A DNA stretch of 64,000 nucleotides from Aureococcus anophagefferens. Taxonomy: Eukaryota; Sar; Pelagophyceae; Pelagomonadales; Pelagomonadaceae. The notes under the pieces are model-generated. The model ran no database searches. It saw only the letters and a list, made by a program, of their open reading frames with translations, and had not been told where the DNA came from. The stretch is from contig NW_008705566.1 in NCBI RefSeq assembly GCF_000186865.1, positions 281,945 to 345,944 on the forward strand, given 5' to 3'. Both the position numbers and the translations under genes were made by a program. Below, piece by piece: positions 1-64,000 of the stretch (within the stretch, counting starts at the first letter, position 1; each line of letters starts with the position of its first letter).

Positions 1-55
1 ACTTCGATCGAAGCCGGCTGCAACCACTCGAAGGTCGTCCCGGCCGCCTTCCTGC

Positions 56-207
56 ACTCGACTGTCGTCCCGCGCCACCACTCAAGTCCTTCCCGCACTC
101 GACTGTCGTCCCGCGCAAACCCAGCCACTCGACTGTCGTCCCGCGCCACCTTCCCGCACTCGACTGTCGACCCGCGCAAACCCAGCCACTCGACTGTCGT
201 CCCGCGC
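56..207. repeat. short tandem repeat upstream of HSF gene
   Basis: About five copies of a 19 nt core (ACTCGACTGTCGTCCCGCG, one copy with GAC instead of GTC) recur every 30-42 nt, some separated by a CAAACCCAGCC spacer. The array ends about 90 bp before the HSF start codon, so it lies in the promoter or 5' UTR. Its function is unknown. Confidence 0.85.
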
Positions 208-293
208 AAACCGGCTCAAGTCCTGACCGCGCCGACCGCTCCACAAGTTACCACAACAGCAGCCGCACGAGTGCAACCACGGAAACCGACGCC

Positions 294-1311
294 ATGGCGT
301 CGCGCCGGTCCACGCGCGCGTCGGCCTCCCGCAACGACGCGCCGGCGGCCCTGCCGGAGCAGGGCGAGGCGCCGAACATGAAGCCGCGGCGGCGGCGCGA
401 GCAGAGCGAGGCGTCCGCGTTCCTCTCGAAGACGTACGCGATGATCAACGGCTTGGACGGCACCGTGGGCGGCTGGAGCGACGCGGGCGACTCGATGGTC
501 ATCCTGGACGCGGAGAACTTCGCGTCCGAGGTCATCCCGCAGTACTTCAAGCACAACAACTTCCGGAGCTTCGTGCGCCAGCTCAACTTCTACGGCTTCC
601 GCAAGCTCCGCGCGGACCCGAGCGCGGGGCCCTCGACGCCGCCGCGCTGGGAGTTCAAGCACGTCAACTTCCGCCGGGGCCGGCCCGAGCTCCTCGTGCA
701 GATCCGGCGCGCGGAGCACTACGACTACGCGTCGCCGGACGTCGCGGCCCAGCGCCAGCGCCAGCTCGAGCTCGAGCGCGAGGTCGGCGAGCTCCGGGGG
801 ACCGTCGCGACCCTGCAGCGCCAGATCGACCGCATCCTCGACCGGCTCCCGCCGGACCCGGAGCACTACGCGGCCGACAGCGCCCCCCGTGCTGCCTCTG
901 GACCCCCTCGCGGGCTTCGCCGACGAGCCCCCCGGTTCGCCCGCGAAGCGCGCGCGGTCGGGCTCCGCGCGCGACTTCGACGCTGGCCTCGCGCGCCTCT
1001 CCGCGCCGCTCCCCGTGCCCGACGTCGGCGCCCTGGGCTACGCGCCCCACTCCCTCGACGGCGCCGCGCTCCACGACCCGCTCCTCGAGGCCATCCCGGC
1101 CGACGCGCGCCACCTCGAGGGCGCCGCGCTCCGCCGCGTCGAGACCGCGGGCCACGGCGCGGACCTCGAGGGCCGGCCCCTCGCCAAGGCCACGTCCCAG
1201 GCCTCCAGCGCCCAGCCCCTCCTCACGTCCTTCGAGACCGCGCGCCTCGACTCGCTCATCCGCACGCTCTCCGACGAGCGCGTCGAGCAGAACGACAACG
1301 CCGGCGCGTGA
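294..1311 (+). CDS. heat-shock-factor-type transcription factor (one-base frameshift)
   Basis: HSF-family DNA-binding protein, expected to act in the nucleus on heat-shock-element-like sites. The HSF domain spans about residues 40-145 and shows AFLSKTYAMI, VIPQYFKHNNF and SFVRQLNFYGFRKLR. A coiled coil rich in Q/L/E follows at about 150-190 and should mediate oligomerisation. The start at 294 is the first ATG, preceding a basic/Ala leader. At 883-888 there is a run of six C. The frame used up to there degenerates, while the frame one base over continues as an acidic/Ser-rich tail (VLPLDPLAGF to the stop at 1311). One extra C, either a sequencing error or a real mutation, explains it. Stramenopiles are known to have expanded HSF families. 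Confidence 0.85.
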
Positions 1312-1573
1312 AACCCGCGCGCGTTAAGCTGTGTTCCAAGGAGGTGTCCTCGTGACGGTGGTTGGAGCGTTACTCCGAGGCGACGTCGCCGCCGACGGAC
1401 GCATTGGTGCGGGCAGCGCCGGCGGCGCGGCGCCAAGTGGTCGATTTAGGCGTCGATTTTGCGTGCCGCGTCGCCTGTTTCCACCCTCGCCACCAAGAAA
1501 GCGCATCTTCTCCGTGCCCGCCGTCGTCGCCGCCGCCGTCCCGCCCCGTTTCCACCCTCGCTCGCTACAAAAG

Positions 1574-2250
1574 ATGCCCTTCTTTGTCGTCACCCACAAT
1601 GTCACCGACTCGAAGTTCTACAAGGAGAACGTCGAGGCCATGATCGGCTCCCTCCCCAACTGCGACCCGATCAATGAGGGAGATGAGGGCCTCCACAAGA
1701 AGGACCTCCACCAGCTCTCCGTCAACTTCCCGTCGTCGGCGAACGGCGACGTGAAGATCGGGTGGGTGCGACTGCGTCCGATGATCTCCCTTTCATTCCG
1801 CGCGCCGCGTCAACGCCGACCCGACGATCTCACGATTTCCGCGCGCCGCGCGCCGGTCGCCGACGATCTCGCGAAACCGCCGAATCTTTCTTTCCGCGCG
1901 CCAGTCGCCGACGCAGAGACGAATCATCCGCGCGCGCCGACCGCTCGACGACTCATCCGCGCGCGCCGTCCGGACGCCGCCCGCTCGACGACTCATCCGC
2001 GCGCGCCGTCCGGACGCCGCCCGCTCGACGACTCATCCGCGCGCGCCCGCCGACCGCTCGCCTCCGCAGGTGGTGCGTCTTCGAGTCCAAGCCCGGCAGC
2101 TCCTGGACGGCGAAAAGTATGAAGGAGTGGCAGGACGCGGACAAGAAGCCCTGGGCCGTGCAGGACGTCACGGAAATCAACTGCCCCGTGGGCCACAAGC
2201 CCTACTACGCGCAGTCGGCGAAGAAGAACAGCTCCTGCGCCATCGCCTAA
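1574..2250 (+). CDS. small protein with CaaX-like C-terminus, one intron
   Basis: Family not recognised. Exon 1 is 1574-1761 (MPFFVVTHNVTDSKFYKENV...). A GT-AG phase-2 intron (1762-2069) follows, then exon 2 2070-2250, giving 122 residues ending SAKKNSSCAIA. The last four residues, CAIA, after a basic/Ser stretch fit a CaaX prenylation box, so membrane attachment is possible. The intron holds GACGACTCATCCGCGCGCG-type tandem repeats (about 1945-2050). Sequence just after the donor (GTGGGTGCG) resembles that just after the acceptor (GTGGTGCG). The splice choice is supported by frame only. Confidence 0.65.
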
Positions 2251-2257
2251 GTGGCCC

Positions 2258-2314
2258 CCGCGCGCCCCTACTACGCGCAGCCGGCGAAGAAGAACGGCTC
2301 CTGCGCCATCGCCT
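2258..2314 (+). repeat. tandem copy of the last ~50 bp of the preceding gene
   Basis: This segment nearly repeats 2201-2250: it encodes PYYAQPAKKNGSCAIA plus a stop and lies immediately behind the functional stop codon. It is in the 3' UTR and has no start of its own. It looks like a recent tandem duplication of the C-terminal coding end. Confidence 0.8.
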
Positions 2315-2342
2315 AAGCGGCCCCCGGAACGTAAACCAGATG

Positions 2343-3812
2343 CTATCGGAGCGCGAGCGTGAGCGCGGCGACGACGCCGCAGCACGCGGCGAAGACGAGC
2401 GCGGCGGCGGCGAGCGGCAGGGACGCCAGGGGCGGCGACGCGAAGGTCGCGAGCATGGCCGCGACGCGGCAGGTGCCGAAGGCCGTCGCGCGGACGTCGG
2501 GCTCGAAGCGGTCCGTCGTGATGCTGTAGATCTGCTGGAACATGCCCGCGGTGCAGAACTTGCCGAAGATCGCGAGCAGCGTCGGCGCGCCGAGCGCGAG
2601 GCCCAGGAGCGCCGCGCCCGCGGCGCCGGCGAAGCCCACGAGGATGCGCTCCGGCGCGCCGGTGCGCTTCGTCGCGTAGCCCGCGAGCGCGTAGCCCGGC
2701 ACGTCCGCGGCGTTGAGAAGAACAAAGTTCGCGACGACGCGGTCCGACAGCGACCCCGCGCAGAACGTGAGGCCGTAGTAGGACATGGACACGCAGCCCC
2801 AGACGACGATGAGCTTCAGCAGGGGGTCGCGCGTCGCCGCGTCGCCGAGGAGCGCCGCCAGGGGCCCCGCGGCCTCGCGCGCGGCGAGCTTCTCGGGAAT
2901 CGCGTCGGGCTCGTCGTCGATCTCGCCGACGAGGCCGTAGACCTCCGCGCCGCTCGACGACGGCCGCGCGGCGATCTTCTCCTCCCGGCTCGCGAGGAAC
3001 TCCGGCGACTCGGGCACGGTCGCCTGCGCGAGCGCCGCGAAGCCCAGCGCGAACGCGGCGAGCCCGAGCACCTCGAGCCGCCAGGACCAGCGCGCGCAGA
3101 GCACGTGCAGCATAGCGACGTAGAGCGGCCCGCCGACCCAGAGCACGTTCATCGCCGTGGCGGCCCGCACCGCCGACCGCTTCGGCGTGAGCTCCATGGC
3201 CCAGGTGAAGCACGTCGGCGCCGCGCCGCCCGAGATGAGGCCGCCGGCGACGCGCGCGGCGCCGAAGAGCACGGCGCCGCCGGAGCCCCGCGGCGCGACG
3301 GCGGCGAGCGCGAGGCACGCGCCCGTGCCCGCCGTCATGGCCACGGCCAGGGGCCGCCGGCCCTTGACGTCCGCGGCCGACGCGCCGACGAGCGCCCCGG
3401 GCGCCGACGCGGCGAACATGAGGCTCGACGCCACGGTGAGCGCCGACGCGGGCCAGCCCGTCTCGCTCTCGATCTTCGCGTCGACGAGCGCCGGCGCGAC
3501 GACGAGCATGGACGGCGCCGCGTAGAGGCCGGCGCAGACGGCGACCTGGAGCCAGGGCGTCGGGCCCTCCTGGTCGACCGTCATCGGCGGCGGCGCCGCC
3601 GCGCCGTCCGGCGATCCGAGCTCGACCTCGATGGTTTGTGCAGCGGCGCAGCGGTCGCGCGCTGCGTCGAGCGCAGCGGCAGAGCGACCGCGATGGTTTG
3701 CTAGCTGTTGTGCACCGGCGCAGCGGTCGCGTCGCTGCGCGTCGAGGGCGCCACCGCGGGGGGTGACGGCGGAAGCGGCGGCGAGGCAGACGAGGAGAGC
3801 GGAGGCACGCAT
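2343..3812 (-). CDS. MFS transporter, SLC22/sugar-porter-like
   Basis: A 489-residue membrane protein with about 12 hydrophobic segments. The loop ADVKGRRPLAV between TM2 and TM3 matches MFS motif A. A central hydrophilic loop (about residues 245-300, rich in E/D/R) separates two six-helix halves, as in organic-ion and sugar porters. The ATG at 3812 begins a hydrophobic leader MRASALLVCLAAASA, which could be a signal or anchor. About residues 15-60 are low-complexity and contain a short repeat (RDRCA...Q, twice) that could hide an unspliced intron. The substrate cannot be told from sequence. It is divergent from the kinase gene, with 160 bp between start codons. Confidence 0.8.
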   Translation of the reverse strand: MRASALLVCLAAASAVTPRGGALDAQRRDRCAGAQQLANHRGRSAAALDAARDRCAAAQTIEVELGSPDGAAAPPPMTVDQEGPTPWLQVAVCAGLYAAPSMLVVAPALVDAKIESETGWPASALTVASSLMFAASAPGALVGASAADVKGRRPLAVAMTAGTGACLALAAVAPRGSGGAVLFGAARVAGGLISGGAAPTCFTWAMELTPKRSAVRAATAMNVLWVGGPLYVAMLHVLCARWSWRLEVLGLAAFALGFAALAQATVPESPEFLASREEKIAARPSSSGAEVYGLVGEIDDEPDAIPEKLAAREAAGPLAALLGDAATRDPLLKLIVVWGCVSMSYYGLTFCAGSLSDRVVANFVLLNAADVPGYALAGYATKRTGAPERILVGFAGAAGAALLGLALGAPTLLAIFGKFCTAGMFQQIYSITTDRFEPDVRATAFGTCRVAAMLATFASPPLASLPLAAAALVFAACCGVVAALTLALR

Positions 3813-3972
3813 ACGCAGAGCCCTCGCTGAGTCGTTGCCCTTCAACTTGCAGCTTGAAGTATTGCGAGTGGCAGCCCGCCCGGGCCCGAGCCAGACCAGC
3901 CCTCGACATCTGCGCGCAACCCTACGGAGCCCGAGCCCTCGACCACCATCTCTCTGCACTACGGCGGGCCCG
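3813..3972. promoter_or_regulatory. shared divergent promoter region
   Basis: 160 bp separate the start codons of the leftward transporter and the rightward kinase, so both promoters must lie here or overlap the genes. No TATA box is visible. Confidence 0.45.
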
Positions 3973-5856
3973 ATGAAGCTGCGCGACCTCTGCCCCTGGT
4001 GCTGCGCGAAGCGGCCGGCGCCCGAGTCGGACGACGAGGCCTACGGCGACACGGCGTCGTCCGGCGGCTGGAGCAGCGCCTGCGAGAGCGAGGGCGAGCC
4101 GGACCGCCACTCCCTCGACGAGGCGCTCCTGGCCCAGGAGGCGCGCGCGGACCGGAGCGGCGTCCTCGACGCGTCGAAAATCGAGCTCTTCGGGAAGATC
4201 GGCGAGGGCGCGTGCGGCACGGTGCGGCGCGCGCGCGTCGAGGGCCGCGACGCGGCGGTCAAGTGCGTCAACTTCTCGCGCCACTCGAACCCGACGGGCA
4301 TGATGCGCGAGGTGCTCAAGGAGGCGGAGCTCCACCGGTCCGTGACGCACGACCGCGTCGTCGCGCTCTACGGCGTCGCCGTGTGCCGGACGCAGGTCCT
4401 GATCGCCATGGAGCTCTGCGGCGATTCGCTCCACGGCCTCCTCTTCGAGGCGCGGCTCCGCCTCGGCGGCGGCCTCCGGGGCCGCGTCATGCGCGAGGTC
4501 GCCGAGGGCATGGCCTTCCTCCACGGGCGCCGCGTGCTGCACCGCGACCTCAAGCCCGAGAACATTTTAGTCAAGGGCTTCGACGAGCGGGCGCAGGCCG
4601 CGTCCTGCAAGCTCGCGGACTTTGGGCTGTCGACGAACACGTCCGCGTCCGTGGCCAAGTCGAACCTCACGCTCACGGCGATGATCGGCACACCGCTCTA
4701 CATGGCGCCGGAGCTCATGGTCGCCGCGAGCTGTGTGCAAATCAAATCTTCAACCCGACTTCAATGTGCGCGTATTCGATTTTTTTGACACAGCACTTCC
4801 GCCGTGCTTCGAGAACTCGCTGAGAGCAATCGATTCGTCCAAAAATCAGCCGAATCGACTTCGATTTGACCGAGCTAGAGAATTCTCAAGTTTGGCCCCG
4901 ACGTCCCAGCTCACTGGTTGATTTGCACACAGGCCGCGAGCCGCGCGCGCTACGGCGCGAGCGCGGACGTCTACTCCTACGGCATGGTCGGCTGGTCCGT
5001 CTGGGCGCGCGCGCGGCCCTTCTGCGGCGCGCCCTACCGCGACATGGCGCCCGTCGCCGTGCTCAACTCCATCAAGCGCGGCTCGCGGCCCAAGTTCGAC
5101 CACACGGCGCCGGCGTCCCTGCGGCGCCTCGTGCCCGCGTGCTGGGGGCCGCGCAAGGGGCGGCCGCCCTTCGCGGACGTCCTCGCCGCCTTCTTCGAGA
5201 CGGACCTGCTCGAGCGCGAGTGGGCCGCGGCGGACGGCGAGCGCGGGCGCCTGAGCGAGCGAGCGGCGGCGTCCGACGTCGTTTCCCGGGACACCGCTCG
5301 CTCGAGCGGAAACGTCCGACGTCGTTTCCCGGGAAACCGCGCGCGTCGCTCGAGCGGAAACGTCCGACGTCGTTCCCCGGGACACCGCGCGCGCCGCAGG
5401 CTCGCGCGGCGCGAGCTCCGCGACGCGCACCGCCTCTCCGCGGGCGCGGAGCGCCTCGCGGACCTGCAGCAGGTCGAGGCGGAGCGGCGCGGCGCGCTCG
5501 CGTCGGCGGCCGAGGGCCACCTGGCGGCGCTCGTGGGCTGGACGATTCAGCTCCCCCAGAGCTTCGCGGAGTCGCCCGCGCGCGGGTCGGCCGCGGGCGG
5601 CCTCCACTGGGGCGACGACGAGGACCCGCCGAAGCGCGACACGGCGCTCGTCGTCGGCGTCGTCAAGAAGCGCATCCTCGTGCGATTCGAGGACGGCCAC
5701 GAGGACCTGCTCAAGCCCCTGCTCAAGTCCGCGCCGCCGGCGTCGGGCTTCGTGCGCCTCGGCCGCAAGCGCGAGGAGCCCGTGCCCATCACGCTCCTCG
5801 AGCGCGCGGGCTACTACGGCTCCCGCTCGCCGCCACCCCGCGCGTCCGTGGTTTAA
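3973..5856 (+). CDS. protein kinase (TKL/Ser-Thr type), split by introner 1
   Basis: CDS joins 3973-4734 and 4933-5856, 561 residues. The kinase domain is about residues 70-330: glycine loop GKIGEGACGTV, VAIK-type lysine AAVKCV, catalytic HRDLKPEN, DFGLS, then TPLYMAPEL. The intron (4735-4932) falls a few residues after that motif, and the domain resumes with DVYSYGMVGW. MKLRDLCPWCCAKR at the N-terminus is Cys-rich and could be acylated. The tail carries a repeated SSGNVRRRFPG segment (see repeat) and a C-terminal basic/acidic region. Splicing at the second GT of the introner keeps frame and inserts four residues (CAAS). The target is unknown. Confidence 0.88.
4731..4932 (+). mobile_element. 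introner element copy 1 (202 bp) in kinase gene
   Basis: The ends are a perfect 15 bp inverted repeat: CTGTGTGCAAATCAA at 4731 and its reverse complement at 4918-4932. An 8 bp target duplication GCCGCGAG flanks it (4723-4730 and 4933-4940). The acceptor AG is the last two bases of the element; the in-frame donor is the GT four bases in (4735). It is far more AT-rich than the exons and shares its body with the copies at 52210 and 57998, including GAGAGCAATCGATTCGTCC. It encodes no protein, so it is a non-autonomous element acting as an intron. Confidence 0.93.
5271..5399 (+). repeat. in-frame minisatellite in kinase tail
   Basis: Three copies of a GTCCGACGTCGTT-containing unit start at 5271, 5314 and 5362. 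They encode repeated SSGNVRRRFPG-like text. The stretch starts with GT, ends with AG and is 129 nt (43 codons), so it could equally be removed as an intron without changing frame. Confidence 0.75.
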
Positions 5857-6151
5857 TGACGTGGTTCACGTACCGCGAGGCGGCTACTGCGTCGTCCGCG
5901 AGGCGCGAAGGTGGCTACTGCGCCGTACGAGAGCCTGAGTGTGAGGGCTCCGGCCCGCCACGAGCCCGGCGGCCGCCGCGCGCGGCGCGACTCGGCCATC
6001 CTGTGGACGCGCCGGGGCGAACTCCTAGGGACGCGCCACGGCGCGCCGGGACGCCACCGGGACGCCGCTCAACGACGCTAGGACGTCGTCGCAGCAACGC
6101 GTCTTCAAGCCTTCTTCAACACGGATTCTTGACTTACGGTTTCGGGATTGG

Positions 6152-7619
6152 ATGGAGATGGCGAGCCCGGATGGCTCAGGCTTGCGCATGCCCGGGTCGA
6201 ACATGGAGGTGCGGTTCCGCGAGGGCGCGACGGCGAACCCCGTGCGGTCGTCGCAGCCCGGCACGGCCGAGGCGGCGACGAGCCCCGTGAGCAGCGCCGC
6301 CGACGGCCCCTGGGACGAGGAGGCCGGCGACGACGAGTTCAAGGAGCGGCGCACGTTCCAGTTCTGGTACCCGCACTGGGACACGTGGAAGTTCCGCCGC
6401 ATCTGCGCCTACTGGGTGTCCGTCATGTACATCGAGGGCTCCGTGCTCTTCACCATCGGCGCCGCGTTCTCGATGGTCGGCGCCGTGCACCGCGCGGGCC
6501 GGTCCGTCACGCTCGCGCTCGTCGACGGGCCCTACCTCGTCGGGGGCGTCGCGTTCACGCTCGGCGCCTACGCCGGCGTGATGGAGGTCGTCAACGTCGG
6601 CGCGGCGGAGCACGAGCCGACGCGGTTTGGCTCGGCGCTGTTCACAAAGCCGCTCGTCACGTGGAAGAAGCTCCGCAAGTACCTGGCCTGGGAGGCCATC
6701 GTGGGCTACTTTTGCTACATCGTCGGCGCGGCCTTCTTCAACATCAACACCATCGCCGGCGTCGTCGAGACGGAGGCGGCGGCCGGAGGCCGCACGGGGT
6801 GATTCCATCGAACTTCAACGCGAGCGTCTCGCGAGAGGAACGCATCGACTCGACCCGCCGCTCCTCGCGCCGTCGCCTCCCAAAAGTTGGGACTATCCTT
6901 TTTGTGCCCAGGCGGCGGCGGCGCTCTACTGGCCCTGCGCGGTCGTCGGCTCCATCCTCTTCACGGCGGGCGGCCTCCTCGAGTGCACGCAGAACCACCT
7001 CCACAAGGGCTTCGACTGCTGCTCGCTCGAGCACTGGCTGAGCCTCTGCAACTTCGTCGGCGGGTTCCTGTTCCTGTTCGCGGCGGCGTCGGGCTCGATC
7101 CCCGCCGCGGAGCCCGACCTCTGGCTCGTGGACTTTACGTACCTCGTCGGGTCCATCTCCTTCATGTTCGGCGGCGTCATCGCGCTGTCCATGTGGAAGA
7201 ACGAGCACTACGGCCTCGGGCTCATCAAGGACCTCAACGCGGTCCACCGCGACGACGTCGCGCCGGGAGAGGGGCCCGAGCCCGAGGAGTTCGTGCTGTC
7301 CATGCAGAGCCAGTACGGCTGCGGCCGGTCGTCGACGTCCCAGCTCCCCTGGCTCCTCATGTACATCCTCAACGCGTCCGTCTCCGTCGTCAACGTCGGC
7401 CTCGACGTCGTCGAGAAGCGCGCGGCCTTCGTCGTCGCGTCGTCGTGCATCAACTTTTTGCTCTCCCACGGCGTCCTCATGCTCGCCTCCGTCATCCACC
7501 ACGTCCCCACGGCCGCGCCCCACAACTGGCTCCTCATCTACATGCGCCTCATCCTCCTCGCGTCCTGCGTGAACATGTGCTACGGCGTCTTCGGGCAGCT
7601 GAGCCTCGTGCGCGACTGA
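6152..7619 (+). CDS. multi-pass membrane protein, one intron
   Basis: Family not recognised. CDS joins 6152-6798 and 6887-7619, 459 residues. After a Ser/Ala-rich N-terminus, RTFQFWYPHWDTWKFRRICA leads into about eight hydrophobic segments with Trp/Phe/Gly-rich loops. The two halves look alike (SVLFTIGAAFSM...LVGGVAFTLG and SILFTAGGLLE...LVGSISFMFGG), suggesting internal duplication. The GT-AG intron 6799-6886 is chosen because it keeps frame into WDYPFCAQAAAALYW. A GC donor at 6776-6782 joined to 6912 would also keep frame, so the exact junction is uncertain. The 295 bp upstream (5857-6151) hold only short GGGACGC-type repeats. Confidence 0.72.
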
Positions 7620-8767
<1,148 letters not shown>

Positions 8768-9226
8768 GCGGGGGCCTCGGGCGGCGCCGCCGTGCTCGGC
8801 GGCACGCCCGGACCCGCGCTCCCCCCCACCATGCGTCGCGGAGGCGTCGCGTCGACGACCGCGGCGGGCCTCGAAACGCTCGCCGCGGCCGCGCGACCGG
8901 CGGCCCCGCGCGCCTGATCCCCCCTGCGACATACCCAGCCCGTGTGCCGCGCCGCTCATCCTAAATTTCAAGTACACCTCGGCGCGATTCTCCCCGATCG
9001 ACGGACTCTGGCCTGCGAGCCGCGAGGCGCCCACACGCGCGAGGCCTGAAAGCCTCCTAGGCTCCTCCAGAAGACTGCAGAAGACTGCCTGAGAGGCGTC
9101 TGAGGAACGTTGCCAGCAACGTCGACGTGGCTTGCTTGCTTATGGCCCGACTAATCCCGACTGCACACCCTAGTCGCGCTGAAGACGCAAGACGAGGCTC
9201 TGAGTGACCGCCTTGCGCTTTCGGGC
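8768..9226. other. intergenic, short direct repeats only
   Basis: 459 bp with no supportable gene. GGCCTGAAAGCCTCCTAGG near 9041 resembles GGCCTGAAGGCTCC near 10295, on the other side of the next gene. ATGGCCCGACT occurs at 9142 and again at the next start codon (9227), so a local duplication or an alternative first exon is possible. Confidence 0.4.
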
Positions 9227-10183
9227 ATGGCCCGACTGCGCGACAGCGCTCTCGAGCTCGAGACGCGAGACGAGGCGCTGATCCATGCGCTAGAGGATGC
9301 GCCGAAGGTCTCAGAGGCAGCGCGTCGCAAGCGGAGTGCTGCCGAGGCGCTCGGCACGGTCGAGGTCTCCGTCCGCCCGGGATTCGGCTTCGGCGTCGGC
9401 GCAAGCGACGTGAGCGACCTCCTCCTCGTGAAGAAGGCCGTGCAAGCCGACGCCGCTTTCAGCGCGACCTTCAACTCGCTCGCGGCCATGGAAGCCGCGA
9501 AGGTCGAGGCGGACGCGAAGCACGCGGAGCGTATGCGCGTCTACGAGGAACGGTTGGAGATCATCAAAGGAGGCGGCGAGCCTGGCCCTTTGCCGGAGTA
9601 CGTCGAAACCGGCCTTGACATGACCGTCTTCGACACGGTGCGCGTCAGCGCGCCGTCCTGGACCTTCCGCGCCTTCGGCGAGGGCTCCGAGGACGAGGAG
9701 CTCGCGGGCCTCGCGACCGTCGTCGGCTGGACCTTGGCCTGGGCCTCGAATCGCACCGCCGCGCACGCCAACGACGCGCGCGGACTGGGGATGGAGCTCG
9801 ACTTTGGGATGCTCGAGCTGGAAACGCCGTTGGACATCGAGATCGACGACGTCGGGATTCCGCTCGTGCCGCTCGCGACGATCGTGGCCCTCGACGTCAG
9901 CGCCGGCGTCAAAGCGCTCTTGGCGCGCGCGCGCATCGCGCAGCTGCGCGCGGCGCGCGCGCCCGGCGACGACCGCGCGCTCCGGCCGTGCCCGGCCTGC
10001 GGCGCGTCCTTCGACAAGCGCGCGCTCCTGGACCACGTGCTCCAGGGCGCGTGCTGCGACGAGCTCGTCAGCGACGACGCGGCCGTCGTCGAGAAGCTCA
10101 AGTGCGAGGTGGCCCGGGACTTCGCACCCGGCGCGCCGCGCCCGTTCTCGAAGAGGAGACGTCGCACGGACGCCAGCCGCTAG
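9227..10183 (+). CDS. unknown protein with C-terminal C2HC zinc knuckle
   Basis: A 318-residue protein, family not recognised. The N-terminal ~45 residues are helical with a DEAL-type heptad feel (ELETRDEALIHALEDAP). The middle is acidic and mixed alpha/beta. Near the C-terminus CPACGASFDKRALLDHVLQGAC (residues about 255-276) has Cys-x2-Cys...His...Cys spacing suited to one zinc ion. The tail KRRRR looks like a nuclear localisation signal. The frame is open for about 70 nt upstream of the ATG, and an AG at 9172-9173 could be an acceptor, so an upstream exon is possible. Confidence 0.6.
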   Translation: MARLRDSALELETRDEALIHALEDAPKVSEAARRKRSAAEALGTVEVSVRPGFGFGVGASDVSDLLLVKKAVQADAAFSATFNSLAAMEAAKVEADAKHAERMRVYEERLEIIKGGGEPGPLPEYVETGLDMTVFDTVRVSAPSWTFRAFGEGSEDEELAGLATVVGWTLAWASNRTAAHANDARGLGMELDFGMLELETPLDIEIDDVGIPLVPLATIVALDVSAGVKALLARARIAQLRAARAPGDDRALRPCPACGASFDKRALLDHVLQGACCDELVSDDAAVVEKLKCEVARDFAPGAPRPFSKRRRRTDASR

Positions 10184-10326
10184 ACGAAGCGCCATTGTTG
10201 TTGTAAAAACTTTTGTGTGCCTTTCTCCCGCGCGCGACGATCATGGGTGCGCCTCACAGGACAGCACGTGCACATGCATGCGCGTGCACTCCTAGGCCTG
10301 AAGGCTCCGAGCCTTGTTGAACACAC

Positions 10327-11241
10327 CTAAGTACCGTTATGCCGCCACGCCCTAGACCGCCGCCCCACCCAATCGCCGCCGCACCGCACGTCGTCGCCCG
10401 CATCCACAACCGCCACGTCCCGCGAGAAGCGCCGCCCCTGGCCCCGGAAGTAGGCCGGCGGCCGCGCGTGCGGGATCATCGCCGCGACGACCAGCGCGCG
10501 CTCGGACCGCAGCGCGGAGAAGGCGTCCTCGACGTTGGCGCGCCGGTAGGGCAGCGGCAGGGCGCGCCGGAGCTTGCGCAGGCTCAGGAGGTAGAACTGC
10601 GTCGAGAGGTCCCGGAGGTCGACGAAGCCGCGCGGGTCCGGCTCCGGTCCCCTCCTCAGGATCTCGCGGTCCCGCGCGGCGTCCAGCGTGCAGTTGGCCG
10701 TGCCGAGGTGCACGGGCAGGGCCGCGCCGAGGACGTCGGGCCAGCGCTGGACGAGGGCCACGAGGTCGCGCACGGCGTCCCGGGAGCCCCGGCTCCAGAC
10801 GCGCGTGTCGCTGTCGAGGTGGAGGAGGTAGGGCGTCGTGCACACATCGATCTCGAAGAGGTAGACCAAGAACCCGCGGCCGCGCCGGTTGCGCGCGGGG
10901 CCCGAGGTCCGGCCGAAGAGGCGCGCGAAGACGGACGCGTTGCCCTTCGTGTAGGCCGCGGAGTAGTCGACCCGCGCGACGTCCGTGAGCGCGCCGTCCG
11001 CGACGAGCGCATCGAGGGCGGCGCCGTGGGCGCGCACCGCCGCGGCGTCCGCGGGCCGCGCCGGGTCCGCGTCGACGACGGCGCGGCGCACGCGCACGAG
11101 GCTCGAGTTTAACGATGCGACCATGGACCGCGCGGCGCGGCCGATGTCCTCGCCCGCCGTCGTCGTCATGGACAGCGTCACGGCGCCGTCCCGCGGCCGC
11201 GCGGAGGCGCAGGCGGCCAGGAGCATCATCAGGCACCGCAT
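10327..11241 (-). CDS. secreted glycosyltransferase-like protein
   Basis: 304 residues. MRCLMMLLAACASA is a signal peptide or type-II anchor. LVYLFEIDVCTTPYLLHLDSD contains a DSD at about residue 143, with hydrophobic strands before it, as in the metal-binding DxD motif of GT-A glycosyltransferases. VEDAFSALRSE later in the chain resembles the acidic catalytic segment of such enzymes. Likely Golgi/secretory. Donor and acceptor cannot be deduced, and the assignment is by motif only. The start codon lies 138 bp from that of the divergent J-protein gene. Confidence 0.55.
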   Translation of the reverse strand: MRCLMMLLAACASARPRDGAVTLSMTTTAGEDIGRAARSMVASLNSSLVRVRRAVVDADPARPADAAAVRAHGAALDALVADGALTDVARVDYSAAYTKGNASVFARLFGRTSGPARNRRGRGFLVYLFEIDVCTTPYLLHLDSDTRVWSRGSRDAVRDLVALVQRWPDVLGAALPVHLGTANCTLDAARDREILRRGPEPDPRGFVDLRDLSTQFYLLSLRKLRRALPLPYRRANVEDAFSALRSERALVVAAMIPHARPPAYFRGQGRRFSRDVAVVDAGDDVRCGGDWVGRRSRAWRHNGT

Positions 11242-11379
11242 CGGGCTGCCATCTCATCGAGGCACCATCGCGTCGATGCCTTCGCGTTGAGGTTCGCCGG
11301 CGAGCAATAGAGCTCGACATAGAGTGCTGCGCGCGCGCTCTCGCGACCGACACACACCCTCTTGCGACCGACAGACACC

Positions 11380-12366
11380 ATGGGCGAGGAGTCGAGCCTG
11401 TTCTCGTTCTTCTTCTACGTGCTCTTCGTCTACCCGGCGTGCAACTGGATCCTCAAGCCCGGGCGCTTCTCGCGGTCCAAGGGCCTCACCTATGCCATCG
11501 GCCTCCTCGTGGCCATCTCCGCCGTGAAGACGGGCCTCGAGCTCCAGGAGCGGGGGCCCAACTTCTACCAGATGCTGGACGTCACGCGCGGCTCGTCGGC
11601 CGTCGACATCAAGCGCGCGTACAAGCGCATGAGCCTCGAGCTCCACCCCGACAAGAACCCGAGCCCGACGGCGATCGACGACTTCGCGGCGCTCAAGAAC
11701 GGCTACGACGTGCTCATGGACATGGAGACGCGCGAGATCTACAACCGCTTCGGCGAGGACAAGGTCAAGTCCAAGCTCGTCATCGACGAGTACCGCGTGC
11801 TCCTCGAGGTCGCGATCTTCTACGTCGCGTGGGGCATCATGACGTACATGCTCACGCTGGGCAAGCAGTCGAGCAACGCGCGCCAGTGGGCCTTCACGGG
11901 CATGATCGCCATGCTCGTCGTCGAGGTCATGCTCCTGCTCAAGGAGTTGACGCTGCCGGACTGGTTCCTGCCGCAGACGACGGAGCACGAGCTCGTCATG
12001 CTCGGCCACAACCTCTTCCCCGCGTACCTCAACGGCTGCCGCTGCATCGGCGCCTACCTCTTCGTCGATTTGGACGAGCACGCGCGGCGGCTCCTCCTCG
12101 CGCTCCACGAGCAGAACAAGGAGGTGCTCCGCGCGCTCAACGACCTCCAGCAGACCATCGCGGCGAACGGCGGCGTCGGCGGCGCGGCCGCGCCGCCGAC
12201 GGTGAACCAGACGCTCCAGAACCTCGAGGCGAGCCTCCGCGGCGGCGCCGTGCCCGCGCACCCGGCCGCGAACATCATGAAGCCCGACGCGGGCAAGTCC
12301 AACACGAACCTCTACCTCATGATCGCCGGCTACGTCGTCCTCTACTACGTCTTCTCCGGCGGCTGA
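11380..12366 (+). CDS. membrane-anchored J-domain protein (DnaJ-like)
   Basis: 328 residues. A hydrophobic N-terminal helix (SLFSFFFYVLFVYPACNWI) precedes a J domain at about residues 60-125 with the HPD motif (ELHPDKNPSP), which stimulates Hsp70 ATPase. Two further TM helices (VAIFYVAWGIMTYML and TGMIAMLVVEVMLLL) follow, then a coiled-coil-like segment, and the chain ends in a hydrophobic tail (LYLMIAGYVVLYYVF). The layout fits ER-membrane J proteins, though closer orthology is not claimed. ATG 11380 is the first in frame. It follows two copies of TTGCGACCGACA(G/C)ACAC. Confidence 0.85.
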   Translation: MGEESSLFSFFFYVLFVYPACNWILKPGRFSRSKGLTYAIGLLVAISAVKTGLELQERGPNFYQMLDVTRGSSAVDIKRAYKRMSLELHPDKNPSPTAIDDFAALKNGYDVLMDMETREIYNRFGEDKVKSKLVIDEYRVLLEVAIFYVAWGIMTYMLTLGKQSSNARQWAFTGMIAMLVVEVMLLLKELTLPDWFLPQTTEHELVMLGHNLFPAYLNGCRCIGAYLFVDLDEHARRLLLALHEQNKEVLRALNDLQQTIAANGGVGGAAAPPTVNQTLQNLEASLRGGAVPAHPAANIMKPDAGKSNTNLYLMIAGYVVLYYVFSGG

Positions 12367-12570
12367 GGCCCGCCGGCGGCGGGCGCGCGGAGCGCCGAAG
12401 CTAAGGCGGACGACCCCGGCGCGCGGACGGGGTCGCGCGGCGCGGAGGCGAGGCTGAGGCGTACGCGGCGCGGCGCGAGGCGTCGAGGCGCGCAACCCCG
12501 GCGGTCTCTCATCTGGCGACGAGGCTCCGCCCCCGCGCGCCACCCGACGAAGGAAACGCGGCGCGCAGCG

Positions 12571-12954
12571 ATGGCGTCCATCCCCTCCGGGAGCGACCCC
12601 TTGTCTTTGCTGCCGCCGCTCGCGGACGTCCTCGCCTCCTCCCGCGACGCCGAACCCTCGGAGGAGTCGAATTCGACCCTGGAGACGCTCGACAGCGCTT
12701 ACGACGAGGAGGCCCTGGAGAAGCTCATGGGGCGCTACGAGCAGCTCAGCGCCCGCTTCTACGCGTGCTCGGAGCGCGCCGACGGGCGTCGAGACAGCGC
12801 CGACGGCGACGACGCGGGCCGCGACCGCGTCGGGAGCGACGACGCGGCGCCGACGCCCTCGGCGAAGCCGCGGCCCAGCAAGCGCCAGCGCCGCGGCGGG
12901 CGGCGCTCCAGCAACAAGGACGCGGGATTCGAAGGGCGCCTCCCCAGTCCCTAG
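12571..12954 (+). CDS. small hypothetical protein
   Basis: 127 residues, not recognised. The N-terminal half is acidic and Ser-rich with one helix (YDEEALEKLMGRYEQLSARF). The C-terminal half is basic (KRQRRGGRR), like a bipartite nuclear signal. It sits in its own intergenic space on the same strand as its neighbours and has a plausible ATG, so it is kept as a probable gene. Confidence 0.5.
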   Translation: MASIPSGSDPLSLLPPLADVLASSRDAEPSEESNSTLETLDSAYDEEALEKLMGRYEQLSARFYACSERADGRRDSADGDDAGRDRVGSDDAAPTPSAKPRPSKRQRRGGRRSSNKDAGFEGRLPSP

Positions 12955-13040
12955 CGCCGCGCACTCCGCGCGCGCGGCGTCCCCCCGCGCGCCGGCGCTC
13001 TCTAATTTTGTGCACACACAAAAAGAATAGCCTCCGAGCT

Positions 13041-14173
13041 ATGCGCACAAAACGGCGCCCGCGGTCGTCGACGAGCGGAGCGCCTCGAGCGCCCTCCTGC
13101 GTCGCCTCGCGCCGACTGTGTCGCGCGGCGCGCGCGAGCCGGGCGCGTGTGGCAGAAGAGATGACGATGATGCTCCACAAAACCGTGCGCAGAGCGCTGT
13201 CCAGCGACGCGCGCGTCCTGCGCGACGTCGCGCTGCGCCGCAGCGCCGCGCGGCGCTTCGACGCGTCGCGGACCGTGCCCGACGCGGTCCTGGCCGACGT
13301 GCTCGCCGTGGCCCAGGTGCGCCGGTGCCTTCCTTCGCGGCCGCCGCGTCAGCGCCGCGACCCCGCGCAGCGCGCGCCGTCGAGCTTCAACCTGCAGCCG
13401 TGGACCTGCGTCGTCGTGCGCTCCCTGGAGCAGCGCGAGCTCATGGGCCGCGCGTCCGCCCGCGCGGGCGACGCCGTCGGCCGCCCGCGGCGCGACCCGC
13501 GCGGCGCAGGCGCGATGCTCTCGGAGTCGAACAAGCGGCGCGTCCTCGAGGCGCCGGTGACGGCCGTCTTCTGCGCGGACCTCGGCGCGCCAGCCCGCGC
13601 GCACGCGTCGCGCGCCGCGCGGCGACCCGCGTACCCCCGGCGCGCAGAGCCGGCGCGGTCGATCCCGCGCCTCGCCGAGGAGGAGCGCGCCGCGGGCCGC
13701 GACGGCGCCCGCATCGAGGACCTGACGTTGGCCGTGGGCTACTACGCGACGTCGGGCGAGGTCGCGTCGGCCGTCAAGGGTCTCGCCGCGCGCGCGCTGT
13801 CGCCGCTCCGGCCCGTGCCGCAGCCGGTCCGCGCGGAGGCCTGGGCGCTCAAGGGCTGCATGATGGCCGCGCAGAGCTACATGCTCGCCGCCACGGCCCA
13901 CGGCCTCGCGACGTCGCCCATGGAGGGCTTCGTGCGGCGCCCGCGCCCGCCGCGGGGGACGCGCGATCGACGGCGGACGCCCCCCCCCCGCAGGACGCGG
14001 AGCGCCTCCGCGCGTACCTCGACGTGCCGGACCGCTACTCGCTCCCGCTCGTCGTCTCGACGGGCTACGCGCCCGCCGACGCCGCACCCGGCGCGCCCTC
14101 GCCGCGCCTCCCGCCGGCGGACGTTTTCTTCGGCGACCGGTTCGGCGCCGCGCTGGGCCTGCCCGCGGAGTAA
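13041..14173 (+). CDS. nitroreductase-family flavoprotein, three introns
   Basis: Four exons: 13041-13316, 13371-13584, 13648-13931, 13994-14173 (317 residues). Family marks are DVALRRSAARRFD, RAPSSFNLQPW (FMN site), EAPVTAVFCADLEPARSIPRL, MMAAQSYMLAA and GLATSPMEGFD. These FMN enzymes reduce nitro/quinone or related substrates with NAD(P)H. Intron 2 needs a GC donor (13585) to restore ADLEPARSIPRL; introns 1 and 3 are GT-AG. The start could be 13161 (MTMMLHKTV). The upstream 40 residues opened by ATG 13041 are Arg/Ser/Ala-rich with few acids, like an organelle presequence, so the longer form is given. Confidence 0.82.
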
Positions 14174-14222
14174 GCTCGGGCCGGATACTTTATAAAGGGT
14201 GCGCGCGCGGGCTGGCGGCCGC

Positions 14223-15905
14223 CTACTTCTTCTTGGCCGCGGACTTGGTGGCCTTGCCCTCCTTCTCGGACTTGGTCACCGTCTTGATGACGCCGACGGC
14301 GACCGTCTGGCGCATGTCGCGGACGGCGAAGCGGCCGAGCGGCGGGTACTCCGCGAACGACTCGACGCAGAGGGGCTTCGTGGGCGCGAGGGTGGCCATG
14401 CACGCGTCGCCGGACTTGACGAACTTGGGGTTCTCCTCGAGCACCTTGCCGGAGCGGCGGTCCATCTTCTGGTTGAGCTCCTGGAACTTGCACGCGACGT
14501 GGGCCGTGTGGCAGTCGAGCACGGGCGAGTAGCCCGCCGAGATCTGGCCGGGGTGGTTCATGATGATGACCTGGGCGAAGAAGGTGTCCGCGCCCTTGGG
14601 CGGGTCCTGCTTGGAGTCGCCGCACACGAAGCCGCGGCGGAGGTCCTTGACGGAGACGTTCTTCACGTTGAAGCCCACGTTGTCGCCGGGCACGGCCTCG
14701 GGGAGCGACTCGTGGTGCATCTCGACGGACTTGACCTCCGTGGAGAGCTGGGCCGGCGCGAACGTGACGACCATGCCGGGCTTGAGCACGCCCGTCTCGA
14801 CGCGGCCGACAGGCACGGTGCCGATGCCGCCGATCTTGTAGACGTCCTGGAGCGGGAGGCGGAGGGGCTTCTCCGTCGGGCGCTTCGGGGGGTTGCAGTT
14901 GTCGAGGGCCTCGAGGAGGTAGGGGCCCTTGTACCAGCCCATGTTCGTCGACTTGTCGATCATGTTGTCGCCCGCCCAGCCGGAGATGGGGATGAAGGGG
15001 ATCTTCATGGGCTTGTAGCCGACCTTCTTGAGGTAGCCGGACACCTCCTGCTTGATCTCCTTGTAGCGGGCCTCGCCGTACTTGACGGACACGTCGTCCA
15101 TCTTGTTGCACGCGACGATCATCTGCTTGACGCCGAGCGTGAACGCGAGGAGCGCGTGCTCGCGCGTCTGGCCGTCCTTGGAGATGCCGGCCTCGAAGCC
15201 GCCCACGGACGAGTCGATCACGAGGATCGCGACGTCCGCCTGGGACGTGCCCGTGATCATGTTCTTGATGAAGTCGCGGTGGCCGGGCGCGTCGATGACC
15301 GTGAAGTAGAACTTGGGCGACTCGAACTTCCAGAGGGCGATGTCGATCGTGATGCCGCGCTCGCGCTCGGCCTTGAGGTTGTCGAGCACCCACGCGTACT
15401 TGAAGGACGCCTTGCCGAGCTCGGCCGCCTCCTTCTCGAACTTCTCGATGGTACGCTTGTCGATGCCGCCGCACTTGTAGATCAAGTGGCCGGTGGTCGT
15501 CGACTTGCCGGCATCGACGTGGCCGATGACGACGAGGTTGATGTGAGTCTTCTCCTTAACCTATGAGCGGGGGGGGCGGTCGGCGACGGCGCGTTCCGGC
15601 GGGTTTCTGGCGAGGGGAGGATGCTCCGGACGACCAAGCGCGGGGCTCCGGACGACCGCGCCCGCGCTCGGTCGTCCGCCGCCGCGGCAGGATGGCCCGG
15701 GGCACCGGGCGATGCCGGAAGCGGCGCCCGGCGCGTCCGGGGGGCTTCTGGGGGCGGAAGGGGGTCCGTCGCCGAATCGCGGCGCCCGACGCCCGCGTTT
15801 CCGCGCAAAGACGCACGGCGCGTGGCGTGGGTGTCCGGCGGTCCCGCAGCGGTGGCGTGGGTCGCGGAGCGGCGACGGAGCGGACCGGGCGCGCGGACGC
15901 ACCAT
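14223..15905 (-). CDS. EF1A: translation elongation factor 1-alpha, copy A
   Basis: 446 residues from exon 2 (14223-15560) plus a first exon whose coding part is only the ATG (15903-15905). GTPase that brings aminoacyl-tRNA to the ribosome. Motifs are [30 protein letters not shown] and a Lys-rich tail. The junction ATG|GTGCGTCC...CTCATAG|GTTAAGGAG gives M-V-K-E-K-T-H-I-N. The same arrangement in copy B supports it. The 342 bp intron is GC-rich with CGGACGACC-type repeats shared with copy B and may hold expression signals. The protein is identical to copy B; only about three bases differ in 1338. Confidence 0.95.
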
Positions 15906-16125
15906 CTTGACTAGCGATTGGGTTGGCTTTTGGCTGGCTTTGCAGCGATTGACTGTCGCCCAGCGAGGGCCGGCGAGCCGGATCACCGATGCGCCGCGCC
16001 GCCGCGCGCGGCACGCAGCGCTCGGCCCGCGGCGCGATGCCGCGCGGCCGAGACCAGGTCGGGAAGGCGGACAGGCCGCGCCCCCGGGCACACCCCGCGG
16101 CGCAGACCCAGAGAGTGCCCACGTT

Positions 16126-17259
16126 TTAAGTTAAGCCGACATCGTCCGCGAGCTTCGGCGCCTCGCCGGTCTCCTGCGACTGCGATCCCCAAAGCGCGCG
16201 CGCCCGGACGGCGACCTCGTAGCAGATGTAGAGGCCGGAGGCGAGGATCGTGACGTTGATCACGATCGCGGCGACCGCGTCCGTGCGGACGGAGTCCGTC
16301 TCAAAGACCTGGATGATGAACGCCGCCGTCAGCTCGCTGAACGTCCGCAGGGTGTCGGCGACCACGTGCGCCAGCGACGCGCCGACGTTGATGTTCGCGC
16401 AGCAGCCGCCGCGCTCGCTCGCGCCCTCGCGCGCGTCCGCGTCGTCGCCGTCGCCGTCGGGCGCCTCGGAGCCCGCGTCGGAGGGCTCGGCGGCGTCGCT
16501 GTCGACCATTTCGTAGTCGCCCTGCCCGGCCATGAGCCCTTCGCCGCCCTCCGCGCCGCCGCGCCGACTCCTCCGCGCCGACTCCTCGGAGCCGGCCGCG
16601 TCCGGGGGAGACAGCGGGTTGCAGCAGGCGGGCGCCGCCGCGGCCGGGTCGTCGCGCCGGCGCGAGAGGAAGAGCACGAGCTGCACGCCGTTGACGACGA
16701 AGTTGACGCCGGCGAAGCCGAAGATCACCACGGAGTTGACCTCCTCCTCCTCGGCCTCGCCGCCCGCGTGCCGCCGCGCCGACTCGCGGATGATCGCGCA
16801 CGAGCCGGCGATGAGCGACAGCCCGCTGAGCGACGCCACGACCAGCTCGGCGACGAGGAACCGCGGCGAGAGCTGCCCGGCGCCGAGCTCCTTCCGGCGC
16901 TCGATGCAGTAGGCGAACGAGTAGGTCACCGTGTCCGCGGCCATGTCGATGCTGTCGCCCAGGAGGGCCAGGGAATGCGACAGCTGCGACGCGATGCCCT
17001 GCGACACGCAGAAGATGCCATTGAGCACCGCGGTGACGAGCAACACCTTCGAACCGCTCAGCGACGGCACCACGGGCATGCTGCGCTGCGAGCCTAGGCT
17101 GCCACGCGCGCTGCACGGAGGCCGGCCATGCTCTGCCACAAGGGTTGAAAATCGGCTCGCCGACGCCTCGACGCGCGCGACGACGTCGGCGCGGGGCGCG
17201 CCGCGGCACACCGCGACAAGAAAAGCCACCCCCAGCCCCCGGGAGCGTCGGAGTAGCAT
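16126..17259 (-). CDS. cation-efflux (CDF/ZnT-like) transporter
   Basis: 377 residues. After an N-terminal leader, helices carry SLALLGDSIDMAADTVTYSFAY and later NINVGASLAHVVADTLRTFSE. These are the two CDF metal-site segments (TM2 and TM5); the second keeps the H-x3-D pair, while the first has D-x3-D. A long acidic/Ser loop (about residues 205-285) lies between, where ZnT proteins carry a His-rich loop, but here His is scarce. Probably a divalent-metal transporter of an internal membrane. It sits between the two EF-1alpha copies on the same strand. Confidence 0.75.
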   Translation of the reverse strand: MLLRRSRGLGVAFLVAVCRGAPRADVVARVEASASRFSTLVAEHGRPPCSARGSLGSQRSMPVVPSLSGSKVLLVTAVLNGIFCVSQGIASQLSHSLALLGDSIDMAADTVTYSFAYCIERRKELGAGQLSPRFLVAELVVASLSGLSLIAGSCAIIRESARRHAGGEAEEEEVNSVVIFGFAGVNFVVNGVQLVLFLSRRRDDPAAAAPACCNPLSPPDAAGSEESARRSRRGGAEGGEGLMAGQGDYEMVDSDAAEPSDAGSEAPDGDGDDADAREGASERGGCCANINVGASLAHVVADTLRTFSELTAAFIIQVFETDSVRTDAVAAIVINVTILASGLYICYEVAVRARALWGSQSQETGEAPKLADDVGLT

Positions 17260-17556
17260 CACTCACTTTCCTATACGGAAGGGCGGTGGGTAGGAAATCG
17301 CGCGCGCACCCCACGTCGAGTTGCGTCTTCTGTGGTGTGGTGCGACCCCTCGGGGTGGTGCATGTGGCGGGCGTCGAGAGCACGGGTCGGGCAGGACCGG
17401 CGCGGAGACGAGGCCGTCGACGTCGCGGACGGCGGGGCGCGCGATGCGCGCGCGTCGCCGGGAACCGCGTCGCCGGGGGCCGCGTCTGCCGTCCGGGCCG
17501 TCGGACCGGTGCTTCGCGTGGGCGACAGGTGTGCCGAACAGGGTCGCGGCAAACCC

Positions 17557-19241
17557 TCACTTCTTCTTGGCCGCGGACTTGGTGGCCTTGCCCTCCTTCT
17601 CGGACTTGGTCACCGTCTTGATGACGCCGACGGCGACCGTCTGGCGCATGTCGCGGACGGCGAAGCGGCCGAGCGGCGGGTACTCCGCGAACGACTCGAC
17701 GCAGAGGGGCTTCGTGGGCGCGAGGGTGGCCATGCACGCGTCGCCGGACTTGACGAACTTGGGGTTCTCCTCGAGCACCTTGCCGGAGCGGCGGTCCATC
17801 TTCTGGTTGAGCTCCTGGAACTTGCACGCGACGTGGGCCGTGTGGCAGTCGAGCACGGGCGAGTAGCCCGCCGAGATCTGGCCGGGGTGGTTCATGATGA
17901 TGACCTGGGCGAAGAAGGTGTCCGCGCCCTTGGGCGGGTCCTGCTTGGAGTCGCCGCACACGAAGCCGCGGCGGAGGTCCTTGACGGAGACGTTCTTCAC
18001 GTTGAAGCCCACGTTGTCGCCGGGCACGGCCTCGGGGAGCGACTCGTGGTGCATCTCGACGGACTTGACCTCCGTGGAGAGCTGGGCCGGCGCGAACGTG
18101 ACGACCATGCCGGGCTTGAGCACGCCCGTCTCGACGCGGCCGACGGGCACGGTGCCGATGCCGCCGATCTTGTAGACGTCCTGGAGCGGGAGGCGGAGGG
18201 GCTTCTCCGTCGGGCGCTTCGGGGGGTTGCAGTTGTCGAGGGCCTCGAGGAGGTAGGGGCCCTTGTACCAGCCCATGTTCGTCGACTTGTCGATCATGTT
18301 GTCGCCCGCCCAGCCGGAGATGGGGATGAAGGGGATCTTCATGGGCTTGTAGCCGACCTTCTTGAGGTAGCCGGACACCTCCTGCTTGATCTCCTTGTAG
18401 CGGGCCTCGCCGTACTTGACGGACACGTCGTCCATCTTGTTGCACGCGACGATCATCTGCTTGACGCCGAGCGTGAACGCGAGGAGCGCGTGCTCGCGCG
18501 TCTGGCCGTCCTTGGAGATACCGGCCTCGAAGCCGCCCACGGACGAGTCGATCACGAGGATCGCGACGTCCGCCTGGGACGTGCCCGTGATCATGTTCTT
18601 GATGAAGTCGCGGTGGCCGGGCGCGTCGATGACCGTGAAGTAGAACTTGGGCGACTCGAACTTCCAGAGGGCGATGTCGATCGTGATGCCGCGCTCGCGC
18701 TCGGCCTTGAGGTTGTCGAGCACCCACGCGTACTTGAAGGACGCCTTGCCGAGCTCGGCCGCCTCTTTCTCGAACTTCTCGATGGTACGCTTGTCGATGC
18801 CGCCGCACTTGTAGATCAAGTGGCCGGTGGTCGTCGACTTGCCGGCATCGACGTGGCCGATGACGACGAGGTTGATGTGAGTCTTCTCCTTAACCTATGA
18901 GCGGGGGGGCGGTCGGCGACGGCGCGTTCCGGGGGATTTCTGGCGAGGGGAGGATCGCCGACGCCACCGACCGCGGCTCCGGACGACCAAGCGCGGGGCT
19001 CCGGATGACCGCGCCCGCGCTCGGTCGTCCGCCGCCGCGGCAGGACGGCCCGGGGCACCGGGCGATGCCCCGAGCCGGGCGGTCGGCGATGGCAACGGGG
19101 GTTTCCGGCGAGGGGCGGATCGCCGACGCCGCCGACCGCGGCGCGGACGCGCGGCGCGTGGCGCAAGCGTCCGGAGCCGCGGCAGGATGGCGCGCGGGGC
19201 TGGGACGGCGGTGGGAGGGCCCCGGCGGAGCATCGCACCAT
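17557..19241 (-). CDS. EF1A: translation elongation factor 1-alpha, copy B
   Basis: Exon 2 is 17557-18894; exon 1 coding part is the ATG at 19239-19241, followed at once by the donor GTGCG. It encodes the same 446 residues as copy A. Visible coding differences are single synonymous changes, for example near 15191/18525 and 14811/18145. The 344 bp intron resembles that of copy A in blocks (CGGACGACC, GCCGCCGCGGCAGGA) but has diverged and rearranged more. Downstream flanks are unrelated, so the shared unit runs from the stop codon into the first intron. Confidence 0.95.
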
Positions 19242-19635
19242 GGTTTACGGTGGGTGGCGGTGCTGCTGTCGGCGATGCTCAAGAGCTGCTCGAGGAGATT
19301 TCCAAGATCAAGGCCAGCCGCCGTTGGGCCGCTGGCGCGCGCGTTGCCGCACGGCGTCCGGCTCCGGATTCTTACTCGGCGCGCGCGGCTATGACGTTGC
19401 GAGCGCCTCTAACAGCCGGTCAGCACGAAGCGCGCAGCCCGCTCCTGCCGCGCGCGGCGCGCGCCGCGTCGAACTTCGCCGCGACTTGTACGAATGTCGC
19501 CCAGCGCGAAGGCTACTCGACGAGCGCTGCCGTCACCGGTCGCGACGGCGCTCGCACCGTGCGTAGGAGGCGTCGTAGGTCGGGCCAGGGACGCGTCCTG
19601 CTCGTTGCAGTTTGGGTGCAGTCCAACGAGTAACG
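19242..19635. other. intergenic between EF-1alpha copy B and SLX1
   Basis: 394 bp. Divergent promoter space for the leftward EF-1alpha and rightward SLX1 genes. Shadow reading frames cross it but lack family signal. No repeat or RNA is recognised. Confidence 0.45.
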
Positions 19636-20670
19636 ATGGCGCGCTCGACCGAGGTTCTCGCAATGGAAACCACCGCTGAGCAGCGGTCCTTCGTCGGGTG
19701 CTACCTGCTGCGGTCGCTGGACCCGGCGCACCCGCGGTCGACCTACGTCGGGTTCACGGTGAACCCGCTGCGGCGCGTGCGGCAGCACAACGGCGAGATC
19801 CAGGGCGGCGCGCGGCGGACGAAGAAGAAGCGGCCCTGGGCCTTCGTCGCGCTCGTCGACGGGTTCGCGAGCCAGGTCGAGGCGCTCCAGTTCGAGTGGG
19901 CGTGGCAGCACCCGGGCCGGAGCCTCGCGGTGCGCGAGGCGAACGGCGGGCGGCGCCGCGCGCGGACGGGCTGGAAGGCGCACCTCGAGTGCGCGGAGAC
20001 GATGCTGGGCATCGACAAGTGGTCGCACCTCGTGCTCCGCGTCGTCGACGCCGACGCGACGCCGCCGCCGCGGACGGCCTTCTTCGCGTCCGCGCGCGTG
20101 TCGCGGGGCCCCGTCGACGCCTGGCCGCCCGCGGTCGCCGCGGCGCGCGCCGCGACGGCGGCCGCGCGGCCCGCGGCGGACCGGGGCGACCGGCCCTGCG
20201 CGGTCTGCGGCGCGCCCGCGGCGGACGCGCGGGGCGGCGCCGTGCTCTCCTGCGAGCGCTGCGACGCGCCCGTGCACCTCGTGTGCCTCGCGGCGCACTC
20301 GCTCGCCGGCGACGGCGCGCTCGTGCCGCCGCGGGGCGCGTGCCCCGTCTGCGACCACGAGACCGACTGGACCCTCGTCGTGCGCCAGGCGAAGCGGTCG
20401 CTCCGCGAGGCCGCCGCGCGGCCGCCCGCGCCGCCGCCGCCGCCGGCCGACGACGCGGAGAACCGGCCGGCCGGCGACGACGACGCGGTCCTGGACCTCT
20501 GCGAGCACCGGCCTTTCTTCGACGACGACGCGGCCCTGTTCTCCGACGACGACGCGGCCCCGGACCCCCGCTCGCCGCCGTCGCCGCCGGCCGCCGCTCG
20601 ATCGGACGACGACGACGACGACGCGGTCCTGGACCTGTGCTCGCCGTCGCCGCCGCGGCGCGCGCGATAA
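19636..20670 (+). CDS. SLX1: SLX1-like structure-specific endonuclease subunit
   Basis: 344 residues. The N-terminal GIY-YIG domain (about residues 15-100) shows FVGCYLLRS, STYVGFTVNP, the catalytic-type Arg in RRVRQHNG and Glu in ALQFEWAW. A C-terminal zinc finger (about 185-250) reads CAVC, CERC, HLVC, CPVC, the SLX1 RING/PHD-like finger. With SLX4 it resolves branched DNA and Holliday junctions in the nucleus. The tail repeats an acidic DDDAVLDLC motif three times, which could bind a partner. Start 19636 is the first ATG; 19663 is an alternative. Its stop is 14 bp from the convergent gene's stop. Confidence 0.9.
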   Translation: MARSTEVLAMETTAEQRSFVGCYLLRSLDPAHPRSTYVGFTVNPLRRVRQHNGEIQGGARRTKKKRPWAFVALVDGFASQVEALQFEWAWQHPGRSLAVREANGGRRRARTGWKAHLECAETMLGIDKWSHLVLRVVDADATPPPRTAFFASARVSRGPVDAWPPAVAAARAATAAARPAADRGDRPCAVCGAPAADARGGAVLSCERCDAPVHLVCLAAHSLAGDGALVPPRGACPVCDHETDWTLVVRQAKRSLREAAARPPAPPPPPADDAENRPAGDDDAVLDLCEHRPFFDDDAALFSDDDAAPDPRSPPSPPAAARSDDDDDDAVLDLCSPSPPRRAR

Positions 20671-20684
20671 TACGAGAACAACAG

Positions 20685-22904
20685 TTACAGGTGGCCGTCG
20701 GTGACGCACCGCCGCTCCGAGGCGACGCGGGACGGCCAGTCGCGCGCGTCGAGCTTGTTGGGCTGGACGATCATCTGGACCCACTCCTTGGACGTGGCCT
20801 TGAGGTAGGACGGCGTCGAGCTGACCTCGGAGCTCACCTCCTTGGCGAGGAGGATGGCCTTGGCCTTGTAGATGGGCCCCTCGGCGTAGATCTTCGCCGC
20901 GTCGCCCTTGTACTCGTGGAAGCACTTGACGGAGAGGTAGGCGCCGACGCAGCTGCCGAAGCACGTCATCCCGGCGGCGACGAGGAACCCCGTCGCCGTG
21001 AACTCCTTCCACCAGGGCACGCGCGGGAGCTTCTCGTCCGTCGGGTTCTGCGTCGGCGCGCCGCTCGGCGGCGGCGTCGTCACGGCGACGTCGTAGGTCG
21101 CCTCGCCCAGGGCGTCGTAGGACTGGTTCGCCAGGATCTCGGCGTCGGCGTAGACGGCCGTGCCGTTGCCGGCGAGGAGGCCGCCCAGGAACGAGCCGTC
21201 GTCGAGCGCCGCCCGGAGCGCGGCGACGCTGTCGTCGACGAGGACGTCCGCGGCCGCGGCCGTCGACGCCGCGTCGTCGTGGAGGTACTCCACGTAAAAG
21301 TCGACGCGCGTCGCGTTCCGCGCCGTCGTCGGCGGGCTCGACGGCGCGAACGTCGGCGCGAAGCGCGTCGTCGGGCCGGGCGTCGGCCGGAACGTCGGCG
21401 AGACGGACGGCCGCGGCGTCGACGACGGCGCCCAGGTGTGCCACTGGCGGTGCGTGAGGCGGCGCGCGTACGTCGGGCGCACGGGGCTCGCGACGACGTC
21501 GCCGACGGCGGACCGGTCGTCGACGCCGGGCAGCGCGGCGACGACGGCGTCGGCGAACGCGCGCCGCGCGTAGCGGTCGCCGTTGAAGGCGCCGGCGTCG
21601 AGGAACGCGAAGACGACGGACAGCGCGACGTCGACGACGGCGCGGCTGCGCGTCGGCGAGAAGGTCCGGCTCGGCACGGGCGTCGCGGTCGGCATGGGGC
21701 TCGGCGCCGGCGTCGGCAGCTCCGTCGGCGGCGGCGACGGCGGCCCCGTCGGCGCGTAGGTCGGGGGCGCGGGCGCGGCCGTCGGCGTCGGCGTCGGGAT
21801 CGCCGTCGGCACGGACGTCGGCAGGAGCGTCGGCGGCACGGACGGCCGCGGCGTGACCGACGGCGGGCCCGTGGGCAGCGGCAGCGGGCAGCCCGACGGC
21901 GGCGACGTCGGCGTCTCCGACGGCGCGGACGTCGGCACGCGCGACGGCGCGGGCGTCGGCAGCTCCGAGGGCGTGCCGCTCGGCGGCGGCGAGATCGTCG
22001 GGACCGGCGAGATCGTCGGCAGCGGCGACGGCGCGGGCGACGGCTCGATCGAGGGCAGGGGCGTCGGCGCGGACGTGGGCGTCGACGTCGGGACGGCGCT
22101 CGGGAGCGGGCTCGGCGACGGCGTCGGCAGCTCCGAGGGCGGGGACGACGGCGCCGGGAACGGCATCGCCGTCGGCGCGGGCGTCGGCAGACCCGACGGC
22201 GCGGGCGTCGGCAGTTCGCTGGGCGCCGCCGTCGGCAGGGGCGAGATCGTCGGGAGGGGCGAGGCCGAGGGCGCGGCGGACGGCACGGCCGTCGTCGGCT
22301 TTCCGCTGGGCCGCTCGGACGGCGGCGCCGTCGGGACGCTCGTCGGCACGGCCGTGGGCGCGGCCGTGGGCGGATCCGACGGCGGGGCCGAGGGCGGCGC
22401 CGTCGGGACGCTCGTCGGCGCGGACGTCGGCGGCGACGTGGGCATGGCCGTGGGCTCGCCCGTCGGCTCCGGCGACGGCGCGGCCGTCGGCGGGATCTTC
22501 GTCGGCGCCCAGGTCTCGTACGTCGGCGCCGGCGTCGGCACCTTCGTCGTCGGCGGGTCCGACGGCTGCGGGAACGTCGGGTAGTAGCTCGGCGCCGCCG
22601 ACGGCGCCGGCGTCGGGTTCGTGTCGAAGGGCGCGTTCGTGGGCGCCGGCGTCGCGTACGTGGGAAAAAACGTCGGCAGCACGGACAGCGTCGGCGTCAG
22701 CGTCGGGAAGAGGGTCGGCTGCGGCGTCGCGTAGCTTGGGCTGAACGTCGGCGCCGTCGGCACGGGCGTCGCGTACGTCGGAAAAAAGGTGTCGTAGGTC
22801 GGGCAGGACGTCGGCGTCGCCGTGGGCACGGCCGTCGGCACGGCCGTCGGCGCGTCCGTGGCGGCGGCGGCGAGCGCCAACGCCACGACGCGGTGCAGCA
22901 GCAT
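20685..22904 (-). CDS. PT-repeat cell-surface protein with one TM helix
   Basis: 739 residues. A signal peptide (MLLHRVVALALAAAA) opens into about 400 residues of PT/PS-rich repeats (APTAVPTAVPT, PTPAPS), typical of heavily O-glycosylated extracellular stalks. An ordered ~150-residue region follows (DVALSVVFAFLDAGAFNGDRY...). The single TM helix (TGFLVAAGMTCFGSCVGAYLS) is near residue 630, with a ~90-residue cytoplasmic tail. Plausibly a cell-surface or wall-associated protein; the ligand is unknown. A second PT-rich gene lies at 48745-50477. Repeat slippage during assembly is possible. Confidence 0.8.
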   Translation of the reverse strand: MLLHRVVALALAAAATDAPTAVPTAVPTATPTSCPTYDTFFPTYATPVPTAPTFSPSYATPQPTLFPTLTPTLSVLPTFFPTYATPAPTNAPFDTNPTPAPSAAPSYYPTFPQPSDPPTTKVPTPAPTYETWAPTKIPPTAAPSPEPTGEPTAMPTSPPTSAPTSVPTAPPSAPPSDPPTAAPTAVPTSVPTAPPSERPSGKPTTAVPSAAPSASPLPTISPLPTAAPSELPTPAPSGLPTPAPTAMPFPAPSSPPSELPTPSPSPLPSAVPTSTPTSAPTPLPSIEPSPAPSPLPTISPVPTISPPPSGTPSELPTPAPSRVPTSAPSETPTSPPSGCPLPLPTGPPSVTPRPSVPPTLLPTSVPTAIPTPTPTAAPAPPTYAPTGPPSPPPTELPTPAPSPMPTATPVPSRTFSPTRSRAVVDVALSVVFAFLDAGAFNGDRYARRAFADAVVAALPGVDDRSAVGDVVASPVRPTYARRLTHRQWHTWAPSSTPRPSVSPTFRPTPGPTTRFAPTFAPSSPPTTARNATRVDFYVEYLHDDAASTAAAADVLVDDSVAALRAALDDGSFLGGLLAGNGTAVYADAEILANQSYDALGEATYDVAVTTPPPSGAPTQNPTDEKLPRVPWWKEFTATGFLVAAGMTCFGSCVGAYLSVKCFHEYKGDAAKIYAEGPIYKAKAILLAKEVSSEVSSTPSYLKATSKEWVQMIVQPNKLDARDWPSRVASERRCVTDGHL

Positions 22905-23036
22905 GGGTCACCTCCACGCTCGAGGCGACCTTCGATGGAGCCGCGCGCGGGGCTCCCCGAGGGCAGCCCCCATCAGCGCTGTTGAGAGATCCGTGACTTC
23001 AAGGACACAAGCTGCCGCAAAGCTGCCCCAAACACA

Positions 23037-23543
23037 ATGGCCGAGGCCCTCCTCCAATCCCTCCCGCCCGACGCGGAATCGCACCAGCACTGCAAGGCCT
23101 ACGAGCTCGAGATCGCCGAGGCGCGCAAGGAGCTCGACGCTCGGCGCCAGCGCGCCCTCCTCGCCGTCGCCTGCGCCCTGGGCGACGCCGAGGCCGGCGA
23201 GAATGCGCCGCCTCCCGGGGAAGGGCAGGCGACGCGGGCCCTCGAGGTCGCGCTCGCCGCCGAGGCGGCGTCGCCGAGCCTCGAGCCCGTCGACGAGGCA
23301 TTGAGAGTCGCCGCTGCGCGCATGCTCCGCGCGCGCCGCGCGGCGCTCGCGGGCGAGGCCGCCGCGCCGCCACCCGACGCCGCCGCGCCGTCGAGCCTCC
23401 TGCCCGTGTTCACCGCCGCGGACGCGCCGGAGACCCTCGACGCCGCCGCGGTGGCGGCGACGAACGGCCACGTCCGCGCGGTCCTCGGCGCGAATCTCGG
23501 CGCGATCGCGCCCGCACGCGCGGAGGCCGCGCCGCCGGCCTAA
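23037..23543 (+). CDS. small Ala/Glu-rich hypothetical protein
   Basis: 168 residues, not recognised. The N-terminal ~60 residues are strongly helical (AYELEIAEARKELDARRQRALLAVA), the rest is Ala-rich. No signal peptide or TM helix. Its ATG is 132 bp from that of the divergent PT protein and its stop is 12 bp from the stop of the convergent FN3 gene, so it occupies a normal gene slot. Confidence 0.55.
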   Translation: MAEALLQSLPPDAESHQHCKAYELEIAEARKELDARRQRALLAVACALGDAEAGENAPPPGEGQATRALEVALAAEAASPSLEPVDEALRVAAARMLRARRAALAGEAAAPPPDAAAPSSLLPVFTAADAPETLDAAAVAATNGHVRAVLGANLGAIAPARAEAAPPA

Positions 23544-23555
23544 AAAGAAATGTCG

Positions 23556-24209
23556 CTACGGCGTTAGGAACGCGTGGATGCGCCGCAGGAGGTCCGAGGA
23601 GATGTCGGCGCCGAGGCGGTTCGACACCGCGCCGAGGGCGAGCACCTCCGTCCGCGAGTCCGCGCGGCGCGCCTTCTTGTGCCGCCAGGCCTCGAACCAG
23701 CTCGGCACCTGGCCCGTGCACCGCAGCACGGGCGACAGGCCCCAGCCGCTCGGCGGCGCCCGCCGCCGCGCGCGCGCGCGGTAGCCCGCGTTCGGCCGGA
23801 GGTCGTCGACGCGGTAGGACCGGTCGGCGCAACCGGTGGCGACGGGTCGCCACGCGGGCACGTCGGACGTCGCCTCGCAGATCTCGACGTCGTAGGTCGC
23901 CCGCGCGGCTCCGAGCGCCGCGTCGACGCCGAGGACGAGCGACGTCGTCGTCCGCGACACGAGCGAGATGACCGGCGGCCGCGGCCCGCAGGCGTCCGCG
24001 GCGTCGTCGCTCGCCGTCCGCGCCGGGTCCGCGTCGGCGTCGTCGTCGGGCCCCACGGCGGCGGCCTCGATGGCGTGCTCGAGCATCCGCTGCCAGAGGC
24101 AGGCGGCGTTGGCCTCGACATTCTGCTGCTGCTCCGGCGCTGTCGTCGCCGACGACGACGGCGGCGGTCGGCCGCCGTCGGCCTCGTCCGCGGACGCGCC
24201 GTTCCCCAT
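23556..24209 (-). CDS. fibronectin-III domain protein, possible N-myristoylation
   Basis: 217 residues from ATG 24209. MGNGASADEA is a good N-myristoylation signal, suggesting attachment to the cytoplasmic face of a membrane. Residues about 80-165 form an FN3-type domain (PPVISLVSRTTTSLVLGVD..., ATYDVEICE, YRVDDLRPNAGYRARARR), usually a binding module. The C-terminus LGADISSDLLRRIHAFLTP resembles the start of an F-box helix but is too short to call. No intron is needed. Confidence 0.6.
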   Translation of the reverse strand: MGNGASADEADGGRPPPSSSATTAPEQQQNVEANAACLWQRMLEHAIEAAAVGPDDDADADPARTASDDAADACGPRPPVISLVSRTTTSLVLGVDAALGAARATYDVEICEATSDVPAWRPVATGCADRSYRVDDLRPNAGYRARARRRAPPSGWGLSPVLRCTGQVPSWFEAWRHKKARRADSRTEVLALGAVSNRLGADISSDLLRRIHAFLTP

Positions 24210-24467
24210 GTACCGCCGCGGACCAGGCGCCGCTGCCACTCCGCGGGGAGGAGCAGCTCTGCGGCGCTAACCCCAAACGGACGGATTTTCCCCCGGACTG
24301 AGTCCTGGACTGCTCACTGGCAGTTCCATGGCCACAGGCATGGCCACCCAGGCCTCCACCCGGGTCCGACTCGGCCCCGCGAGTGGCCCACGCCGCGCAC
24401 CGGCCTCGAAAACGAAGGGTGCGTTAGGCGGGCGCGAAGGGTCGTTCGCTGCGCGGCGCCGGGCGCT

Positions 24468-25781
24468 TCAGAGCGTGTTCGACGTGAACGCGTTGATCAT
24501 GGCGAGCGCGGCCTCGGGTTGGTCCATGGGCACCATGTGGCCGGCGTCGATGACGCGGAGGAAGGAGAACATGTCCGTCTTGCGGAGCTCGCCGGCCTTC
24601 TTGCCCGCGACGTCCCAGTCGGCGACCGGCGCGGCGTTGAAGGCGTCCTTGCCCGACCAGGGGAGCGCGAGCGTCCAGGCCTGGTTGCCGAGCCAGTTGC
24701 AGATGTAGTCCTGGTCGCCGGCGTAGATGAGGTAGCGGATGCCGTCCTCGATGAGGTCCGGGATGAGCTGCTGGTACTCCTTCATGTAGTCGCCCGCGAG
24801 CTCGAAGCCCATGGTCACGGCGCGGTTGCAGTCGGACCACTTGGCCGCCTTGGGCACGTTGAGCGCCGCGCGGACGTCGTCGCGCTTCAGGTAGGTCGCG
24901 ACGTTGGAGAAGTCGTAGCAGAGCGGCGGGACCTCGCACTTCTCGCGCATGTCGTAGGGGTTCATGCCCGTCGCCGTGTACGGGATCTCGAGCGCGATCT
25001 CGCAGCCCTCGAGGGCGGGGAGGCACGCGCCGTAGGTGTGGTTCTTGTTGCACTGCTTGATGGCGGCGACGCAGGGCGGCGTCGCCGCGACCATGGCCGC
25101 GTGGACGACCGTGCCGACGGCGGCCTCGTGGTCGTTCGTCGAGACGATCATGTCCTTGTAGTACTCGTACTGGATCTCCGGGTCCGTGAGGCCGTTGCCG
25201 ATGGCGACGCCCGTGAGCTTGATCTTCGCCGCGTCGGCGGCCTTGTTGTGGAGCCAGACGCCGTGCGCGACCGCGGGCACGTAGTGGCCCGCGTACGACT
25301 CGCCGCTGATGAAGAAGTCGTTGTCCGCGTAGGCCGGGTGGCCCGCGAAGAACTGGACGAGGAAGTCGACCATGTCCGCGGCGACGCCGACCTCGTCGTG
25401 GTCGTAGCCCGTGCCGTAGGAGAAGCCCGTGCCCGTGGGCTGGTCGATGTAGAGCACGTTCGCGTTCGAGTTCCACGAGTGCGCGTTCTTCGTCGTGGCG
25501 CTGCCGTCGGCGTTGACCTTGCAGGGGCCATTCTCGCCGAACAGTGCCACCTCGGACGAGCAGCCGGGCCCGCCCGTCATCCAGAGCACGACGGGGTCCG
25601 TGCTCGGCGCGGACCGCGACTCGAAGAACCAGTAGAAGTAGTTCTTGCTCTTGCCCGTCGTCAGCTTGTAGTAGCCCGCGAATTGCTTCACGTCGTCGCA
25701 GAGCGTCGTGTTCGTCGTCTCGTCGAGGAACCCCGACGCCGCCGCGGCGGCGGCGAGCGAGAGGAGCTTAATGGCCATCAT
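24468..25781 (-). CDS. serine carboxypeptidase (peptidase family S10)
   Basis: 437 residues with signal peptide (MMAIKLLSLAAAAAASG). Family marks are WMTGGPGCSSE (oxyanion region), nucleophile Ser in GESYAGHYVP, Asp in AGDQDYICNWLGNQ and His in IDAGHMVPMDQP. It cleaves C-terminal residues from peptides at acid pH in vacuole/lysosome or outside the cell. Length is close to typical S10 enzymes. Cys pairs in the insert (PPCVAAIKQC, CLPALEGC) fit the usual disulfides. Single exon, start chosen as the first of two adjacent Met codons. Confidence 0.95.
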   Translation of the reverse strand: MMAIKLLSLAAAAAASGFLDETTNTTLCDDVKQFAGYYKLTTGKSKNYFYWFFESRSAPSTDPVVLWMTGGPGCSSEVALFGENGPCKVNADGSATTKNAHSWNSNANVLYIDQPTGTGFSYGTGYDHDEVGVAADMVDFLVQFFAGHPAYADNDFFISGESYAGHYVPAVAHGVWLHNKAADAAKIKLTGVAIGNGLTDPEIQYEYYKDMIVSTNDHEAAVGTVVHAAMVAATPPCVAAIKQCNKNHTYGACLPALEGCEIALEIPYTATGMNPYDMREKCEVPPLCYDFSNVATYLKRDDVRAALNVPKAAKWSDCNRAVTMGFELAGDYMKEYQQLIPDLIEDGIRYLIYAGDQDYICNWLGNQAWTLALPWSGKDAFNAAPVADWDVAGKKAGELRKTDMFSFLRVIDAGHMVPMDQPEAALAMINAFTSNTL

Positions 25782-25859
25782 GGTGTTCAGAGCTTATGGC
25801 AATTCTGTCCAATCGCCGACCTCCTCAACGAAGCAAGTTGAACCACGTGATGCCTTTTG

Positions 25860-26906
25860 TTACCCCGCCCCCCGCGCGTCGACGAGGGCCCGGTCGTAGG
25901 CCCGGCGGTCGTCGGCGTTGGCCAGGGTCGAGTAGGCCTCCTTGACGCGGAGGAACTGGGCGTTCGCCGACGCGTCCTTGTTCTTGTCCGGGTGCAGCTT
26001 CAGCGCGAGGTCGACGTAGGCGCGCTTGATCTCGGCGCGCTCCGCGTGGATCTTGACGCCCAGGACGTCGTAGAGCGTCGTCTTCCGCGCCGACTTGGCC
26101 GGCGGCCGCCGCGCGGCCGCGCGCGGGCTCGCGTCCCGCCGCGACGGCCGCGGCGGCTTCGCGTCCGGCGGCCGGTCCGCGGCGGGCGGCGGCCCCTCCC
26201 ACTTGGCGTGGGCCCGCTCGCCGCGCACCTTCTCGGCCTCCGCGGCCGCGGGGCGGTTCTTCGGGGGCGGGATCTGGTGGGGCCCGCCCGCGGCGCCGCG
26301 CGGCGCGGCCGCGCGCGGGCTCTTGATCGACGGGAAGGTCGTCCGCGGCGACGGCCGCGCCGCGGGCGCCGCGCGCACGGTCTCGCCGGCGTTGTGCCGC
26401 CGCCACCAGTCCTCGGCGGCGTCGTAGGACGCGTCGTCATCGTCGCCGTCGCCGTCGCTCCACTCGTCGCTCCGGTCGTCGACGTCGCCGAAGGAGAAGT
26501 CGCGCCCGCGGCCGGCCCAGGCGGGCTCGTCCTCGACGTCCGCCAGCGCGTCGCGGAAGGCCCGGCGCGCCGCGCTCGCGGCGCGGGCGACGCCGCCGAC
26601 GCCGCGCGCGGACGCGACGGAGCTCGTCCAGACGCCGCGCGCGGCCTCGGCCGCGCGCGGGCTCGCGCGCGTCGGCGAGTCGCGGTCCGCGCCGTGGTCC
26701 CGCAGCATGGCGTCGAAGAGCATCTCCGTCCGCGCCAGGTCCTTCTTCGACATGCGCGGCGCCGTCGTCCGCAGGGGCGTGAAGGACGCGCGGGACCCGT
26801 AGCCGCTGCTCAGCTTCTTCTCCGGCTCCGGCGGCGGCGGCGCCGAGATGCGCTTCTTCTGCGACGGCCGGAACGGCCGCTCGGGCGGCGCGGAGAGGCG
26901 GTGCAT
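25860..26906 (-). CDS. J-domain protein with C-terminal DnaJ module
   Basis: 348 residues. A ~265-residue disordered region rich in Ala/Pro/Arg/Ser with an acidic patch (SDGDGDDDDASYD) precedes a J domain at about residues 275-340: TLYDVLGVKIHAERAEIKRAY, then LKLHPDKNKD with the HPD motif. It would recruit and stimulate an Hsp70. A C-terminal J domain after a long disordered region is less common than the N-terminal form. It is divergent from the SAM-like gene, 190 bp between starts. Confidence 0.85.
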   Translation of the reverse strand: MHRLSAPPERPFRPSQKKRISAPPPPEPEKKLSSGYGSRASFTPLRTTAPRMSKKDLARTEMLFDAMLRDHGADRDSPTRASPRAAEAARGVWTSSVASARGVGGVARAASAARRAFRDALADVEDEPAWAGRGRDFSFGDVDDRSDEWSDGDGDDDDASYDAAEDWWRRHNAGETVRAAPAARPSPRTTFPSIKSPRAAAPRGAAGGPHQIPPPKNRPAAAEAEKVRGERAHAKWEGPPPAADRPPDAKPPRPSRRDASPRAAARRPPAKSARKTTLYDVLGVKIHAERAEIKRAYVDLALKLHPDKNKDASANAQFLRVKEAYSTLANADDRRAYDRALVDARGAG

Positions 26907-27096
26907 TCAGGGCAGCCTCTGTGCTATCTCATCGTTATCCTCATCATCGACACGACGGCAAGAGTGCCGCATCGTATACATATCCACTGGACGCTGCCCC
27001 GACATTTTGTCGATCGCGCGGCTGGTGCCGGAACAAGGGGGCCCCCGTCGCGTCGCCCGTCCGCCGCCTTCGCCCGCGCCGGCGCGCCCGGGCCGC

Positions 27097-28035
27097 ATGG
27101 GCAGCGCCCTCCAGGGCGCCCGCACGGGCGCCGTGGCGCCGCACGGCGCGCCGGGCGTGTCGCCGCGCACGGAGAAGCAGAGCGGGGGCCGCACGTCCCC
27201 GGGCAGCCTCGGCGGGGCCGTGCGCTGCGGGAGCGCGTCGAGCTCCCTCCCCGCGCGGCGCGGCACGCCGGCGTCCATCGCCGAGCGGACGCTCGAGGAG
27301 ATGGGCCCCGCCGAGGTCGCCGCGTGGCTCCGCAACCGCGCCTTGCCCGCGAACGTCGAGGTCGACGAGCTCGCGAGCTCCCTCGAGTCGCGGGGCGTGC
27401 GCGGGGACCAGCTCGCGGACTACACGAACCGCGAGCTGCGCGACGTCGTCGGCATCAAGCAGCTCGCCTGGCGCAAGGCGCTCCTGCGGACCGTGCAGGC
27501 CGAGCGCGCGCGCGAGCGCGCGGCCGCGGCGCTCCGGGCCCTCGAGCCGGAGAACGACCCGAGCGCCATGAGCCTCAGCGGGTCCTTCACCTTCTCCTTC
27601 GCGGCGATGAAGCGCCAGGCCGCCGAGCAGCGCACGACCCAGTCCTTCACCGTCCGCAAGACGTCGAATCAGCTCGCGCCGCTCTCCGACGAGAGCGACG
27701 CGGCGGCGCCGGCCGACGACAAGGGCGACGCGAGCCGCATGACCTGGCCCCTGCCCCGGCGCAGCCGCCCGACGCGCTGGCGCCGGTCGCCGTCGCCGAG
27801 CCCGGACCCCGCGGCCGACGGCGCGCCCGAGCCCAAGGCGCGGCGGAGCTTCTTCCGCCGCGCGTCGCCCCAGCCGGCGACGGCCCAGGTCGCCGCCGCC
27901 GTCGTCGAGCCCCACTCGCCCACGGCCGTCGCCGTCGCGCCCGCGGAGTCGACCACGGGCGAGCCCACGCTCGACCACGACACGCCCCGCGAGGTCGAGC
28001 CCGAGCCCGAGCCGCGACGACGCCGGCTCTTCTGA
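27097..28035 (+). CDS. SAM-like domain protein
   Basis: 312 residues. Residues about 70-135 (EMGPAEVAAWLRNRAL, then SLESRGVRGDQLADYTNREL and VVGIKQLAWRKALLRTVQ) have the sterile-alpha-motif pattern of a five-helix protein-interaction domain, including the WL and L-x-D-L-x-x-xGI features. The flanks are low-complexity, with Ser/Pro/Arg regions and an acidic C-terminus ending EPRRRRLF. MGSALQ at the start could be myristoylated. Reading frame is open further upstream, but 27097 is the best ATG. Partner unknown. Confidence 0.65.
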   Translation: MGSALQGARTGAVAPHGAPGVSPRTEKQSGGRTSPGSLGGAVRCGSASSSLPARRGTPASIAERTLEEMGPAEVAAWLRNRALPANVEVDELASSLESRGVRGDQLADYTNRELRDVVGIKQLAWRKALLRTVQAERARERAAAALRALEPENDPSAMSLSGSFTFSFAAMKRQAAEQRTTQSFTVRKTSNQLAPLSDESDAAAPADDKGDASRMTWPLPRRSRPTRWRRSPSPSPDPAADGAPEPKARRSFFRRASPQPATAQVAAAVVEPHSPTAVAVAPAESTTGEPTLDHDTPREVEPEPEPRRRRLF

Positions 28036-28189
28036 CACGTAAGGGCGCATATGCTCGTGTGTTTTGCGCTGATGTGCGTACCTCTGCCTCGAGCGGCGCG
28101 CTTCGAACGGCGCGCCGGCGCGTCGCGCAGCGCCCGGCGTGGGAGAGCATGGGCAGCCCATTCTTGGGCTGCCGCCTTGCAAGAGCTCC

Positions 28190-29948
28190 ATGAGCAGCTT
28201 CGGCAAAACAAAACGCGTCGCGCTGCCGGACCTGCCGTGCGCGGCGCTGCTGTCCACGCGGGAGAAGCACGCCGGCGAGCGGCGCGTGCGCTACGAGCTC
28301 GACAACGGCGGCGAGGCGGCCATCGACTTCTGCCTCGACCTCGGCGGCAGCGCCAACGCGCGCGTCGTCGGCGCGGAGGGCCTCGCCATGCGCGCGCGCG
28401 CCGCGCCGTTCGCGACGACGCGCCTCGGCGTCGCCGCGCCCGTCGACGCGTCGAAGCGCCTCGAGCTGCGGCACCGCGTCGACTTCGAGGCGCGGCGCGT
28501 CGGCCCCGCGGGCGCCGCCTGGCGCCGCTGCGACGCGCCGCTGGAGGACGGCCCCGCGCGCCAGGGCGCCGCGGACGACTGCTGGCTCCTGGCGGCGCTG
28601 CTGGCGCTGCCCCGGGACCCGGCGCGCGTCCGCGAGGAACGAGCCCCCGGCGGCGGGCGCCGGTTCCGCGCGCGGCTCTTCGCCGCGGGCCTCGAAACGA
28701 GCGTCTTCCTCGACGACGCCTTCCCCTCCGTCGCCGACGGCCCGGCCTTCGCGCGCGGCGCCCTGGCGCCGCGGCTCCTCGAGAAGGCCTGCGCGATCGA
28801 GCGCGGCGGCTTCGACGGGCTCTCGAGCGGGCTCCCGGCCGACGCGCTCCACGACCTCGCGGGCGCGCCCGTCGACGTCGCGCGGCCCGGCGAGGGCGAG
28901 CCGCTGCCCTGGGCCGACCTCGTCGCCGGGGCCCGCGAGGGCCGCGCCGTCGTCGCGGCGACGCGCGCGGAAACGTCGACGCTCGCCGCGGCGCACGCCT
29001 ACGCCGTCGCGGACGCGCGGACCGTCGACGGCGCGCGCTACGTGCTGCTGCGGGACCCCCGCGGGGGCGCGGCCGTGTCCGCCGCGGGCGCGGCCCTCGA
29101 CGGCGACGACGCCCTCGCGCCGGGCGAGGCCTGGGTCACATTCGAGGACTTCGCCGGCGACGTATCGGCGCTCGCCGCCGCGCGGCTCCGGTCGCCGCGG
29201 GGCTGCCCCTGGCGCGCGGCGCGCGTCGGCGTCGCCGTCCCGGCGCCCGCGCGCGCGCTCCGCGTCGTCCTCGACCGCCCGGCGGCGGTCGTCGCGGCCG
29301 CGCATCAGGCGGACCGGCCGTACGCGGACGTCGGCGTCGCGATCGTCTCGCGAGAGGGCGTCGTCGTCGCGGCGTCGGGCGCGAGCTGCGGCCGCCAGGT
29401 GGCCCTCGAGGCCGCGCTCGGGCCGGGGACGTACGAGGTCGTCGCGACGGGCGGGCGCTTCCGCGCCGCCGCCGTCGGCCTCACGCTCCACTGCGAGCGC
29501 GGGGCGCCGGACGTCGTCCCCGCGGCGGCCGACGCCCTCGAGGCCGCGCGGACGGGCGCGGCGCGCGTCGCGGGCGCGCCGACGGACCTCGGCCGCGGCG
29601 CGGTCCTCCACGTCTGCCGCCGGCGCGACGGCGTCGAGACGGCCGTCGCTCGCCCGCGTCTGCGACCCCCTTGTGCTAGACGTCGCTCCCCTCCCGCCAC
29701 CACGTCCCAGCGCTCCTTCGAAACTCGTCGCGTCGCAGGTCGAGAACCGCGCGACCGCGGCGACGCTGGTCTTCGCGATGGACGCGTCCGCGTCGGAGAA
29801 CGCGCGGACCGCCGGGGCTGCGGTCGTCGAGGTCCCGCCGGGCGCGACGGCGCCGAGCCTGGCCCTCGCGCCGGCGGACGCGGCGCGGCCCCTCGTCTTC
29901 GAGGGCGCCTGGACGTGCGAGTGGCGCGAGCGCGAGAGCCCCGGGTAA
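28190..29948 (+). CDS. calpain-like cysteine protease homologue, one intron
   Basis: CDS joins 28190-29632 and 29739-29948, 550 residues. The calpain core is visible: QGAADDCWLLAALLAL (active-site Cys region), AHAYAVADA (His) and VLLRDPRGGAAV. The last normally reads RNPWG with the catalytic Asn; here it is Asp, so activity is uncertain. One or two C2-like beta-rich domains follow (WRAARVGVAVPAPARALRVVLDRPAA and the region over the intron). Calpains cleave cytosolic proteins in response to Ca2+. The 106 bp GT-AG intron begins with GTCGAGA and the same seven bases follow its acceptor. Confidence 0.75.
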
Positions 29949-30059
29949 GACTCGGGCGATGTTCTTCTGGCGGTACTCAAAGATGCAGCGACGTTACGTA
30001 GGGAAGGCCGCGCGAAGGAGGCCGGGGGGTCGGGAGGCCGGCGCGGCGGCGCCGCGGCC

Positions 30060-31088
30060 CTAGACCTCGTCGGTGGCGTCGCCGCAGCCCTTGCCCGCGC
30101 GGCGGAGGACCGTCGTCTCGCCGGCGGCGGCGTTGGAGGTCATCTCGCGCTCGCGGCGCTGGATGAGGCGCGCGCAGCCGTGGTTGCCCGCGGTGCCCGC
30201 GAGCATCGCGGGCGTCTCGCGGCCCTTGGAGGTCTCGGCGGAGACGTCGGCGCCGGCGTCGAGCAAGACGCGCACGGCGGAGGCGGAGCCGGCCTTGGCC
30301 GCGCAGTGGAGCGGCGTCTCGCCGCCGGCGTCGGCCGCGTCGGGCGAGCAGCCCGACTCGACGAGGGACCGCGCGAGCTCCGCGTGGCCGTGGTTGCAGG
30401 CGTGGTGCAGGGCCGTCTTGCCGTCGGCGTCGCGCGCGTTGGCGTCGCCGCCGCCCTGGGCCCACTGGAGCACCGCGCCGCGCTCGCCGCGCTGCGCGGC
30501 CTTTTTGACGCTCGGCGGCAGCGCGCCCTTGGACCAGGCCGCGCCGGCGCCGCCGGCCCGCGGGTCCCAGCGGTTGAAGTCCTTCTTCTTCGCCTTGACC
30601 GTCGCCTTCTCCTCGGACTCGATGATGAGCTTCCGGAGCCAGTAGAGGAGGAGGAAGACGACGCCGAAGAATCCGCCGAGCGACGCCCAGGGGTGCTCCT
30701 GGACGGGCGTCGGCAGGTCGCGGTACATGTGGTTGAGCGCGTGGCCGAAGATGTGGCGGTGGTGCCGGTACATCTTCTTGTTCGCCTTGCGCTGCTTCCG
30801 CTGTTCCTTGTGGTGGTGGTGCCGCGGCGGCTCGACCTTGGGCGGCGGCGGCGGCTTCGGCGCGGGGATGTGGCGGCCCTTGGCGATGGCCGTGTGCTCG
30901 TCGTCGTCGTCCGTGAGGTGGATGTGGTTGAAGCGCTCCGTACCGTCGGGCCGGAAGCGCTTCGCCGGCGCGCCGGCGGCCTCGCCCTTGAGCTTCGCGA
31001 GCTTGGCCAGCTTCTCGGCCTTGAGGGCCGCGGCGTCCTTCGGCGCGTCGTGCTCGAGCACGACGTGGTCGTCGTCGTCGGCGCCCAT
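30060..31088 (-). CDS. membrane-anchored ankyrin-repeat protein
   Basis: 342 residues. The N-terminal 130 residues are charged with a His/Lys-rich run (PPRHHHHKEQRKQRK). One TM helix (ASLGGFFGVVFLLLYWLRKLII, about residues 140-160) follows. About three ankyrin repeats occupy residues 205-310 (DADGKTALHHACNHGHAELARSLVESG, then AGGETPLHCAAKAGSASAVRVLLDAG). Topology suggests repeats facing one side of an internal membrane. Ankyrin repeats bind proteins; the partner is unknown. ATG 31088 is preferred over upstream in-frame codons, which would add an Arg-rich non-conserved stretch. Confidence 0.8.
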   Translation of the reverse strand: MGADDDDHVVLEHDAPKDAAALKAEKLAKLAKLKGEAAGAPAKRFRPDGTERFNHIHLTDDDDEHTAIAKGRHIPAPKPPPPPKVEPPRHHHHKEQRKQRKANKKMYRHHRHIFGHALNHMYRDLPTPVQEHPWASLGGFFGVVFLLLYWLRKLIIESEEKATVKAKKKDFNRWDPRAGGAGAAWSKGALPPSVKKAAQRGERGAVLQWAQGGGDANARDADGKTALHHACNHGHAELARSLVESGCSPDAADAGGETPLHCAAKAGSASAVRVLLDAGADVSAETSKGRETPAMLAGTAGNHGCARLIQRREREMTSNAAAGETTVLRRAGKGCGDATDEV

Positions 31089-31358
31089 GGTGTTTTTCCG
31101 GGGTATAGAGTTGGTCGCGCCGCGCGGAGGCGTCGAGCCGCGCCGTCCACCTCCAGGGAGGCGCTGTGGACAGGCGGTTTTAGCCACAGCCTGAGAAAAT
31201 TCTTTTTTTTTCGGCGACGCGCGGCGGGTCCGGCGCGCCGCACGCGTCCCTCGAGTCCGCCCCTCCATCGCCACCCCCCTGCGACGAAACACACGCAGCC
31301 CCGCCCTCGAGAGAAGAAGAGCCACATTCCGCGCCTTAGCGCCGCCCGCCGCGCCGCC

Positions 31359-32167
31359 TCAGGCGGTCCAGACCGCGGGCCCCGCGCCGACGTCCGGCGG
31401 CTGGTCGTCCTCGAGGAGGTGGGCCGTGTGGAGCTTCGCCGCGGACCGCGCGTCCTCGGCGGCGGCGAAGGCCAGCGCGCTGAGCCATCGCGTGATCGTG
31501 ACGACGATCGACGGGTCGTCGTCGTCCTCGACGTAGAGGACGGACACGAACCCCTCGCGCGGCGCGACGATGCGCACGGACCGCGAGAAGTACTCGGCGC
31601 GGTGCTCGCCGGGCACGCGACACCGCGCGACGCTCACGTAGCCCGCCTGCGCCCGCGACGCCGCGTAGCTGTAGATCACGGGGCCCTCGCAGACCGTCTC
31701 CGCGGGCGACGCCGCGACGCCCTGGAGCTTCGCCTCGGCGTCCCCGAGGTCCACGGCCTCGAGGTCCTGGAAGAAGCCGCAGATCTCCCTACGAGTTTGA
31801 TGTTTTTTTTCCTCGGTCGTCGGGGCGGACGCGGGCGCCGCGCAGGTAGACGTTGTTCGTCGACTCGCGCCTCGCGTCGGCCTCGACGCGGTAGCACCCG
31901 GCCTCGAGCACGCTCCGCATGGACCGGAACCTGCGCATCACACGGGGTCGTTTCGCGCGGGACGGCGACGAAAGAAACCCACCGCTCCATGGCGTCCTGC
32001 GCGTAGGCCTCGAAGCCGGGCGCGTGTTTAATCGTCGTGATCTGCCGCACGCGAAAGGTCGCGGACTTGGCGTGCGGGGCGCGGCTCGCCTGCGCGTCGC
32101 AGGCATCGATGTCGCTGCACTCGGCCAGACAGCCGAGCTGGCCCGCAATCCCGATGAGGGCGTTCAT
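31359..32167 (-). CDS. START-like lipid-binding-domain protein (tentative), two introns
   Basis: Proposed exons 32167-31959, 31930-31844 and 31788-31359 (241 residues). The C-terminal half (EGPVIYSYAASRAQ, SRSVRIVAPREGFVSVLY, VVTITRWLSALAF) has the alternating strands and final amphipathic helix of START/Bet v1-like domains, a tentative match only. Both junctions require GC donors; the second (donor at 31843) gives NNVYL-EICGFFQD. The first gap is only 28 nt and could instead be a frameshift. No signal peptide. Confidence 0.5.
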
Positions 32168-32660
32168 GCCGTGGGGCGGGGCAGCCCGTGGTTTAGAATG
32201 CCGGCCTGTGGTCGAACAATGTCATTAAAAAAAGATTTTTGCCGGGGGTTACTTGGGGTTTTGGGCTTGGGTGTGGTCGGGGACTCGGGGGTGGAGTTGC
32301 AGGAATCCCCAGAGCTCGGGGCATGGATTGGAGCGATCTTGAGCCCTGTTTGGTTTGAACGGATTTTGCCGCAGGCGTGTTGAAGCTCGCCGATCGCTCG
32401 GAAGTGCGTGTTCTCGGAAGACGATTATTCTGTTCATTTACAAACATCAACCCTCCGTGTGACGTCCGCTCCGAGAGCAACCAGCCTCGCCCCGATCTTC
32501 GCGGGACGCGCGCCGGCCTGTCGCCAAGCCGCCCCGCCCCGCAAAGCCCGTCCGGAGAGCCCCGAGGGCCTCGGAGAGCGTCCGAGGTGCTCTCCCTTGA
32601 AGAAGTCGCCGGCGCCGCGCCCCGCGCGCCCCGCGTAGCCGCCCGACCGCCCCCGGCGCC
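32168..32660. other. intergenic, G-rich tract, no gene
   Basis: 493 bp between divergent genes. 32236-32296 on the plus strand is a string of G runs (GGGGGTT, GGGGTTTTGGG, GGGTGTGG, GGGGACTCGGGGG), which could fold into a G-quadruplex. No reading frame with family signal. Confidence 0.5.
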
Positions 32661-33218
32661 ATGTGCGACGTCGCCGCGAGCCACCACCAGTCCATGCTGA
32701 GCTCCCCGGAGCGACACATCCGGCGCGTGTCCCACGAGCCCGGCCCGGAGCTCGATTCCGGCACGCCGTCCGACGACGACAGTCCGCGGTCGCCGCCCCA
32801 GCTCAGCGGCAGGAACCAGGGCCTCGCGGCGCACCGGCCCCAGCCGTCGCCGTCCATCGTCGGCCAGTACGACTTCGCCTGGGACGAGTCGCCCGCGCCG
32901 CGCGCGTCGCCGCGCCTCGCGTTCAACAACCGGAGCCTGCTCAAGCGCTACGACTGCGCGACGCTCGAGGTGCCCAAGACCTGGAAGAACGTCGAGGCCG
33001 TGGGCTCCATCAAGCGCAAGCGCCACGTGCCCGACGGCGCGCCGCGCGTCCTCAAGCCCGAGCCGGCGGACGACGGCGCGGGGCCGATGCCGAAGAAGCG
33101 GCTCTCGTTCGACGCCATGTCCGACGAGGAGGAGGAGGAGGGCGGACTCGACGAGCCGCACCGCTGCCTCGTCAACCTGCTCTGGGGGCTCCCCCCAGAC
33201 TCGACGGCGCCCGCGTGA
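32661..33218 (+). CDS. hypothetical protein, probably nuclear
   Basis: 185 residues, not recognised. Ser/Pro-rich N-terminus (SMLSSPERH, SPRSPPQLSG) with many possible proline-directed phosphosites. A basic segment KRKRH and later PKKRLSFD suggest nuclear import. An acidic run (SDEEEEEGG) precedes a hydrophobic C-terminal motif (HRCLVNLLWGLPPD). The NNRSLLKRYDCATLEVPKTW stretch is the most ordered-looking part. No intron. Confidence 0.55.
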   Translation: MCDVAASHHQSMLSSPERHIRRVSHEPGPELDSGTPSDDDSPRSPPQLSGRNQGLAAHRPQPSPSIVGQYDFAWDESPAPRASPRLAFNNRSLLKRYDCATLEVPKTWKNVEAVGSIKRKRHVPDGAPRVLKPEPADDGAGPMPKKRLSFDAMSDEEEEEGGLDEPHRCLVNLLWGLPPDSTAPA

Positions 33219-33602
33219 CGCCCCCTTTCCCGCTCCGCTCTCGCCTCGCCCGTCTCGCCTCGCGTGTCTGTGTAAATTCATACTATGCTCTAGTTCCTGC
33301 TCGCGAGGCACTGCGCGCGTGTCGCATGAGCCTCTGTTGCACGGGCAGCTCCGTGTGCGTCTGGAGGCGTCGTCCGCGGCCGCGCGCGCGACCGCGCCGC
33401 GACGGGCTGGTTCGGGTTTCGATTGTGAACTCAGTGTTCGTGATCACGTGACGTGTACGTCACAAATTTGATTCAACAGCCGTAGAGCTTGCGCGGGATG
33501 TGCAAGTTCAATATGCACCTAGCTCTCTTTTAGCTGAAGCCTGTGGCAATTCTCAGGCGCATCGTGCGCGCCCGCCCGCAGTCGTCGTCGAGCAGTCAAA
33601 AC
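33219..33602. other. intergenic, no feature seen
   Basis: 384 bp downstream of the hypothetical gene and upstream of the trypsin-fold gene. The stretch 33400-33550 is AT-richer and probably combines a 3' UTR and a promoter. Nothing else recognised. Confidence 0.4.
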
Positions 33603-34483
33603 ATGGCCTCGCGGCGCGCGGCGGTCGCTGTGAGTGCGTGGTTCCGGCTACCCGCACACATGGAGAAGCACGAGGTGCTGTCGCGCGGTTCCGGCTTCTT
33701 CGTCGCCGGCGCGCAGCCGATCATCATCGCCTCGGCGCACGTCCTGCAGCCGTGGCGCTTCCCGCACTACTTCGGCGAGGAGTACTGGATCTCGCACGCG
33801 ACGCGCCGGCGCGGACGTTTCTCGTATCGCCGGCGCGCGTAGTTTCGCACGCGCAGGTCACGCCGGAGCACTGCCGCTACTTCGTCGAGGCGCGGCGCGA
33901 CGACGGCGCGATCGCGAGCTTCGCCGAGGCCGACGTGCTCGCGACGCACCACTGCCTGGACGCGGCGGCGCTCGGCCTCGCGGACGGCGCCGCCGCGGCG
34001 GCGCTCGGCGACGCGCTCGAGCTGCGCGTGGGCGCGCAGGCGGCGCGCGAGCGCGTCGACGTCGTCGGCCACGCCGTCGGCGACGACGACCTCGACGACG
34101 ACGACGACGCGCGGCCCATGCTGCCGTTCCGCGTCGGCGCGAGCTACGTCCGAACCGGCGTCGAGCGGCGGGCGCGTATTCCGGAAAGCGATCCGTCCTC
34201 GCAGGTCCAAACGCTAAACACGCAGCACTTCGCGGAGACGGACGGCGCCGAGCCCGTGGGCATGGGCATGTGCGGCGGCCCCGTGCTCGAAGCCGGCGGC
34301 GCGTGCGTCGGCATGGTCGAGGGCGTCGTGCCGACGTCGGACCACCCGCTGAGCGACCACGCGTCCTACATCGCCGCGCTGGACCTGCTCCCCCTCGTCG
34401 ACGACGCGAGGCGCGCGCTCGCCGCGCGGGCCGACGTGCCGCGCGACGCGCCGCCCGGCGCGCTCCGCGACGGCCTCGCGTAA
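33603..34483 (+). CDS. trypsin-fold protease-like protein with Cys at the nucleophile site
   Basis: CDS joins 33603-33797 and 33857-34483, 273 residues. GSGFFVAGAQPIIIASAHVL has the His of the catalytic triad (SAHV for the usual TAAHC/TNNHV). Near the C-terminus GMGMCGGPVLEAGGACVGMV is the nucleophile loop, with Cys where G-x-S-G-G-P proteases have Ser. A poly-Asp run lies in between. The 59 nt intron uses a GC donor (33798) and gives YWISH-VTPEHCRYF. A GT donor nearby breaks frame. Probably an active or former chymotrypsin-fold protease; no signal peptide is obvious. Confidence 0.65.
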
Positions 34484-34507
34484 GCCCGTCTCTTTTAGAG
34501 CGGGGGC

Positions 34508-35991
34508 CTACTTGTCGAGCTGCTTCTTCGCGGCCTTGAAGGCGAGGAGCCCCGCGGACGCGGCCGTGTTGCCGAGGGCCGTGAACGCGTCGAGCGCGGA
34601 TCCCGCGAGGTCCGCCGTGTCCGCGGCGTCCTTGGCCGCGGCGGCCATCTTCGCGGCGGCGCCGCNNNNNNNNNNNNNNNNNNNNNNNNNNNNNNNNNNN
34701 NNNNNNNNNNNNNNNNNNNNNNNNNNNNNNNNNNNNNNNNNNNNNNNNNNNNNNNNNNNNNNNNNNNNNNNNNNNNNNNNNNNNNNNNNNNNNNNNNNNN
34801 NNNNNNCTTGGCGTCGCCGGACGCCGCGACGGCGCCCCCGAAGGCGAGGAGGCTCTTGCCCAGCGCGGCGAAGGACGACGCCGTCGCCGACGCCGACGAC
34901 GCGACCGCGTCCTTGAGGCCCGCCTCGTCGAGCGACTCGAGGTCGAGCACGGCGACGCCGTCGCGGTCGCGCGGCGCCGGCTTCGGCGGCTCCGGCGCCG
35001 CGACGCCGAGCACGGGCGCCGAGCCGATGACGGCGTCGCGCTGGTCCAGGGCGTCGTTGATGCGCTGGCGCAGCGCCGCGACGGACGCCTCCGTCTCCGC
35101 GATGGCGAGCGCGCCGAGGCGGAGCTCCTCCTGGAGCGCCTCGACCTGGGACCAGCTGTAGAGCCGCAGCGCGTCGGCGTCGTCGGCGGCGGGGAGCGAG
35201 GCCAGCGTGGTCCGCATGGCCGCGATGCGCTTGTCGATCTCCGACTCCTCTTTCGCGACGGCCGCGACGCACTCGGCGACGTCGTCGATCAAGAGGAGCT
35301 CGATGGCGACGAGGCCCGCCTTGGTCTCGATGGCCGCGGCGAGCGACGCGGCGACGGCGGCCTCCTCCGTGCGCTGGGCGACGTCCTGGAGCTGCACCAG
35401 CAGCTGCTCCTCGCGCGCGCAGTTGTCGGCCTTGGTCCGCTTCGCGGCCTCGAGCTGCGCCTTGAGCGCGCCCGCGGACCGCGACCGGTCCTCCTCCGCG
35501 GCGACCTCGCGCTCGAGCTGGAAGCGCAGGGCCGCGAGCTCCTCGCCGACGACCTCCTCGACCTGCTTCCGCCGGAGCTGCGACCGCTCGAGCTGCGTCT
35601 GCAGCCGCGCGACCTCGAGGTTGCGCTCGCTCCGCTCCGTGAAGTCCGCGAGCACCGACTCGCTGAGGTTCGGCGGCGGCGCGATGGTCGTCGTCGGCGC
35701 CTCCGGCGCGGCCTCCGCCGGCTCCTCGGCGGGCGCGGCCTCCGTCGCGGACTCCTCCGTCGCGGGCTTCTCCGCGGGCGCGGCCTCCGCGGGCGTCGAC
35801 GCCGCGAGCCTGATGCCGAAATCGGTGTAGGACACGACGCCGGAGGTTGCGCAGGCCTCGAGCCACTCGGCGTTCGTCGCCGGCCGCGCGAGCCCGAGGC
35901 GCGGCCGCGGGGCCGCGCGGAAGACCAGCGCAGAGGACGAGCGCGCCAGGCAGAGGATTTGGACCAGATTGAACGCCATCGGCCGCGCCAT
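34508..35991 (-). CDS. plastid-targeted coiled-coil protein, interrupted by assembly gap
   Basis: About 490 residues. MARPMAFNLVQILCLARSSSALVFRAAPRP looks like a signal peptide followed by a transit peptide with an S-A-L-V-F cleavage motif, as in complex plastids. Residues ~115-290 form a long coiled coil (NLEVARLQTQLERSQLRRKQVEEVV, then LRLGALAIAETEASVAALRQR). A gap of 141 N interrupts it near residue 395. After the gap the frame shifts, continuing AAAKMAAAAKDAADTADLAG to KKQLDK and a stop at 34508. So the gap length is wrong by a base or two, or an intron lies in it. Confidence 0.65.
34666..34806. other. assembly gap (141 N)
   Basis: Unknown bases inside the coiled-coil gene. The reading frame on the two sides differs, so the true length is not 141 in coding terms. 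Confidence 1.
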
Positions 35992-37765
35992 GCTGCCTCA
36001 AGTAGATCTGCCAGCGGGGCAAGGCTGACCACGATCGGCTCGCTCACTTGCGCCCTGATTGGCTGGAGGCCGCCACTCGACATCGGCGGCGGCCTGCGCA
36101 GCTCGTTCTCGGCGGCGTCGACACCGATTCGGGTGCGGTTTTCGGTGGCCCCGCGGCGCATCAGTCCTAGGAGGTCGGCCAAAGCTTATTTGTTACCGAG
36201 CGACGCGCGCGCGCGGCCACCGCGGCCGCGCCAGGTGCTCGGATTTGATGATTTCGAGTCGATTCGGGGTCATCGAGTCGCCCGAGGCAGCTTTGCCCGT
36301 CCCTTGGTCGTTTTAGGACGCTCAGTACATAGACCGAGCTGACCGGACCGCCAGACGACCATCGGGGCTGTTTTCGAGTCCACGGCTGCGCGTTCGAGGC
36401 TTCCCGAGCGAAACGCCGACACGCTCTCGAACGCTGTAAAAACGCCGACGGAGCCCGCGACGCGGGACCACTTGTGCAGTGCGACGATGGGCTTACCATG
36501 GGTCACGTTCGCCGCCTCTGTGGCGTCTGACATTCCCGAACTCGCGCAAAACCTTGGATCCATGGGCTATAACTCGCAAATCGACCACTTTTGAGCCGAT
36601 TCCGGACGCGCGCGACCGCATCGAGCGCCGACTTTTGCGCGTGGTTGTCGTCGCAACATGTCCGGGGCGCGCACACGAAGAAGAACGGCTGGAATCCATG
36701 CCATAGCGGCTGCAAAAGGTCTCGAAATCAGCTCACATGCTCTCTGAGGCGCTCGGAGAGCGTCGGAGCTGTTTCGCCGGGCTAATTTTGTCAAATCTGA
36801 GCACCAGTCGCTCCCAGCCCTCGGCAGCGAGGAGGGCGCCCCATGGGGCCACCAGGGCGCTGTTAGGTAGCCACAAGGGAGCCCTCTCGCGTCCGGGCTC
36901 GCGCGGGGCGTGGGTGTTCGGTAGTCGATGGCTGGGAGCGCGGCGGCGATGGGTCGATTTCTGGACGTGGTGGGCTCGAAAAAGGCCGGTTTGGGGGCGA
37001 GGAGTCGAACGCAGGGCGCCCACGACGCTGCACTCGACGGGCATCGCGTTCGGAGCTCGACGCGCGGTCGTAGTCGTCGCGACGCGCGCGCGAATGCTGA
37101 GCCTGGCACCAGGGCGATATCGGCGCTTTTGGGCCCATGCCGTCGAGGCCATGAAGGCGTCGCAGTAACGTGTCTGACACCTTGGCCGAGTCGTAGGGGT
37201 CCGCGCGCCAGCCGCTGTAGCTCGTACAGCCTCGGAGAAGCCTCTCTCGACGTACACAAGCGCGTCTCGATACAGCGTTCGCGCCAGCGCGCCGAGGTCG
37301 CGAGCGCGTGCGAAAACCGGTTCCCGGGTCCGTCCAACGGTCCACGCAGTTCCGTCCACACATAAACCAAGCAGCGATGACCAAGGGACGGGCAAGGTAG
37401 CCTCTGGTCGCGCTGTGACCCCGTGGACCATCGCCATCGACCGCCGTCGCAGCCTGTGCCAGCCGATTTTCGCGTGCGCGCGGCGGCGCGCGTCAAACCA
37501 AGTCGATGGACCATCGCGTAGGGTGTGTGTGACGAACAGCATGGCTTTGAAGCGACCAAATCGGTGCGGAAGTCGCTGAGTTCTGGTGCGCCCATCGGCC
37601 GATGTCTAGTGGCCGTGGCGAGGCGCAAGTGCGCTCGCCGAAGCTTGTGGACGCTTGCGACAAGACAGCCAGTCGAAGCGCCGAAGTCGACTACCTTTAC
37701 CGCCGCCTCGCCGCGCGCCGCGCGGCCCACGAAACACCGCTCCCGGGCGCCGTCCACTCGCCAGC
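35992..37765. other. 1.8 kb block without a supportable gene
   Basis: Reading frames here exist on both strands (the longest, leftward at 36567-37757, would be 396 residues) but read as Arg/Ser/Pro/Thr-rich text without domains, TM segments or any bias favouring one frame. Base composition is visibly less GC-rich than in flanking genes. From 37600 to 37765 it should contain the promoter of the CS-domain gene. It may be a non-coding RNA, a degenerate transposon or an unrecognised repeat family. Confidence 0.5.
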
Positions 37766-39254
37766 ATGGACGACCTCGACAGCGTCATCGCCGAGACGAA
37801 CCCGCCGCCGGCGCCGGCGATCCCCGCGGTGCCGCTCATCAAGGACGCGAAGCGCGGCAGCAAGGAGAAGCGCGTGCGCCGCGGCAAGTCGACGGAGGAG
37901 ATCTACGCGGACCACCTGCCGAAGACGGCCGAGGAGGCCATGAAGGCCATCTGGCACAAGCCCAAGGAGATCCGCGCGCACGAGCGCCTGCTCTTCAAGA
38001 AGTTCATGTCCAAGGTCCGGCGCAAGGAGGTGCCGGGCCTGGGCAAGGACCACAGCCCCCTCGCGAACTGCTACGCCTGGACCCAGTCCAAGGGCTACGT
38101 GATTTTTGTCGTGTGGCTCCAGGGCCCGCTCGACGACGTCACGGTCGAGGTCACGGAGCCCGCGCACGTCTTGGTGCAGACCGAGGGCTTCCCCGCGGTC
38201 GTCGACCGCGACCTGGCCTACGGCATCGACCCGTCGCAGGACATGGACTCCGTGAGCTGGGACAAGCTCGACATGATCGCCTTCAAGATCGCCAAGGCGG
38301 AGTACGGCAAGCGGTGGGACCGGCTCTTCGACGGCGACTGGCGCATGCTCCGCGCGGCGGATTTCGGTGGCAAAAAGGGCTGCTACGACTGGGAGCCGAA
38401 CCCGGACCCGGAGGAGCACCTGAGCTTCGTCATCACCGTCTACGTGCCCGAGCACACGGCCAAAAAAGACGTGACCGTCGAGATCAAGTCGGACTGCGCG
38501 CGCGTCGCCGTCGCCGGCTGGCCCGCGGAGTGGCGCCGGTCCTTCAAGTTCAACTGCCGGTCCCACCAGTCGACGTGGCAGCTCGCCTGGGTCGCGCCGC
38601 CGGCGGGCGACGGCGCCGCGCCGACGCCGGGCCTCGACGGCGTCAGGGCGAACAGCGGGCCCGCGGGCGCGTCGTTCGAGCCCGCGTGGTCCATCGCGGG
38701 CGCGGCGGCCGAGGTCGAGCGGGGCTCGCCCGAGGACATGCGCTTCCGCCGGCGCCGCGCGGTCCAGCTCACGTGCTACTTTACGGAACTGCCCATGAAG
38801 CGCATGGTCTACGACCGCGACGCCGCGGGCGAGATCCACGAGCTCGGCAAGATCGAGGACGTCAAGGACCCGCCGAAATCGGCCTTCGCCGCCGACGTGC
38901 CGGACAAGGAGACGGCGAGCCGCGTGCTCTTCGTCGAGGAGGAGGACGGCATGCTCACGGGCGTCGTCGCGGAGATGATCGCGCACATGGACGGCGCGGA
39001 GCGGTACCGGCCCTTCGAGGCTTTGGGGCCCGTGTCGCAGAACATGCTGCGCTACCTGCCGCCCCAGGAGCGCGACCAGTACGCCTTCGACGAGACCGAC
39101 GAGCAGAGCGACCCGGAGAGCGTCATCCAGTGGTGGGACCGCACGGCCTACGACGAGGAGGTCGAGTGGTGCCGGTCGCTCGGCCGCGAGCCGCGGCGCT
39201 TCCTCACGGACGACCCGGACGGCGACCTCGCCGCGCGGAGCCGGCGCCTCGGCC

Positions 39255-39292
<38 letters not shown>

Positions 39293-39850
39293 CCCGTCGT
39301 CGAGGTGCTCGCCGCGCCGGACGCGGCGCCGCTGCCGCTGCCGCCGGGCGGCATGCTCGGCGCGGCGCCCGTCAAGCTCGCGCCCAAGCCCGCGGCCGCG
39401 GAGCCCGCCGTCGAGCCGCGCTGGCCCTACGGCGTGACCATCTCCAAGCTCGCCGCGGCGGCGTCCTGGGCGCCCAAGGTCGTGTCGGACTACGCGTTCG
39501 ACCCGGGCGCCAAGTCCGTCAAGGTCTACCTCTCGCTGGGCAAGCACCTGGCCCTCGCCGACGACGCGGTCTTCGTCTTCTTCGGCTACGACCACCTCCG
39601 CGTCGAGGCGCTCCACGCGCCCTCGAAGTCGCGCGCCGTCTTCTCCGTGGACCTCGCGCACGACGTCGACGCGGAGAAGTGCAAGTTCAAGGTCAAGGCC
39701 GACCGCGGCGACGTCGTCCTCACGCTCCGCAAGTTCAACGCCGACGACGTCTGGGCCAAGCTCAACAAGGACGTCAACTTCGACACGGGCGACCAGGGCG
39801 TCGGCGCGCCGGCCGAGCCCGCCGACGACGACTTCGACGGCATGGATTGA
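37766..39850 (+). CDS. multi-CS-domain protein (p23/SGT1/NudC-type folds)
   Basis: 694 residues. Three segments have the CS beta-sandwich pattern: about residues 100-200 (YAWTQSKGYVIFVVWLQGP...), 210-275 (SFVITVYVPEHTAKKDVTVEI...) and 555-670 (DYAFDPGAKSVKVYLSLGK...FNADDVWAKLNKD). CS domains typically contact Hsp90 or act as co-chaperones. Between them is an acidic low-complexity linker with eight or more Asp in a row (39257-39292) and a Pro/Ala-rich stretch. A basic N-terminus (KRGSKEKRVRRGKS) precedes. ATG 37766 is the first convincing start. Similar large CS proteins occur among flagellar/ciliary assembly co-chaperones, a possible but unproven role. Confidence 0.7.
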
Positions 39851-39901
39851 TCGCGACGCCACCCTCCGCGATGCATCTCCGCAATTTTAAAAGACCCCGT
39901 A

Positions 39902-41473
39902 TCAAATACCACCCCCCAGGGCCCGCGCCGTGCACGCGTCCTCGCGCGGCGGCCGCAGAGGCGCGGCGTCGCAGAGCGCGTCCGGCGCCAGCCCGCCGCG
40001 GCTCGCCGCGGGGTCCCGCAAGTCCGCGAGCGTCGTCGGCGGGAGGTGCTGCTGCCTCGGCGACAGCAGCTCGGCGACCGTGAGCCGCAGCGCGCCGCCG
40101 TCGGGCAGCGGGAACGCGTGCTGGACGAGCGACTTTCCGAACGTCCGCTCGCCGAGGACCGTCGCCGCGCCGTTGTCGCGGAGCGCCGCCGCGAAGGCCT
40201 CCGCCGCCGACGCCGTGCCGCGGTTCACGAGGAGCACGACGTCGCGCTTCGCCCGCGGCGACGTCTCGCCGCCGACCCGCGGGTAGCGCGGGTCCGTGCG
40301 GTACTCGTCGACGTCGTGGTCCGTGTACTCGCCCCGCGAGTTGACGGTGAAGCAGAGCGGCGTCCGCCCGACGTCCGCGGCGCCGCCGCGCGGCGCCTGG
40401 AAGGGCTTCGCGCGCGCGCTCGCGGGCGGCGGCAAAGCGTAGGCCTCGTCGAAGAAGAGCGCCGCGGACTGCATCGCGTACTGGAGCGTGCCCCCCGGGT
40501 TGTTGCGCAGGTCGAGCACGAGCCGCGCCTTCGGCTCGCGCTCGAGGAGCAGCGCGGCGATCTTGCGCGGCGTGTCGCGGTCGAAGGACGCGACGCGCAG
40601 GTAGCGCGCGTCGCCGAGGTCGACGGTCGACACGTCCGGCGCGGGCGCCGCGGCGTCGAGCGACAGCCGCAGCCGCGCGCCGCCGCGGTCGACGACGAGC
40701 GCCGCGGGCGCCGGCGGCGCCGCGCCGCCGAGGGCGTCGCGGAGCGGCGCCGCGCGCGAAACCGCGGGCCCGCGGGCCGCGGACCTGCCCGCGACGGATC
40801 GGACGACGTCGCCGACGCGGAGGTCCGCGCGCTCCGCCGCGGAGCCCGGCCGCACGGCGACGACCTCGAGCCCGCCGCCGGCGTCCGCCGCGCGCGCCAC
40901 GGCGACGTCGTCGAGCGGCGACCGCGGCCGCGCGACCCGTTCCGCCGGCGCGGGCTCCAGCGCCGCCCAGCGGTCGTCGATGGCCTCGAGGAGCTCGCCG
41001 ACGGCGACGCGCGTGCCCGCGGGCGTCTCGAAGGTCGCGGGCCGCGCGAACGCCGCGCGCTTCCGCGCGACCCACTCGGCGGCGCGCGCGCGGCCGTCGA
41101 AGCGCAGGCCGCCCGTGGGGTCGTAGGCCATGGTCGAGATCGTGCCCCAGGCCTGCTCGTACACCGCCTCGTTCGCCGCGACGCGCGCCGCGGCGTCGCC
41201 GGCCATCGCCTCGCGGTAGAGCGCCGCCTGCGCGCTCATCGGCGACGCGGCGCGCGCCGGCGACGCGACGACCGTCGGCGGGACGGCCGCGGCCGTCGGC
41301 GGGACGGCGGCGGCCGTCGGCGGGACGGCGGCGGCCGCGAGCGGCGCGAAGAGCGGCGCGGCCAGCGCGCAGGCCGCCGCGCGGCGGCGCACCGCTTTCA
41401 TTGCGACGCTCGCGTCCAGCGGCGCGGCGCTTTGGAGGAGCGCGAGGTGCAGCAGTAGTGCTAGTTTGGACAT
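39902..41473 (-). CDS. CTPA: C-terminal processing protease (CtpA-like, family S41), plastid leader
   Basis: 523 residues. N-terminus has two hydrophobic stretches (KLALLLHLALL and AAACALAAPLFAPLAAAA), consistent with signal peptide plus thylakoid-lumen-type targeting, and a VPPTAAA unit three times. A PDZ-like domain is near residues 180-260 (GLEVVAVRPGSAAERADLRVGDVV). The S41 core shows DLRNNPGGTL, VNRGTASAAEAFA (catalytic Ser) and GERTFGKSLVQ (catalytic Lys). In plastids such enzymes trim the D1 C-terminus of photosystem II. That substrate is inferred from targeting and family. Confidence 0.9.
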   Translation of the reverse strand: MSKLALLLHLALLQSAAPLDASVAMKAVRRRAAACALAAPLFAPLAAAAVPPTAAAVPPTAAAVPPTVVASPARAASPMSAQAALYREAMAGDAAARVAANEAVYEQAWGTISTMAYDPTGGLRFDGRARAAEWVARKRAAFARPATFETPAGTRVAVGELLEAIDDRWAALEPAPAERVARPRSPLDDVAVARAADAGGGLEVVAVRPGSAAERADLRVGDVVRSVAGRSAARGPAVSRAAPLRDALGGAAPPAPAALVVDRGGARLRLSLDAAAPAPDVSTVDLGDARYLRVASFDRDTPRKIAALLLEREPKARLVLDLRNNPGGTLQYAMQSAALFFDEAYALPPPASARAKPFQAPRGGAADVGRTPLCFTVNSRGEYTDHDVDEYRTDPRYPRVGGETSPRAKRDVVLLVNRGTASAAEAFAAALRDNGAATVLGERTFGKSLVQHAFPLPDGGALRLTVAELLSPRQQHLPPTTLADLRDPAASRGGLAPDALCDAAPLRPPREDACTARALGGGI

Positions 41474-41748
41474 TGTGTGTCGATGCTCGCAGCGCGTCAG
41501 TGGTCACTGCGGTCCATGCGCTTCCATGTTTGGGTCGCCACGACAGGACGAGACGGCATCATCTGTGCACCGCCCTGTTGTTGGACTCAATGTTGAATCT
41601 CAAGAGTCGGCCGACCTAGTGGGAGGGCACGGAGAGTGGAATGCTTGTGTGGTGCGGGCAGCTCTAGGTTCTTCCGTGTCGTCCCGCGCCCCCGCATTGG
41701 ATCTCGCGTCGACGGTCTGCGGCGGCGGCGGCGTCGAGCCTCGTCCCC

Positions 41749-43014
41749 ATGGGCGCCAAGTACGGGGAGACGCGCCTCGTCTCCCCGACGGCCGAGGTCG
41801 TGTGCCTCGGGCTCGCGGCCGTGCTCGGCGGCGTGGCGCTCGTCCCCGGCGTGCGCTGGGCGACGACGCAGTCCCGGTTCCGCTGCGACCTGGGCCACCT
41901 GCGCGACACGGTGGACTACGCCTACGCCGTGAGCTTCTTCGAGCACGACGTCCGACGGATCCGGAGCGGCGGCTTCGACGGCTGGCGGCCCTGGAACGGC
42001 GACCCCTGCGGGCGCAGCGCCGTCCTCGTCGAGAGCGGCGGGCCGGGCGCGGCGACGCGGCGCGACGCCAAGGCCTGCCTCCGGGCCGAGGGGCCCTTTT
42101 TGTTCTCCGACTCGGAGTTCGACGAGGCGAGCCCGCCGCGCGCGACGTTCCACGCCGCGCGGTCCGCGTCCGTGGCGGGCGCGGGCCTGGCCGTCGTGGG
42201 TCTGTGGCTCCTCATGCTCGGCGCGCTGTCCGCGGACCGGTCGCCGAAGAAGGCCGTCCTCAGCGGCTCCGTGGCCCCGGCGTGCGGCGCCGGGTCCTTT
42301 GCGCAGGCGGCGTCCGTCGTCCTCTTCTACTCGGCGCCGCTCGTCGCCCTCGGCGAGACCAAGGTCGGCCCGGGCCCGTTCCTCAGCGTCGCCGCGGCGA
42401 CGCTCTCCCGCCTCGTCGCCGCGTCGCGGGGCGTCGGCCTCGCGCGGAACCGCGCGCCGCCGGCGCCGCCGGACGGCGACGTCGAGCTCGCGGCGCGGCC
42501 GGCGCGGCGGCCGCCGTCGCCCGCCGCCCTCGCCGACGTCGAAATCGCCCAGCGGTCGCCGCTCGCCGCGCTCCGGCGCGCGCCGAGCAGCGACGAGGAC
42601 GACGACGAGGTCAAGTCCGAGTCGTCGTCCTTGCTCGGCGAGGAGCGGCCCCTCGGCGAGCTGATCTTCCACTACATCGACGCGCGCGACCGGCGCTCGT
42701 CGCACCGGAGGCTCGAGGACGTCGAGGCGGCGTGGTGCGCGGGCCTGCTCGACGCGGGGTCCCTCGTGTGCGGCGAGGGCCTCGCGGACGACTGGACGCC
42801 CGTCCAGGACGTCGAGCGGCTCCGCGCGCACCTCCAGCTGCTCGAGTGGAAGCCGAAGACGAGCCCCGTGCGCAACCGCCAGTCGCTCCCCAAGGACGCC
42901 AAGTTCGACGCGGGCGACCTCGCGGACCTCGCCGACGACGACGACGACGAGCGGCCGGCGCGGCGCCACTCCGGCGGCACCATCAAGCTCCACCGCCGGA
43001 CGCCGAGCGGCTAA
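41749..43014 (+). CDS. membrane protein with C-terminal GYF2-type domain
   Basis: 421 residues. Hydrophobic segments occur at about residues 15-35, 145-165 and 185-215. A Ser/Asp-rich linker (SSDEDDDEVKSESSS) leads to residues ~310-370: LIFHYIDARDRRS, LEDVEAAWCAGLLDAGSLVCGEGLADDWTP. This matches the GYF_2/DUF4339 pattern (Y-aromatic start, S-x-x-E-L spacing, W-x-P end), a small protein-binding module. The tail is acidic then basic. Substrate or partner unknown. Confidence 0.65.
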   Translation: MGAKYGETRLVSPTAEVVCLGLAAVLGGVALVPGVRWATTQSRFRCDLGHLRDTVDYAYAVSFFEHDVRRIRSGGFDGWRPWNGDPCGRSAVLVESGGPGAATRRDAKACLRAEGPFLFSDSEFDEASPPRATFHAARSASVAGAGLAVVGLWLLMLGALSADRSPKKAVLSGSVAPACGAGSFAQAASVVLFYSAPLVALGETKVGPGPFLSVAAATLSRLVAASRGVGLARNRAPPAPPDGDVELAARPARRPPSPAALADVEIAQRSPLAALRRAPSSDEDDDEVKSESSSLLGEERPLGELIFHYIDARDRRSSHRRLEDVEAAWCAGLLDAGSLVCGEGLADDWTPVQDVERLRAHLQLLEWKPKTSPVRNRQSLPKDAKFDAGDLADLADDDDDERPARRHSGGTIKLHRRTPSG

Positions 43015-43281
43015 GGCCTTTTGTGGTGGCGGTAGCATATCCAGGGACGACGCATATGATGAGGCGCATCCCATGACCTCGATCTCCATGAGTTCAACTC
43101 TTCCATCGGGCTCTACTAGGAATTCCTAGTAACCCTTTTTGCCACACCGATCGCGATCGCGACCTTACACGCCCCCCTCGCGTCTCCCGCCGTTCGAGGC
43201 GCCACCCGGGCCGTGGAACGCGCCTTCCGGGCCGCGCAACGCGCCTCGAAGCGACGAGCGCGTTGAGTCGCGCCGTTCGAC

Positions 43282-44668
43282 ATGACGAGCTTAAATTCGC
43301 TCCCCGCGGATGTCATCCACACTGTGATCTCATTCGTCGGGCGAAACTCCGCGATCGACGGCAATTTCATCCACACTGTGATCTCATTCCGTACGACCAG
43401 CAGTCTCTGGGCGGTGGCGCGCGGCTGGGACGAGCACGTCGCCGAGGCCTTGGACTGGTCGTACGTGACGATCAGTCGCCGCGACTACGGCGCGGCGGGG
43501 CACGTCGTCGACGTCGTGGAGAACGACGAGATGCGCTACCTCGCGTCGCGCACTCTGGACATGGGCGTCGAGCGCGCGGCGGCGCTGCCGCAGCTAATTC
43601 GCGAGAAGGTGCGCCGCGCGACGTTCGTCTTCGACGACAGCGGCCGCTTCGAGTTCCTCGCGAAAGCGCCCTTCCCGAACCTCGAGTGCGTGGAACTCGC
43701 ATCCACGCACGCCCGCGTGCGGCCCGCGCGCCTCCACTGCCACCGCGAGCCCATGGGCGACGCCTTCTACGCGGACGTGCTCCCCCTGCTCCGGGGCGTG
43801 TCGCGGATCAGCGACATGAAGTGCTACCTCACGGACTGCTTCGGCCCCGGCGAGAGAACGCCGCAGAGACACCCGGTGCCGGGGCCCGGCCGCGCCGCGC
43901 GTGATGCCGCGCGCGAGGCCCTCGGCAACCTCAAGGCGCTCGCGCGACGCCGCGCGGAAATTTCATCGCGCCTTCGTTCTTACGGGACGCGTCGCGCCTT
44001 CGAGAGCTCGACGTTGTTACATGACCTTGATGACGCCACAGGTCTGCCAGACGGACGATGGCGTGTGCTTTGCCGTAGAGACCGCGCGGCCGTTGTTCGA
44101 CACGTTCGACGGTCCGCCGCCGCTCGAGAGCGCGCAGAAGCTCATCGAAGCGCACGACGACCTCGTGACCCTCGCGGTCTGCACCTACGAGGACCAGCGC
44201 ATCCTCCGGGATTTTCCAGGGGGCTTCCCGAGACTCGAGACCCTTGGATACATGGACAGCGGGATGAGCCACGACCTTTTCCGCCACCTCTTCTTCAAGA
44301 TCCGCACGACGATGCCGAAGCTCAAAGCCCTCGCCGTCTCGACGGACACGGTCGACTACGATGCCGACGGTTGGGATGTCTTCGCCACCGTCCCAGAGAC
44401 CGTCAGGGACGTCTACCTCGAGTTCGACTGCTGCCTCGACGCGCTCACGCGCGACTCGACCCGGACGGCCGACCACATCGCAAAGTTCCTCCCGCCGACG
44501 GCGACGGTCCACGTGCTCCGCCACGACGCGCACGCGCCCATCGTCGTCGACTGGCTCGAGCCGTCCCGGCTACGCACGGACGTCCGCCAGCGCTCGCGCG
44601 ACGTGGCCCTGTACGGTCCCTGGACCGAAGAGAAGCCCTACGTCTCACGGCGCGGCCGGGGCACGTAA
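43282..44668 (+). pseudogene. F-box/LRR-like gene with two frame breaks
   Basis: MTSLNSLPADVIHTVISFVG starts like an F-box, and the following ~200 residues are LRR-like (VRRATFVFDDSGRFEFLAKAPFPNLECVELAS). Coding runs in one frame to about 43940, appears in a second frame over about 43956-44020 (GNFIAPSFLRDASRLRELDVV), then in a third from about 44029 to 44668 (MTLMTPQVCQTDDGVCF...). No intron choice I tried joins all three. An internal 5' duplication repeats CACACTGTGATCTCATTC at 43319 and 43373. Either assembly indels or a decaying member of an F-box family. Confidence 0.5.
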
Positions 44669-44740
44669 GCTACTGTTCCCGCCGGAAGACCCGTTACTTG
44701 CGCGCCGCGGGGGCTTGAGGTTGGAGCCTACGCTGAAGCG

Positions 44741-44750
44741 GTATTTAAAG
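44741..44750 (+). promoter_or_regulatory. TATA-like box upstream of WD40 gene
   Basis: GTATTTAAAG stands out in GC-rich surroundings, about 150 bp before the WD40 start codon and just before a CCCGCCGGCGGG palindrome. No transcript data support it. Confidence 0.25.
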
Positions 44751-44898
44751 TATCCCGCCGGCGGGAGTGTAGTGGGGGCTAAAGAGATAACTGCACCGTG
44801 TTTGGTTTCCTTGCAACTTGGGCCGGAGCCAACGCGCAATATGGGCAGCCCCAGCCCGAGAACGTGAGCAGCGACACACCTCTCCGACCAGTCGCGCG

Positions 44899-46511
44899 AT
44901 GTCGGCGCGGAGCCACGGCACGGCGGCCCACGGCGGCAAGTGGCACCCGGGCATGAAGGGCGCGGGCCCGCAGCGGTCCGCGATGAAGCTCGCGCCCGTC
45001 GAGGCCCTGGGCGAGGAGGACGAGGACGAGGACGAGGACGACGAGTTCGGCGAGCTGCCGCGGCCCGTGTTCGACGGCGGGTCGCACGTCGGCGGCGTCA
45101 CGGGCCTGGCGTGGTGCCCGACGACGCGGCTCGTCGCCACGGGCTGCCGCGACGGCACCGTGGGCCTCTGGCGGGACCCGCGCGAGTCCGTGGGCCTGCT
45201 CCTCGACGGCCACAACGACGAGGAGGACGACGACGAGGGCTGCTGGGTGCGGGCCGTGGGCTTCAGCCCCGACGGCGCCGTGCTCGCGACGGGCGGCGCG
45301 GACGGCCGCGTCGCCGTGTGGAGTGCCGACGGCGACCTGCTCCACAAGTTCCGGCTCCGGTCGCCGACGCAGCTCGAGAAGCGCCGCCACCACCCGGCGG
45401 CGCACCCCCACGGCGGCGGCGCCCTGCTGGGCAGCGCGTCCCACCCCGAGGCCCACGGCGCGGACCACGACGACGACAGCGACCGCGAGCCCTTTTACGT
45501 CCTGTCGCTGTGCTGGGTGCGGAACAACACGCTCGCCGTCGGCGGCGCGGCGCCGGAGCTGGCGCTGTGGAAGGTCGACTACACGAGCCGCTACAAGAGC
45601 GCGCGCCTGTCGCGGTCCATGGCGGACCACTCCGACAGCGTCCGCTGCCTCGCGCCGAGCCCGGAGCCCGCGTCCCGCGGCCGCGACGGAGCTTTCGAGG
45701 GATTTTTGAAAAGACGAAGGACACTCGTCGCACGTCGTAGGCCCGGACGGCACGGAGCTGGCCTCCGGCTCCGACGACAAGTCCGTGCGCGTCTGGGACA
45801 TGACGCCGACGGAGTCCGTCGTCGCCGTCGTCGGGTTCGGGGGCGTCGTCACGGCCGTGCGCTGGTCGCCCGACGGCGACCACCTCGTCGCCGCGTCCGC
45901 GGACTCGTCGGTGCGCGTCGTCCACGCGCGGCCGGGCCGCAACTTCGGCGGCGTCGTCTGGGCCCCGCGCGGCGTCGCGACTGCTTTTCGAGAGGGGCGG
46001 GGACGCCGACGCGTCCGTCGCCAGGTCTGGCGCGGGTCCACGGAGAACGTGTCCTCGGGCGTCTGCGCCGTCGACTGGGCGCCCGACGGGTCCCAGATCG
46101 CCATCGCGGCCGCGGACACGATCTTCGCGTACCGGGGCGACGTCGGCGGCGACGTCGGCGCGCTCGTCGCCAAGGTCAACGCGCCGTCGCTGCGCTACGA
46201 CGTCCGCTACTCGCCGGACTCGACGCGGCTGTGCTACGCCGTCTCCGCGCGCCGCGGCGCCCCGACCGTTTTTTTTTTTCGCGCGAATTAGGCCGCCCCA
46301 GGTGCGGCGCGGGCCCGTGTCCAAGGCCGACCGCGACAAGCAGCAGTCGAGCCCGCGGAAGCGGCGCAACAGCCGCGGCACCAACGACGTCGACCCGAAG
46401 CGGAGCCCGACGAAGGGCGACCTCAAGGGGCTCTGGCCCGTGGTCTTCGTCGACGCGCCGAGCGAGAAGAAGAAGGACGACCACCGCCGGGCGAGCTTCC
46501 AGCGCGACTAA
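44899..46511 (+). CDS. WD40-repeat protein, three very short introns
   Basis: Exons 44899-45658, 45741-45955, 46025-46267 and 46302-46511 give 475 residues. About six WD repeats form a beta-propeller (VTGLAWCPTTRLVATGCRDGTVGLW, VRAVGFSPDGAVLATGGADGRVAVW, DGTELASGSDDKSVRVWD, VTAVRWSPDGDHLVAASADSSVRV). The C-terminus is Lys/Ser-rich. Introns are 82, 69 and 34 nt. Removing them restores repeat consensus: LAPS-PDGTELASGSDD and GGV-VWRGSTENV. Intron 1 needs a GC donor. Introns 1 and 2 each start with bases (GCCCGGA, GTCTGG) that recur right after the acceptor. Propeller proteins scaffold complexes; the spacing of repeats suggests a chromatin-assembly (HIRA/CAF1B-like) role only weakly. Confidence 0.82.
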
Positions 46512-46519
46512 AACGGGCG

Positions 46520-48516
46520 TTACTCCGCATTGGCCGGCGGCGCGTCGGCCTTCTCCCGGTCGTAGTCGATGGCGTCGAAGCGGCGGTACTGGTCCGTGAT
46601 GGGGATGGCGTGGAGCTCGGGCTTGAAGCGGGGCTTCGGCGGCTCGACCGCGCCGTCGTCGACGAGCCGTGCGCGGAAGCCGCGGGCCCGGCCGTCGCGC
46701 GCGGGCTCCGGTGCGGCGCCCGCGTCGCCCTGGTCGTAGGGCGGCGGCGGCGGCAGCGCGCCGACGAGCTTGGCCTTGCGCGCGAGGCGGAGCCACGCGG
46801 AGATCCACTTCTTGATCTTCGCGTCGACGGCGTCGGCGTCGTGGCGCAGGAGCTTCAGCGGCACGCGCCCCTCGGCGTCCTTGGCGAGGAGCAGGTCCGG
46901 CCCGCCGCGCGCGAGGAGCCACTCGACGCAGCCGTGCTTCACGATCTCGTTCGCCTCGCCGGGCACCGCGCACGCCGCGTGGAGCGGCGACCGCCCCGCC
47001 GCGTCGGGGCAGCGCGCGAGGATCGTCGCGTCGTGGTCGTAGAGCACGGCGGCGACGTCGACGTCGCCGACGTCGAGCGCGCGGTGGAGCGGCGGGAGGC
47101 CGTCCGCGCCGCGCGCGCGCGGGTCCGCGCCCGCGGCGAGCAGCGCGGCCGCGATGGCCTTCCAGGCGTCGCCGCGCACGTGGTGGCCGCCGCCGCGGCC
47201 CCGGTCCCCGAAGAAGAGGGAGGCGAGGGGCGTGTCGCCTGAGCCGAGCACGTGAGCCGGGAAACGCGCGAGCTCTCGATGGAGCGCGACGAACTCGTGT
47301 CACGTTGCTGGGGCTTCTCTCTCTATCTCCATCGAATCGACGTCGCGAGTCGTCCTCTCTCGTCGAGCTCTCGATGGGGAGCTACGAACTCGTGTCACGT
47401 TGCTGGGGCTTCTCTCTCCATCTCCATCGAATCGACGTCGCGAGTCGTCCTCTCTCGTCGAGCTCTCGATGGAGCGCTACGAACTCGTTCTCGCATACAA
47501 TCACATTGAAGTCTTCTTGAATAGTCGAGTCCGCGCGGCGCGGCGCCCTCGCAGTCGGCGACGTCCAGGTCGAAGCCGCGCGCCCCAAGGAACGCGATGA
47601 CCTCGAGCTGGCCGCCGTCGACGGCCGCGTGGGCCGCGGTGATCTCCTTGCGCGGCTCGCCGCTGCTCAGCGACTTCATGGCCGGGAAGCCGAAGCCGTC
47701 GAGGCGGTCCGCGAGCTTCTCGCACTCCGGCAGGTTGCCCTTCTCCGCGGCGTCCTTGAGCTTCGTCAGCGCCTGCAGCTTGGGCTTGATGAGCTCGATG
47801 ACGGGGTCGAAGATGGAGCCGCTCTTCGCCTGGCAGCGCATGCCGTCCTGGATGGCGTCCATGCTCTTCATGGGCTCGCCGAGGCCGTCGCGCGCGAGCG
47901 CGAGCCCGAAGTACGCGCGCGGCTGCTTCGGGTCGAGGCGCTTCGCCTCCTCGGCGCAGGCGAGGGCGTCCGTGTGGCGGCCCATGGCGTGGAGCGTCGC
48001 CGCCTTGTGCGCCATGCACTCGGCGCGGATCAGGTCCGTCGACCGCCCCTCGGGGCTCCCGAGCGCCGCGTCGAACGCCTCGAGCGCGTTCTGGTGAAGG
48101 CCGTAGTTGTGCGCGTGGAGCGCGTTGCGCATGAGCCGCGTAGCCGACAGCTTGAGCTTCCGCGGCGCGGCGGCGGGGCGGCGGTCGCTGTCCGGATCGT
48201 CGCCGTCGTCGTCGTCGGGGCGGCCGCGCGGCGGCGGCGCGGGGTTGCCGCCGACGAAGCCGCCGGCCGCGGGCGACGGGCCGCCGCCGACGAAGCCGCC
48301 GGCGGCCGCCGCCGCGTCCCGCGCCTGCTCCTGGGCGCGCCGCCGCTCCGCGCGCGACCCGGCGGAGGCGAGCCCGCGCTCGCGCGTGTAGGGCTCGTCC
48401 GTGTTCGACGAGGGGCTGATGCCCATGGCGGCCATTTCCCGTTTCTTCTCCGCCGACGTCGCCGCCTGGGCGTCGCGCCCGAGGCCGCGCCGGTGCGGGA
48501 GCATGTAGGAGGCCAT
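46520..48516 (-). CDS. TPR plus ankyrin-repeat protein, one intron
   Basis: Exon 1 is 48516-47547, exon 2 47238-46520, 562 residues. N-terminal ~100 residues are disordered with GGFVGG repeats. TPR-type helices occupy about 105-225 (LMRNALHAHNYGLHQNALEAFDAAL, AATLHAMGRHTDALACAEEAKRLDP). Ankyrin repeats follow on both sides of the intron (AHAAVDGGQLEVIAFLGARGFDLD, DGLPPLHRALDVGDVDVAAVLYDHD, GRSPLHAACAV). The C-terminus is Pro-rich. A GC donor at 47546 gives ADCEG-DTPLASLFF, the ankyrin consensus. The 308 nt intron is largely a 95 bp tandem repeat. Its stop lies 8 bp from that of the WD40 gene. Confidence 0.8.
47271..47490. repeat. 95 bp tandem repeat inside an intron
   Basis: AGCTCTCGAT recurs at 47271, 47366 and 47461, an exact 95 nt period over two full units and a truncated third. 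Each unit includes ACGAACTCGTGTCACG (the third diverges) and CATCGAATCGACGTCGCGAG. It lies wholly in the intron of the TPR/ankyrin gene. Confidence 0.9.
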
Positions 48517-48744
48517 GCTTCACGTATCGATCGGCTCCGGGTGGCGAGGACGCGCCGACGACGACGAAGCGAAGCCGATGGCCCACAACTCGAGGAGGCG
48601 CTTTTGCCACAGTTCGCTCCAACTTCAAGTTGAGGTTCAACAAGGAAGCATATGCGGTTAAATATGCGGGTCGAGTAGTTTAAAAGGGGCATCCGAGGAA
48701 GGACAGGGGAAAGGAAGGGGGTGGTGTGGGCTCGCGCCGCGCGG

Positions 48745-50477
48745 CTAGGCGCTGCCCGTGCGGACCCCGGCCTTCTTCACCTCGGAGTCGCCCGCGGTGA
48801 CGACGCCGCCGTTGCTGTACGTCGGCTGGTAGGTCGGGTTGGCGCCGAACGTCACGACGTTCACCGGCGCTTGCGTCGGCCAGAACGTCGGGTTCTCCGC
48901 GCAGTTGCAGAAGCCGCAGACGTTCTCGAGGTACTCGCAGTACGACGTGGGCGACGCGCTCGGCAGCGGCGACGGCACGGACGTCGTGGGGACCGGCGTC
49001 GGCGGCAGCGAGGGGGGCGACGTCGGGCTCGGGCTGGGCAAAAACGTCGGGACCGACGAAGGCGTGCCCGTCGGGAGCGCGGACGGGTAGGGCGTCGGCT
49101 GCTCCGACGGCGTTCCGCTCGGTGCGGACGTCGGCGCGAGAGTGGGCAAGCTCGACGGCAGGCCCGTGGGCTCCGGCGAGGGCTGTGGCGTCGGCGCCAT
49201 CGTGGGGTAGGACGTGGGCACGGCCGTGGGCTTGGTCGTGGGCGCCGGGCTCGGAGGCGTCGTGGGCACCTACGTTTCAGGTCGAGGTTCAACGTCAGTG
49301 TAATGTTGGATTCAATGAAAATGTTGAAGTTCAACCAAATTCGGACTCCGTTGTGCGCCGGCGTCGGGTAGGAAGTCGGGCGAGGGTAGGGGACGTCCGA
49401 CGGCGAGCTTGAGGGCACGCCGGTGGGATATTCCGTCGGTCTCGGCGACGGGTGTTCGGTGGGGAAGGACGTAGGAACGCTCGTCGGCTCCTTCGTGGGC
49501 TTCGGGCTCGGGAGACCCGTCGGCGACGGCGTCGGGTATGCCGTGGGCGTCTCCGACGGACTGGGCGTCGGCACCGTCGACGGCGTAGATGACGGCGCGT
49601 ACGACGGCGTGGCCGACGGAATAGGCGTCGGCGAGGGCGTCGGCAGCGGGATGGGCGCCGACGTCGGAACCGTCGTGGGCTTCGGCTGCGGGATCTGCGA
49701 AGGCGTCGCGGACGGCACGAACGTCGGAGAGCTCGTGGGCACGTCCGTCGGCCTCGGCGACGGGAAATGCGTGGGAAAGGGCTGCGGCGCGTAGGACGGC
49801 GCCGAGCTCGGCAGCGGCGTCGGGACCGGCGTCGGCATCGGGATCGGCGCCTCGGAAGGCGCCGCGCTGGGAAGGGGCGTCGGCGAAGGCGTCGGCATGG
49901 GCACAGGCGCACCCGTGGGCGTCCCGGAGGGAAGCCCCGAGGGCGACGGCGTCGGGCTCCCCGTGGGCATACTCGTCGGCATGCCCGTCGGCGCGGCCGT
50001 GGGCGCGACGTAGGACTCGACGTAGAGGAACTCGAGACCCGTCAGGTACGCGATGACCTCCTGCTCGTGCGTCATCAGCGAGTAGACGTTGATAGACTCC
50101 TCGGTGGTGTAGAAGAGGAGGTCGCGGAGGTAGTCGACGCCGACGGAGATCGGGGATTCGCCGTCGAGCTCCGTGGAATTCAAGACAACGGTAATCGACG
50201 TCGTGTCGTCCATGGGCGCGGCGCCGATGTACGTGTCGTTGTAACTGGCAAAGTAGAGCAGGTCGCTCGTCGACTCGCACCAGACGCCGCGGGGCGTCGT
50301 GACGGCGAGCCAGGACGTGAGGTCCGTGCCCTCGGAGTCGACGCGGTAGATCATGTTGTCCGACTCGGACGACACGTAGAGGCGGCCCTCGTGGGGCGTG
50401 AGCGAGACGTCGTAGGGCCGGCCGATCTCGGACGTCACCGTGGCGATGTCCGTGCCGTCGAGGGAGCACGAGTAGAC
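48745..50477 (-). CDS. PT-repeat extracellular protein with YWTD/NHL-like propeller (5' end missing)
   Basis: Visible exons: 50477-49359 and 49269-48745. The first visible exon opens after an acceptor CAG; earlier exons lie across or beyond the gap at 50574. Residues 1-150 of the visible part look like LRP/NHL-type propeller blades (VYSCSLDGTDIATVTSEIGRP, GRLYVSSESDNMIYRVDSEG, DLLYFASYNDTYIGAA). About 350 residues of PT/PS repeats follow, then a Cys-rich end (YCEYLENVCGFCNCAEN). The 89 nt intron 49270-49358 uses a GC donor, so repeats continue YPTP-VPTTPPSP. No TM is visible; probably secreted or surface-attached. Confidence 0.75.
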
Positions 50478-50573
50478 CTGCGGCGGCGCGGAGAGGTGAT
50501 CGACGTCGCTCGACGGGGACGAGCGCGTCGACGGGCGAGGGGCGAGGGGCGACGGCGCGTCGACGGGCGCGGC

Positions 50574-50623
50574 NNNNNNNNNNNNNNNNNNNNNNNNNNN
50601 NNNNNNNNNNNNNNNNNNNNNNN
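50574..50623. other. assembly gap (50 N)
   Basis: Unknown bases in or next to the first intron of the PT-repeat/propeller gene. Confidence 1.
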
Positions 50624-51178
50624 CCGCGGCGGCCGGCCGGCTCGGACGGAGCGACGCCGCGAACCCCCGGGCGCGACCCTCGCCGCCGTCGTCGGGTCCG
50701 TCCGCGAAGCCGCGCGGAGGCCCGACGGCGGGCGGGGGGCGTCGGTCCCGGACGTCGCGCCTCGACCGCCGTCCGCCGCGGCACCGGCCACCGTCCGTCG
50801 CCCGCAGCCCCCGACCACGGAAACAGGAATCGCGACGCCGCCGTCGCGCGGTCACGGCGCGTCGCCGAGAGCCGAAAGGACCGCGTGGAACCGGCCCGCG
50901 ACGTCGGGGCGCACCGGAGCAGGGCTCTCCGCGAGCTTGCTCACTGCCACTGGCGCCTGTCGCAAAGCTGAGGCACTCGAATGCGAGGGCTGCCCCGATC
51001 GGATCGGATACGCGAAATCTACACCGAGCAGGCAGCCCAGACCTCAACGCCGAGAGAGCGTGTAAACCGTGCGCCAGCGGTTGGGGCTGCCGCCGTCGTC
51101 GGTGGACGCAGCGGCGCGTCGTCGACGGCGGTCCGGCGCTCGCGCTCGGCGACGGTCTCGCAAGGCTCATCACCCACG
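50624..51178. other. intergenic or 5' part of the PT gene
   Basis: 555 bp of very GC-rich sequence between the gap and the IQ/ankyrin start codon. The leftward gene must begin here or in the gap, but I cannot identify a signal-peptide exon. No repeat or RNA gene is recognised. Confidence 0.35.
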
Positions 51179-54100
51179 ATGCCGCAGGCGCTGACCTACA
51201 AGGAATGCAAGGTGGGGACGCACGTCGCCGTGAGCGACGCCGCGGAGCTGCGCGCGGCGCTGGAGCCCTTCGAGGAGGACGACGCCGGCACGCAGGCCCT
51301 CGAGCCGACGGTCGCGCGCTTCGCCGGGCGCCGCGGCGTGATCACGAGCCGCGCGAAAAACAACCTCGAGCTGCTCGAGCGCATGGGGCGGCTCGGCGTC
51401 GCGCTCGTCGACGGCGAGACGACGGCGGAGGCGCTCCTGCCCGTGGACGTGCTTTTTGTGGACGAGGTCGAACTCAAGCTGAAGCACGAGCGCGAGCTCC
51501 GGCTCGCCAAGGAGCGAGAAATGGCGCGCGGGCAGGCCGCGGAGACGATCCAGCAGAGCTGGCGGAGCCGCGCGGAGATCGTCGAGGCCAAGGCCGTCGC
51601 GTCGGAGAAGCGGCAGGCCAAGGAGGCCGCCAAGGTCGCGGCCTTCGCGCAGCCGTCGCCGCGCGAGGACCTCGAGGCCATCCGCGCGGAGATGTCGCGC
51701 CGCGCGGAGCGGGAGAAGTACGACGCCGCCGTCACGCTCCAGTGCTCCCAGCGCGCCAAGGTGGCGACGCGCGGCGTCGAGGAGAAGCGGCACGCCGAGG
51801 AGGCGCGGCGCGCGAGCGAGGCCGCGGCCGCGGAGCGCGCGCGCGTCGCGGAGCTCGAGAGGATCGCGCGCGAGGCCGCGTCCGTGGAGCTGCAAAAGTC
51901 CTGGCGGCGCAAGGCCGCCGTCGAGCGGCGCAAGGCCATCGCCGCGGCCAAGGCCCGGGCGCGCCTCGCCGAGTTCAGCGACTCGGACGACGAGTCCGCG
52001 TCCGAGCCGAGCGTCGCCGCGGACCCCCGGGCCGAGGACGCGGCGGACCCGCCGCCGGTGGACACGCCCCAGAAGCTCGGCGAGTACCTGCGCCGGGCCG
52101 CGTCCCTGGGCATGGCCGACGGCGTCAAGGACTGCGTCGGCCGCGTCGGCGAGCTCGCGGCGGGCGTCGACGAGGGCGACGGCGACGGCTCGACGGCGCT
52201 GGCCCTCGCCCGTGTGGAAATCAAATCTTCAAACCGACTTCAATGTGAGCGTAATCGAACGGTTCGGCCCAGACTCTTTGGCCGTGCTTCGAGAACTCGA
52301 CGAGAGCAATCGATTCGTCCAAAAAATCAGCCGAATCGACTTCGATTTGTCCGAGCTAGAGATTTCTGAAGCTTGGCCCCGACGTCCCTGCTCACCGGTT
52401 GATTTCCACACAGGCCCTCGCGTGCGCGGGCGGCCACCTCGTCTGCGCGAAGCTCCTCTTCGACGCCGGCGCGGACCCGAACCGGAGCAACAAGGGGGGC
52501 TGGGCGCCCCTGCACCGCGCGGCATTCGGGGGCCACGTGGCCGTCGTGACCTGGCTCTTGGACGGCGCGGGCGCCTACGGCGCGGCGTTGAACGCGCGGG
52601 GGTCGTCGGCGGCGCACGCGGCGGCGCCCGGCGGCCGCGTCGACGTGCTCAACGCGCTCGCGGAGCGGCTCGGCGTCCGCGCGCTCGAGGCGCCGAACGC
52701 GGACGGCGACGCGCCGCTCCACTTCGCGGTCATGTGCCGCCAGCGGCTCGCGGTCCTGTGCCTGCTCGGGCTCGGCTGCGCCCGGGCGCCGAGGAACGGC
52801 GGCGGCAAGACGCCCCTGGACCTCGCCAACGAAGCCGGCGACCGCGACCTCGCCGCGCTGCTGAACGACCGCAAGTCGCTCGCGTCGTCGAACGGCAAGA
52901 AACGAACCCGAAAAAAGAAGAAGAAGCCCGACCCCAAAAAGGCGCCGCCGCCGCCGGCGCGCGGGAGCCCCGAGTTCTGGGCGGCCCAGGACGCCCGGGC
53001 CGCGGTCGCGTGGCGCGACGCCGAGTCGCTCCGGGCCGCGCTGCCCGCGGCGTGGAAGTTCGCGTCCGAGGACGTCTGCGGCGACCTGCGCCTCGGCCGC
53101 GAGGACGTCGCCACCGTGCTGCGCGCCCTGGCCATCGTCGAGGACGCCGGCGACGCGTTCGCCGCGGCCATGCCCGCGCTGAGCCCCGCCGGAAAAACCG
53201 CGGCGCTCGACCTCTCGTCCGTCGACGCCGCGCGCGCGACGGTCACGGCCGCGGCGGCGACCTTCGACTACGCGTTGAGCCGGCCCCTCACGGAGCGCCG
53301 CGCCAAGGTGGCGCAGAAGCGGCTCCTCGAGCTCATCCGCGGCCCCGCGGCGGCCTTGAAGCACGTCCACGACGCGCGGCCAAACGGCCGCGTCGACGAC
53401 TGGGGCCGCGACGACGTCTGCGAGCTGCTGCGCCTCCTCGGCGCCGGGCCCGACGACGTGCCGCCGCCGGTCCTCGCCGGCCGCGAGCTCACGCTCGTCC
53501 ACGCGCGCGACTTCGCGCGCCGCGCGCCGCCCTACGACCGCGCCGCGCCGCCGTCGCGCCTCTCCGCCGTCGTCCGCGCGCGCGTCGCCTTCCACCTCGC
53601 CCTCCTCGCCCGCCTCGGCGACTGGCGCCGCCAGCGCGACGACGCGGACGCGGCCGCCGCCGCGGCGAAAGCCGCGCGCGCGTCCCTCGACGAGGCCAAG
53701 CGGAACCGCGCCTGGGGCGCGGCGTCGACGGGCTCGGGCACGCGGCGGCCGCCGGACTCGACCTTCGGGAGCGCCGGCTCCGGCGCGGCGGCGGCGCTGG
53801 CCCTGTCGCGGGGGAAGAGCGCCGCCGACGACGCGCCGCCGGGCGACCGGTGGGTCGACCCCTGGGCCGCGAAGCCCGCGCCGTCGTCGACGCCCGGCGC
53901 GGGCTGGGCGACGACGACGCTCGCGCCGTCCGCGCCGCCCGCGCCGTCGCCGCCGCGGCGCCGGCCCCGGCCCAACTACAGCGACCTCGACGTCGCGCTC
54001 GAGGTCGTCGGCGGCCGCGTGAAACCCAAGCCCAAGGTCGCGGCCGCGCCCGCGCACGTCGCGAGCCGCGACGACGCGCCGCGGTCGCCGGGCCGCGCCT

Positions 54101-54246
54101 GGGACGCGGCCCGCGACGACGAGGAGATCGTCTGCGAGCTCGTCGGGTCCGCGGCGCGGGACTCGTTCTCGCTCGGGCCGGGCCGCGCGCTCCTCAACGC
54201 CGTCTCCGCGCGGCGGCTCCAGGCGGCGCTCCACGACGACGTTTAG
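51179..54246 (+). CDS. IQ-motif and ankyrin-repeat protein, split by introner 2
   Basis: CDS joins 51179-52213 and 52414-54246, 955 residues. Residues ~110-270 are highly charged helices with IQ-like calmodulin-binding motifs (AETIQQSWRSRAEI, AVTLQCSQRAKVA, VELQKSWRRKAAVERR). Ankyrin repeats span ~325-470 (HLVCAKLLFDAGADPNRSNKGG, WAPLHRAAFGGHVAVVTWLLDG, DGDAPLHFAVMCRQRLAVLCLL). A basic stretch and a long C-terminal region follow. IQ plus ankyrin suggests a Ca2+/calmodulin-responsive scaffold, possibly flagellar. The introner interrupts the first ankyrin repeat. Removing it leaves an extra four residues (ALAR) from target duplication. Confidence 0.88.
52210..52413 (+). mobile_element. introner element copy 2 (204 bp) in IQ/ankyrin gene
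   Basis: Ends are CCGTGTGGAAATCAA (52210) and TTGATTTCCACACAG (to 52413), a 15 bp inverted repeat with one mismatch. A perfect 8 bp target duplication GCCCTCGC flanks it (52202-52209 and 52414-52421). The intron is 52214-52413. The body closely matches copies 1 and 3 (TTCAATGTGAGCGTAAT, ATCAGCCGAATCGACTTCG). In-frame stops show it must be spliced. Confidence 0.93.
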
Positions 54247-54258
54247 ACTTTTAATGGG

Positions 54259-55088
54259 ATGTCGTTACAAGTGGCGGTTCGACCGCGCGCGTAGCTGTGG
54301 CAGTCCGCACGCGCGCGCGCGCGCCAGGCGCCCAGGCGGGCGCCGCTTTCAGCTCGCTCGTGCGCCACGGCGACCGCCACGACTACGCAACACCTGCCTG
54401 GAAAGAAAAAATCAAGGCCATTGGCGGCCGGCCGCGCGATCCGCCGCTGTCGACGCTCGGCCATCGACAGGCCAACAAATTCGGGCTAGCGGCCGCCGCC
54501 GCTCTGAGGGCGCGCGGCGGCTCCGTGCGCGTGCGGACCTCGCCCTATCTCCGCTGCATCCAGACGTCCATGCCGCTCTGCGACGCCCTGGACCTGCCGC
54601 TGACGCTCGAGCCGGGCGTCGCCGAGGTCTCGCACAGGCGGACGAACGTCGCGCCCTACGCGGAGCGGTTCGCGTACTTCCCGCGCCTCGTCGAGGGCGA
54701 GCCGGACCCCATGAGCGACGAGGAGAGCTGGCCGCTGGGCTACATGGAGCGCATCGCCGCGTTCGGCGAGAAGCTCGCGCGCGAGCTCGACGCGCGGCTC
54801 GCGAGCGAGGCGACGTCGACGCTGGTGCTCACGTCGCACGCGGCGAGCGTCGGCCTCGTGGCCTGGATGCTCGGCGACGAGCTCACGCCGGAGCTGAAGA
54901 TGGCGCCCGCGGGCTGCTACGTCCTCGCGCGCGACGCGGCCGACGAGCCGTGGGCGCTCCTCCGCGCGGGCGACGCGAACGCGCCCTACAACGGCGAGAA
55001 CGCGGCGACGACGTTCCCCTGGGGCTATCGGCCCGAGTACCTCGCGGCCTGGGAGACCGCGCACGGCGCGCGCTTCCCGCGGCCGTAG
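54259..55088 (+). CDS. histidine phosphatase (phosphoglycerate-mutase-like), one intron
   Basis: Proposed exons 54259-54290 and 54353-55088, 255 residues. SLVRHGDRHDYATPAW has the RHG catalytic motif with the phospho-accepting His. RTSPYLRCIQTSMPL is the second conserved segment (Arg, and S-x-x-x-R-x-x-x-T). LVLTSHAASVGLVAWML carries the second His. The H-G-D-R-x-x-Y form resembles the UBASH3/Sts-type or fungal ecdysteroid-phosphatase-like branch rather than glycolytic mutases. The short first exon (MSLQVAVRPRA) is inferred because the main frame lacks an ATG before the motif. The donor GTAGCT and acceptor TTTCAG keep frame. A CG dinucleotide run fills the intron. Confidence 0.75.
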
Positions 55089-55158
55089 GAGCCTTGTACG
55101 ACGCTTATCTTGCGGGAGTCCGGGCGCGGAGCGCGCGCGGAGGCGGGTCCGGCCGCGT

Positions 55159-55518
55159 TCAACTCGCGGTCTCCTGGATGACGATCAACAAGTACTCGGC
55201 GTCGGGCGCGATCATGATCTCGTGCTTCTTCGACCGAATGCGGAAAAAAGTCAGCTCGTCCGTCTCGTCGAGCGTGCGGACGACGGAGCTCGCCTTCATC
55301 GCGAGCTGCGACAGCAGCGCCGCGTAGGTGTTCGTCTCCTCGTTCTCGAGGTTCGACCGGATCGGCACGCCCTGCGCGCTCACGATCAGCACGCCTACAC
55401 GGGAACACACCCATCAGGCGCCGCGCAGGTTTTGAATCGGTCGGGACGCCGGCGCCGCACCTTTGACGCCGCGGTGCGACTGGATGCGTCGCAGGGTCTC
55501 CTCGACTTCGGACGACAT
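55159..55518 (-). CDS. DYNLRB: dynein light chain, roadblock/LC7 family
   Basis: Exons 55518-55461 and 55394-55159, 97 residues, the usual roadblock size. [32 protein letters not shown] is split at the glycine codon. Further family marks are [37 protein letters not shown] and YLLIVIQE. It dimerises and binds dynein intermediate chains in cytoplasmic and axonemal dyneins. The 66 nt GT-AG intron joins AAAG to GCGTG exactly as the family requires. It is divergent from beta-tubulin. Confidence 0.92.
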
Positions 55519-55831
55519 GTCCGAGGGCTGCGGCGCGGCGCGAGGCGGCGGTTGCGGCCGGGCGACGCGACGAACTGCGAGCGGCCGGTAGCTGCGGCGG
55601 CGGCGGCGGCTTTGCCACAAGGCGTATCTGCACATTGCACTTCTGTATATCTCCAGCAGCCGCGCTGTGCTTAATCAAAACTGCGCAACCACCAACAAAC
55701 CGCGAGCGGCTGCGTCCGTCTTTTGCCGCCGCCCCCGGGGCGATCCGCAGCCCCGCGGGCGCTCCCGCCGCCCCCCCGCCCTCCGCCGCCCCCGGCGACC
55801 CCGACCCCGTCATTCTTTTAGGTTATTCAAG

Positions 55832-57175
55832 ATGCGTGAGATCGTCCACATCCAGGGAGGCCAGTGCGGCAACCAGATCGGCGCCAAGTTCTGGGAGGTC
55901 ATCTCCGATGAGCACGGCGTCGACCCCACGGGCACGTACCACGGCGACTCGGACCTCCAGCTCGAGCGCATCAACGTGTACTACAACGAGGCGACGGGCG
56001 GCCGCTACGTGCCCCGCGCGATCCTCATGGACCTCGAGCCCGGCACCATGGACTCCGTCCGCGCGGGCCCCTTCGGCCAGCTCTTCCGCCCCGACAACTT
56101 CGTCTTCGGCCAGACCGGCGCGGGCAACAACTGGGCCAAGGGCCACTACACGGAGGGCGCCGAGCTCATCGACTCCGTCCTCGACGTCGTCCGCAAGGAG
56201 GCCGAGTCCTGCGACTGCCTCCAGGGCTTCCAGCTCACCCACTCCATGGGCGGCGGCACGGGCGCCGGCATGGGCACCCTCCTCATCTCCAAGATCCGCG
56301 AGGAGTACCCCGACCGCGTCATGTCGACCTACTCGGTGATCCCGTCGCCCAAGGTGTCGGACACGGTCGTCGAGCCCTACAACGCGACCCTCTCCGTCCA
56401 CCAGCTCGTCGAGAACTCGGACCAGTGCTTCACCCTCGACAACGAGGCCCTCTACGACATCTGCTTCCGCACGCTCAAGCTCACGACGCCGACGTACGGC
56501 GACCTCAACCACCTCATCGCGGCGGCCCTCTGCGGCACCACGTGCTCCCTGCGCTTCCCCGGCCAGCTCAACTGCGACCTCCGCAAGCTCGCGGTCAACA
56601 TGGTCCCGTTCCCCCGCCTCCACTTCTTCATGGTCGGCTTCGCGCCCCTCACGTCGCGCGGCTCCCAGCAGTACCGCGCGCTCACGGTGCCGGAGCTCAC
56701 GCAGCAGCAGTTCGACGCGAAGAACATGATGTGCGCCGCGGACCCCCGCCACGGCCGCTACCTCACGTGCTCGTGCCTCTTCCGCGGCCGCATGTCCACG
56801 AAGGAGGTCGACGAGCAGATGCTCAACGTCATCAACAAGAACTCGTCGTACTTCGTCGAGTGGATCCCGAACAACGTCAAGTCCGCGATCTGCGACATCC
56901 CGCCCAAGGGCCTCAAGATGTCCACGACGTTCATCGGCAACTCCACGGCCATCCAGGAGACGTGGAAGCGCGTGGCGGAGCAGTTCACGGCCATGTTCCG
57001 CCGCAAGGCGTTCCTCCACTGGTACACGGGCGAGGGCATGGACGAGATGGAGTTCACGGAGGCCGAGTCCAACATGAACGACCTCGTCTCCGAGTACCAG
57101 CAGTACCAGGACGCGACGGCCGAGGAGGAGGGCGAGTTCGACGAGGACGAGGAGGGCGACGACATGATGGGCTAA
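55832..57175 (+). CDS. TUBB: beta-tubulin
   Basis: 447 residues, single coding exon. [17 protein letters not shown] is the classic N-terminus; the first four residues MREI are the nascent-chain signal for co-translational tubulin autoregulation in animals. [12 protein letters not shown] is the GTP-binding tubulin signature. The acidic tail ([17 protein letters not shown]) is the site for polyglutamylation and glycylation in flagellate organisms. It polymerises with alpha-tubulin into microtubules. The ATG follows TTTTAGGTTATTCAAG, which includes a possible 5' UTR acceptor. Confidence 0.98.
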
Positions 57176-57371
57176 GCGCGCGCGCCGCTCCGCGCACCGA
57201 CCGCGCCTGCGGTCGACGCTCGCGCACAAGTAGACACTTTAATTTATCAAGAATGTTCCATTTGTCTATGCGGGAACTAGGCCTACCGTGTGCGAGGTCG
57301 CAAGCCTTGCCGCGCCGCGAAGGTCTCGGCCGTGGCAAAGCCGCCACACGCCTCGTCCGTGCGAAGACGCG

Positions 57372-58857
57372 ATGGAGCTCGCGTCCCACGTCGAGATCAT
57401 GGAGCAGGAGGGCGAGATCCACAGCGCGGCGCTGAACCGGGCTCGGGCCGACAGCGACGACCTCCGGTCGGGCCAGCTCCAGGAGTCCTACGGCACGCTC
57501 GGTGGCCAGCTCGCGCGGCTCAAGCCCTGGACGGCGGCGGCGCTCGGCGCGCTCTTCCTCATCGTCGTGCTCATGGGCCTCTGGCACTGGCAGCTCATGC
57601 TCGTCGTGCTCGCGCTCCTCCTCCCGACGCTCGGCCAGCTCGTGCGCTGGTGGCAGCGCGACCCGAGCCGGTGCCCGCTCGACCACGTGCTCGCGTCCTA
57701 CGTGTCGGGCCTCTTCGTCCAGTCCGTGACGGCCATGGGCACGGCGTCCGTCGCCGCCGTGCTCACGGGGTCCCTCGTGCTCGGCCCGATTTTAGGCGCG
57801 CTCCACTTCTTCGACGTCTGGCAACTGGGGACGCTCGTCTTCATCTTCGGCATGTGGGGCACGTTCTGCTTCATCGAGGACCTGTGGCTCGTGAATGCGT
57901 TACGGGCCGCGCGGCGGCGGCGCGCGCACCACCACGCGGGCGCCGCGCAAAGGCGCGAGGCGTCCGTCGTCTACGCGACGGCGTCGGCGGTAGGGTACTG
58001 CGTGGGAATCAAATCTTCAACCCGACTTCAATGTGAGCGTAATTGAACGGTTTGGACCAGACCCTTCGGCCCAGCTTCGCGAACTTGTTGAGAGCAATCG
58101 ATTCGTCCAAAAATCAGCCGAATCGACTTCGATTCGACCGCGCTCGAGAAATTCGAAGATTGGCCCCGACGTCCCAGCTCACTGGTTGATTTCCACACAG
58201 GTCGGCTACGCGACGGCGCAGTGCGTCGCTTTGACCTGCATCGTCACGGCGATCATGGAGGGCCACACGGCCTTCGAGCTCCACGAGGAGAAGGCCAAGG
58301 ACGGCGAGATCACGGCCAACGAGGCCGGGTTCTTGTTCGTGCTCACCTTAGTATTCTCGTGGTACTGGCTGCCCGTGCGGCTCCTCGCGTCGCACCTCGA
58401 GGCGCTGGAGATCGAGCTGAGCCCGAACACGGGCGGCGACGACGACGCGAATTTGAGCGGCTGCGACAATCTGTGCCCGCTGCGCGCGGCCAAGGCCGAC
58501 GGGTTGGCGCCCGACTCGGACGCCGCGGGCAGCGGCTGCTGCTGCGAGCGCTTCCTCGGGCTCGTCCACGTCATCAAGTGGCCCTGGGCCCTCCGCACGA
58601 CGCACTTCACCTTCTTCCTCTACTGGTTCCTCATCCTCGTCGACGTCCACCTCTTTTTGTGGTTGGCCGTCGCGTTCCTCACGTGGTGCGCGGTCATGGT
58701 CGTCGCCGTCAAGCGCATCAAGCACCTCGAGTCGACCATGGACCCCAACGCCGCCGCCGCGACGGGCCTCCGCGAGCTCTACGGCTTCTCGCTCCTCGAC
58801 AACGAGGGCGACGACGCGCCCGTCGCGCCCGCGGCCTCGGACGCGGCCGTCGTCTGA
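57372..58857 (+). CDS. multi-pass membrane protein, PrsW-like (tentative), split by introner 3
   Basis: CDS joins 57372-58001 and 58201-58857, 428 residues. About eight TM helices. RDPSRCPLDHVLASYVSGLF resembles the start of PrsW-type proteases (D-x-x-P-x-x-P-L then a long helix), and TASAVGYATAQCVAL resembles their G-x-x-x-G-x-A-x-x-E helix. The usual catalytic Glu pair is not clear (only FCFIEDLWLV), so it may be an inactive relative. A Cys-rich loop (SGCCCERFLG) lies near residue 325. The introner leaves VGYC-VGYATAQ, i.e. a 12 nt duplication, when spliced. Confidence 0.6.
57998..58200 (+). mobile_element. introner element copy 3 (203 bp), older copy
   Basis: Left end CTGCGTGGGAATCAA and right end TTGATTTCCACACAG match as inverted repeats with two mismatches. 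The target duplication is decayed: GTAGGGTA before and GTCGGCTA after (6 of 8). The intron is 58002-58200. Body sequence aligns with copies 1 and 2 along its length (GAGAGCAATCGATTCGTCC intact). More mutations in ends and duplication suggest an older insertion. Confidence 0.9.
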
Positions 58858-59009
58858 CCGTTTTGCCCTCCTCCCTCGCCCCCTAAGTTCTGCTTCTTCC
58901 CCCGCACACGCTCGAGCTCTGGTGTGTCTGCTCTAACACGGACGAAGGGGAGCGCCGCGCGGGGCCCGACGAGGGGGCCGGCGCGGGCGCTCCGGAACAA
59001 CGAGCCCCC

Positions 59010-60062
59010 CTACTTGTAGTTGAGGATGCGGGCGAACTTGTCGCCGACGAGGCTCGCGCCGCCGACGAGGCAGCCGTCGATGTCGGGCATGGACATGAGC
59101 TCGTCGACGGAGTCGGGCGTCACGGAGCCGCCGTACTGGATGCGGACCGCGTCGGCCGTCGCCTCGTCGTACATCGACGCGAGCTTCGAGCGGATGAACT
59201 TGTGCACCTCCTGGGCTTTGTCCGAGGGGCAGACGAGGCCCGTGCCGATGGCCCAGACCTGCGAGCGGGCGACGTCGGACGTCCGCGGTCGCGCGGTAAA
59301 AAAACGCGCCCGGTCGTCGGACGCGGCGCGGGACGGGCTCGTAGGCGATGACGATCTTCTTCATGTCCTCGGCGGAGACGCCCGCGAGGTCCTTGGCGAG
59401 CTGGATCGCGCAGACGCTCTCGCAGAGGCCCGCGTCGTACTCGTCCTTCGTCTCGCCGATGCAGAGCACGGGGATCATGCCGGACTCGAGGACCTTCAGC
59501 GTCTTCTTGTTGACGGCGGTGTCGTCGTCCATGAAGAGCGAGCGGCGCTCGCTGTGGCCCGTGAGGATGTACGTCACGCCCATCGACTTGACCATCGACG
59601 CCGCGACCGCGCCCGTGTAGGCGCCCGAGTCCTCGAAGAAGCAGGACTGGGCGCCGAGGTGCAGCTTCGTGTCCTTGATGATCTCGGACACGGCGCCGAT
59701 GAAGGGGAACCTGCGGGTCGAGTGAGCCGGCGGCCGCGGCCGCGCGCCGGGGACGCGGGCGCCGCGCGGCGGGAAGATGATCGCCTCGCCGGGCATGTCG
59801 GCGGTCTCCGCGGCGACGACCGTCGCGAGCTCCTTGGCGTCAGCGAGCGACGTCGGGTTCATCTTCCTACGAGCGTTCGGGGGTTATCGAGTCCAGCCTC
59901 CGCCCATCGCCGCAGCGGGACGCACCAATTGCCGCCAATGACGGACGTGCGCATCGCCATGGGCGCGACGCCAGCGCGCGCGGCATAGGTCGGCAGGGCC
60001 GGGCCGCGCGCGACGAGGCCGAGCGCGGGCGCAAGGCAGAGCAGAGTCTTGATCGCAGCCAT
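59010..60062 (-). CDS. TPI: triosephosphate isomerase, plastid-type leader, three introns
   Basis: Exons 60062-59926, 59866-59768, 59710-59335 and 59258-59010, 286 residues. Interconverts DHAP and glyceraldehyde-3-phosphate. Active-site marks are GGNWKMN (Lys), YILTGHSERR (His), AYEPVWAIGTG (Glu) and YGGSV (phosphate). The first ~36 residues (MAAIKTLLCLAPALGLVARGPAL...) look like a signal plus transit peptide, so a plastid isoform is likely. Introns are 59, 57 and 76 nt. Intron 2 needs a GC donor (59767) to give IIFPP-FPFIGAV; introns 1 and 3 are GT-AG. Intron 1 donor GTGCGTCC is the same as in EF-1alpha copy A. Confidence 0.95.
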
Positions 60063-61025
60063 AGCTCAAAGACAGCGTCAGGACTTCGAGCCGTGGCGAT
60101 CTGCTTGGCCTGGGATCGGCTGCGCCGATGCGCGTGTCGCCTATAGCCTGGTGTCTTGGCCGTAGGCGCGGGCGTAATGGCGTCTCGCGCCAGGCCAGTA
60201 CACACGCGGCGTTCGGCAGCGCATAGCGCCGCGAAGGGCCGCCGGCCGCGCCGACGACGCGCAGGCACGTCACTAGAGCACGTCACCAGGCCTTCGCGGA
60301 CCTTGACGGCGAAGCTGGCCTGCTCCTTCTGCAGGAAGGCAACCGTGACGGCGCGCGCGCCGCGAGCGCCTGCTTCTTGAGCTCGTCGTCCTGAATGCCC
60401 TCGAGCTGGCCCTCGTAGTACTTGAGGTAGGACAGGAGCACGAGCGCGTCGACGTACGCGGCCTAGGAGAACGAGACCGTCGCCGACGGCGGCCGCACGG
60501 GCTGCGACTCCTACGCCGAGGACGCGAAGCACGGCAAAAGAATGTTCCAGGCCGCGAAGGAAGCGTCCCAGACCGAGAACGAGCTCCACCGGCTCGACCG
60601 CGACCGCGAAGACGAGGAGTCGACGTCGCGCTGCAGCACGGTGTGGTCTTCAGGCGACTGGCACAGTCGCTGGCCGCGCGCGGCGGGCGACCGGTGGGCC
60701 CGGCTTGATGCCCGACGGACGACGCCGTCCCGCGCGCGCGGGGAACAAGCCAAAATGAGGCACCGCCACGAAGCGTGTCGTTGACGTCTTCCTTGAACTT
60801 CCTCGAGCCGGCCTGATCAGCTGAACGCCTCACGCCTGCGCCCGGCCTCAATCGTGAACATCGGTGGAAGAAACAAAGCTTCGGGTTGCACAAGCGCGTC
60901 AGCTCCTCCAATTCAAGACTGTAGAGGCGCAGCGCACCGCTCGCTCGCACCACAGGCCAGCTTTCCCGTCGCAAAAACGGCACCGTAGAGCGACAGCACA
61001 CCGCGGAAGGTCGCGGATCGCGGAA
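60063..61025. pseudogene. debris zone with two opposed gene fragments
   Basis: No intact gene. On the minus strand 60464-60270 reads AAYVDALVLLSYLKYYEGQL, then after a one-base slip in a CG run, VAFLQKEQASFAVKVREG. On the plus strand 60464-60630 reads SYAEDAKHGKRMFQAAKEAS then TENELHRLDRDREDEE. Both look like real protein text and both begin at the same CCTAGG palindrome (60461-60466), which offers an AG acceptor to each strand. Neither continues. The remainder to 61025 holds the promoter of the following gene. Confidence 0.45.
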
Positions 61026-64000
61026 ATGGGCCGGGGCGGCGACGCGGCGCCGCACCTGCTCAAGAAGCTGTCGGCCATCGAGGAGCCGCTGGACCTCCGC
61101 TCCTACACGGTGCTCGACGGCGACGTCTACGACCTGCGCAAGCTCGCGACGAGGCATCCCGGCGCGTTCGCCCGCGTCGACGGATACGGAAACGAGGATT
61201 GAAGCGCTCCCTTTTTAGGCGGCGACCTGGCGCTGCGCTACGCCGGCGGGCGGGACCTGAGCCGGACCTGGGCCCCCCTGCACGCCTTCAGCGACCCCAA
61301 GACCGTGCGGGCCTGGCTGTCCGCGACGCGCGTCGACGACACGCGCGTCGCCGCGCGCGTGCTCAAGAGCGTCGTGCCCGAGCCCTTCGCCGCCGGCGAG
61401 GGCGTGCGCGCGACGCTGGAGCGCGCGGACCGCGAGGCCGCGGCCTTCGACGCCGCCTGCGCGGCCGGCGCGCCGCCCGCGGCGCCGCCGGCCGCGCTCC
61501 TGGACAAGGGCTTCGCCGAGGAGCTCGCGTGCCGCGCGCGCTGGCACTTCCGCCTGCGCCGCCGGACGCTCGGCGGCTCCCTCGCCGCGGCGACCAAGGC
61601 CCCGCGCGCGCGCTGGGCCTGGATGGGCCTCGTGGTCTGCTCCTTCCTGCGTTCGTACGTCGGCTGGGTCCGGGGCTCGATCGTCGGCCTCGTCGCGCTG
61701 GCCCTCTGCGGCCAGCTCGTCGCCTTCACGGTCGCCCACGACGCGAGCCACAACGCGCTGAGCACGAACCGCCTCGTCAACGTGTTGGGCTGCTACGGCA
61801 TCCTCTGCGTGACGTCGCCGCACGAGTGGACGCTGCAGCACGTCCTGGGCCACCACCTCTCCCCGAACGTCGCCGGCGAGGACCCGGACGTCGTCCACGT
61901 GGACCGCTACAAGGCGCGCATGCTGCCCGCCTGGCTGCCCAAGTGGTGCGACGTGCTGCTCGTCTGGTCCGTCGCGGTGCCGGTAGGTCTCACGACGCTC
62001 GCGCCGCTCCGCGTGCTCTTACGGGGCGTCTACCCGGGCTCGTCCGTGCCCGCGGGCCTCGACGGCAAGGTCGTCGTCCACGTGTTGGGCCGCCTGCTCC
62101 ACCTCGGCGCCTTCTTCGCCTGGCCCTTCTTCTCGAAAGACTACTCGCTCGCGGGAGCCGCGGCGTGGGTCTTCGCGCCCGCGGCGCTCGGGTCCCTCGT
62201 CTTCATGGCCGTGACCCAGATCGCCCACCTGCTCGAGGAGACCCTGGGCGAGCAGGCGCCGACGGCGACGTTCTACGCGACGCAGATCGCCAACTCGTGC
62301 AACTTCGCGACGGATTCCGCGGTCGTCGCGCTCCTCACGGGCGGCCTCAACCAGCAGGTCGAGCACCACGCCTTCCCCACGGTGCACCACGCCCACCTGC
62401 CGGCGCTGGCGCCCATCGTCAAGGCCACCTGCGACGCGCACGGCGTGCCCTACCACGAGGCGCCGTCGATGACCGCGGGCCTCGCCAAGCACCTGGACTA
62501 CCTCGAGGCGCTCGAGCGCCGCGCGAAAGGCGGCGCGCCGGCGAAGCCGTCCACTCTCCTCGTCTTCGAGGGCACGGTGGCCCACGCGCGGCGCCGCATC
62601 GCGTCCGAGCCCGACCACGCGTTCAAGGTCCGGCGCCACGCGATGTGGTTGTTGCCGCTCGACGACGGCGACGCGATGGCGCCGCTGACGGCGGGCTGGC
62701 TCCTGTCCTGGCGGCCCGGCGACCACCTGCGGTCGCTGAAGCGGGCGCTGGCCTCGCCGGCGGACGTCGCCGACGCGGTCCGCGAGCTGTGCGCGCGCCG
62801 CGGCGGCGAGACGCCCGGCGCGGTCAAGCTGCTGTGCATGCCCCGCTACCTCGGCTACACCTTCAACCCCATCGCCGTCTACTACGTCTACGGCGCGAAG
62901 AGCGGCGACCTGTCCCACGTCGTCTTCGAGGTCAGCAACACGCCCTGGCTCGAGGAGACGCTCTACGTCCACCGCGTCGCTCCGAACGGCGCCTACGGCC
63001 CGGACGCGAAGCAGATGCACGTGTCGCCCTTCCAGCCCATGGGCCAGGCCTACGACTGGCTCGCGCCGCCGCCGTCGGCGGCCAAGGGCCTGCGGCTCGC
63101 GGTCAAGGTGTCGCGCGCGGGCGACCGCTACTTCGACGCGACGTTCGACGCCGAGGCGAAGGCGCCGCCGGCGAGTCTCGCGGCGCGGCTCCGCGCGGCG
63201 CTCGGGGCGACGCCCCAGGTCGCGGTGCTGCTCATCCACGTCCACGCGGCCGCGCTTCTGGCGAAGGGCGCCAGGTTCTACCCGCACCCGTCGGGCGTGA
63301 AGACGCCCTTCTCGCGCGCCGTCGAGGTCCTCTTCCACGGCAAGCTCTGGCTGCTCCTGCTGAGCCTCGGCCGCGCGTGCGGCTCGCCGGCGGTCGTCCT
63401 CGTCGCCGCCCTCGGCTTCGCGCGGCGCGCGGCGGCGACGCTCGGCCAGCCGTCGGGCAAGGGGCCGCCCGGCGGCGGCGCGCCGCCCGCGGCGGACGGC
63501 GGCTCCGGCGGCGGCTCCGCGGCGCCGCCGCCGGGGGGCGGCGCGGAGCCGCCGGCCGGCGGCGGCGGCGCGCCGCCGGCCGCCGAGGGCGAGTCCGACG
63601 GCAGCGAGCGGTCCTGGAGCGACCTGGGCCGCGACGGCCACCGGCGCGTCGCCGTCGTCGGCGCCGGGATCGCGGGCAGCGGCGCGGCGCTGTTGCTGCG
63701 GCGCGCGGGCGTCGACGTCACGGTCTTCGAGGCGTCCGACGCGCCCGGCGGCCACGCGATGACCGTCGCCGTGCCCCGGGCCGGCGGCGACGGCACCTGC
63801 GACGTCGACGTCGGCTTCCAGGTCTTCAACACGGCCAACTACCCGCGGCTCACGCGTCTGTTCGCCGAGCTCGGCGTCGACCACGTCGAGAGCGACATGT
63901 CGCTGAGCCTCGGCTCCGCGGGCGGCTGCTGGTCGTCGAAGCACCCCTTCGCTGGCTGTTTCGCGAGCGGGTTCTCCGTGGCCACGGTCGTCGCCGTCGC
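61026..64000 (+). CDS. cytochrome b5 - desaturase - DUF1365 - flavoprotein fusion (runs off window)
   Basis: Exon 1 is 61026-61161, exon 2 starts at 61219 and is open to the end, about 970 residues seen. Residues 25-75 are cytochrome b5 (YTVLDGDVYDLRKLATRHPGG, second haem His in APLHAFSD). The desaturase His boxes are HDASHNA (~218), LGHHLSPN (~255) and QQVEHHAFP (~425); the final Gln is typical of front-end desaturases. DUF1365 covers ~490-760 (PRYLGYTFNPIAVYYVY, VVFEVSNTPWLEE, MHVSPFQPM, KGARFYPHP). A ~65-residue Gly/Pro/Ala linker follows, then a dinucleotide-binding flavoprotein start (VAVVGAGIAGSGAALLLRRA, FEASDAPGGHAMT, VDVGFQVFNTANYPRL) as in COG2907. The GC-AG intron restores HPGGDLALRYAGG. 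Probably an ER or plastid lipid enzyme that desaturates and further modifies acyl chains. Confidence 0.9.

Follow-up and report, generated by a model that had tools for sequence, protein, structure and literature searches.

We identified a gene at the end of the window (the whole 64,000-nucleotide stretch analysed, C6:281945-345944) whose single predicted polypeptide carries b5-desaturase, UfaO-, UfaD-, UfaM- and FufM-type modules and is, with a probability that we put at about 0.75 from sequence comparison, a complete methylated furan fatty acid synthase. The predicted order is cytochrome b5, desaturase, DUF1365, COG2907-type flavoprotein, CFA-synthase-like methyltransferase and second SAM methyltransferase, and all modules lie in one open frame with one predicted splice at each end. 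The substrate would be an acyl chain held in membrane lipid. The b5-desaturase would install a cis double bond, likely omega-7 as in cis-vaccenate; the UfaM module would move a SAM methyl onto this bond to give a methyl-branched monoene; the UfaD module would desaturate the monoene, yielding a conjugated methyl diene; the UfaO module would form the furan ring with oxygen taken from O2; and the FufM module would add a second methyl to give a dimethyl furan acid. The fusion would keep the reactive diene intermediates on one protein. Methylation, diene desaturation, O2 ring closure and second methylation have been shown experimentally for separate bacterial proteins acting on phospholipid acyl chains (PMC7380195), and we infer the four corresponding steps in the alga from homology. 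The furan pathway is already known in bacteria and has been proposed for Arabidopsis (PMC10940516); what is new is a single predicted chain for every known step of the pathway, with a desaturase ahead of the other enzymes. Among the papers listed in searches of the open PMC literature, none was seen to describe the fusion or to report a gene for furan fatty acids in an alga.

All features of the gene lie on the + strand. Exon 1 (61026-61161) opens with the start codon and encodes the first half of cytochrome b5 up to HPGG, with MGRGG and b5 residues as in a related database protein, P0003. It is followed by a predicted GC-AG intron of 57 nt (61162-61218) containing an in-frame TGA at 61200-61202 that halts the frame opened at 61026, and removal of the intron restores HPGG and the reading of P0003 across the b5 junction (MGRGG...HPGG...AGGRDLSRTW). 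The remainder of cytochrome b5 and the membrane fatty acid desaturase occupy 61219-62522, the UfaO-type (DUF1365) module 62550-63380, a Gly/Pro-rich UfaO-to-UfaD linker in the same frame 63381-63641, and the UfaD-type flavoprotein module, with GAGIAG at 63660, starts at 63642 and is interrupted by the window end at 64000. A linker at the UfaO-UfaD position is also present in P0003 and P0007. The first-pass annotation of the window had placed a desaturase, DUF1365 and a flavoprotein in one frame, and Pfam finds all of them in that order in a single frame at 61221-63998 (FA_desaturase, 3.4e-32; DUF1365, 2.5e-44; NAD_binding_8, 5.6e-17; Amino_oxidase, 1.2e-10). The continuous frame that it drew from cytochrome b5 onward holds from 61219 but not from 61026, where the TGA intervenes and a separate predicted exon is needed. 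Its cytochrome b5 is likewise upheld in part: HPGG is present after removal of the predicted intron, but the Pfam Cyt-b5 match on 61026-61199 (0.0072) is below the Pfam cut-off and weak taken alone. Because the G+C content is about 72% and another forward frame is likewise stop-free in all nine stretches measured, an open frame is weak evidence by itself. Across these nine stretches, which include three linkers, third-codon G+C ranges from 0.97 to 1.00, with 1.00 in the UfaO-to-UfaD linker, which is open in all six frames. The strong profile match of each module and the third-codon G+C show that the desaturase-DUF1365-flavoprotein frame is real.

The extension of the gene was read in locus L002 (L002 position equals window position minus 60855), and positions beyond 64000 are given on the window scale. 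The frame remains open past 64000 up to a stop at 66687, so that the flavoprotein is not cut short just past the window end. The whole UfaD-type module spans 63642-64895 (Amino_oxidase, 1.2e-18, and NAD_binding_8), followed by the UfaM-type module at 65007-66269 (CMAS, 2.1e-64) and, in a frame continuous after CMAS, by the first 80 residues of the FufM-type module at 66330-66569. A methyltransferase perhaps lying beyond the window, as had been suggested earlier, is therefore found, together with the start of a second one. A predicted GT-AG intron of 200 bases (66570-66769; L002:5715-5914), a splice also read by P0002, leads to exon 3, which carries FufM on from 66770 until an N run (67073-67587) intervenes. 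This 515-base run holds part of the FufM module in the present assembly. P0002, apparently the product of the same gene in another assembly, where it lies on a 412-kb contig, shares the 3' splice and supplies much of the FufM sequence missing in the N run. Its gene model lacks the b5 start, the UfaO-UfaD linker, the flavoprotein start and part of the FufM SAM region, and for this reason P0002 was used for the 3' end only. With GTCTGTACC at the start of the predicted intron (66570-66769) and GTCTGCACC at the start of the following exon, the two edges carry a near repeat of the kind that inserted introns can leave.

The three desaturase His boxes noted in the first-pass annotation are located at 61737 (HDASH), 61839 (HVLGHH) and 62355 (QVEHH), and their His and Gln are invariant in four aligned sequences. 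The module has the HDxxH, HxxHH and QxxHH motifs of b5-fused desaturases as well as HPGG, the last depending on the predicted intron. Its nearest full-length free-standing relative among the 43 matches of a desaturase search is P0043, with 31% identity and no functional name. We take the b5 and QxxHH features to be those of front-end types, of which an omega-7 bond is presumably not the usual product, and this class assignment counts against the omega-7 role. According to a review, linoleic acid is the starting point of the furan acid skeleton in algae and plants (PMC10608786), which misfits a start from cis-vaccenate and counts against the same role. The desaturase step is proposed because the pathway needs cis-vaccenate and because of where the module sits, and it is plausible that the module supplies the double bond that is later modified. 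We consider it doubtful that the front desaturase is instead something other than the source of the first bond, with the b5 or the whole unit mainly feeding electrons to UfaO or adding a side double bond to the finished acid. The two-part desaturase-UfaO proteins P0037 and P0038 fit such a role, as does the statement in PMC7380195 that the reductant of UfaO is unknown; however, in P0025, P0026 and P0030 the desaturase adjoins UfaD-UfaM in a chain that has no UfaO, so the role is not confined to UfaO, and all three His boxes are intact. Since the desaturase of Symbiodiniaceae occurs with UfaD-UfaM without UfaO and that of P0037 and P0038 with UfaO alone, it seems to be tied to the pathway rather than to a single partner module.

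Bacterial gene clusters connect the modules to the known enzymes. We scanned named bacterial and archaeal genomes with the DUF1365 module, kept the best 80 of 540 confirmed loci and scored these, with 6-kb flanks, using the eukaryotic module profiles. Among the best 80 of 540, UfaO is accompanied by UfaD in 79 loci, by UfaM in 66 (65 at a 60-bit floor) and by a FufM-like gene in 33, and all four genes occur together in 33/80; a desaturase profile match is found in none of the 80. The loci with a FufM-like gene near UfaD-UfaO-UfaM (33/80, within L004-L083) belong to Planctomycetota, Gammaproteobacteria and others. The prevailing bacterial order is UfaD-UfaO-UfaM, in contrast to UfaO-UfaD-UfaM-FufM in the fusion. 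Fourteen loci have UfaD-UfaO only, all from alphaproteobacteria by title or lineage (13 from the Rhodobacter group, and L076, titled only Alphaproteobacteria). In four of them (L068, L075, L077 and L081), UfaO and the three next frames measure 251-288, 410-433, 187-188 and 244-247 aa, close to the 250, 402, 186 and 245 aa of R. sphaeroides RSP1090-1087 (PMC7380195). The row of L060 measures 251, 308, 184 and 244 aa, and in the remaining nine of the 14 a full RSP1090-1087-like row is not shown by our crude gene calling (which takes the longest ATG- or GTG-initiated frame and filters by third-codon G+C). The R. sphaeroides operon together with UfaM makes the 9M5 furan acid, R. palustris FufM yields 9D5, and the enzymes of the two species give mono- and dimethyl furan fatty acids (PMC7380195). 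In R. palustris, fufM (RPA0924) lies apart from RPA2569-2571 by locus number (PMC7380195). The modules are tied to the tested RSP1091, RSP1090, RSP2144 and RPA0924 through operon layout and trees, not through those sequences themselves.

The UfaO module matches DUF1365 over its whole length (profile positions 2-234 of 235, 2.5e-44). In an alignment of 59 UfaO sequences, which includes the module itself and 52 bacterial sequences (thinned from 71, nearly all beside UfaD), it keeps all 25 residues conserved in at least 93% of filled rows. The eight eukaryotic UfaOs, both desaturase-UfaO proteins among them, form one group (96, quick tree). The genome (49.05 Mb, 86 contigs) contains one DUF1365 match, in the fusion gene, which makes this gene the alga's sole known UfaO candidate. 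In Arabidopsis, the UfaO homologue is located on lipid droplets (PMC10940516; PMC12712439). The UfaD module is an FAD/NAD-binding, amine-oxidase-like flavoprotein with GxGxxG, as its Amino_oxidase and NAD_binding_8 matches show, and its profile finds the gene beside UfaO in the 79 loci counted above.

The last module is of the LIME1/coclaurine-type SAM methyltransferase kind that occurs with Ufa genes in the 33 loci, and the alga's own copy, taken from P0002, groups with the fused eukaryotic copies in a quick tree. It could instead be a coclaurine-type small-molecule N-methyltransferase, leaving the lipid product monomethylated only, a reading that we judge improbable. The best solved structure for the FufM part of P0003 is indeed a plant coclaurine N-methyltransferase (6gkv, 7.4e-51), and a Durusdinium protein is so named in databases. 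However, FufM is itself 37.87% identical to Arabidopsis LIME1 (PMC10940516), and 33 of the best 80 of 540 loci have FufM-like genes near UfaD-UfaO-UfaM, inside the 6-kb flanks. A genome-wide CMAS search in ten genomes gave 48 matches, of which 30 were taken as loci, and the sole FufM-like one among these adjoins the UfaM of its own genome. The public names 'coclaurine N-methyltransferase' (P0025, Durusdinium) and 'ufaA1' (P0030, Symbiodinium natans) each cover one module and hide the fusion.

The UfaM module bears on the nature of the product. The UfaM tree has 76 rows (109 before 66 operon rows were thinned to 33), with the alga's own module entered twice; Citrus P0036 was too short for it, and RSP2144 is absent from the trees. 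The UfaM modules of the fusion and those in the UfaD-UfaM proteins group together (99/95) on the operon-UfaM side, where one paralogue from each of five Rhodobacter-group genomes also falls. E. coli Cfa, a second CMAS protein of the alga (L102) and four bacterial paralogues split off from the UfaM side at 100/99. A second, quick tree from more cleanly cut domains (63 rows) places 31/31 eukaryotic rows together with an SH-aLRT of 91; it was rooted on the Cfa rows and is hence no new test of the split. Because the UfaM module stands with UfaM-type proteins and apart from cyclopropane synthases, a furan fatty acid is the likely product. We find it quite improbable that the chain ends at a cyclopropane or methyl-branched acid, with DUF1365 and the second methyltransferase serving otherwise. 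In favor of such an end point, the UfaM module belongs to Pfam CMAS, the nearest solved structures to the UfaM part of P0003 are CFA synthases (7qos, 9.1e-30), and some fused relatives are without UfaO; the 100/99 split and the 25 retained UfaO residues argue against it. The earlier proposal of a single-chain enzyme for an unusual fatty acid of cyclopropane, methylated or furan type is supported, and the evidence favors furan. L102 (G000 C6:1236567-1237373) is free-standing, lies in a 453-codon frame and falls with E. coli Cfa on a long branch, and it is a candidate for the true cyclopropane synthase of the same alga.

We examined eukaryotic relatives in three protein searches, each scoring about 8,000 candidates; two of them gave 35 proteins, which were scanned with five module profiles. 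A database search for the same domain order, proposed in the first-pass annotation, finds it in P0003 (2117 aa, 55% identity over 99% of the query) and in P0007 of the dinoflagellate Polarella glacialis (2154 aa, 38% identity over 93%). All five modules occur in four of the 35 proteins (P0002, the alga's own, P0003, P0007 and P0008, the last cut at its start), and UfaO-UfaD-UfaM-FufM in two (P0005 and P0006, both possibly cut). Desaturase-UfaD-UfaM-FufM without UfaO is found in 3/35 (P0023, P0025 of Durusdinium and P0026 of Effrenium), and desaturase-UfaD-UfaM, without UfaO and FufM, in 4/35 (P0028, P0029, P0030 of Symbiodinium natans and P0031). Shorter still are UfaD-UfaM-FufM (6/35) and UfaD-UfaM (13/35, with Micractinium P0014 and Citrus P0036 as those that bear an organism name). 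FufM is the sole such part in two proteins, P0034 and P0035 (a fungus and a lichen record), and the last one, P0004, is a probable chimera. The desaturase search added the two desaturase-UfaO proteins, P0037 (a transcript) and P0038. P0008, with UfaO, and P0023, without it, are near each other in the trees, and their difference could be explained by loss of the module, by its being skipped in the gene model or by alternative splicing. An assembly or gene-model artefact, in which neighbouring genes are read through in a GC-rich genome, is highly improbable: the G+C content of about 72% does ease open frames, with another forward frame stop-free, and the metagenome protein P0004 switches inside the UfaO-UfaD linker to a gene located about 318 kb off in the present genome, but the order is the same in P0003 and Polarella, P0006, whose residues we judge by appearance to be AT-rich coded, runs from UfaO to FufM in one chain, and the linkers, at 87, 37 and 20 residues, could scarcely accommodate gene ends. 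The shorter relatives (UfaD-UfaM, UfaD-UfaM-FufM, desaturase-UfaO, nearly all modules, all in one) offer stages for studying how pathway enzymes merge. Against completeness of the synthase on one chain stand the relatives without UfaO (P0023, P0025 and P0026) and those without UfaO and FufM (P0028-P0031) among the 35 scanned.

The genome contains 75 matches to the chlorophyll a/b-binding (light-harvesting) family, and the window also carries tubulin and elongation factor 1A genes, which together indicate a photosynthetic eukaryote, an alga. Two elongation factor 1A frames (14226-15560 and 17560-18894, both on the - strand, 3.3 kb apart) differ at 3 of 1335 bases, and the exact match stops 1 and 15 bases outside the frames, a pattern that may stem from gene conversion or from recent copying. 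Algae, fish, corals and other animals contain furan fatty acids, which reportedly scavenge radicals, and a review names 'marine bacteria or algae' as their source in such animals (PMC10608786). The dinoflagellate Prorocentrum cordatum releases a lactone said to resemble furan fatty acids, for which lipoxygenases are credited (PMC9230497), and one phytoplankton-exudate formula may be a furan acid (PMC3853721). The gene and its relatives are candidates for the genes behind an algal origin of furan fatty acids in the sea, and with every known step in one algal gene the question of the source becomes testable by expressing one coding sequence. In Chlamydomonas, the separate genes CFA1, CFA2 and a DUF1365 gene need SAK1 for singlet-oxygen induction, and another of that paper's tables calls CFA2 a coclaurine N-methyltransferase (PMC4067076); a furan synthase in algae would link furan lipids to this singlet-oxygen response. 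More tentatively, at somewhat less than even odds, one protein may take a saturated acyl chain all the way to the dimethyl furan acid, with the b5 also feeding electrons to UfaO, and such chains of dinoflagellates and GC-rich algae may be the source for fish, mussels and corals.

Compared with known systems, the proposed synthase comprises the same four enzyme kinds, and the same functional set, as R. sphaeroides UfaM, UfaD (RSP1091) and UfaO (RSP1090) and as R. palustris RPA2569-2571 and FufM (PMC7380195). As that source describes them, the bacterial enzymes are separate proteins without a desaturase part, and UfaM there starts from membrane cis-vaccenate (PMC7380195). E. coli Cfa shares its Pfam family with the UfaM and FufM modules, but it falls on the opposite side of the tree, and the 2.4 kb around cfa contain no COG2907-type or DUF1365 gene. 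In Arabidopsis, AtUFAMD1 (AT3G23510) joins UfaD- and UfaM-like parts in one protein, and AtUFAO1 (AT1G30130) and AtFUFM1/LIME1 (AT4G33110) are the UfaO and FufM homologues; as given in PMC10940516, this set consists of three separate putative enzymes without a desaturase part. The Symbiodiniaceae proteins P0025, P0026 and P0030 have a b5-desaturase fused to UfaD-UfaM as here, but they are without the UfaO module, and P0030 is without FufM too. The order from b5-desaturase to FufM is the same as here in P0003 and Polarella P0007, both known from database records alone.
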